Source of the DNA: Oxalobacteraceae bacterium
GTDB lineage: Bacteria > Pseudomonadota > Gammaproteobacteria > Burkholderiales > Burkholderiaceae_D
DNA length: 64,000 nucleotides
Reading direction: 5' to 3'
Assembly (NCBI GenBank): GCA_021768485.1
Contig: JAIZVZ010000009.1
Location: 1 to 64,000, forward strand
The position numbers were made by a program, and so were the translations under genes. Position 1 is the stretch's first letter; every line of letters starts with the position of its first letter. Shown one piece after another: positions 1 through 64,000 of this stretch. Under the pieces are notes generated by a model. That model had not been told where the DNA came from and searched no databases. It saw only the letters and a list, made by a program, of their open reading frames with translations.

Positions 1-13
1 CGACTGACTCAAA

Positions 14-202
14 ATGGATGGCGTTCCAATCGAGGAAGAGACCGCTTGGGGAACGATACTTGCGGATGCGGCCCGTCATATTGCCAAGGCGCGTCATTCA
101 GACAATGTTGAAGATGAACAAATTGCTCTGACGCAGATATGCAATAAAATCAATCTTGAGTTGATGAATCCCACGTCCGAAGTGCATGGTAAATTTGTCT
201 GA
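14..202 (+). CDS. Small DUF5076-like protein, possibly N-terminally truncated
   Basis: This 62-residue frame opens at an ATG with an in-frame stop only seven bases upstream, so it does not continue off the left edge. The run AWGTILADAARHIAKA followed by a Pro-Thr-Ser tail resembles, from memory, the C-terminal half of DUF5076 proteins, which are normally about 90-100 residues. The usual N-terminal part is missing, so it may be a remnant or a short family member. The resemblance is weak and no function is known. Confidence 0.35.
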   Translation: MDGVPIEEETAWGTILADAARHIAKARHSDNVEDEQIALTQICNKINLELMNPTSEVHGKFV

Positions 203-218
203 CTGGACGACATCTCCC

Positions 219-364
219 GGCCCATACTGTGTAAAAATGCAGATCGGGCAACGCCGGCGACACTAACTCCTCCAGAAGGTCCGCTACGGAGTTTTCTCAG
301 GGGCGGTAATTATAAAGAGCCCCTTGGAAACCTCGCGATTTCACTTTTTTACACAGTCTTGGCA
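219..364. repeat. MITE-like element with CTGTGTAAAAA inverted ends
   Basis: The left end (219-240) reads GGCCCATACTGTGTAAAAA and the right end (345-364) reads as its imperfect reverse complement, with TTTTTACACAGT exact. No coding frame lies between. The same end sequence bounds a second element at 1222-1308. This looks like a miniature inverted-repeat element or the residue of a DDE-transposase insertion sequence; the parent family is not identified. Confidence 0.5.
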
Positions 365-405
365 AATAGCAGCCGTTCGGATACAAGTTGCAGCAGAGGA
401 TAAAA

Positions 406-1209
406 ATGATTTTATTTCGGTTGTGCATATTGGTCTGCCTTGCCATTCTTACTTCCAACTCTATGGCAGAAGAAACTATTCGTCAGAAGCAAGAAGTTAC
501 TGTTAATGGTGAGAAGGAAGAGTGGCTTCTAAAATGGACTGGGCCAGTCAAACCAGTTTGCGCTAGCTCGAATTTATCAACGGCGATCACTTGTCCATGC
601 ATTGGATTCGCGTATGGAGAGCAAGGTCAACTGTCCCTTGAACGTTTGCGTTCCGGGACCCGCATTGAAAGCATGAATTTATCCACGCTATTCGGAGATT
701 CAGACAACCCTGCTGACATAGGAAATGCAGCTTTGCGTCTCAGGACCCGAAATGAGAACGACCCGTTCGATGAGATTGATGACCCTGACAGTAGGCGTAA
801 GTTCGATACAGCGGTGCAGTTGCGGCCACTTGCTGATGTCTTAGAAGTCCAAGACTTCGCACGGGATGGGATGAAGTCGACTTTCCTACTTCAGGTAGGT
901 AATTTACCTTGTGGCAAACGGGCCATGATGCTCATTGGTGTGTCCAAGTTGGTGCCCCACCTACACGCATTTACAACAATCGCACATCCTGAGCGCCCTC
1001 TGGTGCTTCAAGCTCATGAATGGATGACGATACTAAAAACAGATGGGCCAGTCACCGTAACGGACTGGACTTGCGGTGACCACGGTAGTGAAAATGAAAT
1101 CGAGAAAATTATCATCGCTCACCAAGGAACTTTTGAGATAAAGTCGAATGCGTATTCATGTCAAAAAGATGGGTCCCGAGGACCTTTGCTTAAAAGTGAA
1201 AAACAGTGA
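406..1209 (+). CDS. Exported protein of unknown function
   Basis: The product is 267 residues starting at ATG 406, chosen because AGAGGA lies just upstream; an in-frame TTG at 388 is less likely. The first 20 residues (ILFRLCILVCLAILTSNSMA) form a signal peptide with an Ala-x-Ala-like cleavage site before EE, so a periplasmic or secreted location is inferred. The mature part has several Cys (CASSNLS, TCPC, LPCG, WTCG, YSCQ) that could pair as disulfides. No family is recognised. The gene is visibly less GC-rich than the genes beyond 7 kb and sits between two matching palindromic elements (219-364 and 1222-1308), so it may be acquired DNA. Confidence 0.6.
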   Translation: MILFRLCILVCLAILTSNSMAEETIRQKQEVTVNGEKEEWLLKWTGPVKPVCASSNLSTAITCPCIGFAYGEQGQLSLERLRSGTRIESMNLSTLFGDSDNPADIGNAALRLRTRNENDPFDEIDDPDSRRKFDTAVQLRPLADVLEVQDFARDGMKSTFLLQVGNLPCGKRAMMLIGVSKLVPHLHAFTTIAHPERPLVLQAHEWMTILKTDGPVTVTDWTCGDHGSENEIEKIIIAHQGTFEIKSNAYSCQKDGSRGPLLKSEKQ

Positions 1210-1221
1210 GCCAGCTGTTAT

Positions 1222-1308
1222 CGGCCCAGGCTGTGTAAAAACACCTCGATCAGCGAGCAATTCAATGTCAAGGCACGACGCGACTCTGTTTTTACACAGT
1301 CTGGGCCG
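1222..1308. repeat. Second MITE-like palindromic element
   Basis: An 87-bp element. Its left 21 bases (1222-1242, CGGCCCAGGCTGTGTAAAAAC) match the reverse complement of its right 21 bases (1288-1308) at 20 of 21 positions. The 45-bp centre is non-coding. The ends are clearly related to those at 219-364. It starts 12 bp after the stop codon of the 406-1209 gene, so it could also act as a strong transcript hairpin. Confidence 0.6.
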
Positions 1309-1471
1309 GATGCCGTCGATCATTAGACGGACGGCGATGTCAGGTCAAGAATGAGCTAGGGCAGATGAAAACTTCTTAATTTGTTATTATTTTGACTCTG
1401 CTGTCAGGAGTTGCCGATCGCACGACGATTTGGATTTAAGGATGCTCCAGCTAATAATTTAGGAACGCATA

Positions 1472-1867
1472 GTGAAATTTTCGCTTTCAGCGGTGGCTTA
1501 TCTGATCGTCCCATTTTTACTTGGCGCTTGCTGTTACTTCGCCCCATGTCACCCCGCAACTTACATCGCAGGAGAGGTGACGGACGCGGTATCACATCGG
1601 CCGATTTCCAATGCAACTGTCCAACTCTATCAGTATAAAGTACGCACGACACTTTCCGGTTGTTTTGCACTCGGTGGTGCTGATGCCCTTCCATTCGAAT
1701 TCGCTGTTTCGGCTCTTGGATACAAACCTATAGTTATTAAGGCGGTCCCTGGCTCATATCGGGCACTGGTAACGCTCGTCCCTGAGGGCAATTCAGGAAA
1801 TAGCAACTCCGAAGCTAGTGAAATTTCCCAAGAGCGATATGCCGAGTTTTCTCGGGCTTGCCCTTAA
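1472..1867 (+). CDS. Small lipoprotein with carboxypeptidase-regulatory-like fold
   Basis: The product is 131 residues. The N-terminus ends in the lipobox LLGAC, giving a lipidated Cys at position 20, so it is predicted to be membrane-anchored in the periplasm. Residues from about 30 (YIAGEVTDAVSHRPISNATVQLY) have the pattern of a CarboxypepD_reg / Cna-B-like beta-sandwich: G-x-V-T-D at the start, then P-I-x-x-A-x-V, and a later LGYKP. Such domains are structural rather than catalytic. The gene stands alone and is followed by an intrinsic terminator. The specific role is unknown. Confidence 0.65.
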   Translation: MKFSLSAVAYLIVPFLLGACCYFAPCHPATYIAGEVTDAVSHRPISNATVQLYQYKVRTTLSGCFALGGADALPFEFAVSALGYKPIVIKAVPGSYRALVTLVPEGNSGNSNSEASEISQERYAEFSRACP

Positions 1868-2208
1868 CGATTCGTCTGAGTCGACGGTACTTCGTGGTTC
1901 GGTACAATTGGCGCGTTTCGAGGAGCCAGAACATCCGCAGCAAAAAGCCCAGCCTTCACCGCCTGGGCTTTTTGCATTCGGGGGACTTCATGCTCTTCAT
2001 TGCGCACCGGGCCTGCTTCAAGGTCGCATTAAGCCAAAAAACGCACGCGGATTTCTGTCTGGTTTTTCCTGGAAGCTACAGAATAGTGTAAATACTGCAA
2101 GCTTTACTTTAAGTCATGTTATATTTCCGATCAGTTACACACGTTTATGTTTGACGGCGTCCAGTCCGTCTTTTACTGATGCACCCGATTTTCAGTAGAG
2201 GAAACATC
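1868..2208. other. Intergenic region before the chemoreceptor gene
   Basis: 341 bp without a supported gene. It holds terminator copy A and then AT-rich sequence (about 2080-2150) that probably carries the promoter of the chemoreceptor gene. No clear sigma-70 or flagellar sigma-28 match could be defined by eye. Confidence 0.4.
1940..1975 (+). terminator. Intrinsic terminator (copy A of a recurring type)
   Basis: GCAAAAAGCCCAG (1940-1952) pairs with CTGGGCTTTTTGC (1963-1975), a 13-bp stem with a T run, placed about 70 bp after the lipoprotein stop. Very similar hairpins recur at 3976-4008 and 5562-5595. Confidence 0.8.
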
Positions 2209-3849
2209 ATGCGTTTGAACACCCCTGTCTCGCAAAACGAGCTCGTCATGGAAGATGGCAAAACCATCGTCTCTTGCACTGATTTAAAAGGCAATATCAC
2301 TTACGCCAACCCTTACTTCATGGAAGTGAGCGGGTTTGCGGAAAACGAATTGATAGGCGCGCCGCAAAACATCGTGCGCCATCCCGAGATGCCGGTCGAG
2401 GCGTTTGCCGACATGTGGCGTACCATCGCCGACGGTGAGCCGTGGACCGGGATGGTCAAAAATCGCTGTAAAAATGGCGACTTTTATTGGGTGCTGGCCA
2501 ATGTCACGCCCGTGATTGAAGACGGCAAGCCGGTTGGCTATTTGTCGGTGCGCACCAAACCCTCGCGTGAGCAAGTGAATCAAGCCGATGCGCTGTATCG
2601 CGAAATCAGGGAGGGCAACCGGCGCCATTTGCGCATCGTGAAGGGGAGCGCCCGATCGAGCAGCATATTTGCCAGTGTTAAATTATTTATTGATGCGCCG
2701 CTGGCAATGCATATTATGTTGGCAACTGCGTTGTGGAGCGCTCTGCTGGCGCTGGGCGCGCTGGGCTTGTTACTGCTCGATACGACGACGCTGCTCAAGA
2801 TGCGGCACTGGCTCGGTGGCGGAGCCCTTGTTTTGCTGCTTGGCATGGTGGCGTTTAATCGCCATCTATATGTGAATGTGGCGTCGCCATTGCGGCGTGC
2901 AATCAATGCCGCCCGCATGCTGGCCGGAGGCGATCTGACGGCGGCGATTGATGTGCCGCGTAACGATGAAATGGGGCAGTTGCTGGCGGCGCTGCGTCAG
3001 ACCAATATCAATTTGCACAGCATTATTGGCGACGTGCGGCGCAACTTCGAAGCGATTTCGACGGCCACCGATGAAATTGCCGACGGCAATATGGATTTGT
3101 CGAACCGGACCGAAGCACAATCGGCCAATTTGCAGCAAACGGCGTCGAGCATGGAACAATTGACGGCGGCCGTGCAGCAAAGTGCGTTAAATGTGGTGAA
3201 TGCCAATAAGCTTGCCGAACGTGCGCGCGAAGTTGCCGCGCAAGGCGGCAATACGGTTTCCCAGGTGGTCGCAACAATGGGGGAGATCAGCTCATCGTCA
3301 AATAAGATCCTGGATATCATCGGCTTGATCGACGGCATTGCATTCCAGACCAATATCCTCGCGCTGAATGCCGCCGTTGAAGCGGCGCGCGCCGGCGAGC
3401 AGGGCCGAGGTTTCGCCGTGGTCGCAGGCGAAGTGCGCACGCTGGCGCAGCGTTCGGCTACCGCCGCCAAGGAAATCAAGGGCTTGATTGATGCTTCGAT
3501 TGATACGGTGAAGGCCGGTACCGAGTTGACCAATAGCGCCGGCGCCATCATGGCGCAGGTGATCGAGTCGGTGGCGCGCGTAACGCAAGTCATGGGTGAA
3601 ATTTCGAGTTCGACGCACGAACAAAGTACCGGTATCGGTCAGGTCAATGAAGCGGTGATCAAGATCGATGGCATCACGCAGCAAAACGCGGCGATGGTCG
3701 AAGAAGCGGCTGCCGCTGCCGGCAACCTCTCGCAGCAATCGCAGTGCGTGGTGCAGGCGATTTCGGTGTTCAAGCTACGACATGCCAATAACGCCGCCCG
3801 GCAGTTAGGGCGTCAAAAAGTGTCGGCGCGTTTGCAATTGCAGGGGTGA
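2209..3849 (+). CDS. Aer-type methyl-accepting chemotaxis protein with PAS domain
   Basis: The product is 546 residues from ATG 2209, which has AGAGGA 7 bp upstream. Residues about 20-115 form a PAS domain with the Aer-like block [14 protein letters not shown] and an IVRHPEMP segment, suggesting a cytoplasmic redox or energy sensor that could bind FAD. Two hydrophobic segments (about 165-190 and 200-220) form a membrane hairpin, followed by HAMP and a long coiled-coil signalling domain with the conserved tip [20 protein letters not shown]. There is no C-terminal NWETF-type tether for CheR. It should signal through CheW/CheA to bias swimming. No other che or fli gene lies in the window. Confidence 0.93.
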
Positions 3850-3975
3850 TGCAGCGGCTCGTCACGTAACCGGCTCGTGCCGTGCACGCGGCATACCAGC
3901 CGCGGCATTTGGGCCGCATGCAGCTTGTGGGGAGCACGAAGCAGGCAGTTGATGCTGGCGGGCCACTCACCGCAG

Positions 3976-4008
3976 CAAAAAGCCCGGCTTTCACGGCCGG
4001 GCTTTTTG
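3976..4008. terminator. Bidirectional intrinsic terminator (copy B)
   Basis: CAAAAAGCCCGGC (3976-3988) pairs with GCCGGGCTTTTTG (3996-4008); A and T runs on both sides allow termination of both strands. It lies between the convergent chemoreceptor (+) and lipoprotein (-) genes. Confidence 0.85.
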
Positions 4009-4053
4009 TTTTGAAGACGGATTTCTATTTAGGAAGATCGGCACAAAAGGCGA

Positions 4054-4572
4054 TTATTGTGGCACTACTGGTTTTGCCGTCACATTGCTTTGAACTTCAT
4101 TTTTTGCCGGTGCGGGAGATGCATTTCCCCCCGGGGCCGCGCCAAGACTGTTGTAGATGTTGTCGATGACTTCATCGACCATTTCTTTCTGTGATTTGCG
4201 GGTGAGCGAGGCATGCAAGGAGTTTCCGGTCGCTAGTGGCGACTCTGTTTTCGGGTCGCGGATAGTGACGGTCAATTCCAGCATATACATGGTGATGTCC
4301 CAGTACCATCTGTCGACGTAGGTGACGAGGGCATCGAACTTGTTCGAGGCTAGTTCGGGTCCCGTTGTGACGGTGACGCCTTTGCTGCGCAATTTGTTGG
4401 CAATGTCCTCATTGACTGCGCTGTTATCAGACGGGAAGTGTCTGACATACATCGTCTTTAGCGTTGAAAGATCGGTTTGAGGATTGACGTAGCTTGTTGC
4501 ATGGTTGGCGCAGCCGGTGGTCAATGAGATGACGACAGCAAAAATTGCGCTCAGTTTCAGCAGTGTCTGCAC
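4054..4572 (-). CDS. Small lipoprotein of unknown function
   Basis: The product is 172 residues, starting at GTG with AAAGGAAA upstream. The signal peptide ends in SLTTGC, giving a lipidated Cys at 21. The mature part alternates short beta-strand-like segments (LKTMYVRHF, KFDALVTYVDRWYWD, YMLELTVTIRD) and ends in an Ala/Pro-rich tail, the general look of small outer-membrane-associated lipoproteins such as DUF4136-type proteins, although that assignment is not made. It is a single-gene unit convergent with the chemoreceptor. Confidence 0.6.
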   Translation of the reverse strand: MQTLLKLSAIFAVVISLTTGCANHATSYVNPQTDLSTLKTMYVRHFPSDNSAVNEDIANKLRSKGVTVTTGPELASNKFDALVTYVDRWYWDITMYMLELTVTIRDPKTESPLATGNSLHASLTRKSQKEMVDEVIDNIYNSLGAAPGGNASPAPAKNEVQSNVTAKPVVPQ

Positions 4573-4800
4573 GATGATTTCCTTTGAATTCAGGACAAAT
4601 GATGCCCGCAGAAAGAGCTAGAGCATCTATAAAGAGGATTAATTAATTTTTAATCAATAAGACAGTAGCACAAATTATCTGTTGGTAACATGTTATAAAC
4701 ACATGTCCTCAGGAAAGGATTGTGTGCAGTTATCTGGTGGCGCCACGTCGGCCCTGGGCCGACTTCGGCGGCCGGGTCCTGGCCACAGGCAGCCGTACTA

Positions 4801-5409
4801 ATGATGAGACTGGATTCAAAATATTCGATGCAGGCAGATGACAAGACTTTGGAGAGCCGTCTCATTCGGATGGTCCGTTCTTCAGTTGAATTGATGGATA
4901 TGCTGGATGTAGCCAGCCGGCTAAAACTGGCATCGTGGTGTATTGGCGCCGGTGCGGTGCGGTCCCTGGTCTGGGACCAGTTACATGGTTTTGCCGTGCC
5001 TTCCAGTGGCGGCGATGTCGATGTGGTGTATTACGACGAGCAGGCCGGCCCGGAGCAGGATGGCGAACTGCTGAACCGTTTGCTGGGATTTAGACCGGCG
5101 GTCCGCTGGGAAGTGACGAATCAAGCTTCGGTTCATCATTGGTTCTTCGAACGGCATTCACAAGTGCTGCCTCCCTTGCATTCTTTAGCGGAGGGAATCG
5201 CTACCTGGCCTGAATACGCCACTTGTGTCGGCGTGAGTTTAGACTCCAGAAAGGCCATCAGAGTTATCGCGCCACATGGTTTGCAGGATTTATTTCAACT
5301 GCGTGTCAGGCATAATCCGACGCGGGCCAGCGCTGCCGTGTTCAATGAGCGCCTGATGTCAAAACAGTTTTCCGCGCGCTGGCCAAAATTGTCTATCATT
5401 CAGAAATAA
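4801..5409 (+). CDS. Nucleotidyltransferase-like protein (DUF925/NTP_transf_6 type)
   Basis: The product is 202 residues if started at ATG 4801; the frame is open upstream to 4720 but the added sequence lacks a ribosome site or conserved character. The segment GAGAVRSLVWDQLHG followed by GDVDVVYYD matches the minimal nucleotidyltransferase signature of the DUF925 family: a G-x-G-x-x-R motif and a D-x-D metal-binding pair. A later WPEYATCVGV and the LQDLFQLRVRHNP region also fit the family. The substrate is unknown; family members are often described as stand-alone nucleotidyltransferases. It is followed by terminator copy C. Confidence 0.75.
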   Translation: MMRLDSKYSMQADDKTLESRLIRMVRSSVELMDMLDVASRLKLASWCIGAGAVRSLVWDQLHGFAVPSSGGDVDVVYYDEQAGPEQDGELLNRLLGFRPAVRWEVTNQASVHHWFFERHSQVLPPLHSLAEGIATWPEYATCVGVSLDSRKAIRVIAPHGLQDLFQLRVRHNPTRASAAVFNERLMSKQFSARWPKLSIIQK

Positions 5410-5849
5410 CTGGCGCATGGTGTTATTCCGTATCCGCTGCCTAAGCAGCGCATAAAAAATGCTGTCCGCTTGGCGGCGAAAGCTGCAATCCATTTCTAGT
5501 GAAAAGTACAATTACCCGTTGCCCGGATTTGTCTGGCGCGCAGCGGGAAAATCAGCAGTATCGAAACGCCCGGCTGTCACCGCCTGGCTTTTTCGCATTT
5601 TGGCACGGGGCTTTACTTTCCCTATGCAAGTCCCATTCCCTGTCCGAGCTTGCCGGCCTTCTTGCTGAATGCGCTTCAAGCTGGCGGATCGACTTTTTCT
5701 ATCGCAATATATAGAGCGGCATTTCCATTGCCGTTAAATAATAGCAACAAACAATTGTTTTTTAGGAAAGTTGGCGGTATGGTTACTCATGAATTCGTGT
5801 CTGACATCTACACGATGAAGCGAAAGCCCGACTCAGGCTTGGCGCGCTC
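5410..5849. other. Intergenic region with a degenerate terminator
   Basis: About 440 bp with no convincing gene. It contains terminator copy C (5562-5595) and an AT-rich patch near 5700-5765 that could hold a promoter. Short open frames here show no ribosome site or recognisable protein. Confidence 0.4.
5562..5595 (+). terminator. Imperfect terminator hairpin (copy C)
   Basis: A stem of CGAAACGCCCGGC against GCCTGGCTTTTTCG with the loop TGTCACC, a mutated relative of copies A and B. It lies 150 bp beyond the nucleotidyltransferase stop. Confidence 0.55.
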
Positions 5850-6080
5850 ATGAATGTGCTGCGCCGTAATCCAGAGCGGGACGTGAGGACGCATGAAAGT
5901 AAAGATATTCTCGACGACAGTCGCGCCCAGGCTGAGTTTTTTTCAAAATTTTTCGACGCAGTGCCGGGCGCTGGCGGCCTGGAGCGTTTTTCGTCCCGAT
6001 TTGGTATGAATACGCTGTCGCTGGTATTTGCTGCCGGTTTCTTAATATCCCCCGCGATGCGTGGCAAGCGCATTTTTTAG
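5850..6080 (+). CDS. Possible small membrane-associated protein
   Basis: A 76-residue frame with codon use like neighbouring genes. It has a charged N-terminal half and a hydrophobic C-terminal part (TLSLVFAAGFLISPAM), ending 23 bp before the next gene. There is no ribosome site at ATG 5850 and no recognised family, so it may be a remnant or not translated. Confidence 0.3.
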   Translation: MNVLRRNPERDVRTHESKDILDDSRAQAEFFSKFFDAVPGAGGLERFSSRFGMNTLSLVFAAGFLISPAMRGKRIF

Positions 6081-6103
6081 TAAAACAAACAGGAGCTGGT
6101 TAT

Positions 6104-6841
6104 ATGAAGTATGTATCGTTTGCTGTGATGACGTGCGTCTTATTTATTTCGGGCTGCGCCCTCGATCGTTACCAGGCCGCGACACCGCATTTCACACGGC
6201 CGGCGGAGACGCCCAAACAGGGCGATGTCATCGTGTTGCTTGAGCCTGTTTTTCCCGGCAAATTATTTTCGGAGATTGTCTGCGATAACAACATCGGCGT
6301 CATGTGGAATCCGGGGGAGGTGCAGCAAATCGGATTTACCCAGCACTACGCGAGTACTTTTTTAAAGAGCGGTCCGCAGATGGCGATGCTGGCGGCCTTG
6401 CCCGCCAATTTGCGTATTGGCATGTCGGCCTCTGGCGGTGTCGAACCGCTCAATATCGATTCACGCATACTGGTGCCATTTGGGCGCTTCATCAAGGATA
6501 ATTCGGTCGAGGCCGTCGCTCCCCATGGCCTGGTTTGCGAGGACGAAGAATGTGCCCGTCGCGCCATGCAGCAACGCCCGGCGGCGCGGCTTGTTTCGGT
6601 CCGCTTCACGAAGTTTCGCGTTGCCGAGCAGAAGCGCAACATGCTGATGCTGGAAGTCGAAGGCGTGGCGACGGTCACCCGTTCCGGGGCGGCGGCGATC
6701 AGTGTTCCGATACACAATATGATAGAGCGCAGCATTACCAGCGAAGGCATGTGGCATAGCGACTTCTTGAAAGCCATGAACAAGATCGCCAATGAAAGCA
6801 GCTCTGCGGTGGCGGCGCAAATTTACTCGGCGGGGATCTAG
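6104..6841 (+). CDS. Lipoprotein of unknown function
   Basis: The product is 245 residues. AGGAG is centred 10 bp before ATG 6104. The signal sequence ends in the lipobox LFISGC (Cys 18), so it is predicted to be an outer- or inner-membrane lipoprotein facing the periplasm. The mature part has a Cys-rich insert (GLVCEDEECARR) and a long amphipathic C-terminal region. No domain is recognised. It stands alone, and its stop codon lies inside a 16-bp tandem duplication (6838-6869). Confidence 0.65.
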   Translation: MKYVSFAVMTCVLFISGCALDRYQAATPHFTRPAETPKQGDVIVLLEPVFPGKLFSEIVCDNNIGVMWNPGEVQQIGFTQHYASTFLKSGPQMAMLAALPANLRIGMSASGGVEPLNIDSRILVPFGRFIKDNSVEAVAPHGLVCEDEECARRAMQQRPAARLVSVRFTKFRVAEQKRNMLMLEVEGVATVTRSGAAAISVPIHNMIERSITSEGMWHSDFLKAMNKIANESSSAVAAQIYSAGI

Positions 6842-6911
6842 ATTTTTATATGTCTAGATTTTTATATGGCGCGAGTCATGGGCGCCCAGACTTGCGCCCA
6901 GGCTTGCGCAG
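6838..6911. repeat. Tandem duplications after the lipoprotein gene
   Basis: CTAGATTTTTATATG occurs twice with a 16-bp period (6838-6869); the first copy includes the TAG stop of the upstream gene. A second array (6882-6911) repeats GCGCCCAG(A/G)CTT with a 12-bp period. Both look like replication-slippage products. Confidence 0.75.
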
Positions 6912-7053
6912 ATTAAGAGCAGATGCGGTCGGCGCCGGGGCCAGTAAGCCGCACTGACAAACCGGCCTGCGCACTGCGCTTGCGCGTTCGATGCCAGTCG
7001 CAGAGCTTAAGATGTCGGGGCGGACTCTGATCTGGCCGGGAGTGCGCGCAGCC

Positions 7054-7467
7054 TCATGCGGAAAATCGCTTTCGCAGCCAGCGGATCAGGCCGCCGATAA
7101 TCGGCAGTTTCTGAAATAATTCTTCGGCGGCGTCCCAATAATCGCGGTGTACAAGAATCAGGCCGGCATCGTCGAAGACGAGATGCGAGCCGCCTGCCAC
7201 CACATATGCTTTTCCTTTGACGGCAAATTCGAACCTCCAGCTGACAAACGCCTGCTGGCCTTGCTCGATGCGTTCGTCGATGACGAAGCGCGGATTTTCT
7301 GTGGTGGCAAACATGTGGGTAAATATCGCGGCGATTGGGGCGATGCCGCGCACCTCATTGAAAGGGTCCTTGAAATGGGCGTCGGCGCGATAGAGCTGTG
7401 CAATTTCGCACAAGCTATCCGGCGTCAGCGTCTGGTACCAGTTCAACAGCTTGTCCAGTGGGCTCAT
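7054..7467 (-). CDS. NTF2/SnoaL-like fold protein
   Basis: The product is 137 residues. The start at 7467 overlaps the SDR stop by four bases (ATGA), which is why it is preferred over an upstream in-frame codon. The sequence (LLNWYQTLTPDSLCEIAQLY, then HFKDPFNEVRG and DYWDAAEEL) is typical of SnoaL-like or nuclear-transport-factor-2 fold proteins, small alpha-beta barrels that bind or isomerise hydrophobic ligands. As the last gene of the FAD-DUF1365-cfa operon it probably acts on, or holds, a lipid-derived product. The exact reaction is unknown. Confidence 0.8.
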   Translation of the reverse strand: MSPLDKLLNWYQTLTPDSLCEIAQLYRADAHFKDPFNEVRGIAPIAAIFTHMFATTENPRFVIDERIEQGQQAFVSWRFEFAVKGKAYVVAGGSHLVFDDAGLILVHRDYWDAAEELFQKLPIIGGLIRWLRKRFSA

Positions 7468-8249
7468 GATGTTTTCAGAAAGCGTGAAAATAAGGCGAAA
7501 CGCCAGCGATACGGCAGCCATTGCAGCAGTTTCATGATACTGGTGAAACGCCGCGGGAAGTGGATTTCAAACTGGCCTTTTTCCATGCCGCGCATGATGG
7601 CCGCGGCCGCTTGCTGCGGCGTTTGCAGGGCCGGCATGAAAAAATGGTTTTTTTCAGTCAGGCCGGTTTTCACGAAGCCCGGGTTGATCAGGTAAACATC
7701 GAGCCCTTTCGGGCGCAAATCGCCATACAGATTTTCGGCCAGGTTGATCAGGCCGGCCTTGCTGGGGCCGTAAGTGCAGGCAAGCGGCAATCCCATGTAG
7801 CCGGCGACACTGGCGACCAGCGCAATGCCGCCGTGCCCGCGCGCCAGCATATCGGGCAGGACCGTCTCCAGCGCCCCGTAGACGCTGCCAAGATTGATGC
7901 GCAGCGTCGCTTCTGCCGCCGCCATGCTCACTTCCCAGATGTGCTCCGGACGGTAATCGGCGGCGCAGAAAACGAGCAGGTCGACAGCTTTTCCGCTGTC
8001 CAGAATATGGCGGTACGCCGGGCCCCAGGCCCGGGCGTCGAGCACATCGAGCGGCAGCACCAGCGCCGCCGGACTGGCGCCGGCCAGCTGATGCAGCTGA
8101 TCGGCGCGGCGTGCGGACAGCACCACCTGCGCACCGGCAGCGAGCATTGCCTGCGCGAGCGCCGCGCCAATGCCGCTCGAGGCGCCGATCAGCCAGATGC
8201 GCCGGCCCTGCCAGTGGCGAAGCGGGGTGTTCATGGCGGCCAGCATCAT
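7464..8249 (-). CDS. Short-chain dehydrogenase/reductase of the lipid operon
   Basis: The product is 261 residues of the classical SDR family. The Rossmann motif GASSGIG is at 22-28, and the catalytic YGPSK (Tyr-x-x-x-Lys) follows the VASVAG serine strand. The extended C-terminus (about 200-261) contains aromatic and basic residues that could hold it at the membrane. An NAD(P)-dependent oxidoreduction of a lipid or aldehyde is inferred. The start overlaps the stop of the DUF3833 gene and its stop overlaps the NTF2-like start, so the three are translationally coupled. Confidence 0.88.
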   Translation of the reverse strand: MMLAAMNTPLRHWQGRRIWLIGASSGIGAALAQAMLAAGAQVVLSARRADQLHQLAGASPAALVLPLDVLDARAWGPAYRHILDSGKAVDLLVFCAADYRPEHIWEVSMAAAEATLRINLGSVYGALETVLPDMLARGHGGIALVASVAGYMGLPLACTYGPSKAGLINLAENLYGDLRPKGLDVYLINPGFVKTGLTEKNHFFMPALQTPQQAAAAIMRGMEKGQFEIHFPRRFTSIMKLLQWLPYRWRFALFSRFLKTS

Positions 8250-8770
8250 GTCTGCTTCCGGAAAAACAGCGTTACCTGTCCAAATTCGATGCCGAATTTG
8301 CGCATGCTGGCACGGTTGATCATGGTGCTGCCATCGATCAGAAACATCCAGTCGTCAAACTGCATTTCGTATGTCGAGCCATCGACGGGCAATAGCAGCG
8401 TGTATTTCCAGTGCAAGGCGTTGCCGGCAATTTCGCCGATGGCCTCGCCCTTGACATCCGCGGCCCGGCCGAGCCATCTGCCATCGGCCTGACGCTTCAG
8501 TGTCCAGACGCGCTGCGCGCTGCTGCCGTCATCGTAGTGGAAGCGTTCGTCGAGCATCAGCGCGCCGTCCTGTAGCGAACCGGTGATGTCGACGTGGAAG
8601 CGCCTGGCGACTTCACCATCATGTTTTTGAAACATGCCCCACGCTTCGGTGTGGCCGATGAAATAGCTGAGCAGATCGAGCTTCGGTTCGGCGGCCTGGT
8701 AGCGCGTGACATCTTGCATGGCACAGCTGGCGAGCAGCAGGCACAAGGCGAGCAGGGCGGATTTTTTCAT
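8246..8770 (-). CDS. DUF3833 family lipoprotein
   Basis: The product is 174 residues with AAAGGAAA before the ATG. The lipobox LLLASC puts the lipid on Cys 16. The rest (YFIGHTEAWGMFQKHDGEVARRFHV onward) is a lipocalin-like beta-barrel pattern that matches DUF3833 proteins, which regularly accompany DUF1365 and cyclopropane-synthase-like genes. A role in carrying or shielding modified lipid in the envelope is inferred. A 96-bp gap separates it from the upstream cfa-like gene. Confidence 0.82.
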   Translation of the reverse strand: MKKSALLALCLLLASCAMQDVTRYQAAEPKLDLLSYFIGHTEAWGMFQKHDGEVARRFHVDITGSLQDGALMLDERFHYDDGSSAQRVWTLKRQADGRWLGRAADVKGEAIGEIAGNALHWKYTLLLPVDGSTYEMQFDDWMFLIDGSTMINRASMRKFGIEFGQVTLFFRKQT

Positions 8771-8866
8771 TTTATGAGGTTTCCTTTTGGGGAAGCTGTA
8801 AATGCAACAGACCGCGCGCGGCGCACATGCCGCTGGCGCGCCAATACGGCGCTTCTGCCTTATGTT

Positions 8867-10078
8867 TTAAGCCTTGTGCAGCAGGAACTGGGCGACATCG
8901 GTTCTTCCCTCGTCAAAGCCGGCTTCGCAATAGGCCAGATACAGGCGCCAGATGCGCATGAAGCGCTCATCGAAGCCTTGCCTGGAAATGGCCTCGCATT
9001 CGCGCTGGCATGCTGCATTCCAGCGCCGCAGCGTTTCGGCATAGTCGTGGCCAAAAAAATACTGGTCGACCGTATGCAATCCCGCTTTCAGGGCTTGAGC
9101 GCAAAAACGCGGGGGGCTGGGCAGCATCCCGCCCGGGAAAATATATTGCTGGATAAAGTCGGTGCTGCTGCGGTAACGCGCGAAATGGCGTTCGGCGATC
9201 GTGATCGATTGCACCAGGGCTTTGCCGCCTGGTTTGAGGTGCCGGGCCAGGGTCTGGAAAAATTGTGGCCAGTAGCGTTCGCCGACGGCCTCAAACATTT
9301 CAATCGACACAATGGCGTCATATTCGCCTTCCAGGTCGCGATAGTCGCACAGGCGCAGATTGGCCAGGTGTCCGAGCTTGTGCGCGGCAATTCTCTGCTG
9401 CGCGATGCTGAGCTGGGAAGGGGAAATCGTCACGCCATCGACGTCGATGCCGAGCGCCGCCGCATGCAGCGCAAAGCCGCCCCAGCCGCAACCGATCTCC
9501 AGCACGCGGTCGCCCGCATGCAGGCCGAGCTGCTCGATGATGCGCTGGTATTTGCGGGTTTGCGCCTGTTGCAGCGATTGCCTGTAATCGCCCGCGAACA
9601 GGGCGCTCGAGTAGGTCCAGCCCGGGTCCAGCCACAGACGATAAAAGTCGTTGCCGATGTCGTAGTGAGCGTGAATGTTGCGACGGCTGCCCTGGCGCGT
9701 GTTGGGGCGCAGCCAGTGGCGTAGCCGGTACCATAGCTTGGCCAGGCGGGCGCCGACAAAAATGCGACCGAGTACCGCTTCATTGCGCAGCGCCAGGCGC
9801 AAGACAGCCGTCAGGTCGTTGGCTTCGATCCATCCCTGCGCATAGCTCTCGGCAAAACCGATGTCGCCGGCACGCAGGATGCGCTCGCAGGCACGCCAGT
9901 CGTTGATTTTCAGCGTCGCAGCGGGCGGCTGGCGTATATCGCCAAACATCAGGTAACTGCCGTCCGGGCCGATCAGCTGCAGATGATCGTGTTGCAGACG
10001 GTCGAGCAGCCTGACAAATAGCATGGCCGCGGCCGGCATCTTGCTGGATGGGGCGGTAAATGCGCGGATCCGACTCAC
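8867..10078 (-). CDS. cfa: Cyclopropane-fatty-acyl-phospholipid synthase family methyltransferase
   Basis: The product is 403 residues, starting at GTG 10078, which overlaps the DUF1365 stop (GTGA) and has AAAGGAGAG upstream. HAHYDIGNDFYRLWLD (about 136-152) and the SAM-binding motif VLEIGCGWGG (192-201) are hallmarks of the Cfa/mycolic acid methyltransferase family; the bicarbonate-site region EMFEAVGERYW follows. It transfers a methyl or methylene group from S-adenosylmethionine to unsaturated acyl chains of membrane phospholipids. Its neighbours (COG2907 oxidoreductase, DUF1365) suggest a specialised methylated or oxidised fatty acid rather than the housekeeping cyclopropane product. Confidence 0.92.
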   Translation of the reverse strand: MSRIRAFTAPSSKMPAAAMLFVRLLDRLQHDHLQLIGPDGSYLMFGDIRQPPAATLKINDWRACERILRAGDIGFAESYAQGWIEANDLTAVLRLALRNEAVLGRIFVGARLAKLWYRLRHWLRPNTRQGSRRNIHAHYDIGNDFYRLWLDPGWTYSSALFAGDYRQSLQQAQTRKYQRIIEQLGLHAGDRVLEIGCGWGGFALHAAALGIDVDGVTISPSQLSIAQQRIAAHKLGHLANLRLCDYRDLEGEYDAIVSIEMFEAVGERYWPQFFQTLARHLKPGGKALVQSITIAERHFARYRSSTDFIQQYIFPGGMLPSPPRFCAQALKAGLHTVDQYFFGHDYAETLRRWNAACQRECEAISRQGFDERFMRIWRLYLAYCEAGFDEGRTDVAQFLLHKA

Positions 10079-10860
10079 AGTGCACTCTCCTTTGACGTGG
10101 TGATGCTTTGAGCCGGTGGCTCCGGTTTGCGGAAAACGGGGACGCGCTTGAGCCACAATCTGGCGGCTTGCCAGAGGATGCGAAAGAAAATGCCGACCGT
10201 TAGCAGCGGCTGGCTGAGGACGGCTGCGGCCAGCGCGCTGGCACGCATGCCGGTGCGCCGGCCGCCGATTGCCGTTTTGATCAGCAGGCCGTGGTCGTCG
10301 TGGTAGTCGATCCTGGCGAATACGCTTGTTGGCATATCGCGAAAGCGGAAGCGGTAAAAGCCGCGCACCGCGCAAAATGGCGACACATGCAGCTGTTTTT
10401 TGCATTCGAGCGTGGCGCCGGCGTCGATTGGCGCATCGTCTTTTTCGCTGAGCAGATAGCGATGGCTTTGCCCGAACGTGTTGTTGACCTCGGCCAGGAC
10501 GGCGCGCAAATTGCCCTGTCTGTCGTAGCAGTACCAGAAACTGACCGGGTTAAATGCATAGCCGAACACGCGCGGGAAGGTTTGCAGCCAGATCTCGCCA
10601 TCGGCCGCAATACCGGCCTGTGCCAGTATGGCGCGCATCCAGGCGGCGAGATCGGAGCCGTCGCGCGGGCCGTAGTCGCGCGTGTAGACGGAAACCGGGC
10701 GCCAGCGGTCGATGCCAAAGCCGGCTATGTTTATCTCATCGAGGCGGGCCAGATTCAGGCGCACGCAAAACACCGGATATACGAAGCGGTTGCGGGCCGG
10801 TCGCAGACGCTCGTGCGTCACCTGGCCGCGTATCAATTGGGCTGCTGCGCTCGGTTTCAC
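10075..10860 (-). CDS. DUF1365 family protein
   Basis: The product is 261 residues with a GTG start three bases after the stop of the FAD oxidoreductase. The pattern GQVTHERLRPARNRFVYPVF at the start, then FGYAFNPVSFWYCYD and LAEVNNTFGQSH, is diagnostic of DUF1365. A hydrophobic stretch near the C-terminus (LTVGIFFRILWQAARLWL) suggests membrane association. The biochemical activity is not established; the family is almost always next to COG2907 and Cfa-like genes and has been linked to light- or singlet-oxygen-induced fatty acid modification in other proteobacteria. Confidence 0.9.
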   Translation of the reverse strand: MKPSAAAQLIRGQVTHERLRPARNRFVYPVFCVRLNLARLDEINIAGFGIDRWRPVSVYTRDYGPRDGSDLAAWMRAILAQAGIAADGEIWLQTFPRVFGYAFNPVSFWYCYDRQGNLRAVLAEVNNTFGQSHRYLLSEKDDAPIDAGATLECKKQLHVSPFCAVRGFYRFRFRDMPTSVFARIDYHDDHGLLIKTAIGGRRTGMRASALAAAVLSQPLLTVGIFFRILWQAARLWLKRVPVFRKPEPPAQSITTSKESAL

Positions 10861-10863
10861 TTG

Positions 10864-12144
10864 TTATACCTTTGCCCAGTTCGGCGCCAGGCCAAAATCG
10901 CCGGCCACGCGCAAGGCCGATTTCAAGCCGTCTTCGTGAAAGCCATAACCGGTCCAGGCGCCGGCAAACCACACGCGGTTTTTTCCCTGAATCGACGGCA
11001 ACGCCTGCTGCGCGGCGATCGCGGCGTGGTCGAATACCGGATGTTCATAATCGAATTGCGCCAGCACCGTGTGCGGAGCCGGCGCAGAAAACGGATTCAG
11101 GGTCAGCAGAACGGCTTGCTTGAAGGGCAAATCCTGTAACTGATTGAGCCAATAGCTGACGCATACCGGGCGCTGCGCGGCGACGGCTGCGCCACCGATA
11201 TAATTCCAGGCCGACCATACCTTGCGCCTTTGCGGCATCTGCCGCAGATCGGTGTGCAGCACGGCGGTATTGGCCTGGTACCGGATGGCGGACAATGCGG
11301 CGCGCTCGGCGTCGCTGGCGTCGGCCAGCAGGGCCAGCGTTTGCGGCGCGTGCGTGGCGAAGATGACGGCATCGAATAGTTCGGTCCCCTGGTCGCTGCT
11401 GAGCATTACCTGGCGCTTCTGGCGTTCGACGCGCCGGACCGGCGTATTGAGCCGGCAGTCGCTCAAGGTCGCGGCGATTTTTCGCACATATTCACGCCCG
11501 CCGCCACGCACGGTCTGCCATTGCGGCCTGTTACTTACTTGCAGCAGGGCGTGATTCAGGCAAAAACGCAAGAAGGTGCTGGCCGGGAACTGCAAAATGT
11601 CGCTGGGCGAACTCGACCATATCGCGGCGGCCATCGGCAGCAGATAGGCGTCGCGGAACATGGGGCCGTAAGATCCGCTTTCGAGCAGCTGGCCGAGGGT
11701 TGCCCCCGAGAGTGTGGCCGCGCGCAGGTTTGCGTGGGCGGCGCGATTGAAGCGCAGGATGTCGCGCAGCATGCGCAGAAAAGAGGGCGAGAACAGGCGC
11801 CGCCGTTGGGCAAAGACGGTGTCGATGCCGGTCCCGGCCCATTCGAGTTCGCCATCGTCGAGCGAGACGCCGAATGACATGTCGCTGGCATAAGCGGGCA
11901 CGCCGAGTTCGGCCAGCAGGGCGATCAAGTTGGGATAAGTGGCATTGTTAAACACCAGAAAGCCGGTGTCGACCGGGTGAACCATGCCTTCGAGCGCGAC
12001 ATCGACGGTATTCGTATGCCCGCCCAGATAGTTGCCGGCTTCAAACACGGTTACATCGTGCCGGCGCGCCAGAAAATAGGCGCTGGCCAGGCCGGAAATT
12101 CCTGCTCCTATCACCGCAATGCGCTGTCGGGTATGACTGATCAT
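10864..12144 (-). CDS. FAD-dependent oxidoreductase (COG2907, amine-oxidase fold)
   Basis: The product is 426 residues. The N-terminal dinucleotide-binding motif VIGAGISG (11-18) is followed by the acidic strand end VFEAGNYLGGHTNTVD, typical of flavin amine-oxidase and desaturase-like proteins. The C-terminal VWFAGAWTGYGFHEDGLKSAL is the second FAD-contact motif and contains the COG2907 signature. It is the first gene of the operon and probably oxidises or desaturates acyl chains that the downstream Cfa-like enzyme methylates. Expression is probably controlled by the divergent TetR protein through the palindrome at 12228-12241. Confidence 0.9.
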   Translation of the reverse strand: MISHTRQRIAVIGAGISGLASAYFLARRHDVTVFEAGNYLGGHTNTVDVALEGMVHPVDTGFLVFNNATYPNLIALLAELGVPAYASDMSFGVSLDDGELEWAGTGIDTVFAQRRRLFSPSFLRMLRDILRFNRAAHANLRAATLSGATLGQLLESGSYGPMFRDAYLLPMAAAIWSSSPSDILQFPASTFLRFCLNHALLQVSNRPQWQTVRGGGREYVRKIAATLSDCRLNTPVRRVERQKRQVMLSSDQGTELFDAVIFATHAPQTLALLADASDAERAALSAIRYQANTAVLHTDLRQMPQRRKVWSAWNYIGGAAVAAQRPVCVSYWLNQLQDLPFKQAVLLTLNPFSAPAPHTVLAQFDYEHPVFDHAAIAAQQALPSIQGKNRVWFAGAWTGYGFHEDGLKSALRVAGDFGLAPNWAKV

Positions 12145-12204
12145 TGATTTACCTCATGTTTGTTGATCCACGAGCGCGGTCTGCCGACGACGGTTGTGCT
12201 AATA

Positions 12205-12241
12205 TTACTACCGACTAAACAAAAAAGCTACCGATCGGTAG
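12205..12241. promoter_or_regulatory. Probable TetR operator between divergent genes
   Basis: CTACCGATCGGTAG (12228-12241) is a perfect 14-bp palindrome, and ACTACCGACT (12208-12217) repeats the left half one site upstream. The palindrome ends 13 bp before the tetR start and about 85 bp from the oxidoreductase start. The position suits autoregulation plus control of the lipid operon. Binding is inferred from symmetry and location. Confidence 0.7.
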
Positions 12242-12254
12242 TGAAATTTAACTA

Positions 12255-12872
12255 ATGAGTATTTTGGGCCAGGTCAGTTTTAAAAAACAGGCATTCAAGC
12301 TGAGGGAAGACGCTATCCTCGACGCCGCCACGGCCATTCTTGGCAGCAAAGGGTTCGATTTGATGACGATGGACGATGTCGCCAACGCGGTCGGCATTTC
12401 CAAACCGAGTCTGTACAAACACTTCAAATCGAAAGAAGCGCTGGTCGGCGAGGTCATGATTCGCCTGATCGAGGGCGCCAACGATTATCTGTCCGGTCTC
12501 GACGCTGGAGATGGCCCGGTAGCGGTCTTGTCGGCCTTGCTGGAATGGGTACTGCGGGTGCGCCTGGGCGGCGGCATGCCTTTTTTGCCGTCAACCAGCG
12601 CCCATGTGCGCGAGATGTTGATGCGCAACATCAAATATGTCGCGCTGGTGCTGATGTTGAACACCAAATTGAAAAAACTGGTGGTGGCGGCGCAAAAGGC
12701 CGGCGAAATCAATCCGGACTTGCCAAGCGACGTCATCTTATACAGCTATTACGCGCGCACCTGTGATCCGGCCGTCGATTATCTGCTGAAATTTGGCAAA
12801 ATGGATCATGACGCCATTGTCGCGCACATGCTGCAAGTTGCCTTTCATGGCTTCAGGTCTGGCGCGAAATAG
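12255..12872 (+). CDS. TetR family transcriptional regulator
   Basis: The product is 205 residues. Residues about 18-64 form the TetR helix-turn-helix (ILDAATAILGSKGFDLMTMDDVA, then VGISKPSLYKHFKSKEAL). The C-terminal ligand domain is not assignable to a known effector. It is divergent from the FAD-DUF1365-cfa operon and sits next to a perfect palindrome, so repression of that operon and of itself is the likely role. An oxidised lipid or a related stress product would be a natural ligand, but that is speculation. Confidence 0.9.
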   Translation: MSILGQVSFKKQAFKLREDAILDAATAILGSKGFDLMTMDDVANAVGISKPSLYKHFKSKEALVGEVMIRLIEGANDYLSGLDAGDGPVAVLSALLEWVLRVRLGGGMPFLPSTSAHVREMLMRNIKYVALVLMLNTKLKKLVVAAQKAGEINPDLPSDVILYSYYARTCDPAVDYLLKFGKMDHDAIVAHMLQVAFHGFRSGAK

Positions 12873-12988
12873 TGAGTGCGGTGCCGATGCCGGCGCGGCG
12901 GGTCTGGCCGCTGTTCGACAGGCCCGAAAAGCCTGATCTGGAGCATCGACAAGCAGGCTGCCGCGCGGCCGCATGCAGGTAGCAGCGC

Positions 12989-14425
12989 TTACTCCGCCCG
13001 CGGCTCCACCTTCACCACCGTCACCGTACAGTTCGCCTCGGCTACCACCTGCGACGACACGCTGCCCAGATAGCGGCGCAGCGTCGAGCTGCCGCGCGCG
13101 CCGACAATGATGTGGTCGACATTGTTGGCGTTGGCGTAGCTGACGATGGCCGCCGCCGGGTCGCTCGCTTCGAGCACGTGAAAGGTGATGCGGTCGGCGC
13201 CGATCTCGAGCGGGCGGGCCCAGTTCTTCAGCGCTACGAGCTGGCGCACGTGGACGTTTTGTCCGTCCTGGATCAGGCTGTCGTCCATGCCGATCCGGTT
13301 GACCTTGCGCACCGTCACGCAGGCCAGGCGCGCGCCCGACTTCGATTGCAGCATGCGCTCGGCCGTTTCGCGCACGCCGCTGGCGAGCTCTTCGCTGCAG
13401 TTCAGGTCGAGCGCGACCATCATGATCGGCGCCTTGCTCAATTGCTCGGCCGCGCTTTGCTTGACCACGCCGTCGATGCCGGCCATCTTGAAGCGGCGCT
13501 TGAGGACGGCGCCCAGGCCATCCTGGCGCAGCTTGCTGGCGCGCGCCGTCAGCGGCAGCTGTTCGTAGTGCTGCAACATGAAGGCCAGATGGGCGGCCGA
13601 TTCGAAGCGGTCGGCCGGCATCACCTCGAGGCAGCGCAGGATGATCTCCTGCAGCCATGGCGGCAGGTCGGCGCGGTGCGCGCGCGGCGGCAGCGGGTCG
13701 CGGTACAGCCGCTTTTTCAGGCCCGAGACGCCGCTCGGCTGGCCGTAGGGCCGCTGGCCGGTGGCCAGGTGGTACATCAATACGCCCAGCGCGAACAGAT
13801 CGCTGCGCGGTTCGTTGCGCACGCCCAGCACCTGCTCCGGCGAAATGTAGGGGCCGGTGCCGAGCGGGATGCGAAATTCTTCGTTGAGCAGGTCGGGCAG
13901 CTTGTCGTGGCGCGACAGGCCATAGTCGATCAGCACGGCGGTGCCGTCGGCGCGCCGCATGATGTTGCTCGGCTTGATGTCGAGGTGGATCACGTGCTGC
14001 CGGTGCAGGTCTTGCAGCGCCTGCGCGATCTGGATGCCGATCTCGACCACTTCCTGCCAGGGCAGCGGCGCCGCGTTGAAGCGCGCCAGCAGCGATTCGC
14101 CCTCGATCTGTTCCATGACGATGTAGGGCTGGGCCTCGAAGTCGCCGGCGCCGAAGTAGTGCGGCACGTGCTTGCCCTTGAGCTTGGGCATGATCATCTG
14201 TTCGACTTCGAAGGCGACGATGGCGGTCGGGTCTTCGCTCGAAAACAGGCGCGGCACCTTCATGATCCGGCGCATCTCGCCGAGTTCGCTGTGGCGCCCG
14301 CGCAGGTCGGTAATGCGCCACAGCGCGGCCATGGCGCCCGTATGCAGTTTTTCTTCGATCCGGTAGCCGTCGACTTCCATGCCGGGCTGCAGGACGCGGT
14401 GGGTGGGGGCGGCGTTCTCGTTCAT
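12989..14425 (-). CDS. Ser/Thr protein kinase fused to a universal stress domain
   Basis: The product is 478 residues; the ATG at 14425 overlaps the phosphoesterase stop (TGATG). Residues about 20-290 are a Hanks-type kinase: Lys 56 (MKVPRL), the catalytic loop HLDIKPSN (147-154), DYG in place of DFG (167-169), and YISPEQ in place of APE. The glycine loop is degenerate (EKLHTGAMAAL). Residues about 325-478 form a UspA-like domain ending in GARGSSTLRRYLGSVSS, which resembles the family's ATP-binding motif but is one residue shorter between the last two glycines. It has no membrane segment, so a cytoplasmic stress-signalling kinase is inferred. Confidence 0.9.
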   Translation of the reverse strand: MNENAAPTHRVLQPGMEVDGYRIEEKLHTGAMAALWRITDLRGRHSELGEMRRIMKVPRLFSSEDPTAIVAFEVEQMIMPKLKGKHVPHYFGAGDFEAQPYIVMEQIEGESLLARFNAAPLPWQEVVEIGIQIAQALQDLHRQHVIHLDIKPSNIMRRADGTAVLIDYGLSRHDKLPDLLNEEFRIPLGTGPYISPEQVLGVRNEPRSDLFALGVLMYHLATGQRPYGQPSGVSGLKKRLYRDPLPPRAHRADLPPWLQEIILRCLEVMPADRFESAAHLAFMLQHYEQLPLTARASKLRQDGLGAVLKRRFKMAGIDGVVKQSAAEQLSKAPIMMVALDLNCSEELASGVRETAERMLQSKSGARLACVTVRKVNRIGMDDSLIQDGQNVHVRQLVALKNWARPLEIGADRITFHVLEASDPAAAIVSYANANNVDHIIVGARGSSTLRRYLGSVSSQVVAEANCTVTVVKVEPRAE

Positions 14426-15168
14426 CAGTATCCGATCAGCAGACGTTCGGCCAGTGCGCCCGGCAAGCCGGCGGCGCGGATTTTTTGGGCGGCGATCTCG
14501 GCCGCGTAGGGGACCCGGAAAAAACGCAATTGCCATGACTGCGTATCGAACAGCGCATACGCGGCGGCCGGATTGCCGTCGCGCGGCTGGCCGACCGCGC
14601 CGGGGATGGCCAGCCAGCGCCGCTGGCGCGACAGGGCAATGGCTTCGTCGGTGCTCGGGTTGAAGACCCCGGTCTTGCCCGTCATCGTCATGTGGTACAG
14701 GGCCGGCGTGTGGACGTGGCCGCAAAAGGTCAGCTGCGCCGGCGTCGCGTACAGGCTGCGCATTGCCTCCAGCGTGCCTTCGATATAGCCCCAGCCGGCC
14801 GGCGACCAGGCGTTGGCGTGTACCAGCAAGATATCGTCGCGTTCGCGCGTGAGCGGCAGGCCGCGCAGGAATTCGCACTGCGCCTGACTCAGCTGCGCGC
14901 GGGTCCAGGCCACCGCGGCGCGCGCGGCCGGCAGCATGTCGGCGCGCTCGGGCTGAAAAGCGGCTTCGTCATGGTTGCCCATCACGACAAAGGCGCCGTT
15001 TGCCGCATAGTTCATGACGGTCTCGACCACCCAGGCCGGGTCGGCGCCGTAGCCGACCAGGTCGCCGAGGAAGGCAAACTGCTCGGCCTGGTGCGCATGT
15101 GCGTGCTCGAGCACGGCCTCGACGGCTTCGCGGTTGGAGTGCAGGTCGGTCAGAATGGCTAGCAGCAT
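14425..15168 (-). CDS. Metallophosphoesterase (YfcE/MJ0936-like)
   Basis: The product is 247 residues with all calcineurin-like metal motifs: TDLHSN (7-12), GDLVGYG, GNHDE, LVHAN and GHVHTP. Enzymes of this group hydrolyse phosphodiesters or phosphoproteins with Mn or Fe. The gene lies directly upstream of, and overlaps, the kinase-USP gene, so the two are translationally coupled; removing phosphate from proteins phosphorylated by that kinase is an attractive inference. The substrate could equally be a cyclic nucleotide or another phosphodiester. Confidence 0.88.
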   Translation of the reverse strand: MLLAILTDLHSNREAVEAVLEHAHAHQAEQFAFLGDLVGYGADPAWVVETVMNYAANGAFVVMGNHDEAAFQPERADMLPAARAAVAWTRAQLSQAQCEFLRGLPLTRERDDILLVHANAWSPAGWGYIEGTLEAMRSLYATPAQLTFCGHVHTPALYHMTMTGKTGVFNPSTDEAIALSRQRRWLAIPGAVGQPRDGNPAAAYALFDTQSWQLRFFRVPYAAEIAAQKIRAAGLPGALAERLLIGY

Positions 15169-15290
15169 GGGCGAATGTCGGTAGTGGTGAAAATGGCGGC
15201 GGTGTGATTATTGAATATATATGCACAATCCTACGTCATCCTTACATCGCAAGAAAGGGAAAACCGGCGCCGCCCCTGGCTGGCGTTTGG

Positions 15291-15923
15291 CTAAGGCCTG
15301 GCTGCCCGGTGTTCGGCCAGCGGCACGAAGCAATCGGTGTCCGTATCGAGGGCGTCGATGGAGCCGCTCTCGATATCGTAGACCCATCCATGCAGTGTCA
15401 GCGATTTTTGCGCCAGCGCCAGCGCGACCGAGGGATGGGTGCGGATATTGTTGAGCTGCGCTTTGACGTTCTCGCGCACCATGCCATCAATCCGGGCTTG
15501 TTCGTCTGTATGGGCTTGCGCTTCATTAATCATGCGGGCCGCATCGCTGTGGCGCAACCATTTTCGCACGGCCGGCATGTGGTCGAGGCAGGCGCAGGTG
15601 GCGACGGCCGTCATGGCGCCGCAATTGGAATGGCCGCAGACCACGATATCGCGCACTTTCAGCGCGGCTACCGCATACTCGACGGTGGCGGACACGCCGC
15701 CCGGCTCCGGCCCGAACGAGGGCACGATATTGCCGGCATTGCGTATGACAAACAGATTGCCGGGATCCGACTGCGTGACGAGTTCGGGCACCATCCTGCT
15801 GTCGGAGCAAGAGATGAATAGCGTCATCGGCGATTGCTTTGATGCCAGTTTCTTGAACAGCTCCCGGCGCTTTGGAAATACCTCGCGCTGGAAGCGCAAA
15901 AAGCCATTGATAATGTCGCGCAT
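15291..15923 (-). CDS. Beta-class carbonic anhydrase
   Basis: The product is 210 residues from ATG 15923 (an in-frame TTG four codons upstream is possible). Zinc ligands Cys 39, His 98 and Cys 101 and the Asp-Arg pair of CSDSR (Asp 41, Arg 43) are all present, with GHSNCGAM and the NAGNIVP segment typical of the CynT/Can group. It interconverts CO2 and bicarbonate in the cytoplasm, supplying bicarbonate for carboxylases. It is separated from the phosphoesterase by about 120 bp and is probably transcribed alone. Confidence 0.94.
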
Positions 15924-16055
15924 CCTAGTTCCCAATCCAAATCGAAGTCCGGCATTATCCTCCAGATCAACGATTCTTGCTGTCTTGGCACGGTCTCATC
16001 TTGACGCCGGGCAGGCCTTTGCAATATCGGTGCAATACCGACCGGTTGCGCGATG

Positions 16056-16080
16056 CGGGGCCGGCGATGAGGCGGCCCCG
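16056..16080. other. Hairpin downstream of the permease gene
   Basis: CGGGGCCG (16056-16063) pairs with CGGCCCCG (16073-16080) around a nine-base loop, 9 bp beyond the permease stop on the minus strand. There is no U run on that strand, so it may stabilise the mRNA end or act with Rho rather than be an intrinsic terminator. Confidence 0.45.
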
Positions 16081-16088
16081 CCGGCTTT

Positions 16089-17465
16089 TTATGGCAGCGC
16101 CGCCTGCGCGGTGGGGCCTGTCTTTGTTTTCAGGCGGTAACACAGCGCCAGCACGGCCAGCCAGGCCGGAATCATCACCACCGAGATCCGGGTGTCGGGT
16201 GTCAGCAGCATGACCGTGACGATGCCGGCCATGAAGAGCAGGCACAGATAATTGGTCCACGGATGGCCCCAGCTCTGGAAGCGTGTCGTCTGTCCGCTCT
16301 GCGCCTTGCTTTTACGGAACAATAAATGGGTGATGGTAATCATGCCCCAGTTGATCAGCAGGGCCGCCACTACTAGCATCATCAGCAATTCAAACGCCTT
16401 GCCCGGCACCGCATAATTGATCAGCACGCACAAGGCCGTGGCCGCCGCCGATACGGCCAGCGCCGGCAGCGGGATGCCGCGCGCCGTCACGTGCGCCAGC
16501 ACTTTCGGCGCATGGCCGTGCAGGGCCAGGCCCAGCAGCATGCGGCTATTGCTGTACACGCAACTATTATAGACCGACAGCGCGGCCGTCAGCACCACCA
16601 CATTGAGGGCCGAGGCGACCCAGCCGCTGTCGAGCGCCTTGAAAATCAGTACAAAAGGACTGCCGCCTTGCTGCACCAGACTCCATGGGTAGAGCGAGAG
16701 CAGCACCGCCAGGGCGCCGACATAAAAAATCAGAATGCGGTAGACCACCTGGTTGGTGGCGCGCGGAATCGTCAGTTCGGGCGACTCGGCTTCGGCCGCC
16801 GTGATGCCGATCAGTTCCAGGCCGCCAAAAGAAAACATGATGATGGCCATGGCCATGAACATGCCGCTGATTCCGTGCGGGAAAAAGCCGCCGAGCCGCC
16901 ACAAATTCGTGATGCTGGCCTGCGGGCCGCCGCTGCCGCTGATTAGCAGGTAAGCGCCGAACGCGATCATGAGCACGATGGCGCCGACCTTGATGATGGC
17001 GAACCAGAATTCCATTTCGCCGAACAGCTTGACGTGCAGCAGGTTGATGAAATTAATGAGCAAAAAGAAGGTCAGCGCCGAGGCCCACATCGGCACCCCG
17101 GGCCACCAGTACTGGACATAGATGCCGACGGCCGTCAGCTCGGCCATGCTGACCAGCACATACAGTATCCAGTAATTCCAGCCGGCCGCGAAACCGGCAA
17201 ACGGCCCCCAGTAGCGGTTGGCAAAATGGCTGAAAGAGCCGGCGACGGGTTCGTCGACCACCATTTCGCTGAGCTGGCGCATGATGAAAAAAGCGATGAT
17301 GCCGGCGATCAGATAGCCGAGGATGACGGCCGGACCGGCCAGTTTGATGGTTTGCGCCACGCCGAGAAACAGGCCGGTGCCGACCGCGCCGCCGAGCGCG
17401 ATCAATTGAATATGGCGATTACTGAGTCCGCGCCGCAGGGTGTGCTGATTTTCTGATTGGGTCAT
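16089..17465 (-). CDS. Amino-acid permease, AroP/PheP/GABA-permease-like (APC superfamily)
   Basis: The product is 458 residues with about 12 transmembrane segments. The N-terminal LRRGLSNRHIQLIALGGAVGTGLFLG is the conserved first helix of the AAT family of inner-membrane amino-acid/proton symporters, and the loop EMVVDEPVAGSFSHFANRYWG is equally typical. GGLELIGITAAEAESP in the middle matches the family's helix 6 signature. Substrate choice among aromatic amino acids, proline or GABA cannot be read from the sequence. A single-gene unit. Confidence 0.88.
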   Translation of the reverse strand: MTQSENQHTLRRGLSNRHIQLIALGGAVGTGLFLGVAQTIKLAGPAVILGYLIAGIIAFFIMRQLSEMVVDEPVAGSFSHFANRYWGPFAGFAAGWNYWILYVLVSMAELTAVGIYVQYWWPGVPMWASALTFFLLINFINLLHVKLFGEMEFWFAIIKVGAIVLMIAFGAYLLISGSGGPQASITNLWRLGGFFPHGISGMFMAMAIIMFSFGGLELIGITAAEAESPELTIPRATNQVVYRILIFYVGALAVLLSLYPWSLVQQGGSPFVLIFKALDSGWVASALNVVVLTAALSVYNSCVYSNSRMLLGLALHGHAPKVLAHVTARGIPLPALAVSAAATALCVLINYAVPGKAFELLMMLVVAALLINWGMITITHLLFRKSKAQSGQTTRFQSWGHPWTNYLCLLFMAGIVTVMLLTPDTRISVVMIPAWLAVLALCYRLKTKTGPTAQAALP

Positions 17466-17675
17466 GAGGTGCTTTACATAGTTGATAGTGATGCGGCCGC
17501 CTCATAGTATATTTTCTTGGCAAGTAATGAAAGTTTGTCTGCAAATAATTTATGCAAACCGATGCAATCGGGCACTCTTGTGCCACGCATCGGCTTGTTT
17601 TTCTTGAAAACCGGCTGGCGATTTTCTGCTTTCCAGCGGGACGCAGTGCTCGCAGCCGACACCTCGCGCCCGGTT

Positions 17676-18473
17676 TTAGTGCGGACCGTAGACCTTGTAG
17701 AAATAAACCATGGTCAGGAAGGAGCTGAAGGTGATCACCAGCGCGCGCATCCATTTTTTGTTAAGCTTTTTGGCAATGCTGCCGCCGATATAGCCGCCGC
17801 ACATGGCGCCGACAATCATCATCAGGCCCAGATCCCAGACGATATAACCCTTGATTGCCAGAATGATGACGGCGACCAGCGAGGACAGTGCCGAGATCAT
17901 GTTTTTCAGCGCATTGGCTTCCTGGATGTCTTCGATGCCGTTCAGCGTCAGGATGGTCAGCAGGACGATGCTTTGTCCGGCGCCGAAATAACCGCCATAA
18001 ATGCTGGCCACGAAATAGGCGGCAAAGCTTTTGACGGTCAATTTGGTCGACGGTTTGGAGGCCTTGATTTCGGCCTGTCTCGTGGTCAGCCACTTCTGGA
18101 TGGCGGGACCGAAGGCAAACGACAGCGTGGCAAAGCCGAGCAGATAAGGCACCAGGGTTTTGAAGGTTTTTTCATCGGTAATCGTCAGCAGGAATGCGCC
18201 GCAGATGGCGCCGCCGATGGCAATGACGGTCAGTGCGATCAGGCGCCGGCGATCGGTTTTGAGCAACTCCTGGCGATAGGTGAAGGTCGTCATCGCATGG
18301 CCCGGTGAAATGGCGACCGAGCTGGTCGCATTGGCCATGATGGTGTTCATGCCGCCGGCGACCAGCGCCGGGAAAGAGAAAAAAGTACCGCCGCCGGCCA
18401 CGGCATTGGCAAAGCCGGCCATGATCGATGCGGCAAATATGAATACCAGGTGAATTAGTGTCATTGATTGCAT
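17676..18473 (-). CDS. TauE/SafE family anion permease
   Basis: The product is 265 residues from ATG 18473 (MQSMTLIHL), chosen over an upstream codon at 18515 because the extra residues are polar and unlike the family. It has eight predicted membrane segments and the paired repeats AGFANAVAGGGTFFSFPAL and GGYFGAGQSIVLLTIL of the TauE/SafE (DUF81) family. Members export sulfite, sulfoacetate or other organosulfonates or small anions. No sulfur-metabolism gene is adjacent, so the substrate is unknown. Confidence 0.87.
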   Translation of the reverse strand: MQSMTLIHLVFIFAASIMAGFANAVAGGGTFFSFPALVAGGMNTIMANATSSVAISPGHAMTTFTYRQELLKTDRRRLIALTVIAIGGAICGAFLLTITDEKTFKTLVPYLLGFATLSFAFGPAIQKWLTTRQAEIKASKPSTKLTVKSFAAYFVASIYGGYFGAGQSIVLLTILTLNGIEDIQEANALKNMISALSSLVAVIILAIKGYIVWDLGLMMIVGAMCGGYIGGSIAKKLNKKWMRALVITFSSFLTMVYFYKVYGPH

Positions 18474-18789
18474 AGTGTTTTCTATTGGAAACTGTTGTGC
18501 GGTGCCAAGAGGCACTGCATAATTGATCTAAATCAATTTTAATCATTTTGCTTAAAAATAATCACTTGAGCAATGTGAATTTTGTTTTGAATTGTTATTC
18601 CCTATCGACGGAATATTTGTATTGCTTTTTTGATCATGGTCTGGCCGGCCGATATCATGGCGGGGCATGATTCGTGAAAACACTGCTGGCGCGGCGCGAC
18701 AGCATGAGGCGCGGGAATGGGCGTTGCCGGGAGGCGGCATTGAGGGCTGCGCTGTTCCGGCTTGCGGCTATTTGCTTGCAGCTATTTCT

Positions 18790-19983
18790 TTATGATTTGG
18801 CCGGACGGCGTTTGCTTTTCAGGCGAATCGGCGCCTGAAACACGCTCACCAGCCAGCGCGTCTTTTTCATCATCGGTTTTTCGATGCAGATGAAGGCGAG
18901 AAAGCCGCACAGAATCAAGACCGGGGTCAGCGCGACGACCAGTGTCCAGTAGGCGCTCACGCTGAGCGCCCGGGCTTGCGTGAGGCCGAGCACAAAATGA
19001 AAAAAGGTAAATAATAAAATGCCGTGCAGCAAGTAAATGCCGTAAGCGAATTCGCCTAGCGTGCGCGACGCTGCATGGGTCAGGATGCCGAACAGGCTGC
19101 TGCCCGAGGCAATCAGGGAAAAGGCAAGCCCCAGCAAGATCAACGGGCCCGGTGCGTAGGCCGAGGGAAAGAGAAGGACTGTGCATGCCAGGCAGGCCAG
19201 CACAAAAAGCGAGGCCAGCGGACGATGGGCAAAGCTGACGAAGGCCGGCAACCGGCATAGCACGGCCGCGCAGATGCCGCCCAAAAAACTCGATACCAGC
19301 ATCAGGTCGGGCTGGCCGTCGATGAAGTGGCCGATGCAGATGGCGGCCAATACCAGCCAGGGCAAAGGCGGCAGGACGGCGACAAACAGCGCCAGCAAGG
19401 GCAGCGAAAAATAAAAATACCATTCATAAGGCAGCGACCAGGTGACGCCGGCCATGATGCTTGTGGTGTGCAAAACGCCGTTGAGGTCGCCTGCGCCGCC
19501 GATGGTAAAGGTCAGCCATTGCATCATGCCGCGCAAAAGTTGCGATGGCGAATCGCGCAGCACGCCGCCCGAGAGCCAGGCGACGCAGGCAAACAGCAGG
19601 CACATCGCAAAAAAATACAGGGGAAACAGGCGGCATATTCTTGACGCATACAGATAGGCCCAGTCGAGCGGGCGTGTTCTGGCCTCGATTAGTTTTGAAA
19701 AAAACAGGAAAGCCGTAATCATGAAAAATAGCGCTACGCTGCTTTGCCCGAAATGCGTGTACAGGTTCGAGGGCGGCACGCTCCAATTGTCCGAGCGCAG
19801 AAAAAAATACCAGACGCAGCCGTGATGGAGAAAGACGAAAAACGCCAGATAGCCGCGCAGGCCGTCGATAGCCGCATGCCGGCCTTGCGCCGCGGGCGCG
19901 CCGCAGCGGCGCGCGATCAGGGCGGCGCTCGCCACGGCGAGCAATAATGCAAGGACTGCGGGAAGGGGGCTGACAGCCGTCAT
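18790..19983 (-). CDS. Membrane acyltransferase (acyltransferase-3/OafA family)
   Basis: The product is 397 residues with about ten membrane segments. IDGLRGYLAFFVFLHHG (about 39-55) is the conserved first-helix motif with the catalytic His, and FFMITAFLFF follows as the second signature. Family members O-acetylate surface polysaccharides, peptidoglycan or lipid-linked sugars using cytoplasmic acyl-CoA. No SGNH esterase domain is fused. It has its own AT-rich upstream region (19984-20060) and no evident operon partner, so the acceptor is unknown. Confidence 0.88.
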   Translation of the reverse strand: MTAVSPLPAVLALLLAVASAALIARRCGAPAAQGRHAAIDGLRGYLAFFVFLHHGCVWYFFLRSDNWSVPPSNLYTHFGQSSVALFFMITAFLFFSKLIEARTRPLDWAYLYASRICRLFPLYFFAMCLLFACVAWLSGGVLRDSPSQLLRGMMQWLTFTIGGAGDLNGVLHTTSIMAGVTWSLPYEWYFYFSLPLLALFVAVLPPLPWLVLAAICIGHFIDGQPDLMLVSSFLGGICAAVLCRLPAFVSFAHRPLASLFVLACLACTVLLFPSAYAPGPLILLGLAFSLIASGSSLFGILTHAASRTLGEFAYGIYLLHGILLFTFFHFVLGLTQARALSVSAYWTLVVALTPVLILCGFLAFICIEKPMMKKTRWLVSVFQAPIRLKSKRRPAKS

Positions 19984-20116
19984 CGGGAGCGCCGGTCGGA
20001 AAGACCGGGCAAAAATTGTATAGTTTTCAATTATACAAATTAATTTACATTTGTTACAACGCGTTTAAACGCCGTTGCAGCCGCAGCGCGGGCTTGTTCG
20101 GCGCGGTCGCGGCTGG

Positions 20117-21712
20117 TCAGCGATAGCATTCCTTCAGGCGCCGGTAAATGTAAAAATGGCTGCCCGGCCTGATTCTGGCGCTATCGCACGCCGGCTTGAA
20201 AGCGCGCTCTCTTTCGTTGTACAGCATGCGCACGATGAGCTCGCCGCCGCTGTTGCCGAACACATCCCACTGGATATTGGCCGCCATTGGCGCCACGTCC
20301 GCGCCGCGCCAGGCACTGTTTTGATAGCTGTACAGAAGCGCGCGCGGCAAGGGTGTCGACATCGATTCCAGCCCCAGCAGGGCGGCCAGCGGGATCACGG
20401 TTTCGGCATGCGCAAAGCGCAGCTTGGCCAGGTGCGCCAGATTGCCGGCCGCGATGGCGTCGATTTCGCCGAAAAAATCGTCGAGCAGGGTTTGCGCCAT
20501 TTTGTAATTGATGTCGCCGCCTTCGCGCGTGCCGGGACCTTTGCCGTAAAAGCCCAGCGCATCTTCGGTTTCGGCAAAGACGGCCGCTTGTGCCGGCTGC
20601 AGGTAACGCGTGAAATCGCTTTTTAGCTCAGCCTGCATGCCGGCCGCCGCGCCGTACAGTTCGTACAGCATCAGGGCGGCCTCGGTGCTCGATTCGATGC
20701 GGCTCTGGCCGTCGCCGCTCAGGGTATTGCTGAATTTGCCGTCGTCACTCGCAAATGTGAAGCTGCCGCTATTGGCTGCGCGGTAGCGGCCGTCGTCGAT
20801 GCCGGCAATAAAGGCCGGCGTGAACAGGCGCGCCAGCGCCGTGCGCGCGGCCTGCCGCAGGCGCGGCTGGTCGAGGATGGCCTGGCGTCTGGCGCGCCAC
20901 TCATCGCCGCCAAGCCAGCGCTGGTAGGCCTGGCTGGCGCGGAAGGTCTGGTAGAGCGGATCGGTCGCGTCGGCGACCTGGTCTTGCTTGCTGCTCAATT
21001 TATGGAAATACAGGAGGAAACGATCGGTGCCGGCAGGCCGCGAATCATGATGTTGTTCGGCGCGCGGCGCCAGCGATGGCGGATAGACGATGCGCGGCGC
21101 CAGATCGGCCTGCTCGGCCAGCAGGGAATCGATGAAAAACGCGCCGCTGTCGACGGCCCGATCCTTGCCCGAAGTAAGCACCACGATCTGGCGCGGCGCG
21201 CCGCCCGATGTCGCGCCGCCGTCGCGAAACAGTTGCGGCAAGCGCTGATGCAGGCGCCGGGCCAGCTGCCTGTGTTCGGCGATGCCTTGCATGGTTTCGT
21301 TGCCGTAACCGGGTTTGCTGATGCCGGCGACGCCGTAGCCGAGCAAGAAATTGGCCCGCATCATCTTTAATATGTCGGGGCCGAGGGCGCTGCCGAGCGC
21401 CGTCAGCTGCTGTTCTCTCTTGGCCTGCAGCCACAGATTGTAGAGAGCGAGGTCGGCCTTCATCGCCGTCAAGCCGCGCGAGCCATGGCGTGCCAGCATT
21501 TCGGTATAGACGGCGCGATAGCCGTCCGGCACCGCTTCATAACTGCCGATCGCCTGTTGCGGCGCATACGGGGTCTTGGTCTGATAGTGGCGGGCGGCGG
21601 CATTCGCCGCGACGCCGTCGGCGGCGCTGCACGGCGGCGCCAGAGATGCCGTCAACAGCATTGCCACCATCGCCGCCAAGGCGGCGCAAGGAAAAGAATG
21701 CATTCGTGTCAT
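20117..21712 (-). CDS. MINPP-like histidine acid phosphatase (putative phytase)
   Basis: The product is 531 residues with a signal peptide cleaved near residue 30, so a periplasmic or secreted enzyme. The catalytic motif RHGSR is at 75-79; the proton-donor motif is HAET at 435-438. HAE in place of HD is the mark of multiple-inositol-polyphosphate phosphatases within histidine phosphatase clade 2. It is expected to remove phosphate from inositol phosphates such as phytate. It lies 95 bp downstream of a TonB-dependent receptor on the same strand, consistent with one transcript for capture and breakdown of a phosphorylated or metal-bound ligand. Confidence 0.85.
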   Translation of the reverse strand: MTRMHSFPCAALAAMVAMLLTASLAPPCSAADGVAANAAARHYQTKTPYAPQQAIGSYEAVPDGYRAVYTEMLARHGSRGLTAMKADLALYNLWLQAKREQQLTALGSALGPDILKMMRANFLLGYGVAGISKPGYGNETMQGIAEHRQLARRLHQRLPQLFRDGGATSGGAPRQIVVLTSGKDRAVDSGAFFIDSLLAEQADLAPRIVYPPSLAPRAEQHHDSRPAGTDRFLLYFHKLSSKQDQVADATDPLYQTFRASQAYQRWLGGDEWRARRQAILDQPRLRQAARTALARLFTPAFIAGIDDGRYRAANSGSFTFASDDGKFSNTLSGDGQSRIESSTEAALMLYELYGAAAGMQAELKSDFTRYLQPAQAAVFAETEDALGFYGKGPGTREGGDINYKMAQTLLDDFFGEIDAIAAGNLAHLAKLRFAHAETVIPLAALLGLESMSTPLPRALLYSYQNSAWRGADVAPMAANIQWDVFGNSGGELIVRMLYNERERAFKPACDSARIRPGSHFYIYRRLKECYR

Positions 21713-21807
21713 TGGTCTGTCGTCATTGCAGACAGGGCGGCGGCGCAGTCATTGTGCGCCGCCGCCCTTGTTCCGCTCTAGTATTGTATAAGCGTCGCCG
21801 GCGCCGT

Positions 21808-23946
21808 TTAAAAATCGACCCGGGCGCCGAGGCTGACGGTGCGCGGCGAGCCGACGTTCAGATAGTTTTCATTATAAATCGTCCAGTATTTTCGGTTGGC
21901 AATATTGGAGACATTGGCGCGCAGGCTGACCATCTTGCCGCCGATGCGCGAGCGGTAGCTCAGGCCGGCGTCGAACAATTCATACGAAGGCAAGGTATGG
22001 ACATTGGCCGCATCCATTGCCAGTTCGCCCAGATACTGGGTGCCGGCATGCAGCACCAGGCCTGGCAGGCCATCCGGGCGCCACGTCATTTGCAGCGATG
22101 CCTGGCGGCGCGGGGCGCCGACTGCGCGCTTGCCGCTATAGCCGGCGGCGGCGTTTTGTAAGGTGGCGTCGAGCAGCATCAGGCCGCCTTCGATCGACAG
22201 GTTCTTGCTCGCTTGCACGACGCTATTCATTTCCAGCCCCTGGTAGCGGGTCTGACCGTCCTCGACATAGACGTTGGCGCTATTGGTGTACTGGGCGCCG
22301 CGTTCGATGCGGAACAGCGCCGCGCTGGCATTCCAGATGCCGTGTTCGGTCTTGATGCCGACTTCGCTTTGCTTGCTCTTCAATGGCGCGAAAGTCTGGT
22401 TGGCATTGGCGGTCGAGGTCGGCGCGACCGCACTCTGTTCGAGCGCCTCGACATAGCTGACATACAGCGTGGTGTCGGCGGCCGGCTTGTACATGACGGC
22501 CACGGTCGGCGTCGTCTGGTCGGCCGGGTAGGTGGCCGAGACCGTATTGTTGGTGTTGTAGGCGATATCCTTGAACTGCGTGTAGCGCAGGCCGGCCAGC
22601 AGCGACCAGTCCGAGCTCAGCTTGATGGTGTCGCTGGCAAACAGGGCATTTTGCGTCGTTTCGTCGTCGCGGTAGATGCCGCCGCTGTAATTGACGCTGG
22701 CCACCGAGATGATGGTCGGGTTGTACAGATTGCCGGTGCCCAGATAGGTCTTCGGCGTGACGACCGAGGACATCGAGACCAGCTGCTGGTTCATGGCGCC
22801 GGCCACCACCTCGTGCTGCAGGCCGCCGCTGCTGAATTTGCCCTGCACGCTGGCCTGCAGCTGGTCGAAGCGGTAGGCGTGCGATTCGGAGGTCACGCGA
22901 TCTTTGTAATTGCCGCTGTCGCTGGTGATGTAATACTGGTCTTTCTTGTAGATGCGGGTCGAATCCGACATGCGGTATGAAGCGCTGGCCGTCCATTGCG
23001 GCGCCAGCCGGTATTCCAGGCCGACTGTCGATTGCAGGTAATCGACATTGCTGCCGGCGCCGATGCCGTTGAGCTTGCTGGTGCCGCTGATCGGGGTCGG
23101 CATGGCGTACGAGGGCGAGATCACGATGTCGGTGCCGCCGACGGTATTGCGGCGCTGATAGATCAGGTCGAAATTGAATGCGAGTTCGCTGCTGGCGCGC
23201 CAGTCGAGGTTGACACCGGCCGCGTCGCGTTTGATCGAGCCGCTTTCTTCGGCCACGCCGCCATCTTCGTGCACCAGGTTCAGGCGGTAGCCGAGACTGC
23301 CGTCTTCGCCGGCGCGGCCGCCGAGATCGATATGCTCCTTGAGGGCGCCGCCTTGCTGGTAGCCAAGTTCGGCGCTAAAGCTTTTTTCGGTGGTCGGGCG
23401 TTTGCTGACATAGTTGACGATGCCGCCCGGCGAGCCGAAACCGTACATGAAACCGGACAGGCCTTTGAATACCTCGACGCTCTCGAACATTTCCAGCGGC
23501 ATTTCACTGCCGCGGTTGACGGTCGACAGGCCGTCGATCTTGTAGCCGTTCAAATCGTCGAGGCGCAGGCCGCGGATCTGGATGGTGGCAGGATGGGTGC
23601 TGATCGGCGGGCTGACGGCGGTTACCGCCGCGTCGTATTTCAAGACTTCGGAGACGCTTGTGGCCAGCCGGTCTTCGATTTCATCGCTGCTGACGGCATT
23701 GGTTGAAAATGGCGTGTCGAGTTCGGACTTGCGGCCGAGGGCGCCGCCGCTGACGCTGTCGCTGAGTTTTTTCTTTTCGGTGGTGGCCGTCACCACCACG
23801 TGCGACAGCGGACCGATGTCGTTGGCATCGTCGGTGGCGGCCAGCGCCAGCTCGGGATGAAGGGCGGCCGCGCACAGGCCGGCGGCCAGCAGCGCAGCGT
23901 GAAGTCGGGTGAGGCGAGGCAGACGGAGATGAGTATTCGCAAGCAT
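21808..23946 (-). CDS. TonB-dependent receptor (siderophore-receptor type)
   Basis: The product is 712 residues. A signal peptide ends near ALALA (about 36). A TonB-box-like HVVVTAT is followed by the plug domain (LDTPFSTNAVSSDEI, RGLRLDDLNGYKIDGL, GSPGGIVNYVSKRP) and a beta-barrel that ends in VSLGARVDF with the required C-terminal Phe. The plug most resembles FhuE/FpvA-like ferric-siderophore receptors. It takes up its ligand across the outer membrane using TonB energy. Placement directly before a MINPP-like phosphatase suggests the ligand may be an iron-phytate or organophosphate compound, an inference only. Confidence 0.92.
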   Translation of the reverse strand: MLANTHLRLPRLTRLHAALLAAGLCAAALHPELALAATDDANDIGPLSHVVVTATTEKKKLSDSVSGGALGRKSELDTPFSTNAVSSDEIEDRLATSVSEVLKYDAAVTAVSPPISTHPATIQIRGLRLDDLNGYKIDGLSTVNRGSEMPLEMFESVEVFKGLSGFMYGFGSPGGIVNYVSKRPTTEKSFSAELGYQQGGALKEHIDLGGRAGEDGSLGYRLNLVHEDGGVAEESGSIKRDAAGVNLDWRASSELAFNFDLIYQRRNTVGGTDIVISPSYAMPTPISGTSKLNGIGAGSNVDYLQSTVGLEYRLAPQWTASASYRMSDSTRIYKKDQYYITSDSGNYKDRVTSESHAYRFDQLQASVQGKFSSGGLQHEVVAGAMNQQLVSMSSVVTPKTYLGTGNLYNPTIISVASVNYSGGIYRDDETTQNALFASDTIKLSSDWSLLAGLRYTQFKDIAYNTNNTVSATYPADQTTPTVAVMYKPAADTTLYVSYVEALEQSAVAPTSTANANQTFAPLKSKQSEVGIKTEHGIWNASAALFRIERGAQYTNSANVYVEDGQTRYQGLEMNSVVQASKNLSIEGGLMLLDATLQNAAAGYSGKRAVGAPRRQASLQMTWRPDGLPGLVLHAGTQYLGELAMDAANVHTLPSYELFDAGLSYRSRIGGKMVSLRANVSNIANRKYWTIYNENYLNVGSPRTVSLGARVDF

Positions 23947-24306
23947 AAAAACCTATCAAGGAAAATGACCTGGCTTGGGCCTCGGGAGGGCAAGGCGGCA
24001 TCAAGGCTCGATATGACCGAGGCCAACGTTGTAAAGTGGCAAATGTTAGCAACCGTATATGACCGTAATATGACGGCCACGCCGATTGCGTGCGCCTGAG
24101 GCGGCGCGCGGCGGGCGGATGCGCAACGTTTCCGACCTCTTTTCATAGCCGTATGCGCGGTTTATTTCTGTAAATAAATGTTCCCGATAAACATTTGCAT
24201 TTCACGGGATAAGCACGCAGAATGGTGAAATAAAACAACAGACTCGTCCGTATCTACTCACCAAGCCCTGCCAGCCTTGCCGCTGTGTATCTGCAAAGGA
24301 AAGAGC
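23947..24306. promoter_or_regulatory. Divergent promoter region with two nested inverted repeats
   Basis: 360 bp between the TonB receptor and the hybrid kinase. It holds TTATTT-CTGT-AAATAA (24162-24177) overlapping AAATGTT-CCCGATA-AACATTT (24176-24196). These AT-rich palindromes are candidate operators; neither is a convincing Fur box. No gene is seen. Confidence 0.45.
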
Positions 24307-27300
24307 TTGAACGACCGATCAGAGCATCAGGAAGACGCGCAGAATGCTTCCACCCGTTTGCTGTCTCGCGTTTCGCCCCGGCCATGGCGGCGTGTCGCCG
24401 TTGCCGCCGGCTTGCTGCTTGCGGCCTCGGCCCTGCGCATCTGGCCTTTGCACAGTCTTGGCTCGAGTCTGGCCTGGCTGACCTTTTATCCTGCGGTAAC
24501 GTTGGCGGCAATTTACGGCGGCTTGTCTGCCGGTCTGTTTGCCACCGTGGCGGCGGCGCTGATCGTCGTTTTTCTGTGGCCTTTTCTGGTGGCAACACCT
24601 TTTATCGCAAATGGCGCGGGCTGGCTGGGCATGTCGGTTTTCATCTTGACCAGCTGCATGATCTCGGCTGTGGCCGAATCGATGCGCCGGGCCCGTTCGC
24701 GCGAGCGCCTGTACCGCACCTTGTTCGAGAGCATGGATGAAGGCTTTTGCGTGGTCGAGATTCTCGATGACCAGCTCGGCAATCCGGTCGATTATCGTTT
24801 TGTCGAAGTCAATCAGTCGTTTGAAAAGCATACGGGTTTCAAGGATGTGCTGGGCAAGACCATCAGCCAGGTATTGCCGACCCACGACGGTTACTGGCTC
24901 AAGACATACAGCACGGTGGCACGTACCGGCGAGGCGGTGCGCATCAAAAATCCGGCGGTGGCGCTCAAGCGCCATTACGATGTGTTTGCCTACCGCGTCG
25001 GCGGCGCCGGCAGCAAGCGCGTCGGTGTCCTGTTCAAGGATATTTCTGAGCGCAAACAGGCCGAGGACGAGCTGGCGGCGCGCGAATCGATTTTTGTCGG
25101 CATGCTCGATTCCATGCTGGAAGGCTGCCAGATCATCGGTTTCGATTGGCGCTACCGTTACATCAACGAGGCGGCGCAAACGCAAAACCGGCGCCCGAGC
25201 GCCGAATTGCTCGGCAAGACAGTGATGGAGTGCTGGCCCGGCGTTACCGGGACGTCTTTATATGCCATGCAAGAGCGCTGCATGACGCAGCGCCGCCTCG
25301 AATCGGCTGAAATCGTGTTCGATTTTCCCGACGGCGGTCGCGGCTGGTTCAAGGCGACGGTGCAGCCGGTGCCGGAAGGGATTGCGCTTTTTTCCGAAAA
25401 CATCACCGCGCGCAAACTGGCCGAGCAGGCCTTGCTCGAACGCGATTTCCGCCTGAGCGCAATTGTCGAAAACTCGCCGGCGGCCTTGTCACTCAAGTAT
25501 CCGGATGGCCGTTATGCGCTGGCCAACCCCAACGTCCAGCGCATTTTGCATCGGCCGGAACAAGACATCATCGGCAAGACCGATGCCGAACTGTTTCCGC
25601 CCGATGTCGCGCACCGCTTACGGACCAGCGATGAACGCGTGCTGGCCTCGCTCGAACGGCATGCGATTGAAGAATCATTGCTGGTCGATGGCCAGGTCCG
25701 CATTTTCATCTCGCATGTCTTTCCGGTGCTTGACGCGGCCGGTACCGCCCGCTTCATTTGCCGTATCTCGCTCGACATCAGCGATCGCAAGCGGGCCGAG
25801 GCCGAACTCAAATATCTGAACCAGGAACTTGAAAACCAGATCATGGAACGCACGCGCGAGGCGCTCGACTTGTACGATAACGCCCCGTGCGGCTACCATT
25901 CGCTGGCGGCTGACGGAACGGTTTTGCGCGTCAACAAGACCGAACTCGATATTCTCGGCTACGCCGCGCATGAGTATATCGGACGGCGTCTTTCGCAATT
26001 CATGACGGACGGCGGCCAGGCCGTCTTCGAGCGCCAATTCAAGCGGCTGCAGGAATGTGATGCGATCAGCAATATCGATTGCGACTTTGTCGCCAAGGAC
26101 GGCACCGTGATTCCGTTTCTGGTCAGCGCCAACGTGTTGCGCGATACGGCCGGCAATTTCATCTCGACCCGCAGCACCCTGATCGATAATCGCGAAAGCA
26201 AGAAGAATCAGCAGGAAATTACCGATCTGAACCAGTTTCTCAATGAAGTACTCGAAGTATTGCCGTTCGGCGTATTGGTCTATAACGAGCGCTTCGAAGT
26301 CGTCTTGCATAACCAGCTCTTGCTCTCGCTGCTCAATTATCCGCCCGAGCTGTTCGCGCAGCCGGTGCTGCGCCTGGCCGATTTCATCCGCCTGCACGCG
26401 CTGCGCGGCGAATACCGCGATGAGCCCTACGACGCGGTGCTGGCCCGTTTCACCCGCTTGCTCGGATCGAACGACAATGTCAGTTATGAGCGCTATCAGC
26501 CAGACGGCCGCTGTATCGATATCTACAAGCGGCGCATCGCCGCCGGCAGAATCCTGTTGACGTTTAACGATATCACGGCCCATAAATTGGCCGAGCAAAC
26601 CATCCGCGATGCCAAGAATACGGCAGAGGCGGCCACTGCCGCCAAGAGCGTTTTCATCGCCAACATGAGCCATGAAATCCGCACGCCGATGAATGCCATT
26701 CTCGGCCTGGCGTATCTGCTTGAGCGCCTGGCATTGCCCGGCAACGCCAACGAGATGATACGCAAGATCGGTCAGGCCGGGCGCTCGCTGATGGACATCC
26801 TCAACGACATCCTCGACTTTTCGAAGATTGAATCGGGCAAGCTGGAAATTGAAAATACGCCGTTCCGGCTCGGCGACGTGCTCGACAATCTGTCGACCAT
26901 CATGTCGGCCGGGGCCGGCGACAAGGAACTGGAACTGATTATTGCACCGCCGCCGGGCCAGACCAACCAGTTGCGCGGCGATGCCTTGCGTCTGGAACAA
27001 GTGCTGATCAACCTGACCGGCAATGCGATCAAGTTTACCGAGCGCGGCCATGTGGCGCTGGTGATCAGCGTGGTGGCCGAAACCGAGCGCCAGGTCACGC
27101 TGCGCTTTGCCGTGCGCGACAGCGGCATCGGCATTCCGCTCGAACAGCAGCAGGAAATTTTCGCCCCGTTTGCGCAGGCCGACGGTTCGACCAGCCGCCG
27201 TTTCGGCGGCACCGGCCTCGGGCTGACGATCAGCCGCCGGCTGGTCGAGGCGATGGGCGGCACTTTGCAAGTGGCCAGCGTCGCCGGCAGCGGCAGCGAG

Positions 27301-28599
27301 TTTTACTTTTCCCTGAGTTTCGAACGCGGAAAGGATGCCTGGCTGGCGGCGCCGGAAATGGCCAATCTCGCGGTGCTGGTGGCCGATGACAATCCGATTG
27401 CGCGCGAAGTCTTGCGCGGCATGGTGGCCGGCATGGGCTGGACAGCCACCGCGGTCGGCTCCGGCGAAGCGGCGCTCGAGCATATCCGCAGCCGGCAAAA
27501 GCAGCGCATGTCGAGCGAAGTGCTGCTGCTCGACTTTAAAATGGACGGCATGGACGGCCTGGCGACGGCCCGCGCCATCCGCCACGAGCTCAAGGATGCC
27601 GATGATCCCGTCATCATCATGGTCACCGCCTTCTCGGCCAATAAACTGCACGATCATCCCGATTACGGGCTGGCCGATGCCGTTTTGAGCAAGCCGATCA
27701 CCCATTCGAGTCTGTATAACGCCATCGCCCGAGCCCGCCGCGTGCGCCAGGGCGGCGCCGAACTGGCGCCGGGCCGGCATCATGTGCCGCGCTTGTCGGG
27801 CCTGCGGATTCTGGTGGTCGACGACAATGAGGTCAACCGCAGCGTGGCCCAGAGCATTTTCGATGGCGAAGGCGCGCAGATCACGCTGGCCAGCGACGGG
27901 CGGCAGGCAGTCGACTGGCTGCTGGCGCATCCGGAGCAGGTCGATATCGTTTTGATGGATGTGCAAATGCCGGTCATGAACGGTTATGAGGCGACCCGGC
28001 ATATCCGGCGCGTGCCCGTTTTGTCGGATCTGCCCGTGATTGCGCTGACGGCCGGTGCTTTTGCTGAGCAGCAAGATCTGGCCGACGAGGCAGGGATGAA
28101 CGGTTTCATTTCCAAACCGTTCGATGTCGATGCCGCTGTCGCCCTGATCATCAAGCTGGCACGGCGCGGGCAGGCCGCAGCGTCGCCGGCATCATCGGCG
28201 CCGGCCGTGCCGGCGCCGCGTACGGCAGGGCTGGCAGGGCCGGTGACGGGCGCCGATCTGCCGGGCCTGGCGGTGGGGCGGGCCATGGCGGCATTGCGCG
28301 ATGCCAATCTCTACCGGCAATTGCTGCGCACGTTTTTGCGCGATTATGCCGATAGCGCGCGGCTGATCGGCGCTTGCGGGCGCACCACCGAAGCGGCGGC
28401 GCTCGCGCATAAACTGAAAGGGGCTGCCGGCAGTCTTGGACTCGAGGAGGTGGCGGCGCTGTCGGGCGAGACCGACCATGTGCTGCGGGAAAACGGCGAT
28501 CCGGCCGAGTGTCTGGCACGTCTGCAGGCCGCGCTCGACACGGCGCTGACATCGATCCGCCTGTTTGCCGCGGCTGATCTCGATACGCTCGAGGGTTGA
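24307..28599 (+). CDS. Multi-PAS hybrid sensor histidine kinase with two receivers and an HPt domain
   Basis: The product is 1430 residues from TTG 24307, chosen because AAAGGA precedes it. An N-terminal DUF4118-like membrane module (about 25-125) is followed by at least four PAS domains (about 130-740), HisKA with the phospho-acceptor His 789 ([10 protein letters not shown]), the ATPase domain (GTGLGLTIS), a receiver with Asp 1076, a second with Asp 1218 (VLMDVQMP) and a C-terminal HPt with His 1368 ([12 protein letters not shown]). It can run a full phosphorelay and needs a separate output regulator, which is not in the window. It is divergent from the TonB receptor. Confidence 0.93.
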
Positions 28600-28946
28600 G
28601 CGCAGTTCGTCCGGCATGGCGTCATCAGCGATGAGGGGAGCGTCTGCCGCCGCGCTCGCATGCGCTGCGCCTTGCCTACAAGATTATTTTTCCGCAATTT
28701 TGCGAGATTTTAAATTTGTTGTTTGCGCTTGATCAATATCGATCTTGTGGCAGATCATAAGCTGTTCTCGGGCATCGCTTATGACTGTGTGCTTGATCTG
28801 ACTCCGTGCCAGTCGGCCGATTTGGCCTATATTCAATAGCGGGCCGATATTGCGCGGCCGTCCTTGCCTGCCGTCGCCAAAGGGACATGGCGACCTGGGG
28901 TTGGTTTTTGTCCCGCAACCAGCTAGATCAAAAGATGAGGAAAATG
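28600..28946. other. Intergenic region before the hsp20 gene
   Basis: 347 bp without a gene. It is AT-rich at 28680-28740, with repeated CTTGATC words (about 28730 and 28792) that might reflect a promoter or hairpin. No clean heat-shock sigma-32 promoter or RNA thermometer was recognised. Confidence 0.4.
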
Positions 28947-29393
28947 ATGGCTAATAATTTAATGCGCTTCGATCCGGTCGCTGACCTTGCGCGCTTTGAT
29001 CCCTTCCGTAATCTTGATGAATTATTTCGCGATTTTGCCCTGGCACCGCGCTGGCGTGACGCCATCTCGACGCCGCAGATTCGCATGGATGTCGCCGAGA
29101 CCGAACACGATTATCAAATCAAGGCAGACATTCCCGGCGTTCAAAAGGATCAGATCAAGGTGTCTGTCGATGGCAAGCAAGTCTCGATCAATGTGCAGGT
29201 AGCAGAGGAAAAGAAGGTCGACGATGGCGGCCTGTTTTATCGCGAACGTTCTTATGGGCAACAATATCGTAATTTTGTGTTGCCCCAGGAAGTCGACGAC
29301 AGTCAGGCGCAGGCCAAATATGAAGATGGGGTGCTGTTGCTGACCTTGCCGAAGAAGGCAGGCGCCGGCAGCAAGCAATTGTCGATCAAATAA
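28947..29393 (+). CDS. Small heat shock protein, Hsp20/alpha-crystallin family
   Basis: The product is 148 residues. ATG 28947 is preferred over the adjoining ATG 28944 because GAGG then has a six-base spacing. The alpha-crystallin domain runs from about 40 to 135: RMDVAETEHDYQIKADIPGVQKD at its start, and YEDGVLLLTLPK near the end, with the conserved G-x-L. The N-terminal RFDPVADLARFDPFRNLDELF is the typical amphipathic start of bacterial Hsp20. It is an ATP-independent holdase that binds unfolding proteins. Confidence 0.93.
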   Translation: MANNLMRFDPVADLARFDPFRNLDELFRDFALAPRWRDAISTPQIRMDVAETEHDYQIKADIPGVQKDQIKVSVDGKQVSINVQVAEEKKVDDGGLFYRERSYGQQYRNFVLPQEVDDSQAQAKYEDGVLLLTLPKKAGAGSKQLSIK

Positions 29394-29492
29394 AATGCTT
29401 ACATATGGCCTGAATGAATGTTTTGTTTGGGCCATTTCAATTTTGCCGCGCCAAATCGCGTTGCGCTTGTGATTGCTCCACTTGAAAAAATG

Positions 29493-29552
29493 GTAAAAAG
29501 CGCTGAAAAGAATGCTGAAAAAAGCGCTGAAAAAAGCGCTGAAAAAAGCGCT
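29493..29552. repeat. Five 12-bp tandem repeats before the flavin reductase start
   Basis: Units of GAAAAAAGCGCT at 29517-29528, 29529-29540 and 29541-29552, with variants at 29493-29504 and 29505-29516. If translated in the downstream gene's frame they give a Glu-Lys-Ser-Ala repeat. They end one base before the likely ribosome site (GGAGG, 29553-29557). Confidence 0.85.
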
Positions 29553-29564
29553 GGAGGCATCGCA

Positions 29565-30185
29565 ATGGCAGGCAGCGGTTCGCCCCGCAGTTCTCGTCAC
29601 GGTTCTCGTCGCGGTTCTCGTCACGATTCTCCCCGCAACTCTGCCCGCAGTCATTTTCGCAGACTGGCCTTGTCCAAGGTCTATGCTTTGCTGGAGCCCG
29701 GTCCAGTCTTATTGCTCACCACTTTCCATAAAGGCAAAGCCAATGTCATGACCATGTCGTGGCAAACGCCGATGGACTTTGAGCCGCCGCTGGTCGGTTG
29801 CGTGATCAGCAACCGCGATTTCAGTTTTACTGCCTTGAAGGCCAGCCGCGAGTGCGTGCTGGCCGTGCCGGACGCCGCGATGGCCAGCAAAGTCGTCGCT
29901 TGCGGCAATCATAGCGGCAGCACGGTCGACAAGTTCGTACGCTTTGGCTTGACGCCGCAGCCGGCCGCGCTGGTGGCGGCGCCCCTGATTGCCGAGTGTT
30001 TCGCCAATCTCGAGTGCCGGGTCGTCGACACCCGCTTTGTCAATCGCTATAGTTTTTTCGTGCTCGAGGTCGTGACGGCCTGGGTCGAGCGCGGCAATAC
30101 AGAGCCGCAGACGCTGCATCACCGCGGCAAGGGCTTGTTCATGCTCAGCGGCGAGAATATCCGCCTGCCATCGAAAATGAAGTGA
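29565..30185 (+). CDS. Flavin reductase-like domain protein with repeat N-terminus
   Basis: The product is 206 residues from ATG 29565, which has GGAGG seven bases upstream; the frame is open to 29418. Residues about 5-32 are a Ser/Arg/His-rich four-residue repeat encoded by a 12-bp tandem array. The rest (ALLEPGPVLLLTTFHKGKANVMTMSW onward, then CVISNRDFSFTALKAS and HRGKGLFMLS) matches the FMN-binding split-barrel flavin reductase family. It probably binds FMN and reduces it or a substrate with NAD(P)H. The basic repeat tail is not part of the family and may be disordered. Confidence 0.85.
   Translation: MAGSGSPRSSRHGSRRGSRHDSPRNSARSHFRRLALSKVYALLEPGPVLLLTTFHKGKANVMTMSWQTPMDFEPPLVGCVISNRDFSFTALKASRECVLAVPDAAMASKVVACGNHSGSTVDKFVRFGLTPQPAALVAAPLIAECFANLECRVVDTRFVNRYSFFVLEVVTAWVERGNTEPQTLHHRGKGLFMLSGENIRLPSKMK
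29577..29660. repeat. Seven 12-bp repeats inside the flavin reductase gene
   Basis: Units related to GGTTCTCGTCAC run in frame from 29577 to 29660; the central four (29589-29636) are closest. They encode GSPR, SSRH, GSRR, GSRH, DSPR, NSAR and SHFR. This is a second, unrelated 12-bp array only 24 bp from the first. Confidence 0.85.
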
Positions 30186-30233
30186 GCGCTGCCGCCGCGG
30201 AGGCGGGGAGGGCGGCGCCAGACGTTCGGCCGT

Positions 30234-30953
30234 TCAGCGCGGCGCCTGGCGCAGCAGCGTATCGCGTTTTCGCAGCAGATGCCGGCGCAAGAGCGCCGAG
30301 AGCCGGGCGCTATCGCGCGCTTCGAGCGCCCGCAGCATGTCGGCATGTTCTTGTATTGCATTTTCACAATTCCCGCCATCGGTATCGCCATGAAAACGCA
30401 GCGCCTGCAGACGCCTGTTCAAGCCCAGATAGATTTCTCTGAGTACCACATTGCCTGCGGCCAGATTGATGCGGTCGTGAATTTCGCGGTTGCGCGCATA
30501 ATAGCCAGACCAATCGCTTTGCGCCTTACACGTCAGCATGCCGGCATGGAGACTCTTGATCGCCGCCAGGTCGACCTCCGATATCCGCTCGCACGCCAGT
30601 TCGCCCGCAAACGCTTCGATGCCGCTCATGGTTTCAAAGGCGGCGCCAATCTCGGCGGGCGTCATTTGCGAGACCGTGGCGCCGCGGTTTGCCTCGATCT
30701 CGACCAGGCCTTCGGCGGCCAGCACTTTCAGCGCTTCGCGCAGCGGCGTGCGCGAGATGCCGAGCACTTCGCACAACTGACGCTCGTTCAATCTGGTGCC
30801 CGGGGCCAGCGTCGCCTCGACGATCAGCGTGCGCAGATAATCGACGACCGAATCGTGCAAGCGCAGCCGCGCCACTTTGGTCAACGAACTTAATGCGGCT
30901 AATTGCGCCTGGGCGGGCGGCGCGGGCGGACTTTCTTCAGTTGGCGCGGGCAT
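30234..30953 (-). CDS. GntR family regulator (FadR/FCD type)
   Basis: The product is 239 residues. A winged helix-turn-helix (about 30-95) contains LAPGTRLNERQLCEVLGISR followed by TPLREALKVL, typical of GntR. The C-terminal FCD domain (about 105-225) includes ARNREIHDRI and the EHADMLRALEARD helix that carries metal or ligand-binding residues. The N-terminal 25 residues are Pro/Ala-rich. It probably responds to a small organic acid. It is convergent with the flavin reductase and divergent from the TAXI gene, its possible target. Confidence 0.9.
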   Translation of the reverse strand: MPAPTEESPPAPPAQAQLAALSSLTKVARLRLHDSVVDYLRTLIVEATLAPGTRLNERQLCEVLGISRTPLREALKVLAAEGLVEIEANRGATVSQMTPAEIGAAFETMSGIEAFAGELACERISEVDLAAIKSLHAGMLTCKAQSDWSGYYARNREIHDRINLAAGNVVLREIYLGLNRRLQALRFHGDTDGGNCENAIQEHADMLRALEARDSARLSALLRRHLLRKRDTLLRQAPR

Positions 30954-31505
30954 GGGCAGTCCTTGGTTTTTTTACATGATTTTATCATTGAAGCCCTGTG
31001 TGCCATGCCAGACATAGCGGGGACGGCCGCTGGCTTTGTAAAAACAACAGTTTATGGAAATAAATTTTGTTAAATCCCAATTTTTCACTGAAAAATACTG
31101 CTCTGCCTGCGGCATGAGGGCCTGGCATCGAATTGCTTATACTGCAGAGAAATCAATTTCTTTTCGGCGTTCAAGGCGTGTGTGCGCGAATTGTTAAATC
31201 GGGCGGCGGCGCCGTGCGATCGCGGTCGGGGAAAGCGGCGGCAAAGCCGATTTTTGTATGTACTGCATAATGCAAATTGTTAAACTCGTTACACTGAGTC
31301 CCGGGCCCGGCAATTGCGGCGCAACGCTATCGGCGACGGTGCATGCGCTGGCCGGCTTTAAAACATGGTGAATTGCTATGTGGAAACGTTTTTGCGCGTC
31401 GCTGTTTCTGCCGCCTGCCATCGATTGTGCTTTGGCGAACAGAGCAGTTCTATGTCTTACGATAAACTCCAGCTCTTGGCCCAAGCCACTGCAAAAATGA
31501 TGTGA
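30954..31505. other. Divergent intergenic region with a 17-codon leader frame
   Basis: 552 bp between gntR and the TAXI gene. The region 31030-31170 is AT-rich. A 17-codon frame (ATG 31452, TGA 31503-31505) ends exactly where the TAXI ATG begins. No other gene or RNA structure was recognised. Confidence 0.45.
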
Positions 31506-32864
31506 ATGAATCCTAAAATATATATTTCCCGCTTTCTGGCCGCGCTCAATGATTTGTTCGGCCGCGGACAGATCGCCGCCATCGCCGCCATTTTGCTGCT
31601 GGGCCTGGCGATCTGCACGCTGATTCTGATGTTGATGAATTTTGCCGCACCGACCACGCTGACCATTGCCAGCGGCCCGCCCGGCAGCGCATTTGAAAAA
31701 TCGGCCAAAAAATACCAGAGCATTTTGGCGCGCGAGGGGGTGACGCTGAAAATTTTGCCGTCGCAGGGTTCGATGGATAATTTCAAGAAGCTGTCCGATG
31801 CCAGGCAAAACGTTGACGTCGGCTTTGTGCTCGGCGGCGAGGTGCCGGCGGCCGAGACCGGCGATCTGGTCTCGCTCGGCAGCATTTCATATCAGCCATT
31901 GATGATTTTTTATCGCGGCAAGCCGAAGCACTTGCTGTCCGATTTCAAGGGGCTGCGTCTCGATATCGGACAGGAGGGCAGCGGCACCCATATGCTGGCC
32001 TTGAAGCTGCTGAAGGCCAACGGCATCGAGCCCGACAGCGGCACCACCTTCGTCAATACGGTGGCCGGCGATCTCGTGCGCGCCCTGCTCGAAAAACGCG
32101 TCGATGCGATTTTTGTGATGGGCGATTCGACCGCAACCGACATGATGCGCGAATTGCTGCATGCCGAGGATATCCATTTGTTCAATTTTATCCAGGCCGA
32201 TGCCTACAGCCGCCGCATTCCCTATTTGAACAAGCTCGAATTGCCGCGCGGGGCCCTCGATTTCGGCAAGGATATTCCGGCTGAAGACACGTATCTGATC
32301 GGGCCGACGGTCGAGATCATCGCCCGCGGCAGTCTGCATCCGGCGCTCTCGGACCTGTTGCTCGAAGCGGCCAGGGAAGTGCATGGCACGCCGGGCCTGT
32401 TCAAGAAGCGCGGCGAATTTCCCGTGCCGCAAGAGCATGAATTTCGCATCAGCCAGGATGCCACGCGTTATTACACATCGGGTAAAAGTTTTCTATATCG
32501 TAGCTTTCCCTTTGGTCTGGCCAGCATCATTGCGCGCGTGCTCACGTTTATCGTGCCGCTGGCCTTATTTCTGATTCCCGCCTTGAAGCTGGCGCCGGCC
32601 ATCTATCGCTGGCGCATCGAATCGCGGATCCGCCGCTGGTACCGGGTGTTGCTGGACCTTGAGCACGATGCTTTTTCCATGCCGATGCGGCCGGAGCGGC
32701 TTGAGGTCTTGCTGCGTCATCTCGATCATATCGAAGAAACGGTCAGCAAGCTGGTGGTGCCGGCGGCCTTCGGCGATTTGCTCTATGGCTTGCGCGGTCA
32801 TATCTTTTTTGTGCGTAACGCTTTGCTGGCGCAGCGCATGGCACCGCCACCGGTTTTGCCGTGA
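31506..32864 (+). CDS. Membrane-anchored TAXI-family substrate-binding protein
   Basis: The product is 452 residues. One membrane segment near the N-terminus (about 22-47) replaces a cleaved signal peptide. Residues about 50-335 are a TAXI-type TRAP solute-binding domain: TLTIASGPPGSAFEKSAKKY at the start, GQEGSGTHMLALKLLK in the middle, and a late PTVEIIARGSLHPAL. A second membrane segment (about 350-370) and a cytoplasmic tail follow. No TRAP permease gene is adjacent, so it is an orphan that may serve a distant permease or act as a sensor. No ribosome site is visible; it abuts a short leader frame. Confidence 0.88.
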   Translation: MNPKIYISRFLAALNDLFGRGQIAAIAAILLLGLAICTLILMLMNFAAPTTLTIASGPPGSAFEKSAKKYQSILAREGVTLKILPSQGSMDNFKKLSDARQNVDVGFVLGGEVPAAETGDLVSLGSISYQPLMIFYRGKPKHLLSDFKGLRLDIGQEGSGTHMLALKLLKANGIEPDSGTTFVNTVAGDLVRALLEKRVDAIFVMGDSTATDMMRELLHAEDIHLFNFIQADAYSRRIPYLNKLELPRGALDFGKDIPAEDTYLIGPTVEIIARGSLHPALSDLLLEAAREVHGTPGLFKKRGEFPVPQEHEFRISQDATRYYTSGKSFLYRSFPFGLASIIARVLTFIVPLALFLIPALKLAPAIYRWRIESRIRRWYRVLLDLEHDAFSMPMRPERLEVLLRHLDHIEETVSKLVVPAAFGDLLYGLRGHIFFVRNALLAQRMAPPPVLP

Positions 32865-32946
32865 TTTTTAAAGATGCAAGGCCTGGTGCCGATATACAGA
32901 TTTACATGAGGTGACTGTCGTCTTTTCGTCGGGGGGGAATACTGCC

Positions 32947-33345
32947 ATGTTAGTTTCAGACATAATGACAAAAATCGTACATACAATCGATTCGGAAGAT
33001 ACGGTCGAGCAGGTTCAGCAGATGTTTGAAAAGCGCCATCTGTCGTCGATGCCGGTGGTCGATTCGAGCGGCGTCGTTTTCGGCATCATCAGCGCTGCCG
33101 ACCTGCTGCATTTTCAGGCCATGGGGAAAAACGCGAAAGCGGTGCGGGCCTGGGACATGTGCACTTACAAGCCGCTTGAAGTGCGTCCCGATACGCCCGT
33201 GCCCGAGGTGGCCAGGCTGATGATCGAAAAGCGCATCCATCATGTGATCGTTTCCGAAAACGCTCAGGTCAAGGGTTTCGTTTCATCGCTCGACATCATC
33301 AGACAGTATCTGTCGGTGATAGAAGAGGCTCCGGCTTCGCATTGA
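32947..33345 (+). CDS. CBS domain protein
   Basis: The product is 132 residues made only of two CBS motifs: VSDIMTKIVHTIDSEDTVEQV with VVDSSGVVFGIISAADLL, and DMCTYKPLEVRPDTPVPEVA with VIVSENAQVKGFVSSLDIIR. A CBS pair folds into a Bateman module that binds adenosyl ligands such as AMP, ATP or SAM. A stand-alone module like this is usually a regulator or energy sensor; the partner is unknown. The ATG at 32947 is chosen because the family starts with a LVSDIM-like motif. Confidence 0.9.
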   Translation: MLVSDIMTKIVHTIDSEDTVEQVQQMFEKRHLSSMPVVDSSGVVFGIISAADLLHFQAMGKNAKAVRAWDMCTYKPLEVRPDTPVPEVARLMIEKRIHHVIVSENAQVKGFVSSLDIIRQYLSVIEEAPASH

Positions 33346-33417
33346 GGCGGTGCCGGCTTCATGTGCGGCAAGCGGCCGCCGACGGTGGCGATTTGCCGCG
33401 GCCGGCGGCCCGCCCAT

Positions 33418-34002
33418 TCATGCCCGTACTTCGCCCAGCGGCAGCACGACCGCGCCGAATACCTCGTTCAGAATTTGCGCCAGCGCCGCATAAATGGCAA
33501 AGCCGCCGCAGGCCAGGCCGATCCAGCCGGCCGCATGGCCGATCGCCGGCGAAGCCAGATAATCGCGCAATGCAAGCAGTGCGAACAGCATGCTCAGCGA
33601 GCCGAACACGGCCCGCATGATAAAGGCCATGCGCAAGGTTGCGATGAACATGGCGGCCGTGAAAATGCCCCATAATGCAAAAAATGCGGCCATGCCCGAC
33701 TCTGGAGTTGCCGGCGTCATTCCTGTCTGCGGCAAAAGAATGAGTGCGACAAGCGTCAGCCAGAAAAAGCCATATGATGTGAAGGCAACGGTGCCGAAGG
33801 TATTTCCTTTCTTCCACTCCATGATGCCGGCGATGACTTGCGCCACGCCGCCGTAGCAGACGCCCATTGCGAGAATCATGCTATTGAGCGGAAACCAGCC
33901 AATATTGTGAAAATTCAATAGTACGGTGGTCATGCCGAAACCCAATAAACCGAGCGGCGCGGGATTGGCGGTATGGTCATTACGATGATTCAAATCAGAC
34001 AT
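33418..34002 (-). CDS. satP: SatP/GPR1-FUN34-YaaH family acetate (carboxylate) transporter
   Basis: The product is 194 residues with six membrane segments. NPAPLGLLGFGMTTVLLNFHN (about 13-33) contains the diagnostic NPAPLGL motif of the acetate uptake family, and YGGVAQVIAGIMEW is the second signature. The start lies inside the last codons of mdcB (8-bp overlap), so it is the last gene of the malonate operon. Malonate decarboxylase releases acetate, so export of excess acetate or uptake of short carboxylates is the inferred job. Confidence 0.88.
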   Translation of the reverse strand: MSDLNHRNDHTANPAPLGLLGFGMTTVLLNFHNIGWFPLNSMILAMGVCYGGVAQVIAGIMEWKKGNTFGTVAFTSYGFFWLTLVALILLPQTGMTPATPESGMAAFFALWGIFTAAMFIATLRMAFIMRAVFGSLSMLFALLALRDYLASPAIGHAAGWIGLACGGFAIYAALAQILNEVFGAVVLPLGEVRA

Positions 34003-35068
34003 TGATATTCCTGGATAAGTGTGAAGGTAAGCGCTCGTCCGCTTGCTGCGCTGAGGTCGCCGGCCAGCGCTGCAGCGCTGCCTGCACCAGGCAGCTGGCG
34101 GCCAGCAAGTCGGCGGCGCCGCCCGGTGACAATTTGTGTTCGATAAACAGGCGATGGCTGGCCATTGCATGCGTGTGCCAGGCCGGGGCGGCGGTGCCGC
34201 CGGCCGTCAGGAACTGTTGCGCCTGGCGCCGGACTGTCTGCGCCCCGGCGGCGCCGCCGCGATGAAAGATATTCGTGTCGCTGATATGCGCCATCAGCGC
34301 AAACAGCGCATCGATGCGGGCATGGTAGATGCCGCGGCCGGCCGCCAGCGTCGCCTGCAGGGCCGGCAGGCCGACTTCGAATACCGAGGGCAGGCCCAGC
34401 GCGCCTTCTTCGCGTGCGCCGCCGACCGCATAACGCGCCGCCACCCGCAGGCCGTGGGTGTCGGCCTTGTCGGCAATGCTGCTGTGGGCTCCGAGGTCGG
34501 CGCCCCAGCGCTGCATCAACGTCTGGCGCAGCGCCTGCGCCGACAGCGGCGTACGGTGGCGGCGCGCCAGACCGAGCGCCGCACACAGCAGGCCGACGCT
34601 GAAGATGGCGCCGCGGTGGGTGTTGATGCCGGCGGTGGCGCCGAGCATGCGCTGCTCGGCTTCGATCCCGAGTCTTTTCAGTACCGGAAATGGCGCGTTA
34701 TCGAGTCCGGCTTCGCAAATGCGCACGAAGTAATGGCGCAGGCTGAACATGCTGCGCAGGAAGGTGCCGGCGTCCATGTCGTCATGGCTGCCGTTGTCGA
34801 CCGGCGAGACCAGGCCCGGTTTTGGATGCAGCGTCAATTCGGCGTGCAGGCTGGCGACGGCAAGCTGGCCGACTTCGAGGCAAAAGCGGCGCCTGTTGCG
34901 CAGCACCGGCCGGCGGGCATCGGCGCCGATATGGGCATCGATACGGGCATCGATACGGGCGCCGATACGGGCGCCGGGGTTGACGCTGTTATCGGCGCCG
35001 CAATTCGCGGGCAGGTCGGCGCCGGCAACCGGCAGGGCGCGTAATTTGGCTGCGGTGGCAATAGTCAT
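33995..35068 (-). CDS. mdcB: Triphosphoribosyl-dephospho-CoA synthase MdcB
   Basis: The product is 357 residues from ATG 35068, which overlaps the mdcG stop (ATGA). The CitG/MdcB family core begins near residue 60 (EVGQLAVASLHAELTLHPKPGLVSPVDNGSH) and includes GINTHRGAIFSVGLLCAA and the terminal HKLSPGGAADLLAAS. It makes 2'-(5''-triphosphoribosyl)-3'-dephospho-CoA from ATP and dephospho-CoA, the precursor of the decarboxylase prosthetic group. Residues about 33-48 are a four-residue repeat from a 12-bp tandem array that lies outside the conserved core. Confidence 0.93.
   Translation of the reverse strand: MTIATAAKLRALPVAGADLPANCGADNSVNPGARIGARIDARIDAHIGADARRPVLRNRRRFCLEVGQLAVASLHAELTLHPKPGLVSPVDNGSHDDMDAGTFLRSMFSLRHYFVRICEAGLDNAPFPVLKRLGIEAEQRMLGATAGINTHRGAIFSVGLLCAALGLARRHRTPLSAQALRQTLMQRWGADLGAHSSIADKADTHGLRVAARYAVGGAREEGALGLPSVFEVGLPALQATLAAGRGIYHARIDALFALMAHISDTNIFHRGGAAGAQTVRRQAQQFLTAGGTAAPAWHTHAMASHRLFIEHKLSPGGAADLLAASCLVQAALQRWPATSAQQADERLPSHLSRNINV
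34928..34975. repeat. Four 12-bp tandem repeats in mdcB
   Basis: Four consecutive 12-bp units (34928, 34940, 34952 and 34964) of the form GATACGGGC(AT/GC)C. On the minus strand they encode GARI, GARI, DARI and DAHI in the non-conserved N-terminal extension of MdcB. Confidence 0.9.
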
Positions 35069-35790
35069 CGTGGACTCCGGTCGATGCGAGGGAAACGGTC
35101 GCGGGCCGCCAGCGGCTCGTGCCAGGGATCGGATGTCAGGCGCGGTCCGCTGCCGCTTCTGAGCAGCATCAGGCCGCCGTGCGCGTATTCGGCCAGGGCG
35201 ACGGCGCCGGCCGGGGTTTCGAGCTGGACGTCGAGGCGGCATGCCAGCAGCGTCGCTGGCATCGCCAGCTCATGCAGCAAAGCTGCCGCCTGCGCGCGCG
35301 GCAGCGCTTGCGGGCAGCGCACCATGAGGTCGAGGTCGCTGCCGGCGCTGGCCGTCGGCAGGCCGCTGGCGAGCTCGAAGCCGACGCTGCCGGTCGGCCC
35401 CCAGCTCAGTCCGAATTGCGCAAAGACGGGACGCAGCTGCGCCAGCAATTGCAGCGCCGGTACCTGGCTGTCGCTTTGAGGAAATGCCGGCCCCAGCAAA
35501 TCTTCGGGGCTGATTGCAGCCAGCACGGCATCGTGCGCGATCTCGGTGCCGTAGCGCTGCGCGCGCTCTTTGCCGCGAAAGCCGATTGCAACGCTGCCGG
35601 CCGGACAGTGCGCGCGGCGCACCACGGCCAGCGGCGCCTTGGCGATGGCGGCGGCCAGCCACGGCGGGCCGTCGGCAAATCGGAGCGGCTCGCGCAGCAG
35701 CAGCAAGTCGTGCGCGTGCCAGCCATCGCCGGCGCCGCAGACGGCCGCCGGCCGCGGCCAGTGTTTCATGGCATGTGCGGCGACCTTCAT
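35065..35790 (-). CDS. mdcG: Phosphoribosyl-dephospho-CoA transferase MdcG
   Basis: The product is 241 residues. HDLLLLREPL near the N-terminus and SWGPTGSVGFELASGLPTA followed by SDLDLMVR match MdcG; the GSVGFELASG and DLDL motifs are the nucleotidyltransferase core. It transfers the phosphoribosyl-dephospho-CoA group from the MdcB product to the serine of the acyl carrier subunit MdcC, giving the holo-enzyme. It overlaps both mdcH and mdcB by four bases, so the three are translationally coupled. Confidence 0.93.
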   Translation of the reverse strand: MKVAAHAMKHWPRPAAVCGAGDGWHAHDLLLLREPLRFADGPPWLAAAIAKAPLAVVRRAHCPAGSVAIGFRGKERAQRYGTEIAHDAVLAAISPEDLLGPAFPQSDSQVPALQLLAQLRPVFAQFGLSWGPTGSVGFELASGLPTASAGSDLDLMVRCPQALPRAQAAALLHELAMPATLLACRLDVQLETPAGAVALAEYAHGGLMLLRSGSGPRLTSDPWHEPLAARDRFPRIDRSPR

Positions 35791-36719
35791 GACAGGCTCC
35801 TTATTTTGCGCGCGATATAGAGTGCGGTCTCGAGCGGCGTGTCGCTCAGGCTGCGGGCCTCGGCGTCGTCGAACGATTCGCGGATCAGGCCGCTGAGCAC
35901 CGCTCCCGGCGGCGCTTCAAAAAAATGGCGGGCGCCAAGTTCGTACAAGACCGTCATGGCGTCGTACCAGCGCACCGTGTGGGCCACATTGCTGGCCAGG
36001 TCGCGGCCGATGTCCTGCGCCTGGCGCAATACGCGGGCGCGCACATTGCCGACGTAGGCAATGGCCGGCGGCGCCAGCGCAATGCCATTCATTTCTTCGG
36101 TCAGGCGGGCCGCCACGCCATCCATCAGCGCGCAATGCGAGGGCACGCTGACGGCCATCCGCTTGGCTTGCCGGGCGCCGCTCTGGCGGGCCGCCTCGAT
36201 GGCCAGCGACAGCGCCTGATCGCTGCCGGCCAGCACGATTTGTCGTTGCGAGTTCAGATTGGCGACGTACAGCGGCTGCTGCGGCGTATGGATTTGCTGG
36301 ACCAGACGCCGCACCTGACCTTCGTTCAGGCCGACCAATGCCACCAGGCCGAAGCCCGATGGATAGGCTTGCTGCATCAGTTCTGCGCGCAGTTTCAGCA
36401 GCGGCAGGGCGGCGCCGAAACTGAGCGAGCCGCAGGCGACTGCGGCGGTGTAGGCGCCGCTCGACAGACCGGCCACGGCGTCCGCCACGACGCCTTCGGC
36501 CTGCAGCGCGCGCGTCATGGCGACGCCGGCCACCAGCCCGCTCAACTGCACGGCGACGGTCGATTCGAGCGCCTCGGCCGTGTCGAGCCGGCGCACATCC
36601 TGGCCCAGCACGCTGCTGGCTTCGTCGAAGGTGGCGCTGACCGCCGGACAGACCGGCAGGCGGGCCAGAAAGCCGGGGCTTTGCGCGCCCTGGCCGGGGT
36701 AGAGGAAAACCAGTTTCAT
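35787..36719 (-). CDS. mdcH: Malonyl-CoA:ACP transacylase MdcH (epsilon subunit)
   Basis: The product is 310 residues of the FabD fold: FLYPGQGAQSPGF at the start, the nucleophile elbow GLSSGAY, and the catalytic His in SVPSHCALMDG. It loads a malonyl group onto the acetylated or activated acyl carrier subunit to start the decarboxylation cycle. The stop overlaps the mdcG start. It is separated from mdcF by 78 bp that hold a strong hairpin. Confidence 0.94.
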   Translation of the reverse strand: MKLVFLYPGQGAQSPGFLARLPVCPAVSATFDEASSVLGQDVRRLDTAEALESTVAVQLSGLVAGVAMTRALQAEGVVADAVAGLSSGAYTAAVACGSLSFGAALPLLKLRAELMQQAYPSGFGLVALVGLNEGQVRRLVQQIHTPQQPLYVANLNSQRQIVLAGSDQALSLAIEAARQSGARQAKRMAVSVPSHCALMDGVAARLTEEMNGIALAPPAIAYVGNVRARVLRQAQDIGRDLASNVAHTVRWYDAMTVLYELGARHFFEAPPGAVLSGLIRESFDDAEARSLSDTPLETALYIARKIRSLS

Positions 36720-36749
36720 GGCATTGTGCTCCGTGTCGGTTGAACGGCC

Positions 36750-36771
36750 ACGCCCGCTCTCGAGCGGGCGT
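36750..36771. other. Ten-bp-stem hairpin between mdcF and mdcH
   Basis: ACGCCCGCTC (36750-36759) is followed after two bases by its exact reverse complement (36762-36771). It has no U run, so it is more likely an mRNA processing or stability element, or a palindromic binding site, than a terminator. It lies in the only sizeable gap in the distal half of the operon. Confidence 0.6.
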
Positions 36772-36797
36772 TACTCATATAACGCGCAGTGTCATAT

Positions 36798-37757
36798 TTA
36801 TACAGCTGGCGCAAACAGATAGATCGCCGCCGACAGCGTCAACAGGGCCGACAGCGAGGACATGATCAGGGTGGCGCCGGAAACCGGCGGCCGCAAGCCA
36901 TTATGGGCGCCGAATACCAGACCGAAGAAGCCGGCCGGGATTGCCGTCAACAAGACCGCCTGCGCGGCAATCGGATTTGGCAGGGCAAAGGCGGTGACCA
37001 GGCCGAATACCAGCAGCGGTTGCAGGATGTTTTTCACGACCAGGCCGAATGTGACGTTGAATTCGATCTTGAAGGTTTGCGCCGACAGCATCAGGCCGGT
37101 CAGGAACAGACCCAGGCCGGCGGTGGCGCTGGTGATCGGACCGAGCGCGACGCCGACCAGCGGTGGCATCTTGAAGCCAATCAGGGCCACCACCAGACCG
37201 AGCATCGGGCCGACGAAGATCGGCTTTTTGACCGAGTTCTTGAGCGCGGTGAGGAATTTCTGCAGCCCCGAGCTTTGCACCGCATTTGCGTCCTGCTGGC
37301 CTTTGTGCAATTCGAGCAAAGCCAGCGTCAGCGGCGAGATCGTGACCGAGCCGACCGCGATCGCAATCGCCACCGGCAGCGCCGACTGCGGGCCGAAGAT
37401 CGGCAGCAGCAGCGGCAGGCCGATCGAGGCAAAGTTAGGAAAGGCAATGGTCAGCGTCTGCACCGCGGATTCGCCGAGCGAGAGGCCGAAGAATTTGCGC
37501 TGGATGAAAAAGACGACGACATAGACGACGACCATGCCCAGTCCGAGCACCAGCGCCAGCGGACCGTTTTGCAGGATCACCGATTGCGGCGTCTTGGCGA
37601 TCGAGATGAAAAGCGTCAGCGGCAGCGCGAACTGCATCAGCATGACATTGAGACTGGAAACGTTTTTATTATCGACCAGTTTGCGCCGGCCGGCGAAGTA
37701 ACCGAGAAACAGGACCAGGAAGACCGGCAACAGCGCCGTGACGATGAGGTTGAACAT
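36798..37757 (-). CDS. mdcF: AEC-family malonate transporter MdcF
   Basis: The product is 319 residues with about ten membrane segments of the auxin efflux carrier family. LNVMLMQFALPLTLF and FPNFASIGLPLLLPIFG are conserved helices, and the C-terminal half repeats the fold (LKIEFNV-like loop, then FGLVVKNILQPLL). In mdc clusters this protein is the malonate carrier. It replaces the two-subunit MdcLM type found in other bacteria. It lies between mdcE and mdcH, with 219 bp upstream that hold no gene. Confidence 0.9.
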   Translation of the reverse strand: MFNLIVTALLPVFLVLFLGYFAGRRKLVDNKNVSSLNVMLMQFALPLTLFISIAKTPQSVILQNGPLALVLGLGMVVVYVVVFFIQRKFFGLSLGESAVQTLTIAFPNFASIGLPLLLPIFGPQSALPVAIAIAVGSVTISPLTLALLELHKGQQDANAVQSSGLQKFLTALKNSVKKPIFVGPMLGLVVALIGFKMPPLVGVALGPITSATAGLGLFLTGLMLSAQTFKIEFNVTFGLVVKNILQPLLVFGLVTAFALPNPIAAQAVLLTAIPAGFFGLVFGAHNGLRPPVSGATLIMSSLSALLTLSAAIYLFAPAV

Positions 37758-37976
37758 GATTTATCCCTATAATTTTTGTATGAGCGCCGGCTTCCCGTGT
37801 TTTTACGTGCTGCCGGCGGTGCTGCTGGGGTATAAGAGGGCTGCCGCGTGGAATTCGCCGGCCCGCTGTCTTCTTTTTGCTTTTTCCTGCGGCTGGCCGG
37901 CAGCTTGCCGGTCTTGCCGCAGAGGGCGGCACCCCGTCATCGGGCGCCGTCGTACTTCAGTTTGCCGTGCTTTGCC

Positions 37977-38819
37977 TTACCACTGTTCGGCCAGGCGGCG
38001 CCGTACTTCGATCGATGCCGCGCGTGTGCTCTTGGCCTGTTCCGAGCGGTAGCGTGCCGACAGGTCGCGGCTGCTGTCCTGGCGGATCGAGGCCACGGCG
38101 CCGTTGAGGGCGGTCTTGACCTTGTTGATCGCTGCCTGCTCCGGCGCCAGCGGATCGACGCCGGCCACCAGTTCATGCAGCAGGCCGAGCTTGGCGTAAT
38201 TGCGCACGTCGTAAGACATCGGCGGAATGCGTTCGCCGAGTTCAGCCAGCTCCTCGACCGTGCGGCGTGTGATGCGGGCCGCTGCGGCCTGGCCCATGGC
38301 ATGGATCAGAACGCCGGGAGCATCGAGCGCAATAATGCGGTTGGCCTGGTAACCGTGGGCCAGGAAGGCGCCCGACATCGCATGGCCGACAATCAGCGCC
38401 ACCAGCGGATGGCCGGCCAGCCGTGCCGCCGCGTAGGCGTCGGCCGCTGCCGCACAGGCGATGTGGATGCCCATCAGTTCTTCGCGCCGGCCATAAGCCT
38501 GGCCGATGACGTCGACCACGGCCACGATCGGACGCCGTGCTGTTGCATGGTCATCTTCGGCAATGGTCTGGCGCACCAGTTGCGCCAGGGCCCAACCCTG
38601 TTCGAGGCCGACTTCGCCGTGGCGCGCACGCGGAAAGTGATTGCCGGCGTCCGGGATCACGCTGATGAAACGCGTCTGTTCGGTGCCGAGCAGGGCGTCG
38701 GCAAACAGCACCGCTTTGCTCTGCTGGCTGTACTGGCCGCTTTGGCCGCTCAGTGCGCCAAGCCACAGCTGGCCGCGGCTGCCGGTCGGTGTGACGGCTG
38801 TGTTGTCTGTCTTGCTCAT
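37977..38819 (-). CDS. mdcE: Malonate decarboxylase subunit gamma MdcE
   Basis: The product is 280 residues from ATG 38819, which overlaps the mdcD stop and has AGGAGAAG upstream. It has the carboxyltransferase (crotonase-like) fold of the biotin-independent malonate decarboxylase: VVDVIGQAYGRREELMGIH and GHAMSGAFLAHGYQANR, the latter forming an oxyanion hole. With MdcD it decarboxylates malonyl-S-ACP to acetyl-S-ACP and CO2. The Gln/Ala-rich N-terminus is variable. Confidence 0.94.
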   Translation of the reverse strand: MSKTDNTAVTPTGSRGQLWLGALSGQSGQYSQQSKAVLFADALLGTEQTRFISVIPDAGNHFPRARHGEVGLEQGWALAQLVRQTIAEDDHATARRPIVAVVDVIGQAYGRREELMGIHIACAAAADAYAAARLAGHPLVALIVGHAMSGAFLAHGYQANRIIALDAPGVLIHAMGQAAAARITRRTVEELAELGERIPPMSYDVRNYAKLGLLHELVAGVDPLAPEQAAINKVKTALNGAVASIRQDSSRDLSARYRSEQAKSTRAASIEVRRRLAEQW

Positions 38820-39673
38820 TTCGCTTCTCCTGTTCCCCACAGCGCAGCCAATTGCGCTCCGGTCATTTGGGCGCTGGTGTCGATCTCGGCCAGGCGCCGG
38901 CTAAAGTTGGCTACATCTTCGGTGCGATGCAGGCGCGGCACGCCCTGCGCGAAGCATTCACGCACCTGCCGGGCGATTTCCACCGCATCGTCTTCGACCA
39001 GCGCATCGACCATGCCGACGGCTGCGCGCTGGGCGCCGCCGATCAGGCTCCAGATCATGGTCTTGTCTTTCGAGTCGAGCTCGGCGATGCCGGCTTCCTG
39101 CTCGATCACTTCGGGGCCGTTCATGCCCATCCGGGCCTGGCGGGTGACCACCAGATAGCTGCACAGCGCGGCGGCCAGCGACATGCCGCCGAAGCTGCCG
39201 ACCATGCCGGCCACCACCCCGATTACCGGCGTATGGCGGCGCAGGGCCAGGATGCCGGCGTGGATTTCCGCAATCGCAGCCAGGCCCAGATTGGCTTCCT
39301 GCAGCCGTACGCCACCGGTTTCCAGCACCAGCACGGCGCGCGTCGGAATCCCTTTTTCGTTGTCGCGCAGCGCCATTTCGAGGGCGCCGGCGATTTTCGC
39401 GCCGGCCACTTCGCCCATGCTGCCGCCCTGGAAGGCGCTTTCGATGGCGGCCACCACGGCCGGCTGGCCATCGATGGTGCCGCGCCCCAATACCACGCCG
39501 TCATCGGCCTGGGCGACGATGCCCTGCATCGGCAGCCAGGGCGATTTCAGGCGGTCGAACGGTCCCAGGATTTCGCGTGCCGAACCGGGGTCGAGCAGGG
39601 CCAGCATGCGCTCGCGCGCCTTCAGTTCGATAAAGCTCTTGCGTTCGAGGAAGTGCTTCCAGTCGGTAGTCAT
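38816..39673 (-). CDS. mdcD: Malonate decarboxylase subunit beta MdcD
   Basis: The product is 285 residues. It is the acetyl-CoA carboxylase beta-like partner of MdcE: SFIELKARERMLALLD at the start, LVLETGGVRLQEANLGLAAIAEIHA and GMVGSFGGMSLAAALCSYL as the acyl-binding core. It overlaps mdcC and mdcE by four bases each. Together MdcD-MdcE form the catalytic decarboxylase of the soluble cytoplasmic complex. Confidence 0.95.
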   Translation of the reverse strand: MTTDWKHFLERKSFIELKARERMLALLDPGSAREILGPFDRLKSPWLPMQGIVAQADDGVVLGRGTIDGQPAVVAAIESAFQGGSMGEVAGAKIAGALEMALRDNEKGIPTRAVLVLETGGVRLQEANLGLAAIAEIHAGILALRRHTPVIGVVAGMVGSFGGMSLAAALCSYLVVTRQARMGMNGPEVIEQEAGIAELDSKDKTMIWSLIGGAQRAAVGMVDALVEDDAVEIARQVRECFAQGVPRLHRTEDVANFSRRLAEIDTSAQMTGAQLAALWGTGEAK

Positions 39674-39963
39674 GAGCGGATCTCCTCGGCGGCTTGTTCC
39701 AGGCGCAGCAGGACGACGCCGGGCGTGGCGCCGAAGTCGTTGATTTCAACTGCCACGCAGGTGTCGAAACGCGTGAAGAAGCGCTCGACCACGTTTTCCC
39801 ATACGGCGTCGAAGCCGTTCACGCTGGTGTTGACGACGACTTGCGCGGTGCTGCCGGCCAGCGGCTCCATCAGCACTTCCAGATCGCCCGATCCGACTAC
39901 GCCGACATGCGCGCGACGTTGGACCGGCCGGCTGGCCGGGTAGGTGTATTTCAGGGTTTCCAT
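39670..39963 (-). CDS. mdcC: Malonate decarboxylase acyl carrier protein MdcC (delta subunit)
   Basis: The product is 97 residues. VGVVGSGDLEVL holds the serine (Ser 25) that carries the 2'-(5''-phosphoribosyl)-3'-dephospho-CoA prosthetic group, at the same position as in the characterised Klebsiella protein. The C-terminal FGATPGVVLLRLEQA closes the fold. It shuttles acetyl and malonyl groups between MdcA, MdcH and MdcD-E. Confidence 0.95.
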   Translation of the reverse strand: METLKYTYPASRPVQRRAHVGVVGSGDLEVLMEPLAGSTAQVVVNTSVNGFDAVWENVVERFFTRFDTCVAVEINDFGATPGVVLLRLEQAAEEIRS

Positions 39964-40057
39964 ATGATGTGACTCCTATAGCGAACGCGGCGACGGGACG
40001 CATGCGTTCTTTGTTAATTCAGGTTTATGCTCGGCTCGCTTTTCTGACCGGGTGCGC

Positions 40058-41716
40058 TTACCAGCTGCGGAAACGCGACGGCGGCGTGTACAGGCCGCCC
40101 GACCAGGCCACCAGGTCGTCGATGCTGCGTGCGGCCAGCAGCGAGCGTTTGGCATCGCTGCGACGCACGCCGAGGTCTTCCGGATAGGCGATCACGCCGC
40201 GGCTGCGCAGGGCTGCGGTGCGCTTGGGATCGGCGGCGCGTCCGATCTCGGTGGCGCCGGCAATCCCGGCCAGTGCCGCGCGCCGTTCTTCGCCCTGCAC
40301 CATGTACAGGTTGGCGATCCCTTCCTCGGTCACCACATGGCTGACGTCGTCGCCGTAAATCATCACCGGCGCGATCGGCATGCCGCTGGCCTTGCCGACT
40401 TCGATGGCGTCGAGGCGGTCGACGAAGGACGGCACGCCGCCGGCCTTGTAGGTTTCCACCGTTTGCACCACCAGCTTGCGGCCGCGCACGATCGGCGCCT
40501 GCGTGGTGATCATGTCGAGCCATGGCTTGCTGCTGTGGCGCCGGCCATGCGGATCGTGGCCCATGTTCGGGGCGCCGCCAAAGCCGGCCAGGCGGCCCAG
40601 CGTGACGGTCGAGGAGTTGGCGTCGGCATCCATTTGCAGGGTCGAGCCGATGAACAGGTCGACCCCGTACTGGCCTGCCAGCTGGCACAGCACGCGGTTC
40701 GAGCGCAGGCTGCCGTCCTGGCCGACGAAGTAGATGTCGGAGCGGGCGCGGATGTATTCTTCCATCCCCACTTCGCCGCCGAACGAGTGGATGCTCTCGA
40801 CCCAGCCGCTTTCGATCGCCGGAATCAGGGTCGGATGCGGATTGAGGGCCCAGTTGCGGCAGATCTTGCCTTTCAAGCCGAGCGAATTGCCGTAAGTCGG
40901 CAGCAGCAGTTCGATGGCGGCGGTGTCGAAGCCGATGCCGTGGTTCAGGGCCGTCACTTCATGCCGCTCGTAGACGCCGCGGATGACCATCATGGCCATC
41001 AGGATCTGCAGTTCGGTGATGTGGCGCGGGTCGCGCGTGAACAGCGGCTCGAGCGCAAACGGACGGTCGGCTTCGACCACGAAATCGACCCACGAGGCCG
41101 GGATGTCGACGCGCGGCAGCTTGTCGACGATTTCATTGACCTGGGCGATCACGATGCCGTGGCGGAAGGCGGCCGCTTCGACGATGGTCGGCGTGTCTTC
41201 GGTGTTCGGACCGGTGTACAGATTGCCTTCGCGGTCGGCCTGCACCGCGCACACCAGCGCCACCTTCGGCGTGAGGTCGACGAACATGCGCGCATACAGT
41301 TCGATGTAGGTGTAGATGGCGCCGACTTCGAGCTTGCCGTCTTCGAGCAGTTGCGCCACGCGCAGCGCTTGCGGGCCGGCGAAGGAAAAGTCGAGTTTTT
41401 TGGCGATGCCGGTCTCGAAGATGCTCAAATGTTCGGGGCGGCTGATGGTCGAGATCAGCAGGTGCAGGTCGTGCACCTTGGCCGGGTCGACCTCGGCCAG
41501 CGCGCGCGACAGGAAGTCGGCCTGTTTCTGGTTATTGCCTTCGAGCGCAACGCGATCGCCCGGCCGGATCAGCACTTGCAGGGCATCGGTGATCTTGGCC
41601 GGATCGAGAAATTTTCCCTTGCCGAAGGGGATGGCGGCCTTGATCCGTGCCGCCTTGTCGTCGCGACGGCTGAACCAGGATTTTGCCTGGTCGGGTGTGG
41701 CTTCGGTGACAGTCAT
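40058..41716 (-). CDS. mdcA: Malonate decarboxylase subunit alpha MdcA
   Basis: The product is 552 residues from ATG 41716, with AAGGAAA upstream. It is the acetyl-S-ACP:malonate ACP transferase of the CoA-transferase fold: IRPGDRVALEGNNQKQADFLSRAL near the start and ALNHGIGFDTAAIELLLPTYGNSLGLKG in the second half. It exchanges acetate for malonate on the acyl carrier protein, freeing acetate. It is the first gene of the operon; 94 bp separate it from mdcC, where other bacteria often place mdcB. Confidence 0.96.
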   Translation of the reverse strand: MTVTEATPDQAKSWFSRRDDKAARIKAAIPFGKGKFLDPAKITDALQVLIRPGDRVALEGNNQKQADFLSRALAEVDPAKVHDLHLLISTISRPEHLSIFETGIAKKLDFSFAGPQALRVAQLLEDGKLEVGAIYTYIELYARMFVDLTPKVALVCAVQADREGNLYTGPNTEDTPTIVEAAAFRHGIVIAQVNEIVDKLPRVDIPASWVDFVVEADRPFALEPLFTRDPRHITELQILMAMMVIRGVYERHEVTALNHGIGFDTAAIELLLPTYGNSLGLKGKICRNWALNPHPTLIPAIESGWVESIHSFGGEVGMEEYIRARSDIYFVGQDGSLRSNRVLCQLAGQYGVDLFIGSTLQMDADANSSTVTLGRLAGFGGAPNMGHDPHGRRHSSKPWLDMITTQAPIVRGRKLVVQTVETYKAGGVPSFVDRLDAIEVGKASGMPIAPVMIYGDDVSHVVTEEGIANLYMVQGEERRAALAGIAGATEIGRAADPKRTAALRSRGVIAYPEDLGVRRSDAKRSLLAARSIDDLVAWSGGLYTPPSRFRSW

Positions 41717-42032
41717 TATTTTCCTTGGTAAAAAGTGGGCGCCATGCGGCGCATTCCAATATCGGCTTGCCGGCACTATCGATCTTTTTTATCCGGTTCG
41801 CCGCCCTTGCTTGCCCTTGCCAGGCCATGTCTTTTATTGCCGGTCTTGCCTGGGCTTTACATGTCATGCGGCATCGGGGAAGAAGATCCGCTGCCGCATA
41901 GACTGTTATCCGTTTTTTGCCGCACGATTTATGCGTCATGTAAGTACAGTAGGGGAATCGCGAATCGGGTACAATCTGCCTGCCCGATAATTCATTACTG
42001 TGAAGTTAATGAATACTGAAAACTGAGAAATC
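41717..42032. promoter_or_regulatory. mdcA-mdcR divergent promoter region
   Basis: 316 bp between the divergent mdcA and mdcR. TTCATTA (41991-41997) and TAATGAA (42007-42013) form a perfect inverted repeat 20 bp before mdcR. A second imperfect dyad, GAATCGGG against CCCGATAATTC, lies just upstream (41962-41993). Both have the size and spacing of LysR-type sites. No promoter boxes were fixed with confidence. Confidence 0.55.
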
Positions 42033-42971
42033 ATGGCCATCGACGAAGTCATCACACTGAAAAAACTCGAAGTATTTCTGGCCTTTATGCGCCTGAACAA
42101 TCTGGCGCGCGTCTCGGAATTGCTGGGGCAAAGCGTGGTCAGCGTCCATCGTTCGCTGCACTCGCTCGAAGAAGGCATGCGTTGTCAATTATTCAAGCGT
42201 ATCGGGCGCAATCTGATTCCCTTGCCGGCCGCCTATGCCTTGACCGATTATGCCCAGCGCGCGCTCGGCGAAGTCGAGCAGGGCGTGCGTGCCGCGCGCG
42301 AGACGGCCGGTTTCAATGCGCCGCGCTTGCGGATCGGCTCATTGTATTCGCTGACTTTGCGCTGCATTCCGCAATTGCTGATCGGCTTGAAGCTGCGCAA
42401 GCCGGAGCTCGATATCGATTTGACGCTCGGCTCGAACAAGGAATTGTTCCAGGCCCTCGAAGATGGCCGGCTCGACGCCATCGTGCTTGGCATACAGCAG
42501 GATAACCATGGCGACGCGTTTATCACGGTACCGCTGTTTGACGACCAGCTGCATCTGGCGGTGCCGGCCGATTCGCCGTATGCGGCGCGGACCCGGATCG
42601 ATTTGCTGGAGCTGCGCCATGAAAAGTTTGTGCGCCTCAGCGATGGCTTTGTGACGGCCGAGAGTTTTGTCCAGGCCTTTGCCAAAGCCGGCTTCACGCC
42701 CGAGGTGGCGATGACGGTCGGCGATATTTTCTCGCTGATTAATCTGGTCAGCGGCGGCATCGGTTTCAGCCTGCTGCCGGGCCGGGTGGCCGAATACAGT
42801 TCGCGCATCCGCCTGATCGCACTCGATGCGAAATATGCCTCGCATCAGAGCGTGGCCTTGCTGATGGCGAAAAACCGCGAGCGCGATCCGAATTTGCTGG
42901 CGGTGGCGGCCGAATGCCGCATGTATAGCACGCGCGAGCGCAATGTCAGCATCCGTCCGCTGACGACCTGA
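42033..42971 (+). CDS. mdcR: LysR-type regulator of malonate utilisation MdcR
   Basis: The product is 312 residues. The N-terminal winged helix (LKKLEVFLAFMRLNNLARVSELLGQSVVSVHRSLHSLEE) is the MdcR form of the LysR domain. The C-terminal periplasmic-binding fold begins near 92 (PRLRIGSLYSLTLRCIPQLL), and IGFSLLPGRVAEY lies near the end. It is divergent from mdcA and is expected to activate the operon with malonate and to repress itself, as in Klebsiella. The dyads at 41962-42013 are its likely sites. Confidence 0.93.
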   Translation: MAIDEVITLKKLEVFLAFMRLNNLARVSELLGQSVVSVHRSLHSLEEGMRCQLFKRIGRNLIPLPAAYALTDYAQRALGEVEQGVRAARETAGFNAPRLRIGSLYSLTLRCIPQLLIGLKLRKPELDIDLTLGSNKELFQALEDGRLDAIVLGIQQDNHGDAFITVPLFDDQLHLAVPADSPYAARTRIDLLELRHEKFVRLSDGFVTAESFVQAFAKAGFTPEVAMTVGDIFSLINLVSGGIGFSLLPGRVAEYSSRIRLIALDAKYASHQSVALLMAKNRERDPNLLAVAAECRMYSTRERNVSIRPLTT

Positions 42972-43033
42972 GCGCGGCGGCGAGGCGAGGCAAATATTTG
43001 CCGCATAATCTGTTGCATGAATAAGGAGAAGCC

Positions 43034-43324
43034 ATGCTCGAACTGAGACCGACTTGTGAAAATTGCAACCGGGCATTGCCGCCCGCTTCGCTGCAGGCGC
43101 GCATCTGCAGTTTCGAATGCACGTTTTGCGCCGATTGCGTCGAACACGTGTTGCTGAATGTCTGCCCCAATTGCGGCGGCGGTTTTGCGCCGCGGCCGAT
43201 CCGGCCGTCCGCCTCCCTCGCCGGCAACCCGCCTGCCGCCACGGCCGTTTATCGGCCGCTCGATCCCTTGTCGCATGCGCGCTATGCGGCGGCGATCAAG
43301 GATATTGCGCCTGAAAAACGCTAG
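43034..43324 (+). CDS. DUF1272 zinc-ribbon-like protein
   Basis: The product is 96 residues; GGAGAAG-type ribosome sequence is just upstream. MLELRPTCENCNRALPP, then ICSFECTFCADC and VCPNCGGGFAPRP are diagnostic of DUF1272; the eight Cys probably bind zinc. The C-terminal extension (YRPLDPLSHARYAAAI) is variable. Function unknown. It is followed by a short 11-bp tandem duplication and then a bidirectional terminator. Confidence 0.9.
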   Translation: MLELRPTCENCNRALPPASLQARICSFECTFCADCVEHVLLNVCPNCGGGFAPRPIRPSASLAGNPPAATAVYRPLDPLSHARYAAAIKDIAPEKR

Positions 43325-43327
43325 GCT

Positions 43328-43359
43328 TGCCTCATCTGTGCCTCATCTGTGTCTATCTG
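43328..43359. repeat. 11-bp tandem duplication after DUF1272
   Basis: TGCCTCATCTG occurs at 43328-43338 and 43339-43349, with a decayed third unit to 43359. It starts three bases after the DUF1272 stop and is another likely slippage product. Confidence 0.75.
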
Positions 43360-43373
43360 AGCCGGGCGCATAA

Positions 43374-43408
43374 AAAAAGGGCTGCATCATGCGATGCAGC
43401 CCTTTTTG
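43374..43408. terminator. Bidirectional terminator between DUF1272 and ybdD
   Basis: AAAAAGGGCTGCATC and GATGCAGCCCTTTTT form a long perfect stem with a TGC-type loop. A and T runs flank both sides, fitting the convergent genes on either side. Confidence 0.9.
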
Positions 43409-43445
43409 CCGGCCGAGGCCGATATCGCGTCAGAGGCGCAGCCGC

Positions 43446-43646
43446 CTAGCAGCAGCCACCGCGCTTGCCGGCGCCGCCATAGCGCGCTTCCTGGCGCTCG
43501 CGGAAAAACTCTTCGTAACTCATCACCGGCAAGCCGGGATGGGTCACTTCCCTATGCGTGACATAGGTATCGTACTCGGGCAAGCCGACCATCAGGCGCA
43601 TGCTTTGCCCGAGGTAACGGCCGGCCTTGACGATTTCGTCAAACAT
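43446..43646 (-). CDS. ybdD: YbdD/YjiX family small protein
   Basis: The product is 66 residues of the YbdD/YjiX (DUF466) family: YLGQSMRLMVGLPEYDTYVTH, HPGLPVMSYEEFFRERQEARYG. The Cys-Cys end (KRGGCC) is common in this group. The family is always next to CstA-type transporters and is thought to affect their activity. The start overlaps the cstA stop by one base (TAATG), indicating translational coupling. Confidence 0.93.
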   Translation of the reverse strand: MFDEIVKAGRYLGQSMRLMVGLPEYDTYVTHREVTHPGLPVMSYEEFFRERQEARYGGAGKRGGCC

Positions 43647-45715
43647 TATTGCCCCGAAGCAGTTGCCGGCATTGGCTGGAACGCCGTTTCATGCGTGCTT
43701 GGCTGGCTGTTGGCGCGCGCCACGATCACGGTGCGGATGCCGAACACGACCACGGCCAGAACCACGATCATGAAAAAGCCCGACAGCGAGGCATCGAGAT
43801 AGTCGTTAAAGACGATCTGATGCATTTGCGCCATCGATTTGGCCGGTGCCAGGATTTTGCCGTTTTCCAGGGCCGCCTGGAATTTGGCGGCGTGCGAGAG
43901 GAAACCGACGCGCACATTGGCATCAAAGATTTTTTGCCAGCCAGCCGTCAGCGTACACAGCAGCAACCAGGCGGTCGGTACCAGCGTGACCCAGGCGTAA
44001 CGGCCGCGTTTCATCTTGAACAGCACGCAGGTGCCGAGTACCAGGGCAATCCCGGCCAGCATCTGGTTGGCGATGCCGAACAGCGGCCACAAGGTATTGA
44101 TGCCGCCCAGCGGATCGACCACGCCTTGATACAGGAAGTAGCCCCAGGCCGCCACGCACAGGCCTGTTGCCAGCAGATTGGCAAAAGTCGATTCGGTTTT
44201 CTTCAGGCTAGGAACCATGGTGCCCAGCAGATCTTGCAGCATGAAGCGGCCGGCACGGGTACCGGCATCGACTGCGGTCAAGATGAACAGCGCTTCGAAC
44301 AGGATCGCAAAGTGGTACCAGAAGGCCATCATCATCTTGCCGCCGACCACGCCCGACAGGATGTGGGCCATGCCCACCGCCAGTGTCGGCGCACCGCCGG
44401 CGCGCGAAATGATGGTGGCTTCGCCGATATCGCGCGCAGTCTGGGTCAGCATTTCAGGGGTGACATAAAAACCCCATTGCGAGACAGCCGCCGCCGCCGA
44501 TTGGGCGGTGGTGCCGATCAGCGCGGCCGGGCTGTTCATGGCGAAGTAAATGCCTGGCTCGATGGTCGAGGCAGCCACCAGCGCCATGATGGCGACGAAC
44601 GATTCCATCAGCATCGCGCCGTAGCCGATGAAGCGGGCGTGGGTTTCATTTTCGATCATTTTCGGCGTGGTGCCGGAAGCGATCAGGGCATGGAAGCCCG
44701 ATACCGCGCCGCAAGCGATGGTAATGAAGAGGAAGGGGAACAGGCTGCCCGACCAGACCGGACCGGAACCGTCGATGAATTTGGTAATTGCCGGCATTTG
44801 CAGATTCGGAGCCACCAGCAAGATGCCGATCGCCAGGGCGACGATGGTGCCGACCTTCAGGAACGTCGACAGATAGTCGCGCGGTGCCAGGAGCAGCCAG
44901 ACCGGCAAGACCGAAGCGATGAAACCGTAACCGACCAGCATCCAGGTCAGCTGCACGCCGGTAAAGGTGAACATCGGACCCCAGGTCGGATCGGCCTGCA
45001 CATATTGGCCGCCGAAAATCGCGCCCATCAGCAAGACGAAACCGATCAGCGAGACTTCACCGATGCGGCCGACGCGGAAATAACGCGAATACAGGCCCAT
45101 GAACAGGGCGATAGGGATGGTGGCGATGACGGTAAAGCTGCCCCATGGCGAGCCGGTCAAGGCCTTGACCACGATTAGCGCCAGCACGGCCAGGATGATC
45201 ACCATGATCATGAAGGTGCCGAACAGCGCGATCATGCCGGGGACGTCGCCGAGTTCGGCCTTGATCAGGTCGCCCAGCGAGCGGCCGTCGCGGCGCGTCG
45301 ACAGGAACAGCACCAGGAAATCCTGGACCGCACCGGCGAAGACCACACCGGCCAGAATCCACAGCATGCCCGGCAAATAGCCCATTTGCGCAGCCAGGAC
45401 CGGGCCGACCAGCGGACCGGCGCCGGCAATCGCGGCAAAGTGATGGCCGAACAGTACGAATTTATTGGTCGGAACGTAGTCCAGGCCGTCGTTGTACTTG
45501 TAAGCCGGGGTCATGCGCTTGGGATCGAGCGAGAAGACGCGTTCGGCGATGTATTTGCTGTAGTAGCGGTAGGCGATCAGGTATACGCAGATGGCGGCGA
45601 TGACGATCCAGACCGCACTGATGGTTTCGCCGCGTTTTAAGGCAATGATGCCGAGGGCACCGGCGCCGGCAAGAGCGACCGCCGCCCAGCCGAGTTGACG
45701 AACAAGATGTTTCAT
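43646..45715 (-). CDS. cstA: CstA-family carbon starvation/pyruvate-peptide transporter
   Basis: The product is 689 residues with about 16-18 membrane segments, the normal family length. DPKRMTPAYKYNDGLDYVPTN near the start, FGHHFAAIAGAGPLVGPVLAAQMG and GAVQDFLVLFLSTRRDGRS are family landmarks. CstA proteins take up pyruvate or peptides when carbon runs out. The divergent Cache-domain sensor kinase and its response regulator are its likely controllers. A perfect inverted repeat lies 82 bp upstream of the start. Confidence 0.95.
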   Translation of the reverse strand: MKHLVRQLGWAAVALAGAGALGIIALKRGETISAVWIVIAAICVYLIAYRYYSKYIAERVFSLDPKRMTPAYKYNDGLDYVPTNKFVLFGHHFAAIAGAGPLVGPVLAAQMGYLPGMLWILAGVVFAGAVQDFLVLFLSTRRDGRSLGDLIKAELGDVPGMIALFGTFMIMVIILAVLALIVVKALTGSPWGSFTVIATIPIALFMGLYSRYFRVGRIGEVSLIGFVLLMGAIFGGQYVQADPTWGPMFTFTGVQLTWMLVGYGFIASVLPVWLLLAPRDYLSTFLKVGTIVALAIGILLVAPNLQMPAITKFIDGSGPVWSGSLFPFLFITIACGAVSGFHALIASGTTPKMIENETHARFIGYGAMLMESFVAIMALVAASTIEPGIYFAMNSPAALIGTTAQSAAAAVSQWGFYVTPEMLTQTARDIGEATIISRAGGAPTLAVGMAHILSGVVGGKMMMAFWYHFAILFEALFILTAVDAGTRAGRFMLQDLLGTMVPSLKKTESTFANLLATGLCVAAWGYFLYQGVVDPLGGINTLWPLFGIANQMLAGIALVLGTCVLFKMKRGRYAWVTLVPTAWLLLCTLTAGWQKIFDANVRVGFLSHAAKFQAALENGKILAPAKSMAQMHQIVFNDYLDASLSGFFMIVVLAVVVFGIRTVIVARANSQPSTHETAFQPMPATASGQ

Positions 45716-45797
45716 GGATGATGTCTCCTAAAGGTAAAACGGTTGCTGCCCCCCCTGATCGACGTCAGTTTGGAGTGCATAAGCAGGTCTGCAGTAT

Positions 45798-45818
45798 TGA
45801 CGAATGTATATTTCGTCA
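45798..45818. promoter_or_regulatory. Palindrome upstream of cstA
   Basis: TGACGAA (45798-45804) and TTCGTCA (45812-45818) form a perfect dyad with a seven-base spacer between the divergent cstA and sensor genes. It is a candidate site for the adjacent response regulator. Confidence 0.55.
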
Positions 45819-45934
45819 CAAGCGTAGTATTACGTAGTCGCTCTGTGTAATTTCACTTAGACAACGATGCTGCAAGGACGTAAAATCGGTGCATCCATCA
45901 TATACTGAAGCTTGCCCTACGGCGATATTGTCTT

Positions 45935-47287
45935 ATGCAATTGCGGCAAAAAATCATTTTCCTGGCTATCACTCCCCTGGTTCTGGCTTTGGGCGCGATT
46001 GCGCTGGCCGTGCGCCATCAGGCCGCTATTCTTGCCTCGCAGCAAAGGGCAACGATTCAGCAAGCTTATCTTGACAGCAAACAGACCGAATTAAAAAACT
46101 ATGTGGCGCTGGCATCGCGCTCGATCGCCGATCTGTATGCTTCGGGCAACAGGGATCGGGCCACGCTCGAACAGGCCAAGCGCATCCTCGGTTCGCTCGA
46201 TTATGGCGACGATGGCTATTTCTTTGTCTATGATTTGAATGGCAAGAATCTGATGCATCCGCGCCAGCCCGAACTGGTCGGCAAGAATCTGTGGCAAATG
46301 AAGGATGCCGCCGGCAATCCGACCATCCAGCGCCTGATTGCGCAGGCCCGTGCCGGCGGCGGCTTCGTGCGCTATGAATGGAGCCGGCCGTCAACCGGCA
46401 AAAGCGCGCCCAAGCTCGGCTATGTGGTCGTGCTGCCGGCCTGGGGCTGGATGCTCGGCACCGGGATTTATCTCGATGATGTCGATGCGGCGCTGGCGGC
46501 GGTGGCGGCGCAGGAAGCGCAGCATATCGACAACACCATGCTGTGGATCGCCAGTATCGCGATCCTGATGGCGCTGCTGGTGGCGGCCTGCGGCCTGGCG
46601 CTCAATATCCGCGAGTCGCGGGTGGCCGACGCCAAGCTCAAGGCGCTGGCGCAGCGCGTGGTGGTCTCGCAGGAAGAAGAGCGGGCCCGCTTGTCGCGCG
46701 ACCTGCACGACGGCATCAGCCAGTGCCTGGTCTCGATCAAGCTGCAAATCGAAGCCGGCCTGATCCGGCTGGCCGGCAAGGAGATGAAAAACGGGTCGGC
46801 GGCGGCCATCTTCGAGCGCAGCACCGAGCAGCTCAATGGCGTACTGAGCGAAGTGCGGCGCATCTCGCACAATCTGCGGCCGGCCATTCTCGACGATCTG
46901 GGCCTGGCGGCGGCGCTCGAGCATCTGGCGCAGGAATTTTCGGAATGCTGCGCGATTCCGGTCTCGTTTGCGGAAGAGGGCGTCACTGATGGCTTGAGCG
47001 AAGTGGCCAATACGGTCTTGTTCCGCATCGCGCAAGAGGCCTTGACCAATATAAAGCGCCATGCCGGCGCCAGCCGCATCGAGATCACGCTGTCGGGCAC
47101 CCAGCGCCAGGTCTGCCTGCGCATTGCCGACGATGGCGCCGGCTTTGACCTCGGCGACGTCGCCCAGCACCCCAAGCGCGGCATCGGCTTGCGCAATATG
47201 AGCGAGCGGATGGAGGCGATCAACGGCCATTTGCAATTGTCGTCGACCAAGGCCGGCACCGTGGTGCTGGCCCGCGTCGCCGCCTAA
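45935..47287 (+). CDS. Cache-domain sensor histidine kinase (NarX/DegS type)
   Basis: The product is 450 residues. A first membrane helix (about 7-26) is followed by a periplasmic single Cache domain (about 30-185) with YGDDGYFFVYDLNGKNLMHP, a motif typical of sensors of small carboxylates, and then a second helix (about 195-220). HisKA_3 has the phospho-acceptor His 258 (SRDLHDGISQ), and the ATPase has DDGAGFD. Its partner is the adjacent LuxR-type regulator. With the divergent cstA, this suggests sensing of pyruvate or a similar nutrient. Confidence 0.93.
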   Translation: MQLRQKIIFLAITPLVLALGAIALAVRHQAAILASQQRATIQQAYLDSKQTELKNYVALASRSIADLYASGNRDRATLEQAKRILGSLDYGDDGYFFVYDLNGKNLMHPRQPELVGKNLWQMKDAAGNPTIQRLIAQARAGGGFVRYEWSRPSTGKSAPKLGYVVVLPAWGWMLGTGIYLDDVDAALAAVAAQEAQHIDNTMLWIASIAILMALLVAACGLALNIRESRVADAKLKALAQRVVVSQEEERARLSRDLHDGISQCLVSIKLQIEAGLIRLAGKEMKNGSAAAIFERSTEQLNGVLSEVRRISHNLRPAILDDLGLAAALEHLAQEFSECCAIPVSFAEEGVTDGLSEVANTVLFRIAQEALTNIKRHAGASRIEITLSGTQRQVCLRIADDGAGFDLGDVAQHPKRGIGLRNMSERMEAINGHLQLSSTKAGTVVLARVAA

Positions 47288-47367
47288 CGCTGAGCAGCGA
47301 CGCGGCTGTATTTGATCCTGAGTATGCAATTGAGATACTCGAACTTAAGTATTCGGACGAAAAAAAG

Positions 47368-48009
47368 ATGAGCGAGAAAATCCATATCTTACTGGTCGAC
47401 GACCATCCTCTGGTGCGCGACGGCTTGCGTGCTCGCTTGTCGGCGGTGCCGCATTTCGATGTGGTGGCGGAAGCGGCCGGCGCCATCGAGGCCCTGCAAC
47501 TGGCCGGGGAGCGGCATGTCGAGCTGGTGCTGATGGATATAAATATGCGCGGCATGAACGGCATCGAGGCGACGGCGCGCTTTACGCAAGCGTTTCCCGA
47601 GATTGCCGTGCTGGTGCTGTCGATGCACGACAAGTTCGAATACGTCACCCAGGCGATGCAGGCCGGCGCCCGCGGTTATGTGCTCAAGGACGCGCCCGGC
47701 AAGGAAATCGTGCTGGCGATCGAAGCCGTGATGGCCGGCGGCATTTATCACAGCGCTTCGCTGGCGCGGCAACTGGCGCGGCCGCTGGCGCATGATTCGC
47801 AATTGACGCTGCGCGAACACGAAGTCTTGCAGCACATCGCCGCGGGACAGTCGAACAAGCAGATTGCCGTCGCGCTGGCGCTCAGCGTGCGCACGGTCGA
47901 GACCCATCGCCTCAATATCAAGCGCAAGCTCGGCATCGATGGCCAGGCCGAATTGATCAAGTTCGCGGTCGAGCATGCGCAATTCGATGCCGTCGGCGCG
48001 CGCCGCTGA
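47368..48009 (+). CDS. NarL/FixJ-type response regulator
   Basis: The product is 213 residues. The receiver has the acidic pair DDH near 11-13, phospho-acceptor Asp 57 (LMDINM) and Lys in YVLKDAPG. The LuxR-type helix-turn-helix is at about 145-205 (LTLREHEVLQHIAAGQSNKQIA, TVETHRLNIKRKLG). It is 80 bp after its cognate sensor gene and probably controls cstA-ybdD. Confidence 0.94.
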   Translation: MSEKIHILLVDDHPLVRDGLRARLSAVPHFDVVAEAAGAIEALQLAGERHVELVLMDINMRGMNGIEATARFTQAFPEIAVLVLSMHDKFEYVTQAMQAGARGYVLKDAPGKEIVLAIEAVMAGGIYHSASLARQLARPLAHDSQLTLREHEVLQHIAAGQSNKQIAVALALSVRTVETHRLNIKRKLGIDGQAELIKFAVEHAQFDAVGARR

Positions 48010-48066
48010 GGCGGCGGACGAGCGTGGCCTCAGCGGCGATTCATTTGCTTGCGCCCGGCCCGATGT

Positions 48067-49131
48067 TCATTGCGTCGCAGCCGACGGTTTTTCATACCAG
48101 GCTTTCGAGCGGTTGACGACGCGCACCACCAGCAGCATGACCGGCACTTCGATCAAGACCCCGACCACGGTGGCCAGCGCCGCCCCCGAGTGAAAGCCGA
48201 ACAGGCTGATCGCCGCCGCCACCGCCAGCTCGAAAAAATTCGAGGCGCCGATCAGGGCCGAGGGCCCGGCCACGCAGTGCCTTTCGCCGAGCAGCCGGTT
48301 CAGCCAGTAAGCCAGGGCCGAGTTGAAAAATACCTGCAGCAGAATCGGCACCGCCAATAGCGCGATCACCAGAGGTTGCTGCAAAATCGCCTGCCCCTGG
48401 AAGGCGAACAGCAGCACCAGCGTGGCCAGCAGGGCGGCAATCGAGCACGGTCCGAGGCGCGCCATGACGGTCTCGAAAGCGGCTGCTCCGCGGCGCAGCA
48501 AGGTGCGGCGCCAGAGCTGGGCCAGGATCACGGGAATGACGATGTACAGCACGACCGAGGCCAGCAAGGTCGGCCACGGCACGGCAATGGCCGAGATGCC
48601 GAGCAAAAACGCCACCAGCGGCGCGAAGGCCAGCACCATGATGCTGTCGTTGAGCGCGACCTGCGACAGTGTAAACAGCGGGTCGCCGTTGCTGAGGCGG
48701 CTCCAGACGAAGACCATGGCCGTGCACGGGGCGGCGGCCAGCAGGATCAGGCCGGCGATATAGCTGTCGATCTCGGCGGCCGGCAGCAGCGCGGCGAACC
48801 CGTGGCGGATGAAGAGCCAGCCGAGAAACGCCATCGAAAACGGCTTGACCAGCCAGTTCACGAACAGCGTCACGCCGATGCCGCGCGCGTGCTGGCGCAC
48901 TTCGTGCACGGCGCGGAAGTCGACCTTGATCAGCATCGGCACGATCATCACCCAGATCAAAAGGCCGACCGGCAGATTGACGTGCGCAATTTCCATGCGG
49001 CCCACCGCCTGGAACAGCGAGGGCAGCAGCTGGCCGAGCGCGATGCCGGCGACGATGCAGCAAAAGACCCACAGCGTCAGGTAGCGTTCGAAGATGCTCA
49101 TGGGGGCGGCGCTGGTGGTTTTGTTCGTCAT
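48067..49131 (-). CDS. arsB: ACR3-family arsenite efflux permease
   Basis: The product is 354 residues with ten membrane segments. The conserved Cys lies in APCTAMVFVWSRLSNGDP, the ACR3 signature; WVMIVPMLIKVDF and KPFSMAFLGWLF are other family blocks. It extrudes arsenite or antimonite across the inner membrane. It lies 106 bp downstream of the arsR gene on the same strand. It is the ACR3 type, not the E. coli ArsB type, although both share the symbol. Confidence 0.93.
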   Translation of the reverse strand: MTNKTTSAAPMSIFERYLTLWVFCCIVAGIALGQLLPSLFQAVGRMEIAHVNLPVGLLIWVMIVPMLIKVDFRAVHEVRQHARGIGVTLFVNWLVKPFSMAFLGWLFIRHGFAALLPAAEIDSYIAGLILLAAAPCTAMVFVWSRLSNGDPLFTLSQVALNDSIMVLAFAPLVAFLLGISAIAVPWPTLLASVVLYIVIPVILAQLWRRTLLRRGAAAFETVMARLGPCSIAALLATLVLLFAFQGQAILQQPLVIALLAVPILLQVFFNSALAYWLNRLLGERHCVAGPSALIGASNFFELAVAAAISLFGFHSGAALATVVGVLIEVPVMLLVVRVVNRSKAWYEKPSAATQ

Positions 49132-49237
49132 ATTCTGTATTCCATCGGTGCTTGCGAGGGCGCCGGCAAGTGGGCGCGCGATCTGGTTCGGCCGGAGCCG
49201 GCCCGGCAGGCGGCGAACTGCCGATTGACTGCCGCCA

Positions 49238-49627
49238 TCATGATTTTTTCCCTGATGCCGGCGCCGCGGGCGGCGAGTGCGCTGGCGAGGGCGTCGGCGA
49301 GGGCGTTGGCGGGCAAATCGGCGCCTGGCGCAGGTCCGTGCATTCGTCGGCGCAGCATTGCGCCGTCAGGTAGGCGATCAGGTCCAGCATCAGCGGCAAA
49401 TTGGCCCGGTAACGCAGGAAGCGGCCTTCCTGCTCGACAGTGATCATGCGCGCCTGCGTCAGCGCTTTCAGGTGAAAGGACAGATTGGTGGCCGGCAGCG
49501 CGAGCGCGGACGCGATTTCGCCGGCGACCATGCCTTGCAAGCCTTTCTTGATCAGCAGGCGGTAGATGTCGAGCCGGATGCCCGAAGACAGCGATTCGAA
49601 AATCGTGGTGGCGCTGGTTTTTTCCAT
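49238..49627 (-). CDS. arsR: ArsR family metalloregulator with extended repeat tail
   Basis: The product is 129 residues. The winged helix (about 12-75) contains LALPATNLSFHLKALTQARMI. Cys 91, Cys 92 and Cys 96 (QCCADEC) near the end of the domain fit a C-terminal As(III) or Sb(III) site. After the domain comes a Pro/Ser/Thr-rich tail (PTPS, PTPS, PAHS) encoded by a 12-bp tandem array, absent from ordinary ArsR proteins. It should repress its own promoter and arsB until arsenite binds. Confidence 0.9.
   Translation of the reverse strand: MEKTSATTIFESLSSGIRLDIYRLLIKKGLQGMVAGEIASALALPATNLSFHLKALTQARMITVEQEGRFLRYRANLPLMLDLIAYLTAQCCADECTDLRQAPICPPTPSPTPSPAHSPPAAPASGKKS
49273..49332. repeat. 12-bp tandem array in the arsR 3' end
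   Basis: GCGAGGGCGT(C/T)G at 49285-49308, with related units at 49273-49284, 49309-49320 and 49321-49332. Read on the minus strand they give the Pro-Thr-Pro-Ser repeat of the ArsR tail. Confidence 0.85.
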
Positions 49628-49692
49628 GTTTTAACTATACAACAAATATTGAAATGATGCGCGGCCGGGACCGCTCGGCGTGTCGTGAGCGC

Positions 49693-50619
49693 TTATTTTT
49701 CTTGGTCCGGCACCGGCATTTGCCGCACCAGCGTCGCGCAGCGCTCTCGCAGAAAGGCCTGCAACTGGCGGATCGCCGGCGAAAACTGCTTGCGATGCGG
49801 GCAGACCATGTTCAGCGGCGTCAGCTGTCCCGGACAGTCGGGCAGCAATAGCCGCAGCCGTCCGGCGCCGACGTCGGCGCAGACATCGAGCCATGACTTA
49901 TAGGCGATGCCCTCGCCGGCCAGCGCCCAGAGGCGCACCACATCGGCATCGTTGCTGACCAAGGGGCCGCTGACGGCGATGCGGCGGCTGCCGCCGGCCA
50001 GCGGAAACAGCCATTTGTCGTACAGGCGCTTGTCGAGCAGATAGCGCAGACAGCTGTGCTCGCTCAATTGCTCCAGTGTGGCCGGCTGACCGTGGCGCGC
50101 GATGTAGTCTGGCGAGGCCACCAGCATGCGCCGGTTGTCGGGCGCCAGCGGCAGCGCCACAAAGCTGGCGTCTTCCATGTCGCCATAGCGGATGGCGACA
50201 TCGATCGGGTCGCGAAAGATGTCGCTGAGCTGGTCCGACAGGAACAGGCGCAGGTTCAGGCGCGGATGCAGGCGGCGAAACTGCGCCAGCCACGGCAGCA
50301 GGATGTTGCGTCCGAAGTCGGACGGCGCCGCCACTTGCAGCGTGCCTTTCAGCTGTTCGCTTTCCTGGCGCAGGCTGTCGCGGCCTTCACGCAGCGTTTC
50401 CAGTACTTCTTGCGCGTACGGCAGATATTCGGCGCCTTCCGGCGTCAGCCGCAGGCTGCGCGTGGAGCGCGCGAACAAACGGCTGTCGAGCTCGCGTTCG
50501 AGGCGGCCGATGGCCGCGGCCACCTGCCCCGGCAGCAGATCGACCTCGCGCGCCACGGCTGAAAAACTGCCCAGTGCGGCCGTGCGCACGAATAAAGCCA
50601 GATCGTCGAAACGGATCAT
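49693..50619 (-). CDS. LysR family transcriptional regulator
   Basis: The product is 308 residues from ATG 50619, with AGGAG six bases upstream (a GTG two codons earlier is less likely). The N-terminal helix-turn-helix (DDLALFVRTAALGSFSAVAREVDLLPGQVAAAIGRLE) and the substrate domain (LQVAAPSDFGRNILLPWL) are of the CrgA/DsdC-like subgroup. It is divergent from the nitroreductase gene and probably regulates it. The effector is unknown. Confidence 0.9.
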   Translation of the reverse strand: MIRFDDLALFVRTAALGSFSAVAREVDLLPGQVAAAIGRLERELDSRLFARSTRSLRLTPEGAEYLPYAQEVLETLREGRDSLRQESEQLKGTLQVAAPSDFGRNILLPWLAQFRRLHPRLNLRLFLSDQLSDIFRDPIDVAIRYGDMEDASFVALPLAPDNRRMLVASPDYIARHGQPATLEQLSEHSCLRYLLDKRLYDKWLFPLAGGSRRIAVSGPLVSNDADVVRLWALAGEGIAYKSWLDVCADVGAGRLRLLLPDCPGQLTPLNMVCPHRKQFSPAIRQLQAFLRERCATLVRQMPVPDQEK

Positions 50620-50706
50620 TTTCACTCCTGCAGTGAAAGTGTTAGCGGATTACAAGTGTTTTTGTATAGCATGAAGCAGGATATCATTGACTTCAAGCTA
50701 ATTGAA
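50620..50706. promoter_or_regulatory. Two dyads between lysR and the nitroreductase gene
   Basis: TTTCACT-CCTGC-AGTGAAA (50620-50638) sits at the lysR start. TTCAA-GCTAA-TTGAA (50692-50706) contains a palindromic T-N11-A, the usual LysR recognition shape, 84 bp before the nitroreductase start. Confidence 0.55.
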
Positions 50707-50789
50707 TTTAAGCAAGCATCATTCATTGAATAAAAGTCATCAAACAAGGCCTTCAGCCGCCATCAATAATTCGACAAGGAGAATAAAAG

Positions 50790-51443
50790 ATGAATATTTC
50801 CCATTTCGCGCAAACGCGTTACACGACCAAGGTCTTCGATCCGGTCCGCAAGATACCGGAAGCGACGCTGGCGCAACTGTGCACGCTGCTGCGCAACAGC
50901 CCGTCCTCGGTCAATTCGCAGCCCTGGCATTTTCTGGTGGCCTCGAGCGAAGAAGGCAAGGCGCGGGTCGCCAAGGCGACGCAAGATGCGTTCGCCTTCA
51001 ATGAGCCGAAGGTCAAGAATGCCGCGACCGTCATCGTGCTGTGCGCCCGCACCGCGATGGAACCGGCGCAGCTGGCGCACTTGCTGGAGCAGGAGCAGGC
51101 CGACGGCCGTTTTGCGAGCGAGGCCGCGAAGGCCGGGCAAGACGCCGGCCGTAACAAATTCGTCAACTTGCACCGATTCGACCACAAGGATTTGCAGCAC
51201 TGGATGGAAAAACAAGTCTATCTGGCGCTCGGCACCTTGTTGCTGGGTGCGGCCACGCTCGAAGTCGATGCCTGTCCGATGGAAGGCTTTAATGCCGCCG
51301 CGCTCGATGCCGAGTTCGGTTTGCGCGAAAAAGGCCTGACCAGCGTGGTCGTGGTCAGCCTCGGCTATCGCAGCGACGAAGACTTCAATGCCAAGCTGCC
51401 GAAATCGCGCCTGCCGGCGCAAGAGGTCTTGACGATTTTGTAA
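50790..51443 (+). CDS. nfsB: NfsB-type oxygen-insensitive NAD(P)H nitroreductase
   Basis: The product is 217 residues with AAGGAGAA before the ATG. It belongs to the nitroreductase/FMN reductase family: RYTTKVFDPVRKIPEA at the start, RNSPSSVNSQPWHFLVAS (FMN phosphate contact) and the C-terminal LGYRSDEDFNAKLPKSR. It reduces nitroaromatics, quinones or flavins by two-electron steps using FMN. It is controlled in all likelihood by the divergent LysR protein. Confidence 0.94.
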   Translation: MNISHFAQTRYTTKVFDPVRKIPEATLAQLCTLLRNSPSSVNSQPWHFLVASSEEGKARVAKATQDAFAFNEPKVKNAATVIVLCARTAMEPAQLAHLLEQEQADGRFASEAAKAGQDAGRNKFVNLHRFDHKDLQHWMEKQVYLALGTLLLGAATLEVDACPMEGFNAAALDAEFGLREKGLTSVVVVSLGYRSDEDFNAKLPKSRLPAQEVLTIL

Positions 51444-51468
51444 GCGCCGCCGACGATGCGGGCGGCGC
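51444..51468. other. Hairpin after nfsB
   Basis: GCGCCGCC (51444-51451) and GGCGGCGC (51461-51468) pair around nine bases, beginning directly after the stop. There is no T run, so terminator function is doubtful. Confidence 0.45.
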
Positions 51469-51532
51469 GCCTGTCAGGCGCCCGCCCGTCGCATGGCCGC
51501 AACGCATGCGTTGCAGAGCATTCCTTGCAACG

Positions 51533-51572
51533 CATTTTCCGCGCATTTTCCGCTCATTTTCCGCTCATTTGC
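51533..51572. repeat. 11-bp tandem repeat between nfsB and the CusF-like gene
   Basis: CATTTTCCGC(G/T) three times (51533, 51544, 51555), then a partial fourth unit. The array ends five bases from the CusF-like stop codon. Confidence 0.85.
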
Positions 51573-51576
51573 CACC

Positions 51577-51954
51577 TCACGGCCTGACTGCGGTCAGGAC
51601 AAAATCGCGCCCCTGTTTTATGAATTCGATATGGACGGTTTTGCCGACTGGCAGCTGCCCGAACAAGGCCTTGTTCTTGACGACGAACGCCATCGTCATT
51701 GCCGGCAAATGCAATTCTGGAATCGCTTCATGGGCCAGCATGGCACTGCCTTTGGCCGGATTGACGGCCTTGACGAGCGCCGTGCTCCGATGCGTGGCGT
51801 TCGGCTTGTCATCTTTTGGGGCGTCACCGGCGGCTTTCATGTCGCCGTGCTGCATGCCCGGCATAGCGTCGTGATTCATCGGTGCAGTTTGCGCTTGCAC
51901 CAGTCCTGTTGCCGACAATAGCAGGGCCAGGCAGAGAGTCGAAGTCAGTTTCAT
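51577..51954 (-). CDS. cusF: CusF-like periplasmic copper/silver-binding protein
   Basis: The product is 125 residues with a signal peptide ending at VQAQ (about 22). A Met/His-rich linker (MNHDAMPGMQHGDMKA) leads to a CusF domain with the conserved HEAIPELHLPAMTMAFVVKN block; the His and the paired Met of the MTM segment are the Cu(I)/Ag(I) ligands. It delivers metal to the CusCBA pump from the periplasm. A second copy of the same domain is fused to CusB in this cluster. Confidence 0.9.
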   Translation of the reverse strand: MKLTSTLCLALLLSATGLVQAQTAPMNHDAMPGMQHGDMKAAGDAPKDDKPNATHRSTALVKAVNPAKGSAMLAHEAIPELHLPAMTMAFVVKNKALFGQLPVGKTVHIEFIKQGRDFVLTAVRP

Positions 51955-52053
51955 TGCATAATTCCTTTATAAAAAAATATTAAATGGCGCCATGGCCGGC
52001 ACGCATGCCGGCGCTAGCGGAGTGCATATTGTTTGTCTTGCTTTTCCCCTTTT

Positions 52054-55000
52054 TTACTTTTCCAGGCCGCGGTCGAGGCGCCACTGCTTGACCAGTGCAT
52101 ACAGCGCCGGAATCACGGCCAGCGTCAGCACGGTCGATGAAATCATGCCGCCGACCATGGGGGCGGCGATCCGGCTCATCACTTCGGAACCGGTGCCACG
52201 GCTCCACAGGATCGGCAGCAGGCCGGCCATGATGGCCACCACCGTCATCATTTTGGGCCGCACGCGTTCGACCGCGCCTTCCATCACGGCCCGGTAGAGG
52301 TCGGCCGCGCTCGGCGTGCCGCCTTCGGCATGCCGCCGCTCTTTCGCCGCCTGCCAGGCATGATCGAGGTAAATCAGCATGATCACGCCGGTTTCGGCCG
52401 CCACGCCGGCCAGCGCGATGAAGCCGACTGCCACCGCCACCGACAGGTTGTAGCCGAGCAGCCACATCAGCCAGACGCCGCCGACCAGGGCGAACGGCAC
52501 CGACAGCATGACGATCAGCGTTTCGGTCAGGCGCCGGAAGTTCAGGTAGAGCAGCAGGAAAATCAGCAGCAGCGTGAGCGGCACCACGATCTTCATTTTT
52601 GCGATCGCGCGCTCCATGTATTCGAACTGGCCGCTCCAGGTCGCGTAATAGCCGGGTGGGAACTTGACCTGTGCCGCCACCGCTTTCCTGGCGTCGGCCA
52701 CATAGCCGCCGATGTCGCGGTCGCGGATATCGACGTAGATATAGGCCGAGAGCAGGGCGTTTTCGGTGCGGATGCCCGGCGTGCCTTTGGCCACGCTGAT
52801 GTTTGCCAGCTGGCCGAGCGGGATCATGCTGCCGTCGGCGCCGGCCACCAGCACCTCGCGCGCGATCTGCTGCGGGTCGCTGCGCATCTGGCGCGGATAG
52901 CGCACGGCCACGCCGAAGCGTTCGCGGCCCTCGACCGTGGTGGTGAGCATCTCGCCGCCGAGCGCGCTGGAAACGACGTCCTGCACCTCGCCGACCGTCA
53001 GGCCGTAGCGCGCCAGCTGCGCCCGGTCCGGTTCGATATTGAGATAAAAGCCGCCGGTGATGCGTTCGGCAAAAGCCGAGCTGGTGCCCGGCACCTGCCT
53101 GACCACCGCTTCGATCTGCTTGGCCAGCACTTCCATCTGCCCGAGATCCTTGCCGAAGACCTTGATGCCGACCGGCGTGCGGATGCCGGTCGAGAGCATG
53201 TCGATGCGGGCCTTGATCGGCATCGTCCAGGCGTTCGAGACGCCCGGAAATTGCAGCGCCTTGTCGAGTTCGGCAGTCAATTTGTCGATGTTCATGCCGG
53301 GCCGCCATTGTGCCTGCGGCTTGAGGTTGATGACGGTCTCGAACATTTCGGTCGGCGCCGGATCGGTGGCGCTGTTGGCGCGCCCGGCCTTGCCCCAGAC
53401 GGACGCGACTTCGGGAAAGCTCTTGATGATCTTGTCTTGCGTCTGCATCAGCTCGGCCGCCTTGGTCATGCTCATGCCCGGCAGGCTGGCCGGCATGTAC
53501 AGCAAAGTGCCTTCATTGAGTGTCGGCATGAATTCGCTGCCCAGTTGCGAGGCCGGGTAAATCGAGGCCAGCAAGATGGCCGCGGCGATCGCGATCGTCA
53601 GCTTTTTCCAGCGCATGACGGCCTCGATCACGGGCCGGTACAGCCAGATCAGCAGGCGGTTGACTGGATTTTTCGCCTCCGGCATGATCTTGCCGCGCAC
53701 GAAAAGAAGCATCAGGACCGGCACCAGTGTCAGCGACAGCAGCGCCGCGCTGGCCATGGCAAAGGTCTTGGTATAGGCCAGCGGCGAGAACAGCCGGCCT
53801 TCCTGCGACTCGAGGGTGAACACCGGCAGGAAGGAGACGGTGATGATCAGCAGCGAGAAAAACAGCGACGGGCCGACTTCCTGGCAGGCGGCGATCAGGG
53901 CCGAGAGCCGCGACTGGCCGTCGCCCAGGCGCTCGAGATGCTTGTGGGCGTTTTCTATCATGACGATGGCGGCATCGATCATGGCGCCGATGGCGATCGC
54001 AATCCCGCCCAGGCTCATCAGATTGGAACTCATGCCCAGCGCATGCATGACGATGAAAGCCATCAGAATTCCGACCGGCAGCATGAGGATGGCCACCAGC
54101 GCGCTGCGCGCATGCAGCAGAAACACCATGCAGACCAGGGCGACGATGGCGCTTTCCTCGAACAGCGTGCTTTTCAGGGTGCCGATGGCGCGCTCGATCA
54201 GCTGCGAGCGGTCATACACCGCTTCGAGCGTGACGCCGGCGGGCAGGCCGGCGCCGATTTCCGCGATCTTGTCCTTGATGTTGGCGATCACTTCGAGCGC
54301 GTTCTGGCCGTAGCGCGACATGACGATGCCGGACACCACTTCGCCTTCGCCGTTCAGCTCGCTCAGGCCGCGCCGTTCGTCGGGCGCCAGTTCGACGCGG
54401 GCGATATCGCGCACCAGCACCGGCGTTCCCTTGTCGCTCTTGACGACCAGGTTGGCGAGGTCGCCGGCGCCGCGCAGATAGCCTTTGCTGCGCACCATGT
54501 ACTCGGTTTCGGCCATTTCGATCACGCGGCCGCCGACGTCGCGGTTGGAGTCGCGGATCACTTGCGTGAGCTTGCTCAGGGGGATGCCGTAGGCGCGCAG
54601 CTTGAGCGGATCGACCGTCACCTGATAGGTTTGCACGAAGCCGCCGATCGAGGCCACTTCGGCCACGCCATGCGCCTTGCTCAGCTGATAGCGCAAATAC
54701 CAGTCCTGCAGCGTGCGCAGTTCGGCCAGCGAGCGGTTCTTGGCCAGCACCACGTATTGATAGACCCAGCCGACGCCGGTGGCGTCCGGCCCGATCTGCG
54801 GCGTGACGCCGCGCGGCAGGCGGCCGGCAGCCGAGTTCAGGTATTCGAGCACGCGCGACCTGGCCCAGTAAATGTCGGTATTGTCGTCGAAAATGACATA
54901 CACGAAGGAGGCGCCGAAAAACGAAAAGCCGCGCACCACTTTCGACTTCGGCACCGACAGCATGGCGCTGGTGAGCGGATAGGTGACCTGGTCTTCGACC

Positions 55001-55179
55001 ACTTGCGGCGCCTGTCCCGGGTATTCGGTGTAGACGATCACTTGCACGTCCGAGAGGTCGGGCAGGGCATCGATCGGCATCTTGAACACGGCGTACATGC
55101 CGCCGAGGACGACCAGCAGCGTGGCCAGCAGCACCAGGAAGACATTCTTGGCCGACCATTCGATGATTTTATTTAGCAT
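52054..55179 (-). CDS. cusA: Heavy-metal efflux RND pump CusA
   Basis: The product is 1041 residues, normal for the HME-RND family, with 12 membrane segments and two large periplasmic loops. MPIDALPDLSDVQVIVYTEYPGQ at the start, and IAIGAMIDAAIVMIENAHKHLE in the fourth-helix region with the proton-relay acids, are diagnostic. It exports Cu(I) or Ag(I) from periplasm or cytosol through CusC, driven by protons. It lies 12 bp after cusB in the same operon. Confidence 0.95.
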   Translation of the reverse strand: MLNKIIEWSAKNVFLVLLATLLVVLGGMYAVFKMPIDALPDLSDVQVIVYTEYPGQAPQVVEDQVTYPLTSAMLSVPKSKVVRGFSFFGASFVYVIFDDNTDIYWARSRVLEYLNSAAGRLPRGVTPQIGPDATGVGWVYQYVVLAKNRSLAELRTLQDWYLRYQLSKAHGVAEVASIGGFVQTYQVTVDPLKLRAYGIPLSKLTQVIRDSNRDVGGRVIEMAETEYMVRSKGYLRGAGDLANLVVKSDKGTPVLVRDIARVELAPDERRGLSELNGEGEVVSGIVMSRYGQNALEVIANIKDKIAEIGAGLPAGVTLEAVYDRSQLIERAIGTLKSTLFEESAIVALVCMVFLLHARSALVAILMLPVGILMAFIVMHALGMSSNLMSLGGIAIAIGAMIDAAIVMIENAHKHLERLGDGQSRLSALIAACQEVGPSLFFSLLIITVSFLPVFTLESQEGRLFSPLAYTKTFAMASAALLSLTLVPVLMLLFVRGKIMPEAKNPVNRLLIWLYRPVIEAVMRWKKLTIAIAAAILLASIYPASQLGSEFMPTLNEGTLLYMPASLPGMSMTKAAELMQTQDKIIKSFPEVASVWGKAGRANSATDPAPTEMFETVINLKPQAQWRPGMNIDKLTAELDKALQFPGVSNAWTMPIKARIDMLSTGIRTPVGIKVFGKDLGQMEVLAKQIEAVVRQVPGTSSAFAERITGGFYLNIEPDRAQLARYGLTVGEVQDVVSSALGGEMLTTTVEGRERFGVAVRYPRQMRSDPQQIAREVLVAGADGSMIPLGQLANISVAKGTPGIRTENALLSAYIYVDIRDRDIGGYVADARKAVAAQVKFPPGYYATWSGQFEYMERAIAKMKIVVPLTLLLIFLLLYLNFRRLTETLIVMLSVPFALVGGVWLMWLLGYNLSVAVAVGFIALAGVAAETGVIMLIYLDHAWQAAKERRHAEGGTPSAADLYRAVMEGAVERVRPKMMTVVAIMAGLLPILWSRGTGSEVMSRIAAPMVGGMISSTVLTLAVIPALYALVKQWRLDRGLEK

Positions 55180-55191
55180 GGTGGCGTTCCG

Positions 55192-56922
55192 TCAATGTGC
55201 GGCGTGCGGCTGGCTGTGCTGCTGCCGGGGCGGTGGCGGCGCAGCGGCCGGAAATGCTGCGGCCGGCGTCGGCACGATGGCGGTGATCACCCATTCGCCG
55301 GCTTTGCGCTCGACAAATTCGAAATCGACTGCCGAACCGATGCCAAGGCCTTTGAGCAAGGCGCTGTTGGCGACCGTAAATTCCATGCTCATGGCCGGCC
55401 ATTGCAGACTGGCGATCGGGCCGTGGGCGATGTTCAGCGTCGCGCCTTTGACGTCGATGGCTTCGATCTTGCCGCGCCCTTTGTGGCCGACGGCGGTCGC
55501 CGGAGCGGCGCCAGCCCCGGGGGTGGCCGCCGCGTTGTTAGCTGCGTTGTTAGCTGCGTTGTTAGCTGCGTTGGCAGCCGTGTTGGCAACAGTGTTGCCA
55601 ACTGCACCGGCGGCGGCGCTGCGGGCCGTGGCGGCCGATGCTGGCGTACCGAAGCCGCTCAGCGCCGCTTTCAGATTGCTTTCGGCATCGATCAGAAAAT
55701 TGGCCGTGACCACCACCTGTTCGCCATTGCCAAGGCCGCTCAATACTTCGACCTCATCGTCGCTGCGGGCGCCGAGCGTGACCTCGCGCGGCGCGTAATG
55801 GCCGGCGCCGGTGGCAACCAGCACGATGCGGCGATTGCCGCTGTCGATCACGGCCGATGCCGGCACGCTGAGTACCCTGGCCTTGACCGGCGCCGCCAGT
55901 TCGACCTGGGCGAACATGCCCGGCTTGAGCAGCAAGCCCGGATTGGCCAGTTCGATGCGCACCGCCATGGTCCGGGTTTCGGTCTTCAGCGTTGGATAGA
56001 CATAGGCCAGCGTGCCCTCGAATACTTTGCCCGGATAGGCGTCGAGGGTTACGCGCGCGCGGGCGCCATTTCTGACCAGGCCGATATCCTGTTCGAAAAT
56101 GTCGGCCACCACCCACACCGAAGACAGGTCGGTGATCTGATACAGGGCGTCGCCAGGCATGAAGCGCATGCCTTGCAGCGCCTTTTTTTCCATCACGATG
56201 CCGGCGACCGGCGAACGCACGGTCAGCGTGCGGCGGGCCTGGCCCGATTTGGCCAGGGCCCTGATCTGTTCCTCGGATATGTCCCAGTTTTTCAGGCGCA
56301 GCAGACTGGATTCGGCCAGTTGCTGCATGCCGGCCTGGGCTTCGGCGCCGGCCGCCTTGAGCGCCTGCACGCCTTGCGCGGCGATCGCATATTCGCGTTG
56401 CGCCGACACCAGTTCCGGGCTGTAGGCCTCGAACAGCGGCTGGCCTTTGCCGACGGCCTGGCCGCTGGCGTTGACATGCAGGCGTTCGACATAGCCCTCG
56501 AATTTCGGCGCCACCGTGTACATATGCCGTTCGTCGGCCTCGATCCGGCCCGCCACCCGTATGGTCTTGTTGATCGATTTCATGCTGGCCGCTTCGGTGC
56601 GTACACCGAGTTTTTGAATCTTCTCGGTGCTGATGACGATCTCGCCGGGCGCCGCTTTGGCTGCCGGCTCGTCACCGGCAAAGACGGCGATGTAATCCAT
56701 GCCCATGGCGTCTTTTTTCGGTACCGGCGAGGTGTCGGCCAGTCCCATCGGATTGCGGTAATACAGCGGTTTGCGGGGGCTGTCTTGCGCTGCCGTGGCG
56801 CTCGCCGATTCGCCGGCCGGCTGACCGTGCCGGCCCAGCCAGAAGCCGGCGCCGGCTGCCAGTGCGGCACTTAGCAGTACGCTTGCCAGCACGACGGCGG
56901 CGATGTGTGTGCGCTGTTTCAT
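55192..56922 (-). CDS. cusB: CusB membrane-fusion adaptor with fused CusF domain
   Basis: The product is 576 residues, longer than plain CusB (about 400). A membrane anchor (about 8-28) is followed by the metal-binding block YYRNPMGLADTSPVPKKDAMGM, the adaptor domains (GRIEADERHMYTV, GKVFEGTLAYVYP) and, after an Ala/Asn repeat linker near 445-475, a C-terminal CusF domain (about 485-560) with WPAMSMEFTV. The start overlaps the cusC stop (ATGA). It links CusA to CusC, and the tethered CusF may hand metal over directly. The C-terminus is Pro/His-rich. Confidence 0.93.
   Translation of the reverse strand: MKQRTHIAAVVLASVLLSAALAAGAGFWLGRHGQPAGESASATAAQDSPRKPLYYRNPMGLADTSPVPKKDAMGMDYIAVFAGDEPAAKAAPGEIVISTEKIQKLGVRTEAASMKSINKTIRVAGRIEADERHMYTVAPKFEGYVERLHVNASGQAVGKGQPLFEAYSPELVSAQREYAIAAQGVQALKAAGAEAQAGMQQLAESSLLRLKNWDISEEQIRALAKSGQARRTLTVRSPVAGIVMEKKALQGMRFMPGDALYQITDLSSVWVVADIFEQDIGLVRNGARARVTLDAYPGKVFEGTLAYVYPTLKTETRTMAVRIELANPGLLLKPGMFAQVELAAPVKARVLSVPASAVIDSGNRRIVLVATGAGHYAPREVTLGARSDDEVEVLSGLGNGEQVVVTANFLIDAESNLKAALSGFGTPASAATARSAAAGAVGNTVANTAANAANNAANNAANNAAATPGAGAAPATAVGHKGRGKIEAIDVKGATLNIAHGPIASLQWPAMSMEFTVANSALLKGLGIGSAVDFEFVERKAGEWVITAIVPTPAAAFPAAAPPPPRQQHSQPHAAH
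55534..55605. repeat. 12-bp tandem array encoding the CusB linker
   Basis: Three perfect GTTGTTAGCTGC units (55534, 55546, 55558) and three decayed units (to 55605). On the minus strand they give the AANN repeat between the adaptor part and the CusF domain. Confidence 0.9.
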
Positions 56923-58223
56923 AAGTCTTCTCCCAGCAGTCGTTCGAGATCGGCCAGGCGTGCCTGGCCTTCGGCTTGCGCCTTGATGTTTGTTTGTCTG
57001 GCCTGGCGAATCTGGCGCTGGGCCTCGAGCACGGTGGCGAAATCGACCTTGCCGTTCTCATAACTGGCGAGTGCCGATCTGAATGTCAGCTCGGCTTGCG
57101 GCAGCAGGCGGTCGGCGCTCAGCTGCGCGGTGCGGCGGGCGGCGTCGAGCGCCGACAGGGTCTCGCTCAGTTCGCTTTGCAACTGATTGGTGGTCGCCTC
57201 CTTGCGCGATCTGGCAGCGGCCAGCAGGGCTTCGGCCTCGCGCTCTTTCGAGCGGCGGCTGCCCTGTTGCAGCGGGATGTTCAGTTCGAGCATGACTTCC
57301 CACTGGCGCACGCCGCTGCCGACCTGCACCGGGACGATGCCCAGCGTGAGGTCGGGGTAGCGGTTTTTATATGTCAGGTCGCGGCTTTTCTCGGCCGCGC
57401 CTACCCGCGCTTCATCGGCAAATACCAGCGGATTGCCGTTGCGCAGCCGCTCCTGCAGGGCGTCATGGTCGAGCCGGGCCGGCGGCGGCAGCGCGCGCAG
57501 GCGCTGCGGCGCCGCCAGTTCGGCGTTGGCCGGGCGCGCCAGCAGCACGTTGAGCCGGCTTTGCGCCGTGCGTTTGTCGTTTTCCAGCGCAATCAATTCG
57601 TTTTGCATATTGCTGCGCTCCATCTGGGCCCGGATGACATCGGTTTGCGCCGCCAGTCCGCCGGCATAGCGCGCTTGCGCCACTTGCTCGAGGCGCGTCA
57701 GGAGGTCGAGGATTTCAGTACTCAGGCGCAGGTTTTGATCGATATAGTAAAACTGCGCATAGCCGTTCTTGATGCGCGCCGCCAGTTCGGCCCAGCCGGC
57801 GCGTGCGCGGCCCTGGGCGCCGTCGGCCTCGCGGACTGCGATCTCGCGCTGCAGGTCGCGTTTGCCGAACCACGGCAGATCTTGCATTACCGTGTATTTG
57901 GTGCTGCCGACGCGGCTTGGCGAGAGGGTCGGATTTTGCGTGCCCGACATGGTCAGGTCTTGCAGTTCGACGCGCAGCCTGGGGTCGGGCAGGGCGCCGG
58001 CCGCTTCGATGCGTTCGCTGGCCGCGCTCGCTTCTTGCCGCACGGCGGCGTAGTCGGGATTGCGCTCCCTGGCCAGCCGCAGCAGGCTGTCGACATCGGC
58101 GCCCGGCGGCGTGCCGTTTTGGGCCAGGGCCGGCATGGATAATGCCGATGCCGCCAGCAGGGCCGTCGCCGCCAGCGCCGAAAAGCGGCGGGCGTGCGCA
58201 AGAAAAGATGATTGGTGTTGCAT
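56919..58223 (-). CDS. cusC: CusC/TolC-family outer-membrane efflux protein
   Basis: The product is 434 residues. The signal peptide ends near MPALAQ (about 35). Repeated coiled-coil blocks (LLRLARERNPDYAAVRQEASAASERI, then LNIPLQQGSRRSKEREAEALLAA) and the terminal LADLERLLGEDL match the TolC family of trimeric channels that span the outer membrane. It is the first gene of the CBA set and overlaps cusB by four bases. Confidence 0.93.
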   Translation of the reverse strand: MQHQSSFLAHARRFSALAATALLAASALSMPALAQNGTPPGADVDSLLRLARERNPDYAAVRQEASAASERIEAAGALPDPRLRVELQDLTMSGTQNPTLSPSRVGSTKYTVMQDLPWFGKRDLQREIAVREADGAQGRARAGWAELAARIKNGYAQFYYIDQNLRLSTEILDLLTRLEQVAQARYAGGLAAQTDVIRAQMERSNMQNELIALENDKRTAQSRLNVLLARPANAELAAPQRLRALPPPARLDHDALQERLRNGNPLVFADEARVGAAEKSRDLTYKNRYPDLTLGIVPVQVGSGVRQWEVMLELNIPLQQGSRRSKEREAEALLAAARSRKEATTNQLQSELSETLSALDAARRTAQLSADRLLPQAELTFRSALASYENGKVDFATVLEAQRQIRQARQTNIKAQAEGQARLADLERLLGEDL

Positions 58224-58301
58224 GAGATTTCTCCGTACAGCATAAGATCAAGCCCGCCCAGGCCTAAAGCCGGGCAGGTCCTTATCGAACGAGGCGGAAA
58301 A

Positions 58302-58775
58302 TCAGATGCGGAAGCAGCAGTGGCGAATGGCCAGCGGCGGCGCGGTGCTGCGGCTGAGCGGCAAGCCGCTCGCAGGCGGGGCTGCCAGTTCAAACAGCGG
58401 CGCGGCGGGATTGATTGTTTGCAGGATGGCGCTGGCGACAAACGGCTGGACATCGGGCATGGCCGGTTTGTCGAGCGAGAGGTTGCGGACCTGGCCGTAG
58501 TCGGGGCAAGAGACTTGCTGGTCTGAATCCATGCCGGTACAGCCCGGCATTTCCTGGTGGGCTGCCTGGCCGGCTGTCGCCGTCATGCCTGGCATGGCGC
58601 CCATGTCACGCATCTCGCCCATGGCGTCCATGTGCGACGGGGCGGCAATCGACGCCATCGCCTGTGCAATCTGCATGCCGGGGCAAGCATAGGCGGCGAT
58701 AGCGATTTGTGAAAACAAAACGCTAAAGAGGACCATGACTGCGGCGATCAGGCGGCTTGGACGCGATAGTTTCAT
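58302..58775 (-). CDS. Met/His-rich exported protein of the copper cluster
   Basis: The product is 157 residues from ATG 58775 (MKLSRPSRL); an upstream in-frame codon at 58826 adds only polar residues. A signal peptide (about 10-28, VMVLFSVLFSQIAIA) is followed by Cys/Met/His-rich segments (CPGMQIAQAM, HMDAMGEMRDMGAMPGM, HQEMPGCTGM) and ends in HCCFRI. The composition fits periplasmic Cu(I)/Ag(I) binding. No known family is asserted. It precedes cusC by 78 bp and is probably the promoter-proximal gene of the operon. Confidence 0.7.
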   Translation of the reverse strand: MKLSRPSRLIAAVMVLFSVLFSQIAIAAYACPGMQIAQAMASIAAPSHMDAMGEMRDMGAMPGMTATAGQAAHQEMPGCTGMDSDQQVSCPDYGQVRNLSLDKPAMPDVQPFVASAILQTINPAAPLFELAAPPASGLPLSRSTAPPLAIRHCCFRI

Positions 58776-59136
58776 TGAGCCAGATTTTTTTGTCGGCGAT
58801 TGAGATGCTGGAAGACTGCTTGTCATTATCGACGATTATTGCGTGCGATGCAATCGGTGTCGCGCAGACCGCCGGCCTGGCCCGCGCCGAGGCCTTGTTT
58901 CAGTAACAGTCGCTAATTTTGCGCATCCTCAATACTTCTTGAGCGCCCGCTTTTTAAGATGAGGGACGCCGCCGGCATGCAAGACGGCATGCCGACAGGG
59001 GGCCGCCCAAATGGGCCCGCGCAAAGAGTCAAGCATAAACCAGCACGCATAAGCACGGACAAATAAGCACGGATAAATAAGCATGCATAAATAAGCACGC
59101 CCAGGTTGTGCCCACCATTCGATACCGGAGACTGCC
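58776..59136. other. Divergent region between the copper cluster and the esterase gene
   Basis: 361 bp without a gene. It contains a GGCATGC/GCATGCC dyad near 58974-58994, a GC-rich hairpin near 59000, and a 14-bp tandem array (59053-59094) close to the esterase start. The copper-cluster promoter must lie in its left part, but no CusR-like box was identified. Confidence 0.4.
59053..59094. repeat. Three 14-bp tandem repeats upstream of the esterase
   Basis: GCACGGACAAATAA, GCACGGATAAATAA and GCATGCATAAATAA run head to tail (59053, 59067, 59081), with a shorter GCACGCATAA before them. They end 42 bp before the esterase ATG, where repeated regulator sites could lie. Confidence 0.85.
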
Positions 59137-60855
59137 ATGAAATTCTGTCTGCGCCTGATGGCCTCGGTGCCGCTGGCATTGACCTTGCTGGGTGGCCTCG
59201 GCGCCTGTCATGGCAGCGACGAGCTTGCCGGCGCCAGCCAGGCTTCGCAAAATTGCGCCGATTTGAACGGCACCGCCATTGCGGCGGCCAGAATCGGTCT
59301 GGCCACCAGCGGCGCGCTGGTGACGTCGACCGAACTGGTGACGGCCGCCACCAGTGCCGTCGGCGAATACTGCAAGGTGCTCGGCGAGATTGCCGCGCTC
59401 GATCCGGACGCGCCGAAGATCAGGTTTCAACTGAACTTGCCGAGCCAATGGAATGGCAAGGCCTTGATGTTCGGCGGCGGCGGCTATGACGGCACGATTG
59501 CCGCCGGCACCGGCAATGTCCCGGCCGGTCCGGCCGATGGCTTGCCGCCGCTCGGGCGCGGGTATGCCACTTTCGGCAGCGATTCCGGCCATCAGGCCAA
59601 TGCCACCACGAGCCGCGACGGCTCGTTCGGCCTCAACGATGAAGCGCTGCGCAATTTCGCCGGCGACGCCATCAAGAAGACCCATGATGTGGCGCTGTTT
59701 TTGATTGAAACGTATTACGGCTCGGCGGCGCGCCTCAGCTATTTTGCCGGCGGCTCGACCGGCGGCCGCGAAGCCTTGATGGCCGTGCAAAACTGGCCCC
59801 AGGATTTCGATGGCGCGATTGCGCTGTATCCGGCATGGAATGCCGCCAGCCTCGATCTGCAATTTGGCCGCATCACGCGCCAGCTGGCGCAGACCAATGC
59901 CTATCCGAACCGGCTCAAGCGCAAGCTGCTGTACGATGCGGCGCTGGCCGCGTGCGACGGCCTCGATGGCGTGGCCGACGGCTTGATCAGCAATGTCGAC
60001 GCCTGCAATGATTCGTTCAATCCGGCCACGGCGACCCTGAATGGCGCATCGCTGCGCTGCAGCGGCGGCCTCGACCTCGGCGACAGCTGCCTGTCGGACG
60101 CGCAAATCGCTTCTTTCAATACGATTAATACGCCGCTGCTGCTCAATTACGCGCTGGCCAGCGGCGAGACGAGCTATCCCGGCTTTAATACCTGGGGCAC
60201 CGACTTTGGCGTGCCCGGCAGCAGTGCGCTGCAGGCGACCGTGCTGACGCTGGCCCTGGGCACCGAACAGCCGGCTTATCCGATGCCGCCGATCACGGCA
60301 AGCACCAGCCCCCCCTACGAAAGCACGTTCTGGGACCAGTGGGTGCGTTACTTCGTCATGCGCGATCCGAATGCCGACAGCCTTTTGCTCGATCCGCAAA
60401 ACCCAGGCATCTGGCAAGCGCGCATTGTGGCCTTGACGGCGATCCAGGATGTCAATCAGAGTGATTTGTCGCCGTTTCTGGCGCGCGGCGGCAAGTTGCT
60501 GATAGCGCACGGCAAGGCCGATGCCCTGGTCAGCACGCGCGCCACGCAACAGTTTTATCAGCGCGTGCGCAATGCGATGGGGGCCGCGCGCATGGACAGT
60601 TTCATGCGTTACTATGAAATTCCCGGTTACGGGCATGCGGCCAGCAGCGTCTTCAATGCTGCCTGGGACAGCCTGAGCACGCTTGAAAACTGGGTCGAGG
60701 GCGGCATCGCGCCGCCGCCGCAAATCGTCCAGGATACGGCCGGGGTGCCGGGGCGCACCAGGCCTTTGTGCGAATATCCGGCCTGGCCCCAATATGCGGG
60801 CGGCGACGTCAATCTGGCGGCCAGTTTCCGCTGCGTGACGCGGACGGCGCGCTGA
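59137..60855 (+). CDS. Tannase/feruloyl-esterase family lipoprotein
   Basis: The product is 572 residues. The signal sequence ends in LGGLGAC, giving a lipidated Cys at 24. The alpha/beta-hydrolase has the nucleophile in GGSTGGREAL, the acid in HGKADALVS and the His in GYGHA; FGGGGYDGTI forms the oxyanion region, and Cys pairs are typical of tannases. It probably hydrolyses esters of plant phenolics (gallate, ferulate or chlorogenate) at the cell surface. No aromatic degradation genes are adjacent. Confidence 0.9.
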   Translation: MKFCLRLMASVPLALTLLGGLGACHGSDELAGASQASQNCADLNGTAIAAARIGLATSGALVTSTELVTAATSAVGEYCKVLGEIAALDPDAPKIRFQLNLPSQWNGKALMFGGGGYDGTIAAGTGNVPAGPADGLPPLGRGYATFGSDSGHQANATTSRDGSFGLNDEALRNFAGDAIKKTHDVALFLIETYYGSAARLSYFAGGSTGGREALMAVQNWPQDFDGAIALYPAWNAASLDLQFGRITRQLAQTNAYPNRLKRKLLYDAALAACDGLDGVADGLISNVDACNDSFNPATATLNGASLRCSGGLDLGDSCLSDAQIASFNTINTPLLLNYALASGETSYPGFNTWGTDFGVPGSSALQATVLTLALGTEQPAYPMPPITASTSPPYESTFWDQWVRYFVMRDPNADSLLLDPQNPGIWQARIVALTAIQDVNQSDLSPFLARGGKLLIAHGKADALVSTRATQQFYQRVRNAMGAARMDSFMRYYEIPGYGHAASSVFNAAWDSLSTLENWVEGGIAPPPQIVQDTAGVPGRTRPLCEYPAWPQYAGGDVNLAASFRCVTRTAR

Positions 60856-61018
60856 CCGCCTTTGCCAGCGGCGCGGCGGCGTGTTTGCGAGAAACAATGA
60901 TCAGCAAGCGGTGCCGTCAAAGCGCCGGCATCCATGAGCGGCCGCAAGTTCGATGGGCGGCGTGAGCGCGCACAAGTGCGCCATTGATCTGCCGCGTTAT
61001 CGTGATGGCGGGTCATTG

Positions 61019-62167
61019 ATGGATCATCCCATGCATATCGCCGATATCACGCTGTTTTACTGTCCACAAGGCGGTGGGGTCAGTACCTATCTGAGCGAGA
61101 AGGCCCATTGGCTGGCCCGTTGCCGCCAGATCCGGCACACGATCTTCAGTTCCAGCATCGGTGCCGCGCACTGTCCGCCGGGCGTGACGGCGATGCCGGG
61201 GCTGCCGATTCCCGGCATCGCCAATTTTCGCCTGCCGCTCGGCGTCGCCGGGCCGGCGCGCCTGTTGCGGCAGGCCCATCCCGATCTGATCGAGGTCGGC
61301 GATGCCAGTCCGTGCGCCTGGGCCGCCTTGCGTGAAAGACGCCGGGCCTCGACCCCGGTGGTGGCATTTTGCCACTCGAATCTGCCGCAACTGGTCGCGC
61401 GCCGTTTCGGTTCCCTCGGCGGGCGCGCGGCCGCCCGTTATCTGCGTCATCTATACCTTCAGGCCGACCTCGTGCTGGCGCCGAGCCAGTCGATGGTGCG
61501 CCAGCTCGGCGCCATCGGCGTGGCGGGGGCCGTGCGTCAGCCGCTCGGGGTCAATTCGCGCATCTTCCGGCCGCAGTGCCGCAATCCCGATCTGCGGCGC
61601 CAGCTCGGCCTGTCGGCCGACACGCGTTTATTGGTTTATGCCGGCCGTTTCGTGCCTGAAAAAAATCTCTCGCTGCTTGGCGCCGCCGTGCGCAGGCTCG
61701 GACCTGCCTATCATCTGCTGCTGATTGGCGGCGGCGCGGCGCCGGCGCCGTCGGCGCAAATGACGGTGGTCGCGTTTCAATCGGAACCGCAGCGCCTGGC
61801 GTGTTGGCTGGCAAGTTGCGATGTGCTGGTCCACCCCGGCGACTGCGAGACTTTTGGCTTGATCGTGCTCGAGGCGATGGCTTGCGGTTTGCCGGTAGTC
61901 GGCACCAGCGGCGGCGCTGTCGCCGAATTGCTCGATCCGGGCAGCGGCGTGCTGGTGCCGCCCAATAGCGTGGACGGCCTGTGTGCCGGCATCGAAGCGA
62001 TTTATCGCGGCGATCTGTTGCAGCTCGGTGTCAATGCGCGGCGCAAGGCCGTGCGCGACTACGACTGGAATTGCGTGTTGCCGCAATTGCTCAAGCTGTA
62101 TGCGGGCCTGCTGAGCGTGCCGCAACGCGTCGAACTCGAAGCCGGCATTCAATATGCGCTCAACTGA
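61019..62167 (+). CDS. Glycosyltransferase family 4-like
   Basis: The product is 382 residues from ATG 61019, with an alternative ATG four codons later. A GT-B fold: the N-terminal domain starts at ADITLFYCPQGGGVSTYL, and the C-terminal domain contains LVYAGRFVPEKNLSLL and HPGDCETFGLIVLEAMACGLPVV, the E-x7-E motif of retaining GT4 enzymes. It transfers a sugar from a nucleotide donor, with no membrane segment. It overlaps the DUF2334 deacetylase gene by 14 bp, so the two probably act on one glycan or glycolipid. Confidence 0.9.
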   Translation: MDHPMHIADITLFYCPQGGGVSTYLSEKAHWLARCRQIRHTIFSSSIGAAHCPPGVTAMPGLPIPGIANFRLPLGVAGPARLLRQAHPDLIEVGDASPCAWAALRERRRASTPVVAFCHSNLPQLVARRFGSLGGRAAARYLRHLYLQADLVLAPSQSMVRQLGAIGVAGAVRQPLGVNSRIFRPQCRNPDLRRQLGLSADTRLLVYAGRFVPEKNLSLLGAAVRRLGPAYHLLLIGGGAAPAPSAQMTVVAFQSEPQRLACWLASCDVLVHPGDCETFGLIVLEAMACGLPVVGTSGGAVAELLDPGSGVLVPPNSVDGLCAGIEAIYRGDLLQLGVNARRKAVRDYDWNCVLPQLLKLYAGLLSVPQRVELEAGIQYALN

Positions 62168-63110
62168 CCGTCGCGGTGCGCGCGCCGGGCTGCATCCGAT
62201 GGCGCGCTTTGCCGATCGCTTCATCGATCATTCGGTCGAGCGCTTGCTCGATGGTATGCCCGATTGCATGTTCGATGGCATGCCCGGTGGTCTGCCCGGT
62301 GGTCTGCGCGATTCCGCGCCCGGACGCGCGCCCGACCGGCAGCCTGCCGCGGCTGCGCTGCGTCCGCTCTTGTGCGTCTCGATCCACGATTGCGCACCGC
62401 AGACATGGCCCGATTGCCTGTGCCTGCTACGGGCGGTCCGGGCGGTCGCCGACATCCCGCTTACCCTGCTGCTGGTGCCGCATTATCATGGGCTCGGTTC
62501 GCGCTGTTCCGGTTTCGACTACATGCTGGCCGAACTGTCGGCGCACGGTCACGAACTGGCATTGCACGGCTATACCCACCGCGACGATGCGATGCCGTTG
62601 CGGGGGGCGTGGGATGCCTTTGTACGCACCGTCTACACGCAGGGCGAGGGCGAATTTGCCGCGCTCGATGCCGTCCAGGCGCGGATGCGCATCGCTTCGG
62701 GCCTGCACTGGTTTGCCCGGCACGACTGGCCGGTGGCCGGCTTTGTCGCCCCGGCCTGGCTGCTCGGCGCCGGGGCCTGGCGAGCGCTGCAAAGCTTTTC
62801 CTTTGAATATACGACGACCATGCGCCATTTTTACATCTTGCCGCAGCGTCAAGCCTTGTGGTCGCCAAGCCTGTTTTATGCGGCCCGCAATGCCGGTGGC
62901 CGCGTGCTGTCGCAGGCCGCCGCCAGTGTCGGCGCGGCCCTGCAGCAGCACGCGCCTCTGGTGCGCCTGGGCCTGCATCCGCGCGATGCGCGTCATCCGG
63001 CGCTGGTGCGGCATGCCCAGCGATTGCTGGAAGGCTTGCTGACGTCGCGCGAAGCCGTGACCAAGGCGGCATTCGCCGCGCGCTGGCGCCAGGCATGCTG
63101 CGGCGCCTGA
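62154..63110 (+). CDS. DUF2334 polysaccharide-deacetylase-like protein
   Basis: The product is 318 residues. The catalytic NodB-like core runs from about 70: VSIHDCAPQTWPDC holds the metal-binding His-Asp, and ELALHGYTHRDDAMP supplies the other two His; a late LRLGLHPRDARHP is the family C-terminal His motif. It probably removes acetyl groups from a surface sugar made by the overlapping glycosyltransferase. Residues about 33-60 are a four-residue repeat from a 12-bp tandem array and lie outside the enzyme core. Confidence 0.88.
   Translation: MRSTDRRGARAGLHPMARFADRFIDHSVERLLDGMPDCMFDGMPGGLPGGLRDSAPGRAPDRQPAAAALRPLLCVSIHDCAPQTWPDCLCLLRAVRAVADIPLTLLLVPHYHGLGSRCSGFDYMLAELSAHGHELALHGYTHRDDAMPLRGAWDAFVRTVYTQGEGEFAALDAVQARMRIASGLHWFARHDWPVAGFVAPAWLLGAGAWRALQSFSFEYTTTMRHFYILPQRQALWSPSLFYAARNAGGRVLSQAAASVGAALQQHAPLVRLGLHPRDARHPALVRHAQRLLEGLLTSREAVTKAAFAARWRQACCGA
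62250..62333. repeat. Seven 12-bp repeats in the DUF2334 gene
   Basis: In-frame units starting at 62250 encode DGMP, DCMF, DGMP, GGLP, GGLR, DSAP and GRAP. Units 1, 3, 4 and 5 are closest. The array is in the N-terminal extension, not in the catalytic core. Confidence 0.85.
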
Positions 63111-63370
63111 CGTGATGCCGTTGCCGCAGGGCGGCCTTGCATGCGGCCGGACATGCCCGCGAAGCATGTCATATGCTCCACATTAATTCGATGTGTTTAT
63201 CAATTCATCCGGCTATTAAATTGTCGGTTGATTAACTTCTTTCGCCTGTTCGCGGCAACTGCCGCAAATTGCCGCTGTCCGGACTCGGCCGGCCCGAAAA
63301 ATCGGACTCGATGGCGCATATTTCCCAATAGCGGGGGTGGCGGCGTTACAATTGAGGATGGACGCCAACG

Positions 63371-64000
63371 GTGACGCTATTGTTGAATTCATTATCCATC
63401 CCACAATCGTTTATTGATGCTGCGGCCGCGCTCGATCCGAGCTGGCGGGCGACGGCCTTGCACGGCCTGGAAGCTGTCGACCGCGCCACCCCCGGGTATC
63501 TGCAGGCGCTCGACAAAGACGAGTATTTGCCGACGCAGGGGCGTATTTTTGCGGCATTTTCGCAGCCCTTGAGCGCGATTCGTTATGTGCTCGTCGGCGA
63601 AGGCCCTTATCCGCGCGCCGCCAGCGCGACCGGCGTGTGTTTCATGGACGGGGCGGTTGGCAATTTGTGGTCCGAGCAAGCCGACGGCGGTCTGTCGAAG
63701 GCAGTCAATCGCGCCACCTCCTTGCGCAATTTTATCAAGATGCTATTGCTTGCCGATGGCCAGCTGGCGGCCGACGACAGTGGCGCCGCAGCGCTGGCAA
63801 CGGTTGCCAGGCAAGCGAAGACCGAAGGCTCGAACATGATTGCCACGCTGGCCGAGCTGCAGGCCAATCTGATTGCACATGGTTTTTTATTGCTTAATGC
63901 CAGCCTGGTGTTTCGCCCGCATGTCGCGCCGGCCATCGATGCCAAAGCCTGGAAACCGTTTATCGAGCATGTGCTGCAGGCATTGCTGGTGCAGCAGGGA
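63371..64000 (+). CDS. Uracil-DNA glycosylase-like protein (runs off the window)
   Basis: 210 codons are visible from GTG 63371 to the window end with no stop. GAGGA precedes it by about 12 bases, a rather long spacing. The core VLVGEGPYPRAASATGVCFMDG is related to the family 1 uracil-DNA glycosylase motif GQDPYH, and FLLLNASLVFRP resembles the later LLLN strand. In place of the catalytic Asp of GQDPY the sequence has Gly (GEGPY), so excision activity is uncertain. It may be a divergent glycosylase or a related non-catalytic protein. Confidence 0.75.
   Translation, partial: MTLLLNSLSIPQSFIDAAAALDPSWRATALHGLEAVDRATPGYLQALDKDEYLPTQGRIFAAFSQPLSAIRYVLVGEGPYPRAASATGVCFMDGAVGNLWSEQADGGLSKAVNRATSLRNFIKMLLLADGQLAADDSGAAALATVARQAKTEGSNMIATLAELQANLIAHGFLLLNASLVFRPHVAPAIDAKAWKPFIEHVLQALLVQQG

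Follow-up and report, generated by a model that had tools for sequence, protein, structure and literature searches.

A conserved gene pair encoding a kinase–universal stress protein fusion and a calcineurin-like metallophosphoesterase

Introduction

What does a protein kinase that carries its own universal stress protein (Usp) domain act upon, and is the phosphoesterase encoded immediately upstream of it a functional partner? The question is raised by a locus in an Oxalobacteraceae bacterium (GenBank assembly GCA_021768485.1), within the stretch of 64,000 nucleotides (contig JAIZVZ010000009.1, positions 1 to 64,000, forward strand) that was analysed as a whole and is referred to here as the window. 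Fusions of a Hanks-type kinase to a Usp domain, the same kind of protein as that encoded in the window, were listed in 2005 for Mesorhizobium loti, Bradyrhizobium japonicum and Nitrosomonas europaea (PMC1262709); the accessible passages of that report do not mention a phosphoesterase neighbour and merely suggest stress induction. NCBI annotation names the fusion ‘bifunctional serine/threonine-protein kinase/universal stress protein’, and the accessible parts of the literature found since 2005 report no function for it. A first-pass annotation of the window had proposed that the kinase and the phosphoesterase act as writer and eraser of phosphorylation, linked to a nucleotide-binding stress sensor, and had questioned whether the kinase is active. 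We have examined these proposals by comparing the gene pair across genomes and by analysing the conserved residues and predicted structures of its products.

Results

The kinase–Usp fusion gene occupies positions 12989..14425 of the minus strand and encodes 478 residues, an assignment that draws on its open reading frame (ORF), Pfam and an alignment of 126 loci of its family. The gene for a calcineurin-like metallophosphoesterase of 247 residues (hereafter MPE) lies upstream at 14425..15168 on the same strand and was assigned from its ORF, Pfam and a predicted structure. The two overlap by one base (ATGA), the MPE stop codon TGA lying at 14425–14427 and the kinase–Usp ATG at 14423–14425. Pfam matches over the pair, to Pkinase (E 3.5e-27), Usp (E 5e-17) and Metallophos_2 (E 3.5e-18), all exceeded curated cut-offs, and no NCBIfam model scored above its cut-off for either protein. 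The gene models and Pfam therefore bear out the first-pass description of a kinase and a UspA domain joined in one 478-residue protein, and the ATGA overlap is the one described between the stop of the upstream phosphoesterase gene and the kinase start. The pair is preceded, across a gap of 122 bases, by a carbonic anhydrase gene on the same strand, and is followed by a convergent TetR-type gene (12255–12872). Elsewhere in the window, positions 1–8000 have a G+C content of 52–54 %, against 58–65 % in the other 4-kb blocks, and are possibly acquired DNA. The minus-strand stretch 8867–12144 includes an FAD amine-oxidase-type gene (10864–12144, by Pfam), beside which lie ORFs that resemble, by eye, those for a DUF1365 protein and for a cyclopropane-fatty-acid synthase; the stretch is perhaps a lipid-modification cluster.

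Conservation of the pair was assessed in three overlapping sets; the kinase alignment comprised 126 loci (123 distinct sequences). Among 145 genomes of the family, 21 encoded the fusion at a threshold of E 1e-100 or better, and MPE lay directly upstream in all 21, being identified by sequence in 20 and by coordinates in one (G038). Among 398 genomes of the phylum, 23 encoded the fusion at E 1e-70, with MPE adjoining it in 22; the exception, G408, has a kinase that lacks approximately 50 residues at its N terminus and adjoins an ORF judged by eye to be transposase-like. The third set comprised the best 80 matches among named loci, so that rarer forms are under-sampled, and here MPE was upstream in 79 of the 79 loci with room for it. 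Hosts named in this set included Undibacterium, Noviherbaspirillum, Roseateles, Rubrivivax, Methyloversatilis, Solimonas, Gemmobacter, Bradyrhizobium and one Holophagaceae bin. Locus L139 had no upstream room and L038 had no MPE. The only sampled kinase that lacked MPE where upstream room existed was the truncated one (L079, 5202–6704), a kinase–Usp beside a transposase-like ORF and ORFs that appear by eye to be of sugar-nucleotide type. Of four plasmid-borne loci, three had an MPE by sequence, and the fourth (L025) has an annotated metallophosphoesterase across the start of the record, 189 bases off. The survey of adjacency across genomes that had been called for at the outset thus found the pair conserved (21/21, 22/23 and 79/79), and the two genes, far from being rarely adjacent, were near-constant neighbours.

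In 94 of 123 loci the spacing of the two genes, with start codons estimated, fell between −30 and +10 bases, and in none of the 123 were they joined as one ORF. When the gene families around 51 loci were compared, the kinase was present in 51 and MPE in 49, and the next most widespread candidate among the first 25 families listed occurred in 13; most of the extra ORFs in this comparison were judged to be shadows overlapping the pair. A third fixed member of the unit was considered, and none was general to the 51 loci among those 25 families. Kinase and MPE distances were correlated (Mantel r 0.887, n=120, a value reached in none of 1000 permutations), a correlation that shared ancestry alone would also yield. 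Taken as sequence comparisons, these observations indicate that the fusion gene and the MPE gene are a conserved unit and not a chance association.

The association is asymmetric. MPE (E 1e-15) was found in 38 of the 145 family genomes, and in 17 of the 38 it occurred without the fusion; in the 14 of these 17 lone loci that were examined, no kinase–Usp match (E 1e-3) was found around the MPE gene, and the contexts were mixed. A tree was constructed from 50 paired MPEs (chosen from 120), 16 lone MPEs and three outgroup rows, the lone sequences being those of the 14 family loci, a second copy in the genome of the window and L080. Lone MPEs fell in four places, nested among paired sequences, and paired sequences adjoined the outgroup, the branches of which are long; the tree requires four changes, and a single clade of lone MPEs was rejected (p-AU 1.8e-47). 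All eight metal-site residues were kept in 16 of 16 lone proteins. The tree is most simply read as showing an old pair that lost the kinase several times and retained MPE, pairing appearing to be the older state. The main lone clade, of 13, may alternatively represent an old MPE duplicate, because the genome of the window holds both a paired and a lone MPE. Its lone copy (L078; contig 1, 3748–4539, minus strand) encodes 263 residues, is approximately 50 % identical to the paired protein, belongs to the clade of 13 and lies directly behind an ORF of 1239 residues that resembles indolepyruvate ferredoxin oxidoreductase by eye. Whether loss or duplication is assumed, the greater dependence seems to be that of the kinase on MPE.

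Columns conserved among paired MPEs were then compared between clades. The main lone clade had changed 5 of the 51 such columns, three of them being F169, R183 and W185, within residues 169–185 (14614..14664, minus strand). Of seven paired clades, six had changed 0 to 3 of the conserved columns and one, which we take to be Polynucleobacter-like, had changed 4; W185 was also changed in the two-row clade formed by L039 and L041. This comparison of paired and lone proteins gives a hint that residues 169–185 may form a partner surface. No Ser, Thr or Tyr residue conserved specifically in paired MPEs was found, and no phosphosite was indicated.

The Hanks-type (PknB-like) kinase domain spans approximately residues 20–290 (13556..14368, minus strand) and was delimited by Pfam, the predicted structure of the fusion (pLDDT 83.5) and comparison with folds in the PDB. 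PknB chains were the top matches (Z up to 28.0, rmsd 2.8, 257 residues aligned), the fold lists being filled by the kinase half of the model. Residues K56, E73, E75, H147, D149, K151, D167 and G169 were present in 126 of 126 loci, and N154 was kept in 118. The glycine loop is altered to L27-H-T-G-A-M-A-A-L35 (14321..14347, minus strand), with the first glycine replaced by His28 in 120 of the 126 loci; residue 31 is Gly in 119 and Ala in 5, so that Ala31 in the window is the rarer change. In the catalytic loop, HLDIKPSN (residues 147–154; 13964..13987, minus strand), the Arg of HRD is replaced, position 148 being Leu in 114 loci, His in 11 and Phe in one. Residues 167–197 (13835..13927, minus strand) take in the DYG motif and the activation segment as far as the PE of SPE; at the position of DYG, 94 loci have DFG and 32 DYG. 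Both a canonical GxGxxG loop and the HRD Arg are absent from the window kinase, which is a non-RD variant; these are features of RD kinases and not of all Hanks-type members.

The degenerate glycine loop and the DYG motif remarked on in the first-pass annotation are therefore present as described, and the odd features of the kinase, Ala31 excepted, are on this alignment mostly traits of the family. The doubt that had been drawn from them is weakened, since the substitutions are mostly family-wide and spare the catalytic residues. A dead kinase is disfavoured by the conservation of those residues across the family; because they are kept, the kinase is probably active. Residues 173–188 of the activation segment contain no Ser, Thr or Tyr in the window and in 59 other loci (60/126), and contain at least one in 66; residue 190 is Thr or Ser in all 126. 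The scarcity of Ser and Thr in the activation segment and the loss of the HRD Arg suggest that switching would not proceed via the usual loop phosphorylation. An anti-phage role was considered, as PADLOC matched the kinase protein with 34 families, including, among the 25 matches listed, PD-T4-6 models, mad6, a C3a189 kinase and MkoA. The matches listed end by residue 340, MPE had none, and we read them as general kinase similarity.

The Usp domain (residues 334–471; 13013..13426, minus strand) scored 63.2 bits with Pfam against a cut-off of 24. Its glycine motif, G-2X-G-8X-G-S (residues 442–455; 13061..13102, minus strand), is one residue shorter than the ATP-binding motif published for Usp proteins, G-2X-G-9X-G(S/T) (PMC7693658). 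G442 was kept in 125 of 126 loci, G454 in 114, S455 in 112 and D340, the N-terminal Asp expected of ATP-binding members, in 106, and the second glycine of the motif in just 75. The nucleotide-binding sensor postulated in the first-pass annotation thus keeps part of the expected outline and departs from it in the shortened motif and variable second glycine; nucleotide binding is possible, and for these two reasons uncertain.

The calcineurin-like ligand set (DxH, GDxx, GNH(D/E), H and GHxH) is complete in MPE. Residue counts were made over 120 proteins of more than 200 residues from the 123 kinase loci with MPE, and the metal-site residues D8, H10, D36, N65, H66, H117, H151 and H153 were present in 120 of 120. 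They include Asp8 and His10 of the DxH motif (residues 8–10; 15139..15147), the GNHD motif (residues 64–67; 14968..14979), itself conserved in 120 of 120, and His151 and His153 of GHVH (residues 150–153; 14710..14721), all on the minus strand. G193, Q194, R196 and D197 were equally invariant. Protein phosphatases of the PPP family carry GDxxDRG and GNHE. MPE has instead GDLVGYG (residues 35–41; 15046..15066, minus strand) and GNHD, with Tyr40, at the position of the PPP Arg, in 120 of 120 proteins, and classification as a PPP-type Ser/Thr protein phosphatase was rejected because that signature is absent and because the fold and profile comparisons agree on a different relative.

The predicted structure of MPE (pLDDT 95.4) was closest among solved structures to a metallophosphoesterase of Sphaerobacter thermophilus (3rqz; TM 0.88, 35 % identity), which has the GQPRDG stretch in common with it and the entry title of which names no function; two Pyrococcus proteins, also without function in their titles, gave TM 0.77–0.80. 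The closest characterized fold is that of SapH (Spr1479), an asymmetric Ap4A hydrolase/phosphodiesterase (3qfn/3qfm; TM 0.74–0.76, E 1.4e-14 to 3.2e-15), at approximately 20 % identity, a match of fold from which such hydrolysis is predicted at most. In this ranking by E-value, PP1, PP2A and calcineurin came lower (TM ~0.5). A profile search likewise matched 3qfm (1.3e-12) and the dinucleoside tetraphosphatases 2qjc (2.4e-7) and 9t9n (0.002). From these models the substrate is probably a nucleotide or phosphodiester. Related MPEs of groups f39 and f72 (L072, L073, L074, L076 and L077) have approximately 270 extra N-terminal residues, in which RLDEGLSNF and DDD are invariant among the five aligned proteins; the extension is possibly kinase-like by eye. 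An MPE–kinase fusion in other groups was considered, and Pfam, a PDB profile search and hhalign (probability 0.1) gave no support for it.

The gap upstream of MPE in the window (15169..15290, minus strand) contains no sigma-70-like site, none being found by a promoter search from 12800 to 15450, and the FNR/FixK-type box TTGAN6TCAA is absent from the 150 bases upstream of MPE. Of 122 sampled loci, 15 have this box in the 150 bases that precede the estimated MPE start, as against 0.135 loci expected from a Markov model and approximately one from the rate in coding sequence; a looser score (at least 8 of 10) gave 24 of 121 loci, with approximately 5 expected. The box lies at −58 or −59 in eight of eight loci from a single Bradyrhizobium-like genus, assigned from the MPE tree; these loci are related and so do not represent eight independent events. 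Three Rhizobiales bins have it at −61, and an exact box is absent from Bradyrhizobium ivorense (L177). In a hand-made set of alpha-like loci, 12 of 25 had the box, as against 3 of 97 outside it. One of the eight boxed Bradyrhizobium-like loci (L080, 4688–5428) keeps MPE and a box at −58, and no kinase–Usp was found; it appears to have lost the kinase. In the accessible parts of the Bradyrhizobium diazoefficiens FixK2 list (PMC9104804), other Usp genes are present, the sole passage on a kinase concerns acetate/propionate kinase, and neither a metallophosphoesterase nor any of the three box sequences tried was found. The accessible passages of a paper on microoxia (PMC6515984) and of one on Herbaspirillum Fnr (PMC5934665) name Usp proteins and induced Usp genes, respectively, with no match to a metallophosphoesterase or to a serine/threonine kinase in the former, or to a metallophosphoesterase or kinase in the latter; those of a Cupriavidus genome paper (PMC2864759) contain Usp proteins and no kinase fusion.

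Discussion

Our favoured reading, to which we assign a probability of roughly 0.4, is that the kinase–Usp fusion and MPE make up one regulatory module in which MPE is the client, or core enzyme, and the fusion is its detachable regulator. MPE would be a hydrolase of SapH-like fold acting on a nucleotide or phosphodiester, the Usp domain would respond to an adenine nucleotide or to the energy state, besides docking MPE, and the fusion would tune MPE through docking or phosphorylation. We prefer MPE as the controlled enzyme because of the asymmetry of the association and the SapH-like fold. The docking role of the fused Usp domain is proposed by analogy with Sulfolobus acidocaldarius, in which SaUspA binds PP2A, a contact strengthened by ATP, and raises its Vmax from 274 to 583 U/mg, and in which the kinase ArnC phosphorylates SaUspA (PMC7693658). 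As far as the accessible passages show, a Usp protein acts there together with a metal-dependent phosphatase and a protein kinase, as is proposed for the pair in the window; the archaeal system differs in consisting of separate proteins and in its PPP-family phosphatase. Several points count against the client reading. The asymmetry would suit an eraser equally well if an unopposed kinase were harmful; the partner of SaUspA is a PPP enzyme and MPE is not; ATP added nothing further to the stimulation of PP2A in the work as accessible to us (PMC7693658); the shortened Usp motif and its variable second glycine make nucleotide binding uncertain; 66 of the 126 kinases do hold a Ser, Thr or Tyr within residues 173–188; the lone clade of 13 may stem from an old duplication; and MPE has no pair-specific conserved Ser, Thr or Tyr. 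A more specific form, in which the fusion would be a dedicated, removable controller of a small-molecule, possibly Ap4A-type, hydrolase, so that Ser/Thr phosphorylation would be linked with the turnover of nucleotide alarmones and, in some alphaproteobacteria, with control by oxygen, we regard as unlikely to hold as a whole.

The original proposal of a writer and an eraser, in which the kinase phosphorylates itself or its targets and MPE removes the phosphate, unopposed phosphorylation being harmful and MPE thus needed, is in our judgement somewhat unlikely. Its premise of a conserved two-gene unit stands: gene order is strict, spacing is close, and no intact kinase occurred without MPE among the testable loci, while MPE can be alone. 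The fold similarity of MPE to PP1 and calcineurin (TM ~0.5) is also in its favour. It is the eraser role that is weakened, since MPE lacks the GDxxDRG signature, with Tyr40 for Arg throughout, has an Ap4A hydrolase as its nearest characterized fold and, of the 38 family genomes that encode it, is unaccompanied by the fusion in 17; the window kinase, moreover, has few Ser or Thr residues in its activation segment.

Quite unlikely, in our view, is an alarmone sensor coupled to its clearing enzyme, in which the Usp domain binds Ap4A or ATP and gates the kinase, and MPE hydrolyses the same nucleotide, the two proteins needing no contact. The SapH-like fold, the profile matches to 3qfm, 2qjc and 9t9n and the retention of D340, G442 and G454 in the Usp domain all accord with it, but the Usp motif is atypical, identity to SapH is just 20 % and the accessible parts of the literature matches listed report no Ap4A-binding Usp protein. 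The lack of any functional link, with the genes travelling together by chance or in a mobile cassette, would fit the patchy distribution of the fusion (23/398 phylum genomes) and its occurrence on plasmids, but is very improbable given the close spacing, the shared strand and a pair that stays constant as its other neighbours vary by lineage.

Other systems share single features with the pair. In the accessible passages on KdpD, a Usp domain serves as the c-di-AMP-sensing part of a kinase, but KdpD is a histidine kinase (PMC8214093, PMC4686210). In Pseudomonas Stk1–Stp1 and other kinase–PP2C pairs a kinase gene adjoins a phosphatase gene, as far as described in the accessible parts of PMC1262709. 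Phosphatases of the Stk1–Stp1 type have the PP2C fold, whereas that of the window is a calcineurin-type metallophosphoesterase. The fusion itself has been known since 2005; its conserved pairing with MPE was not found in print, no publication on the two-gene unit having been retrieved from the accessible text of open-licence PubMed Central. The near-constant MPE neighbour provides a concrete candidate partner for kinase–Usp proteins, and the pattern of loss suggests which member of the pair depends on the other. If the Ap4A-type link is true, the pair would form a bridge from alarmones to protein phosphorylation. The work on SaUspA and PP2A suggests that control of metallophosphatases by Usp domains may extend beyond one archaeon.
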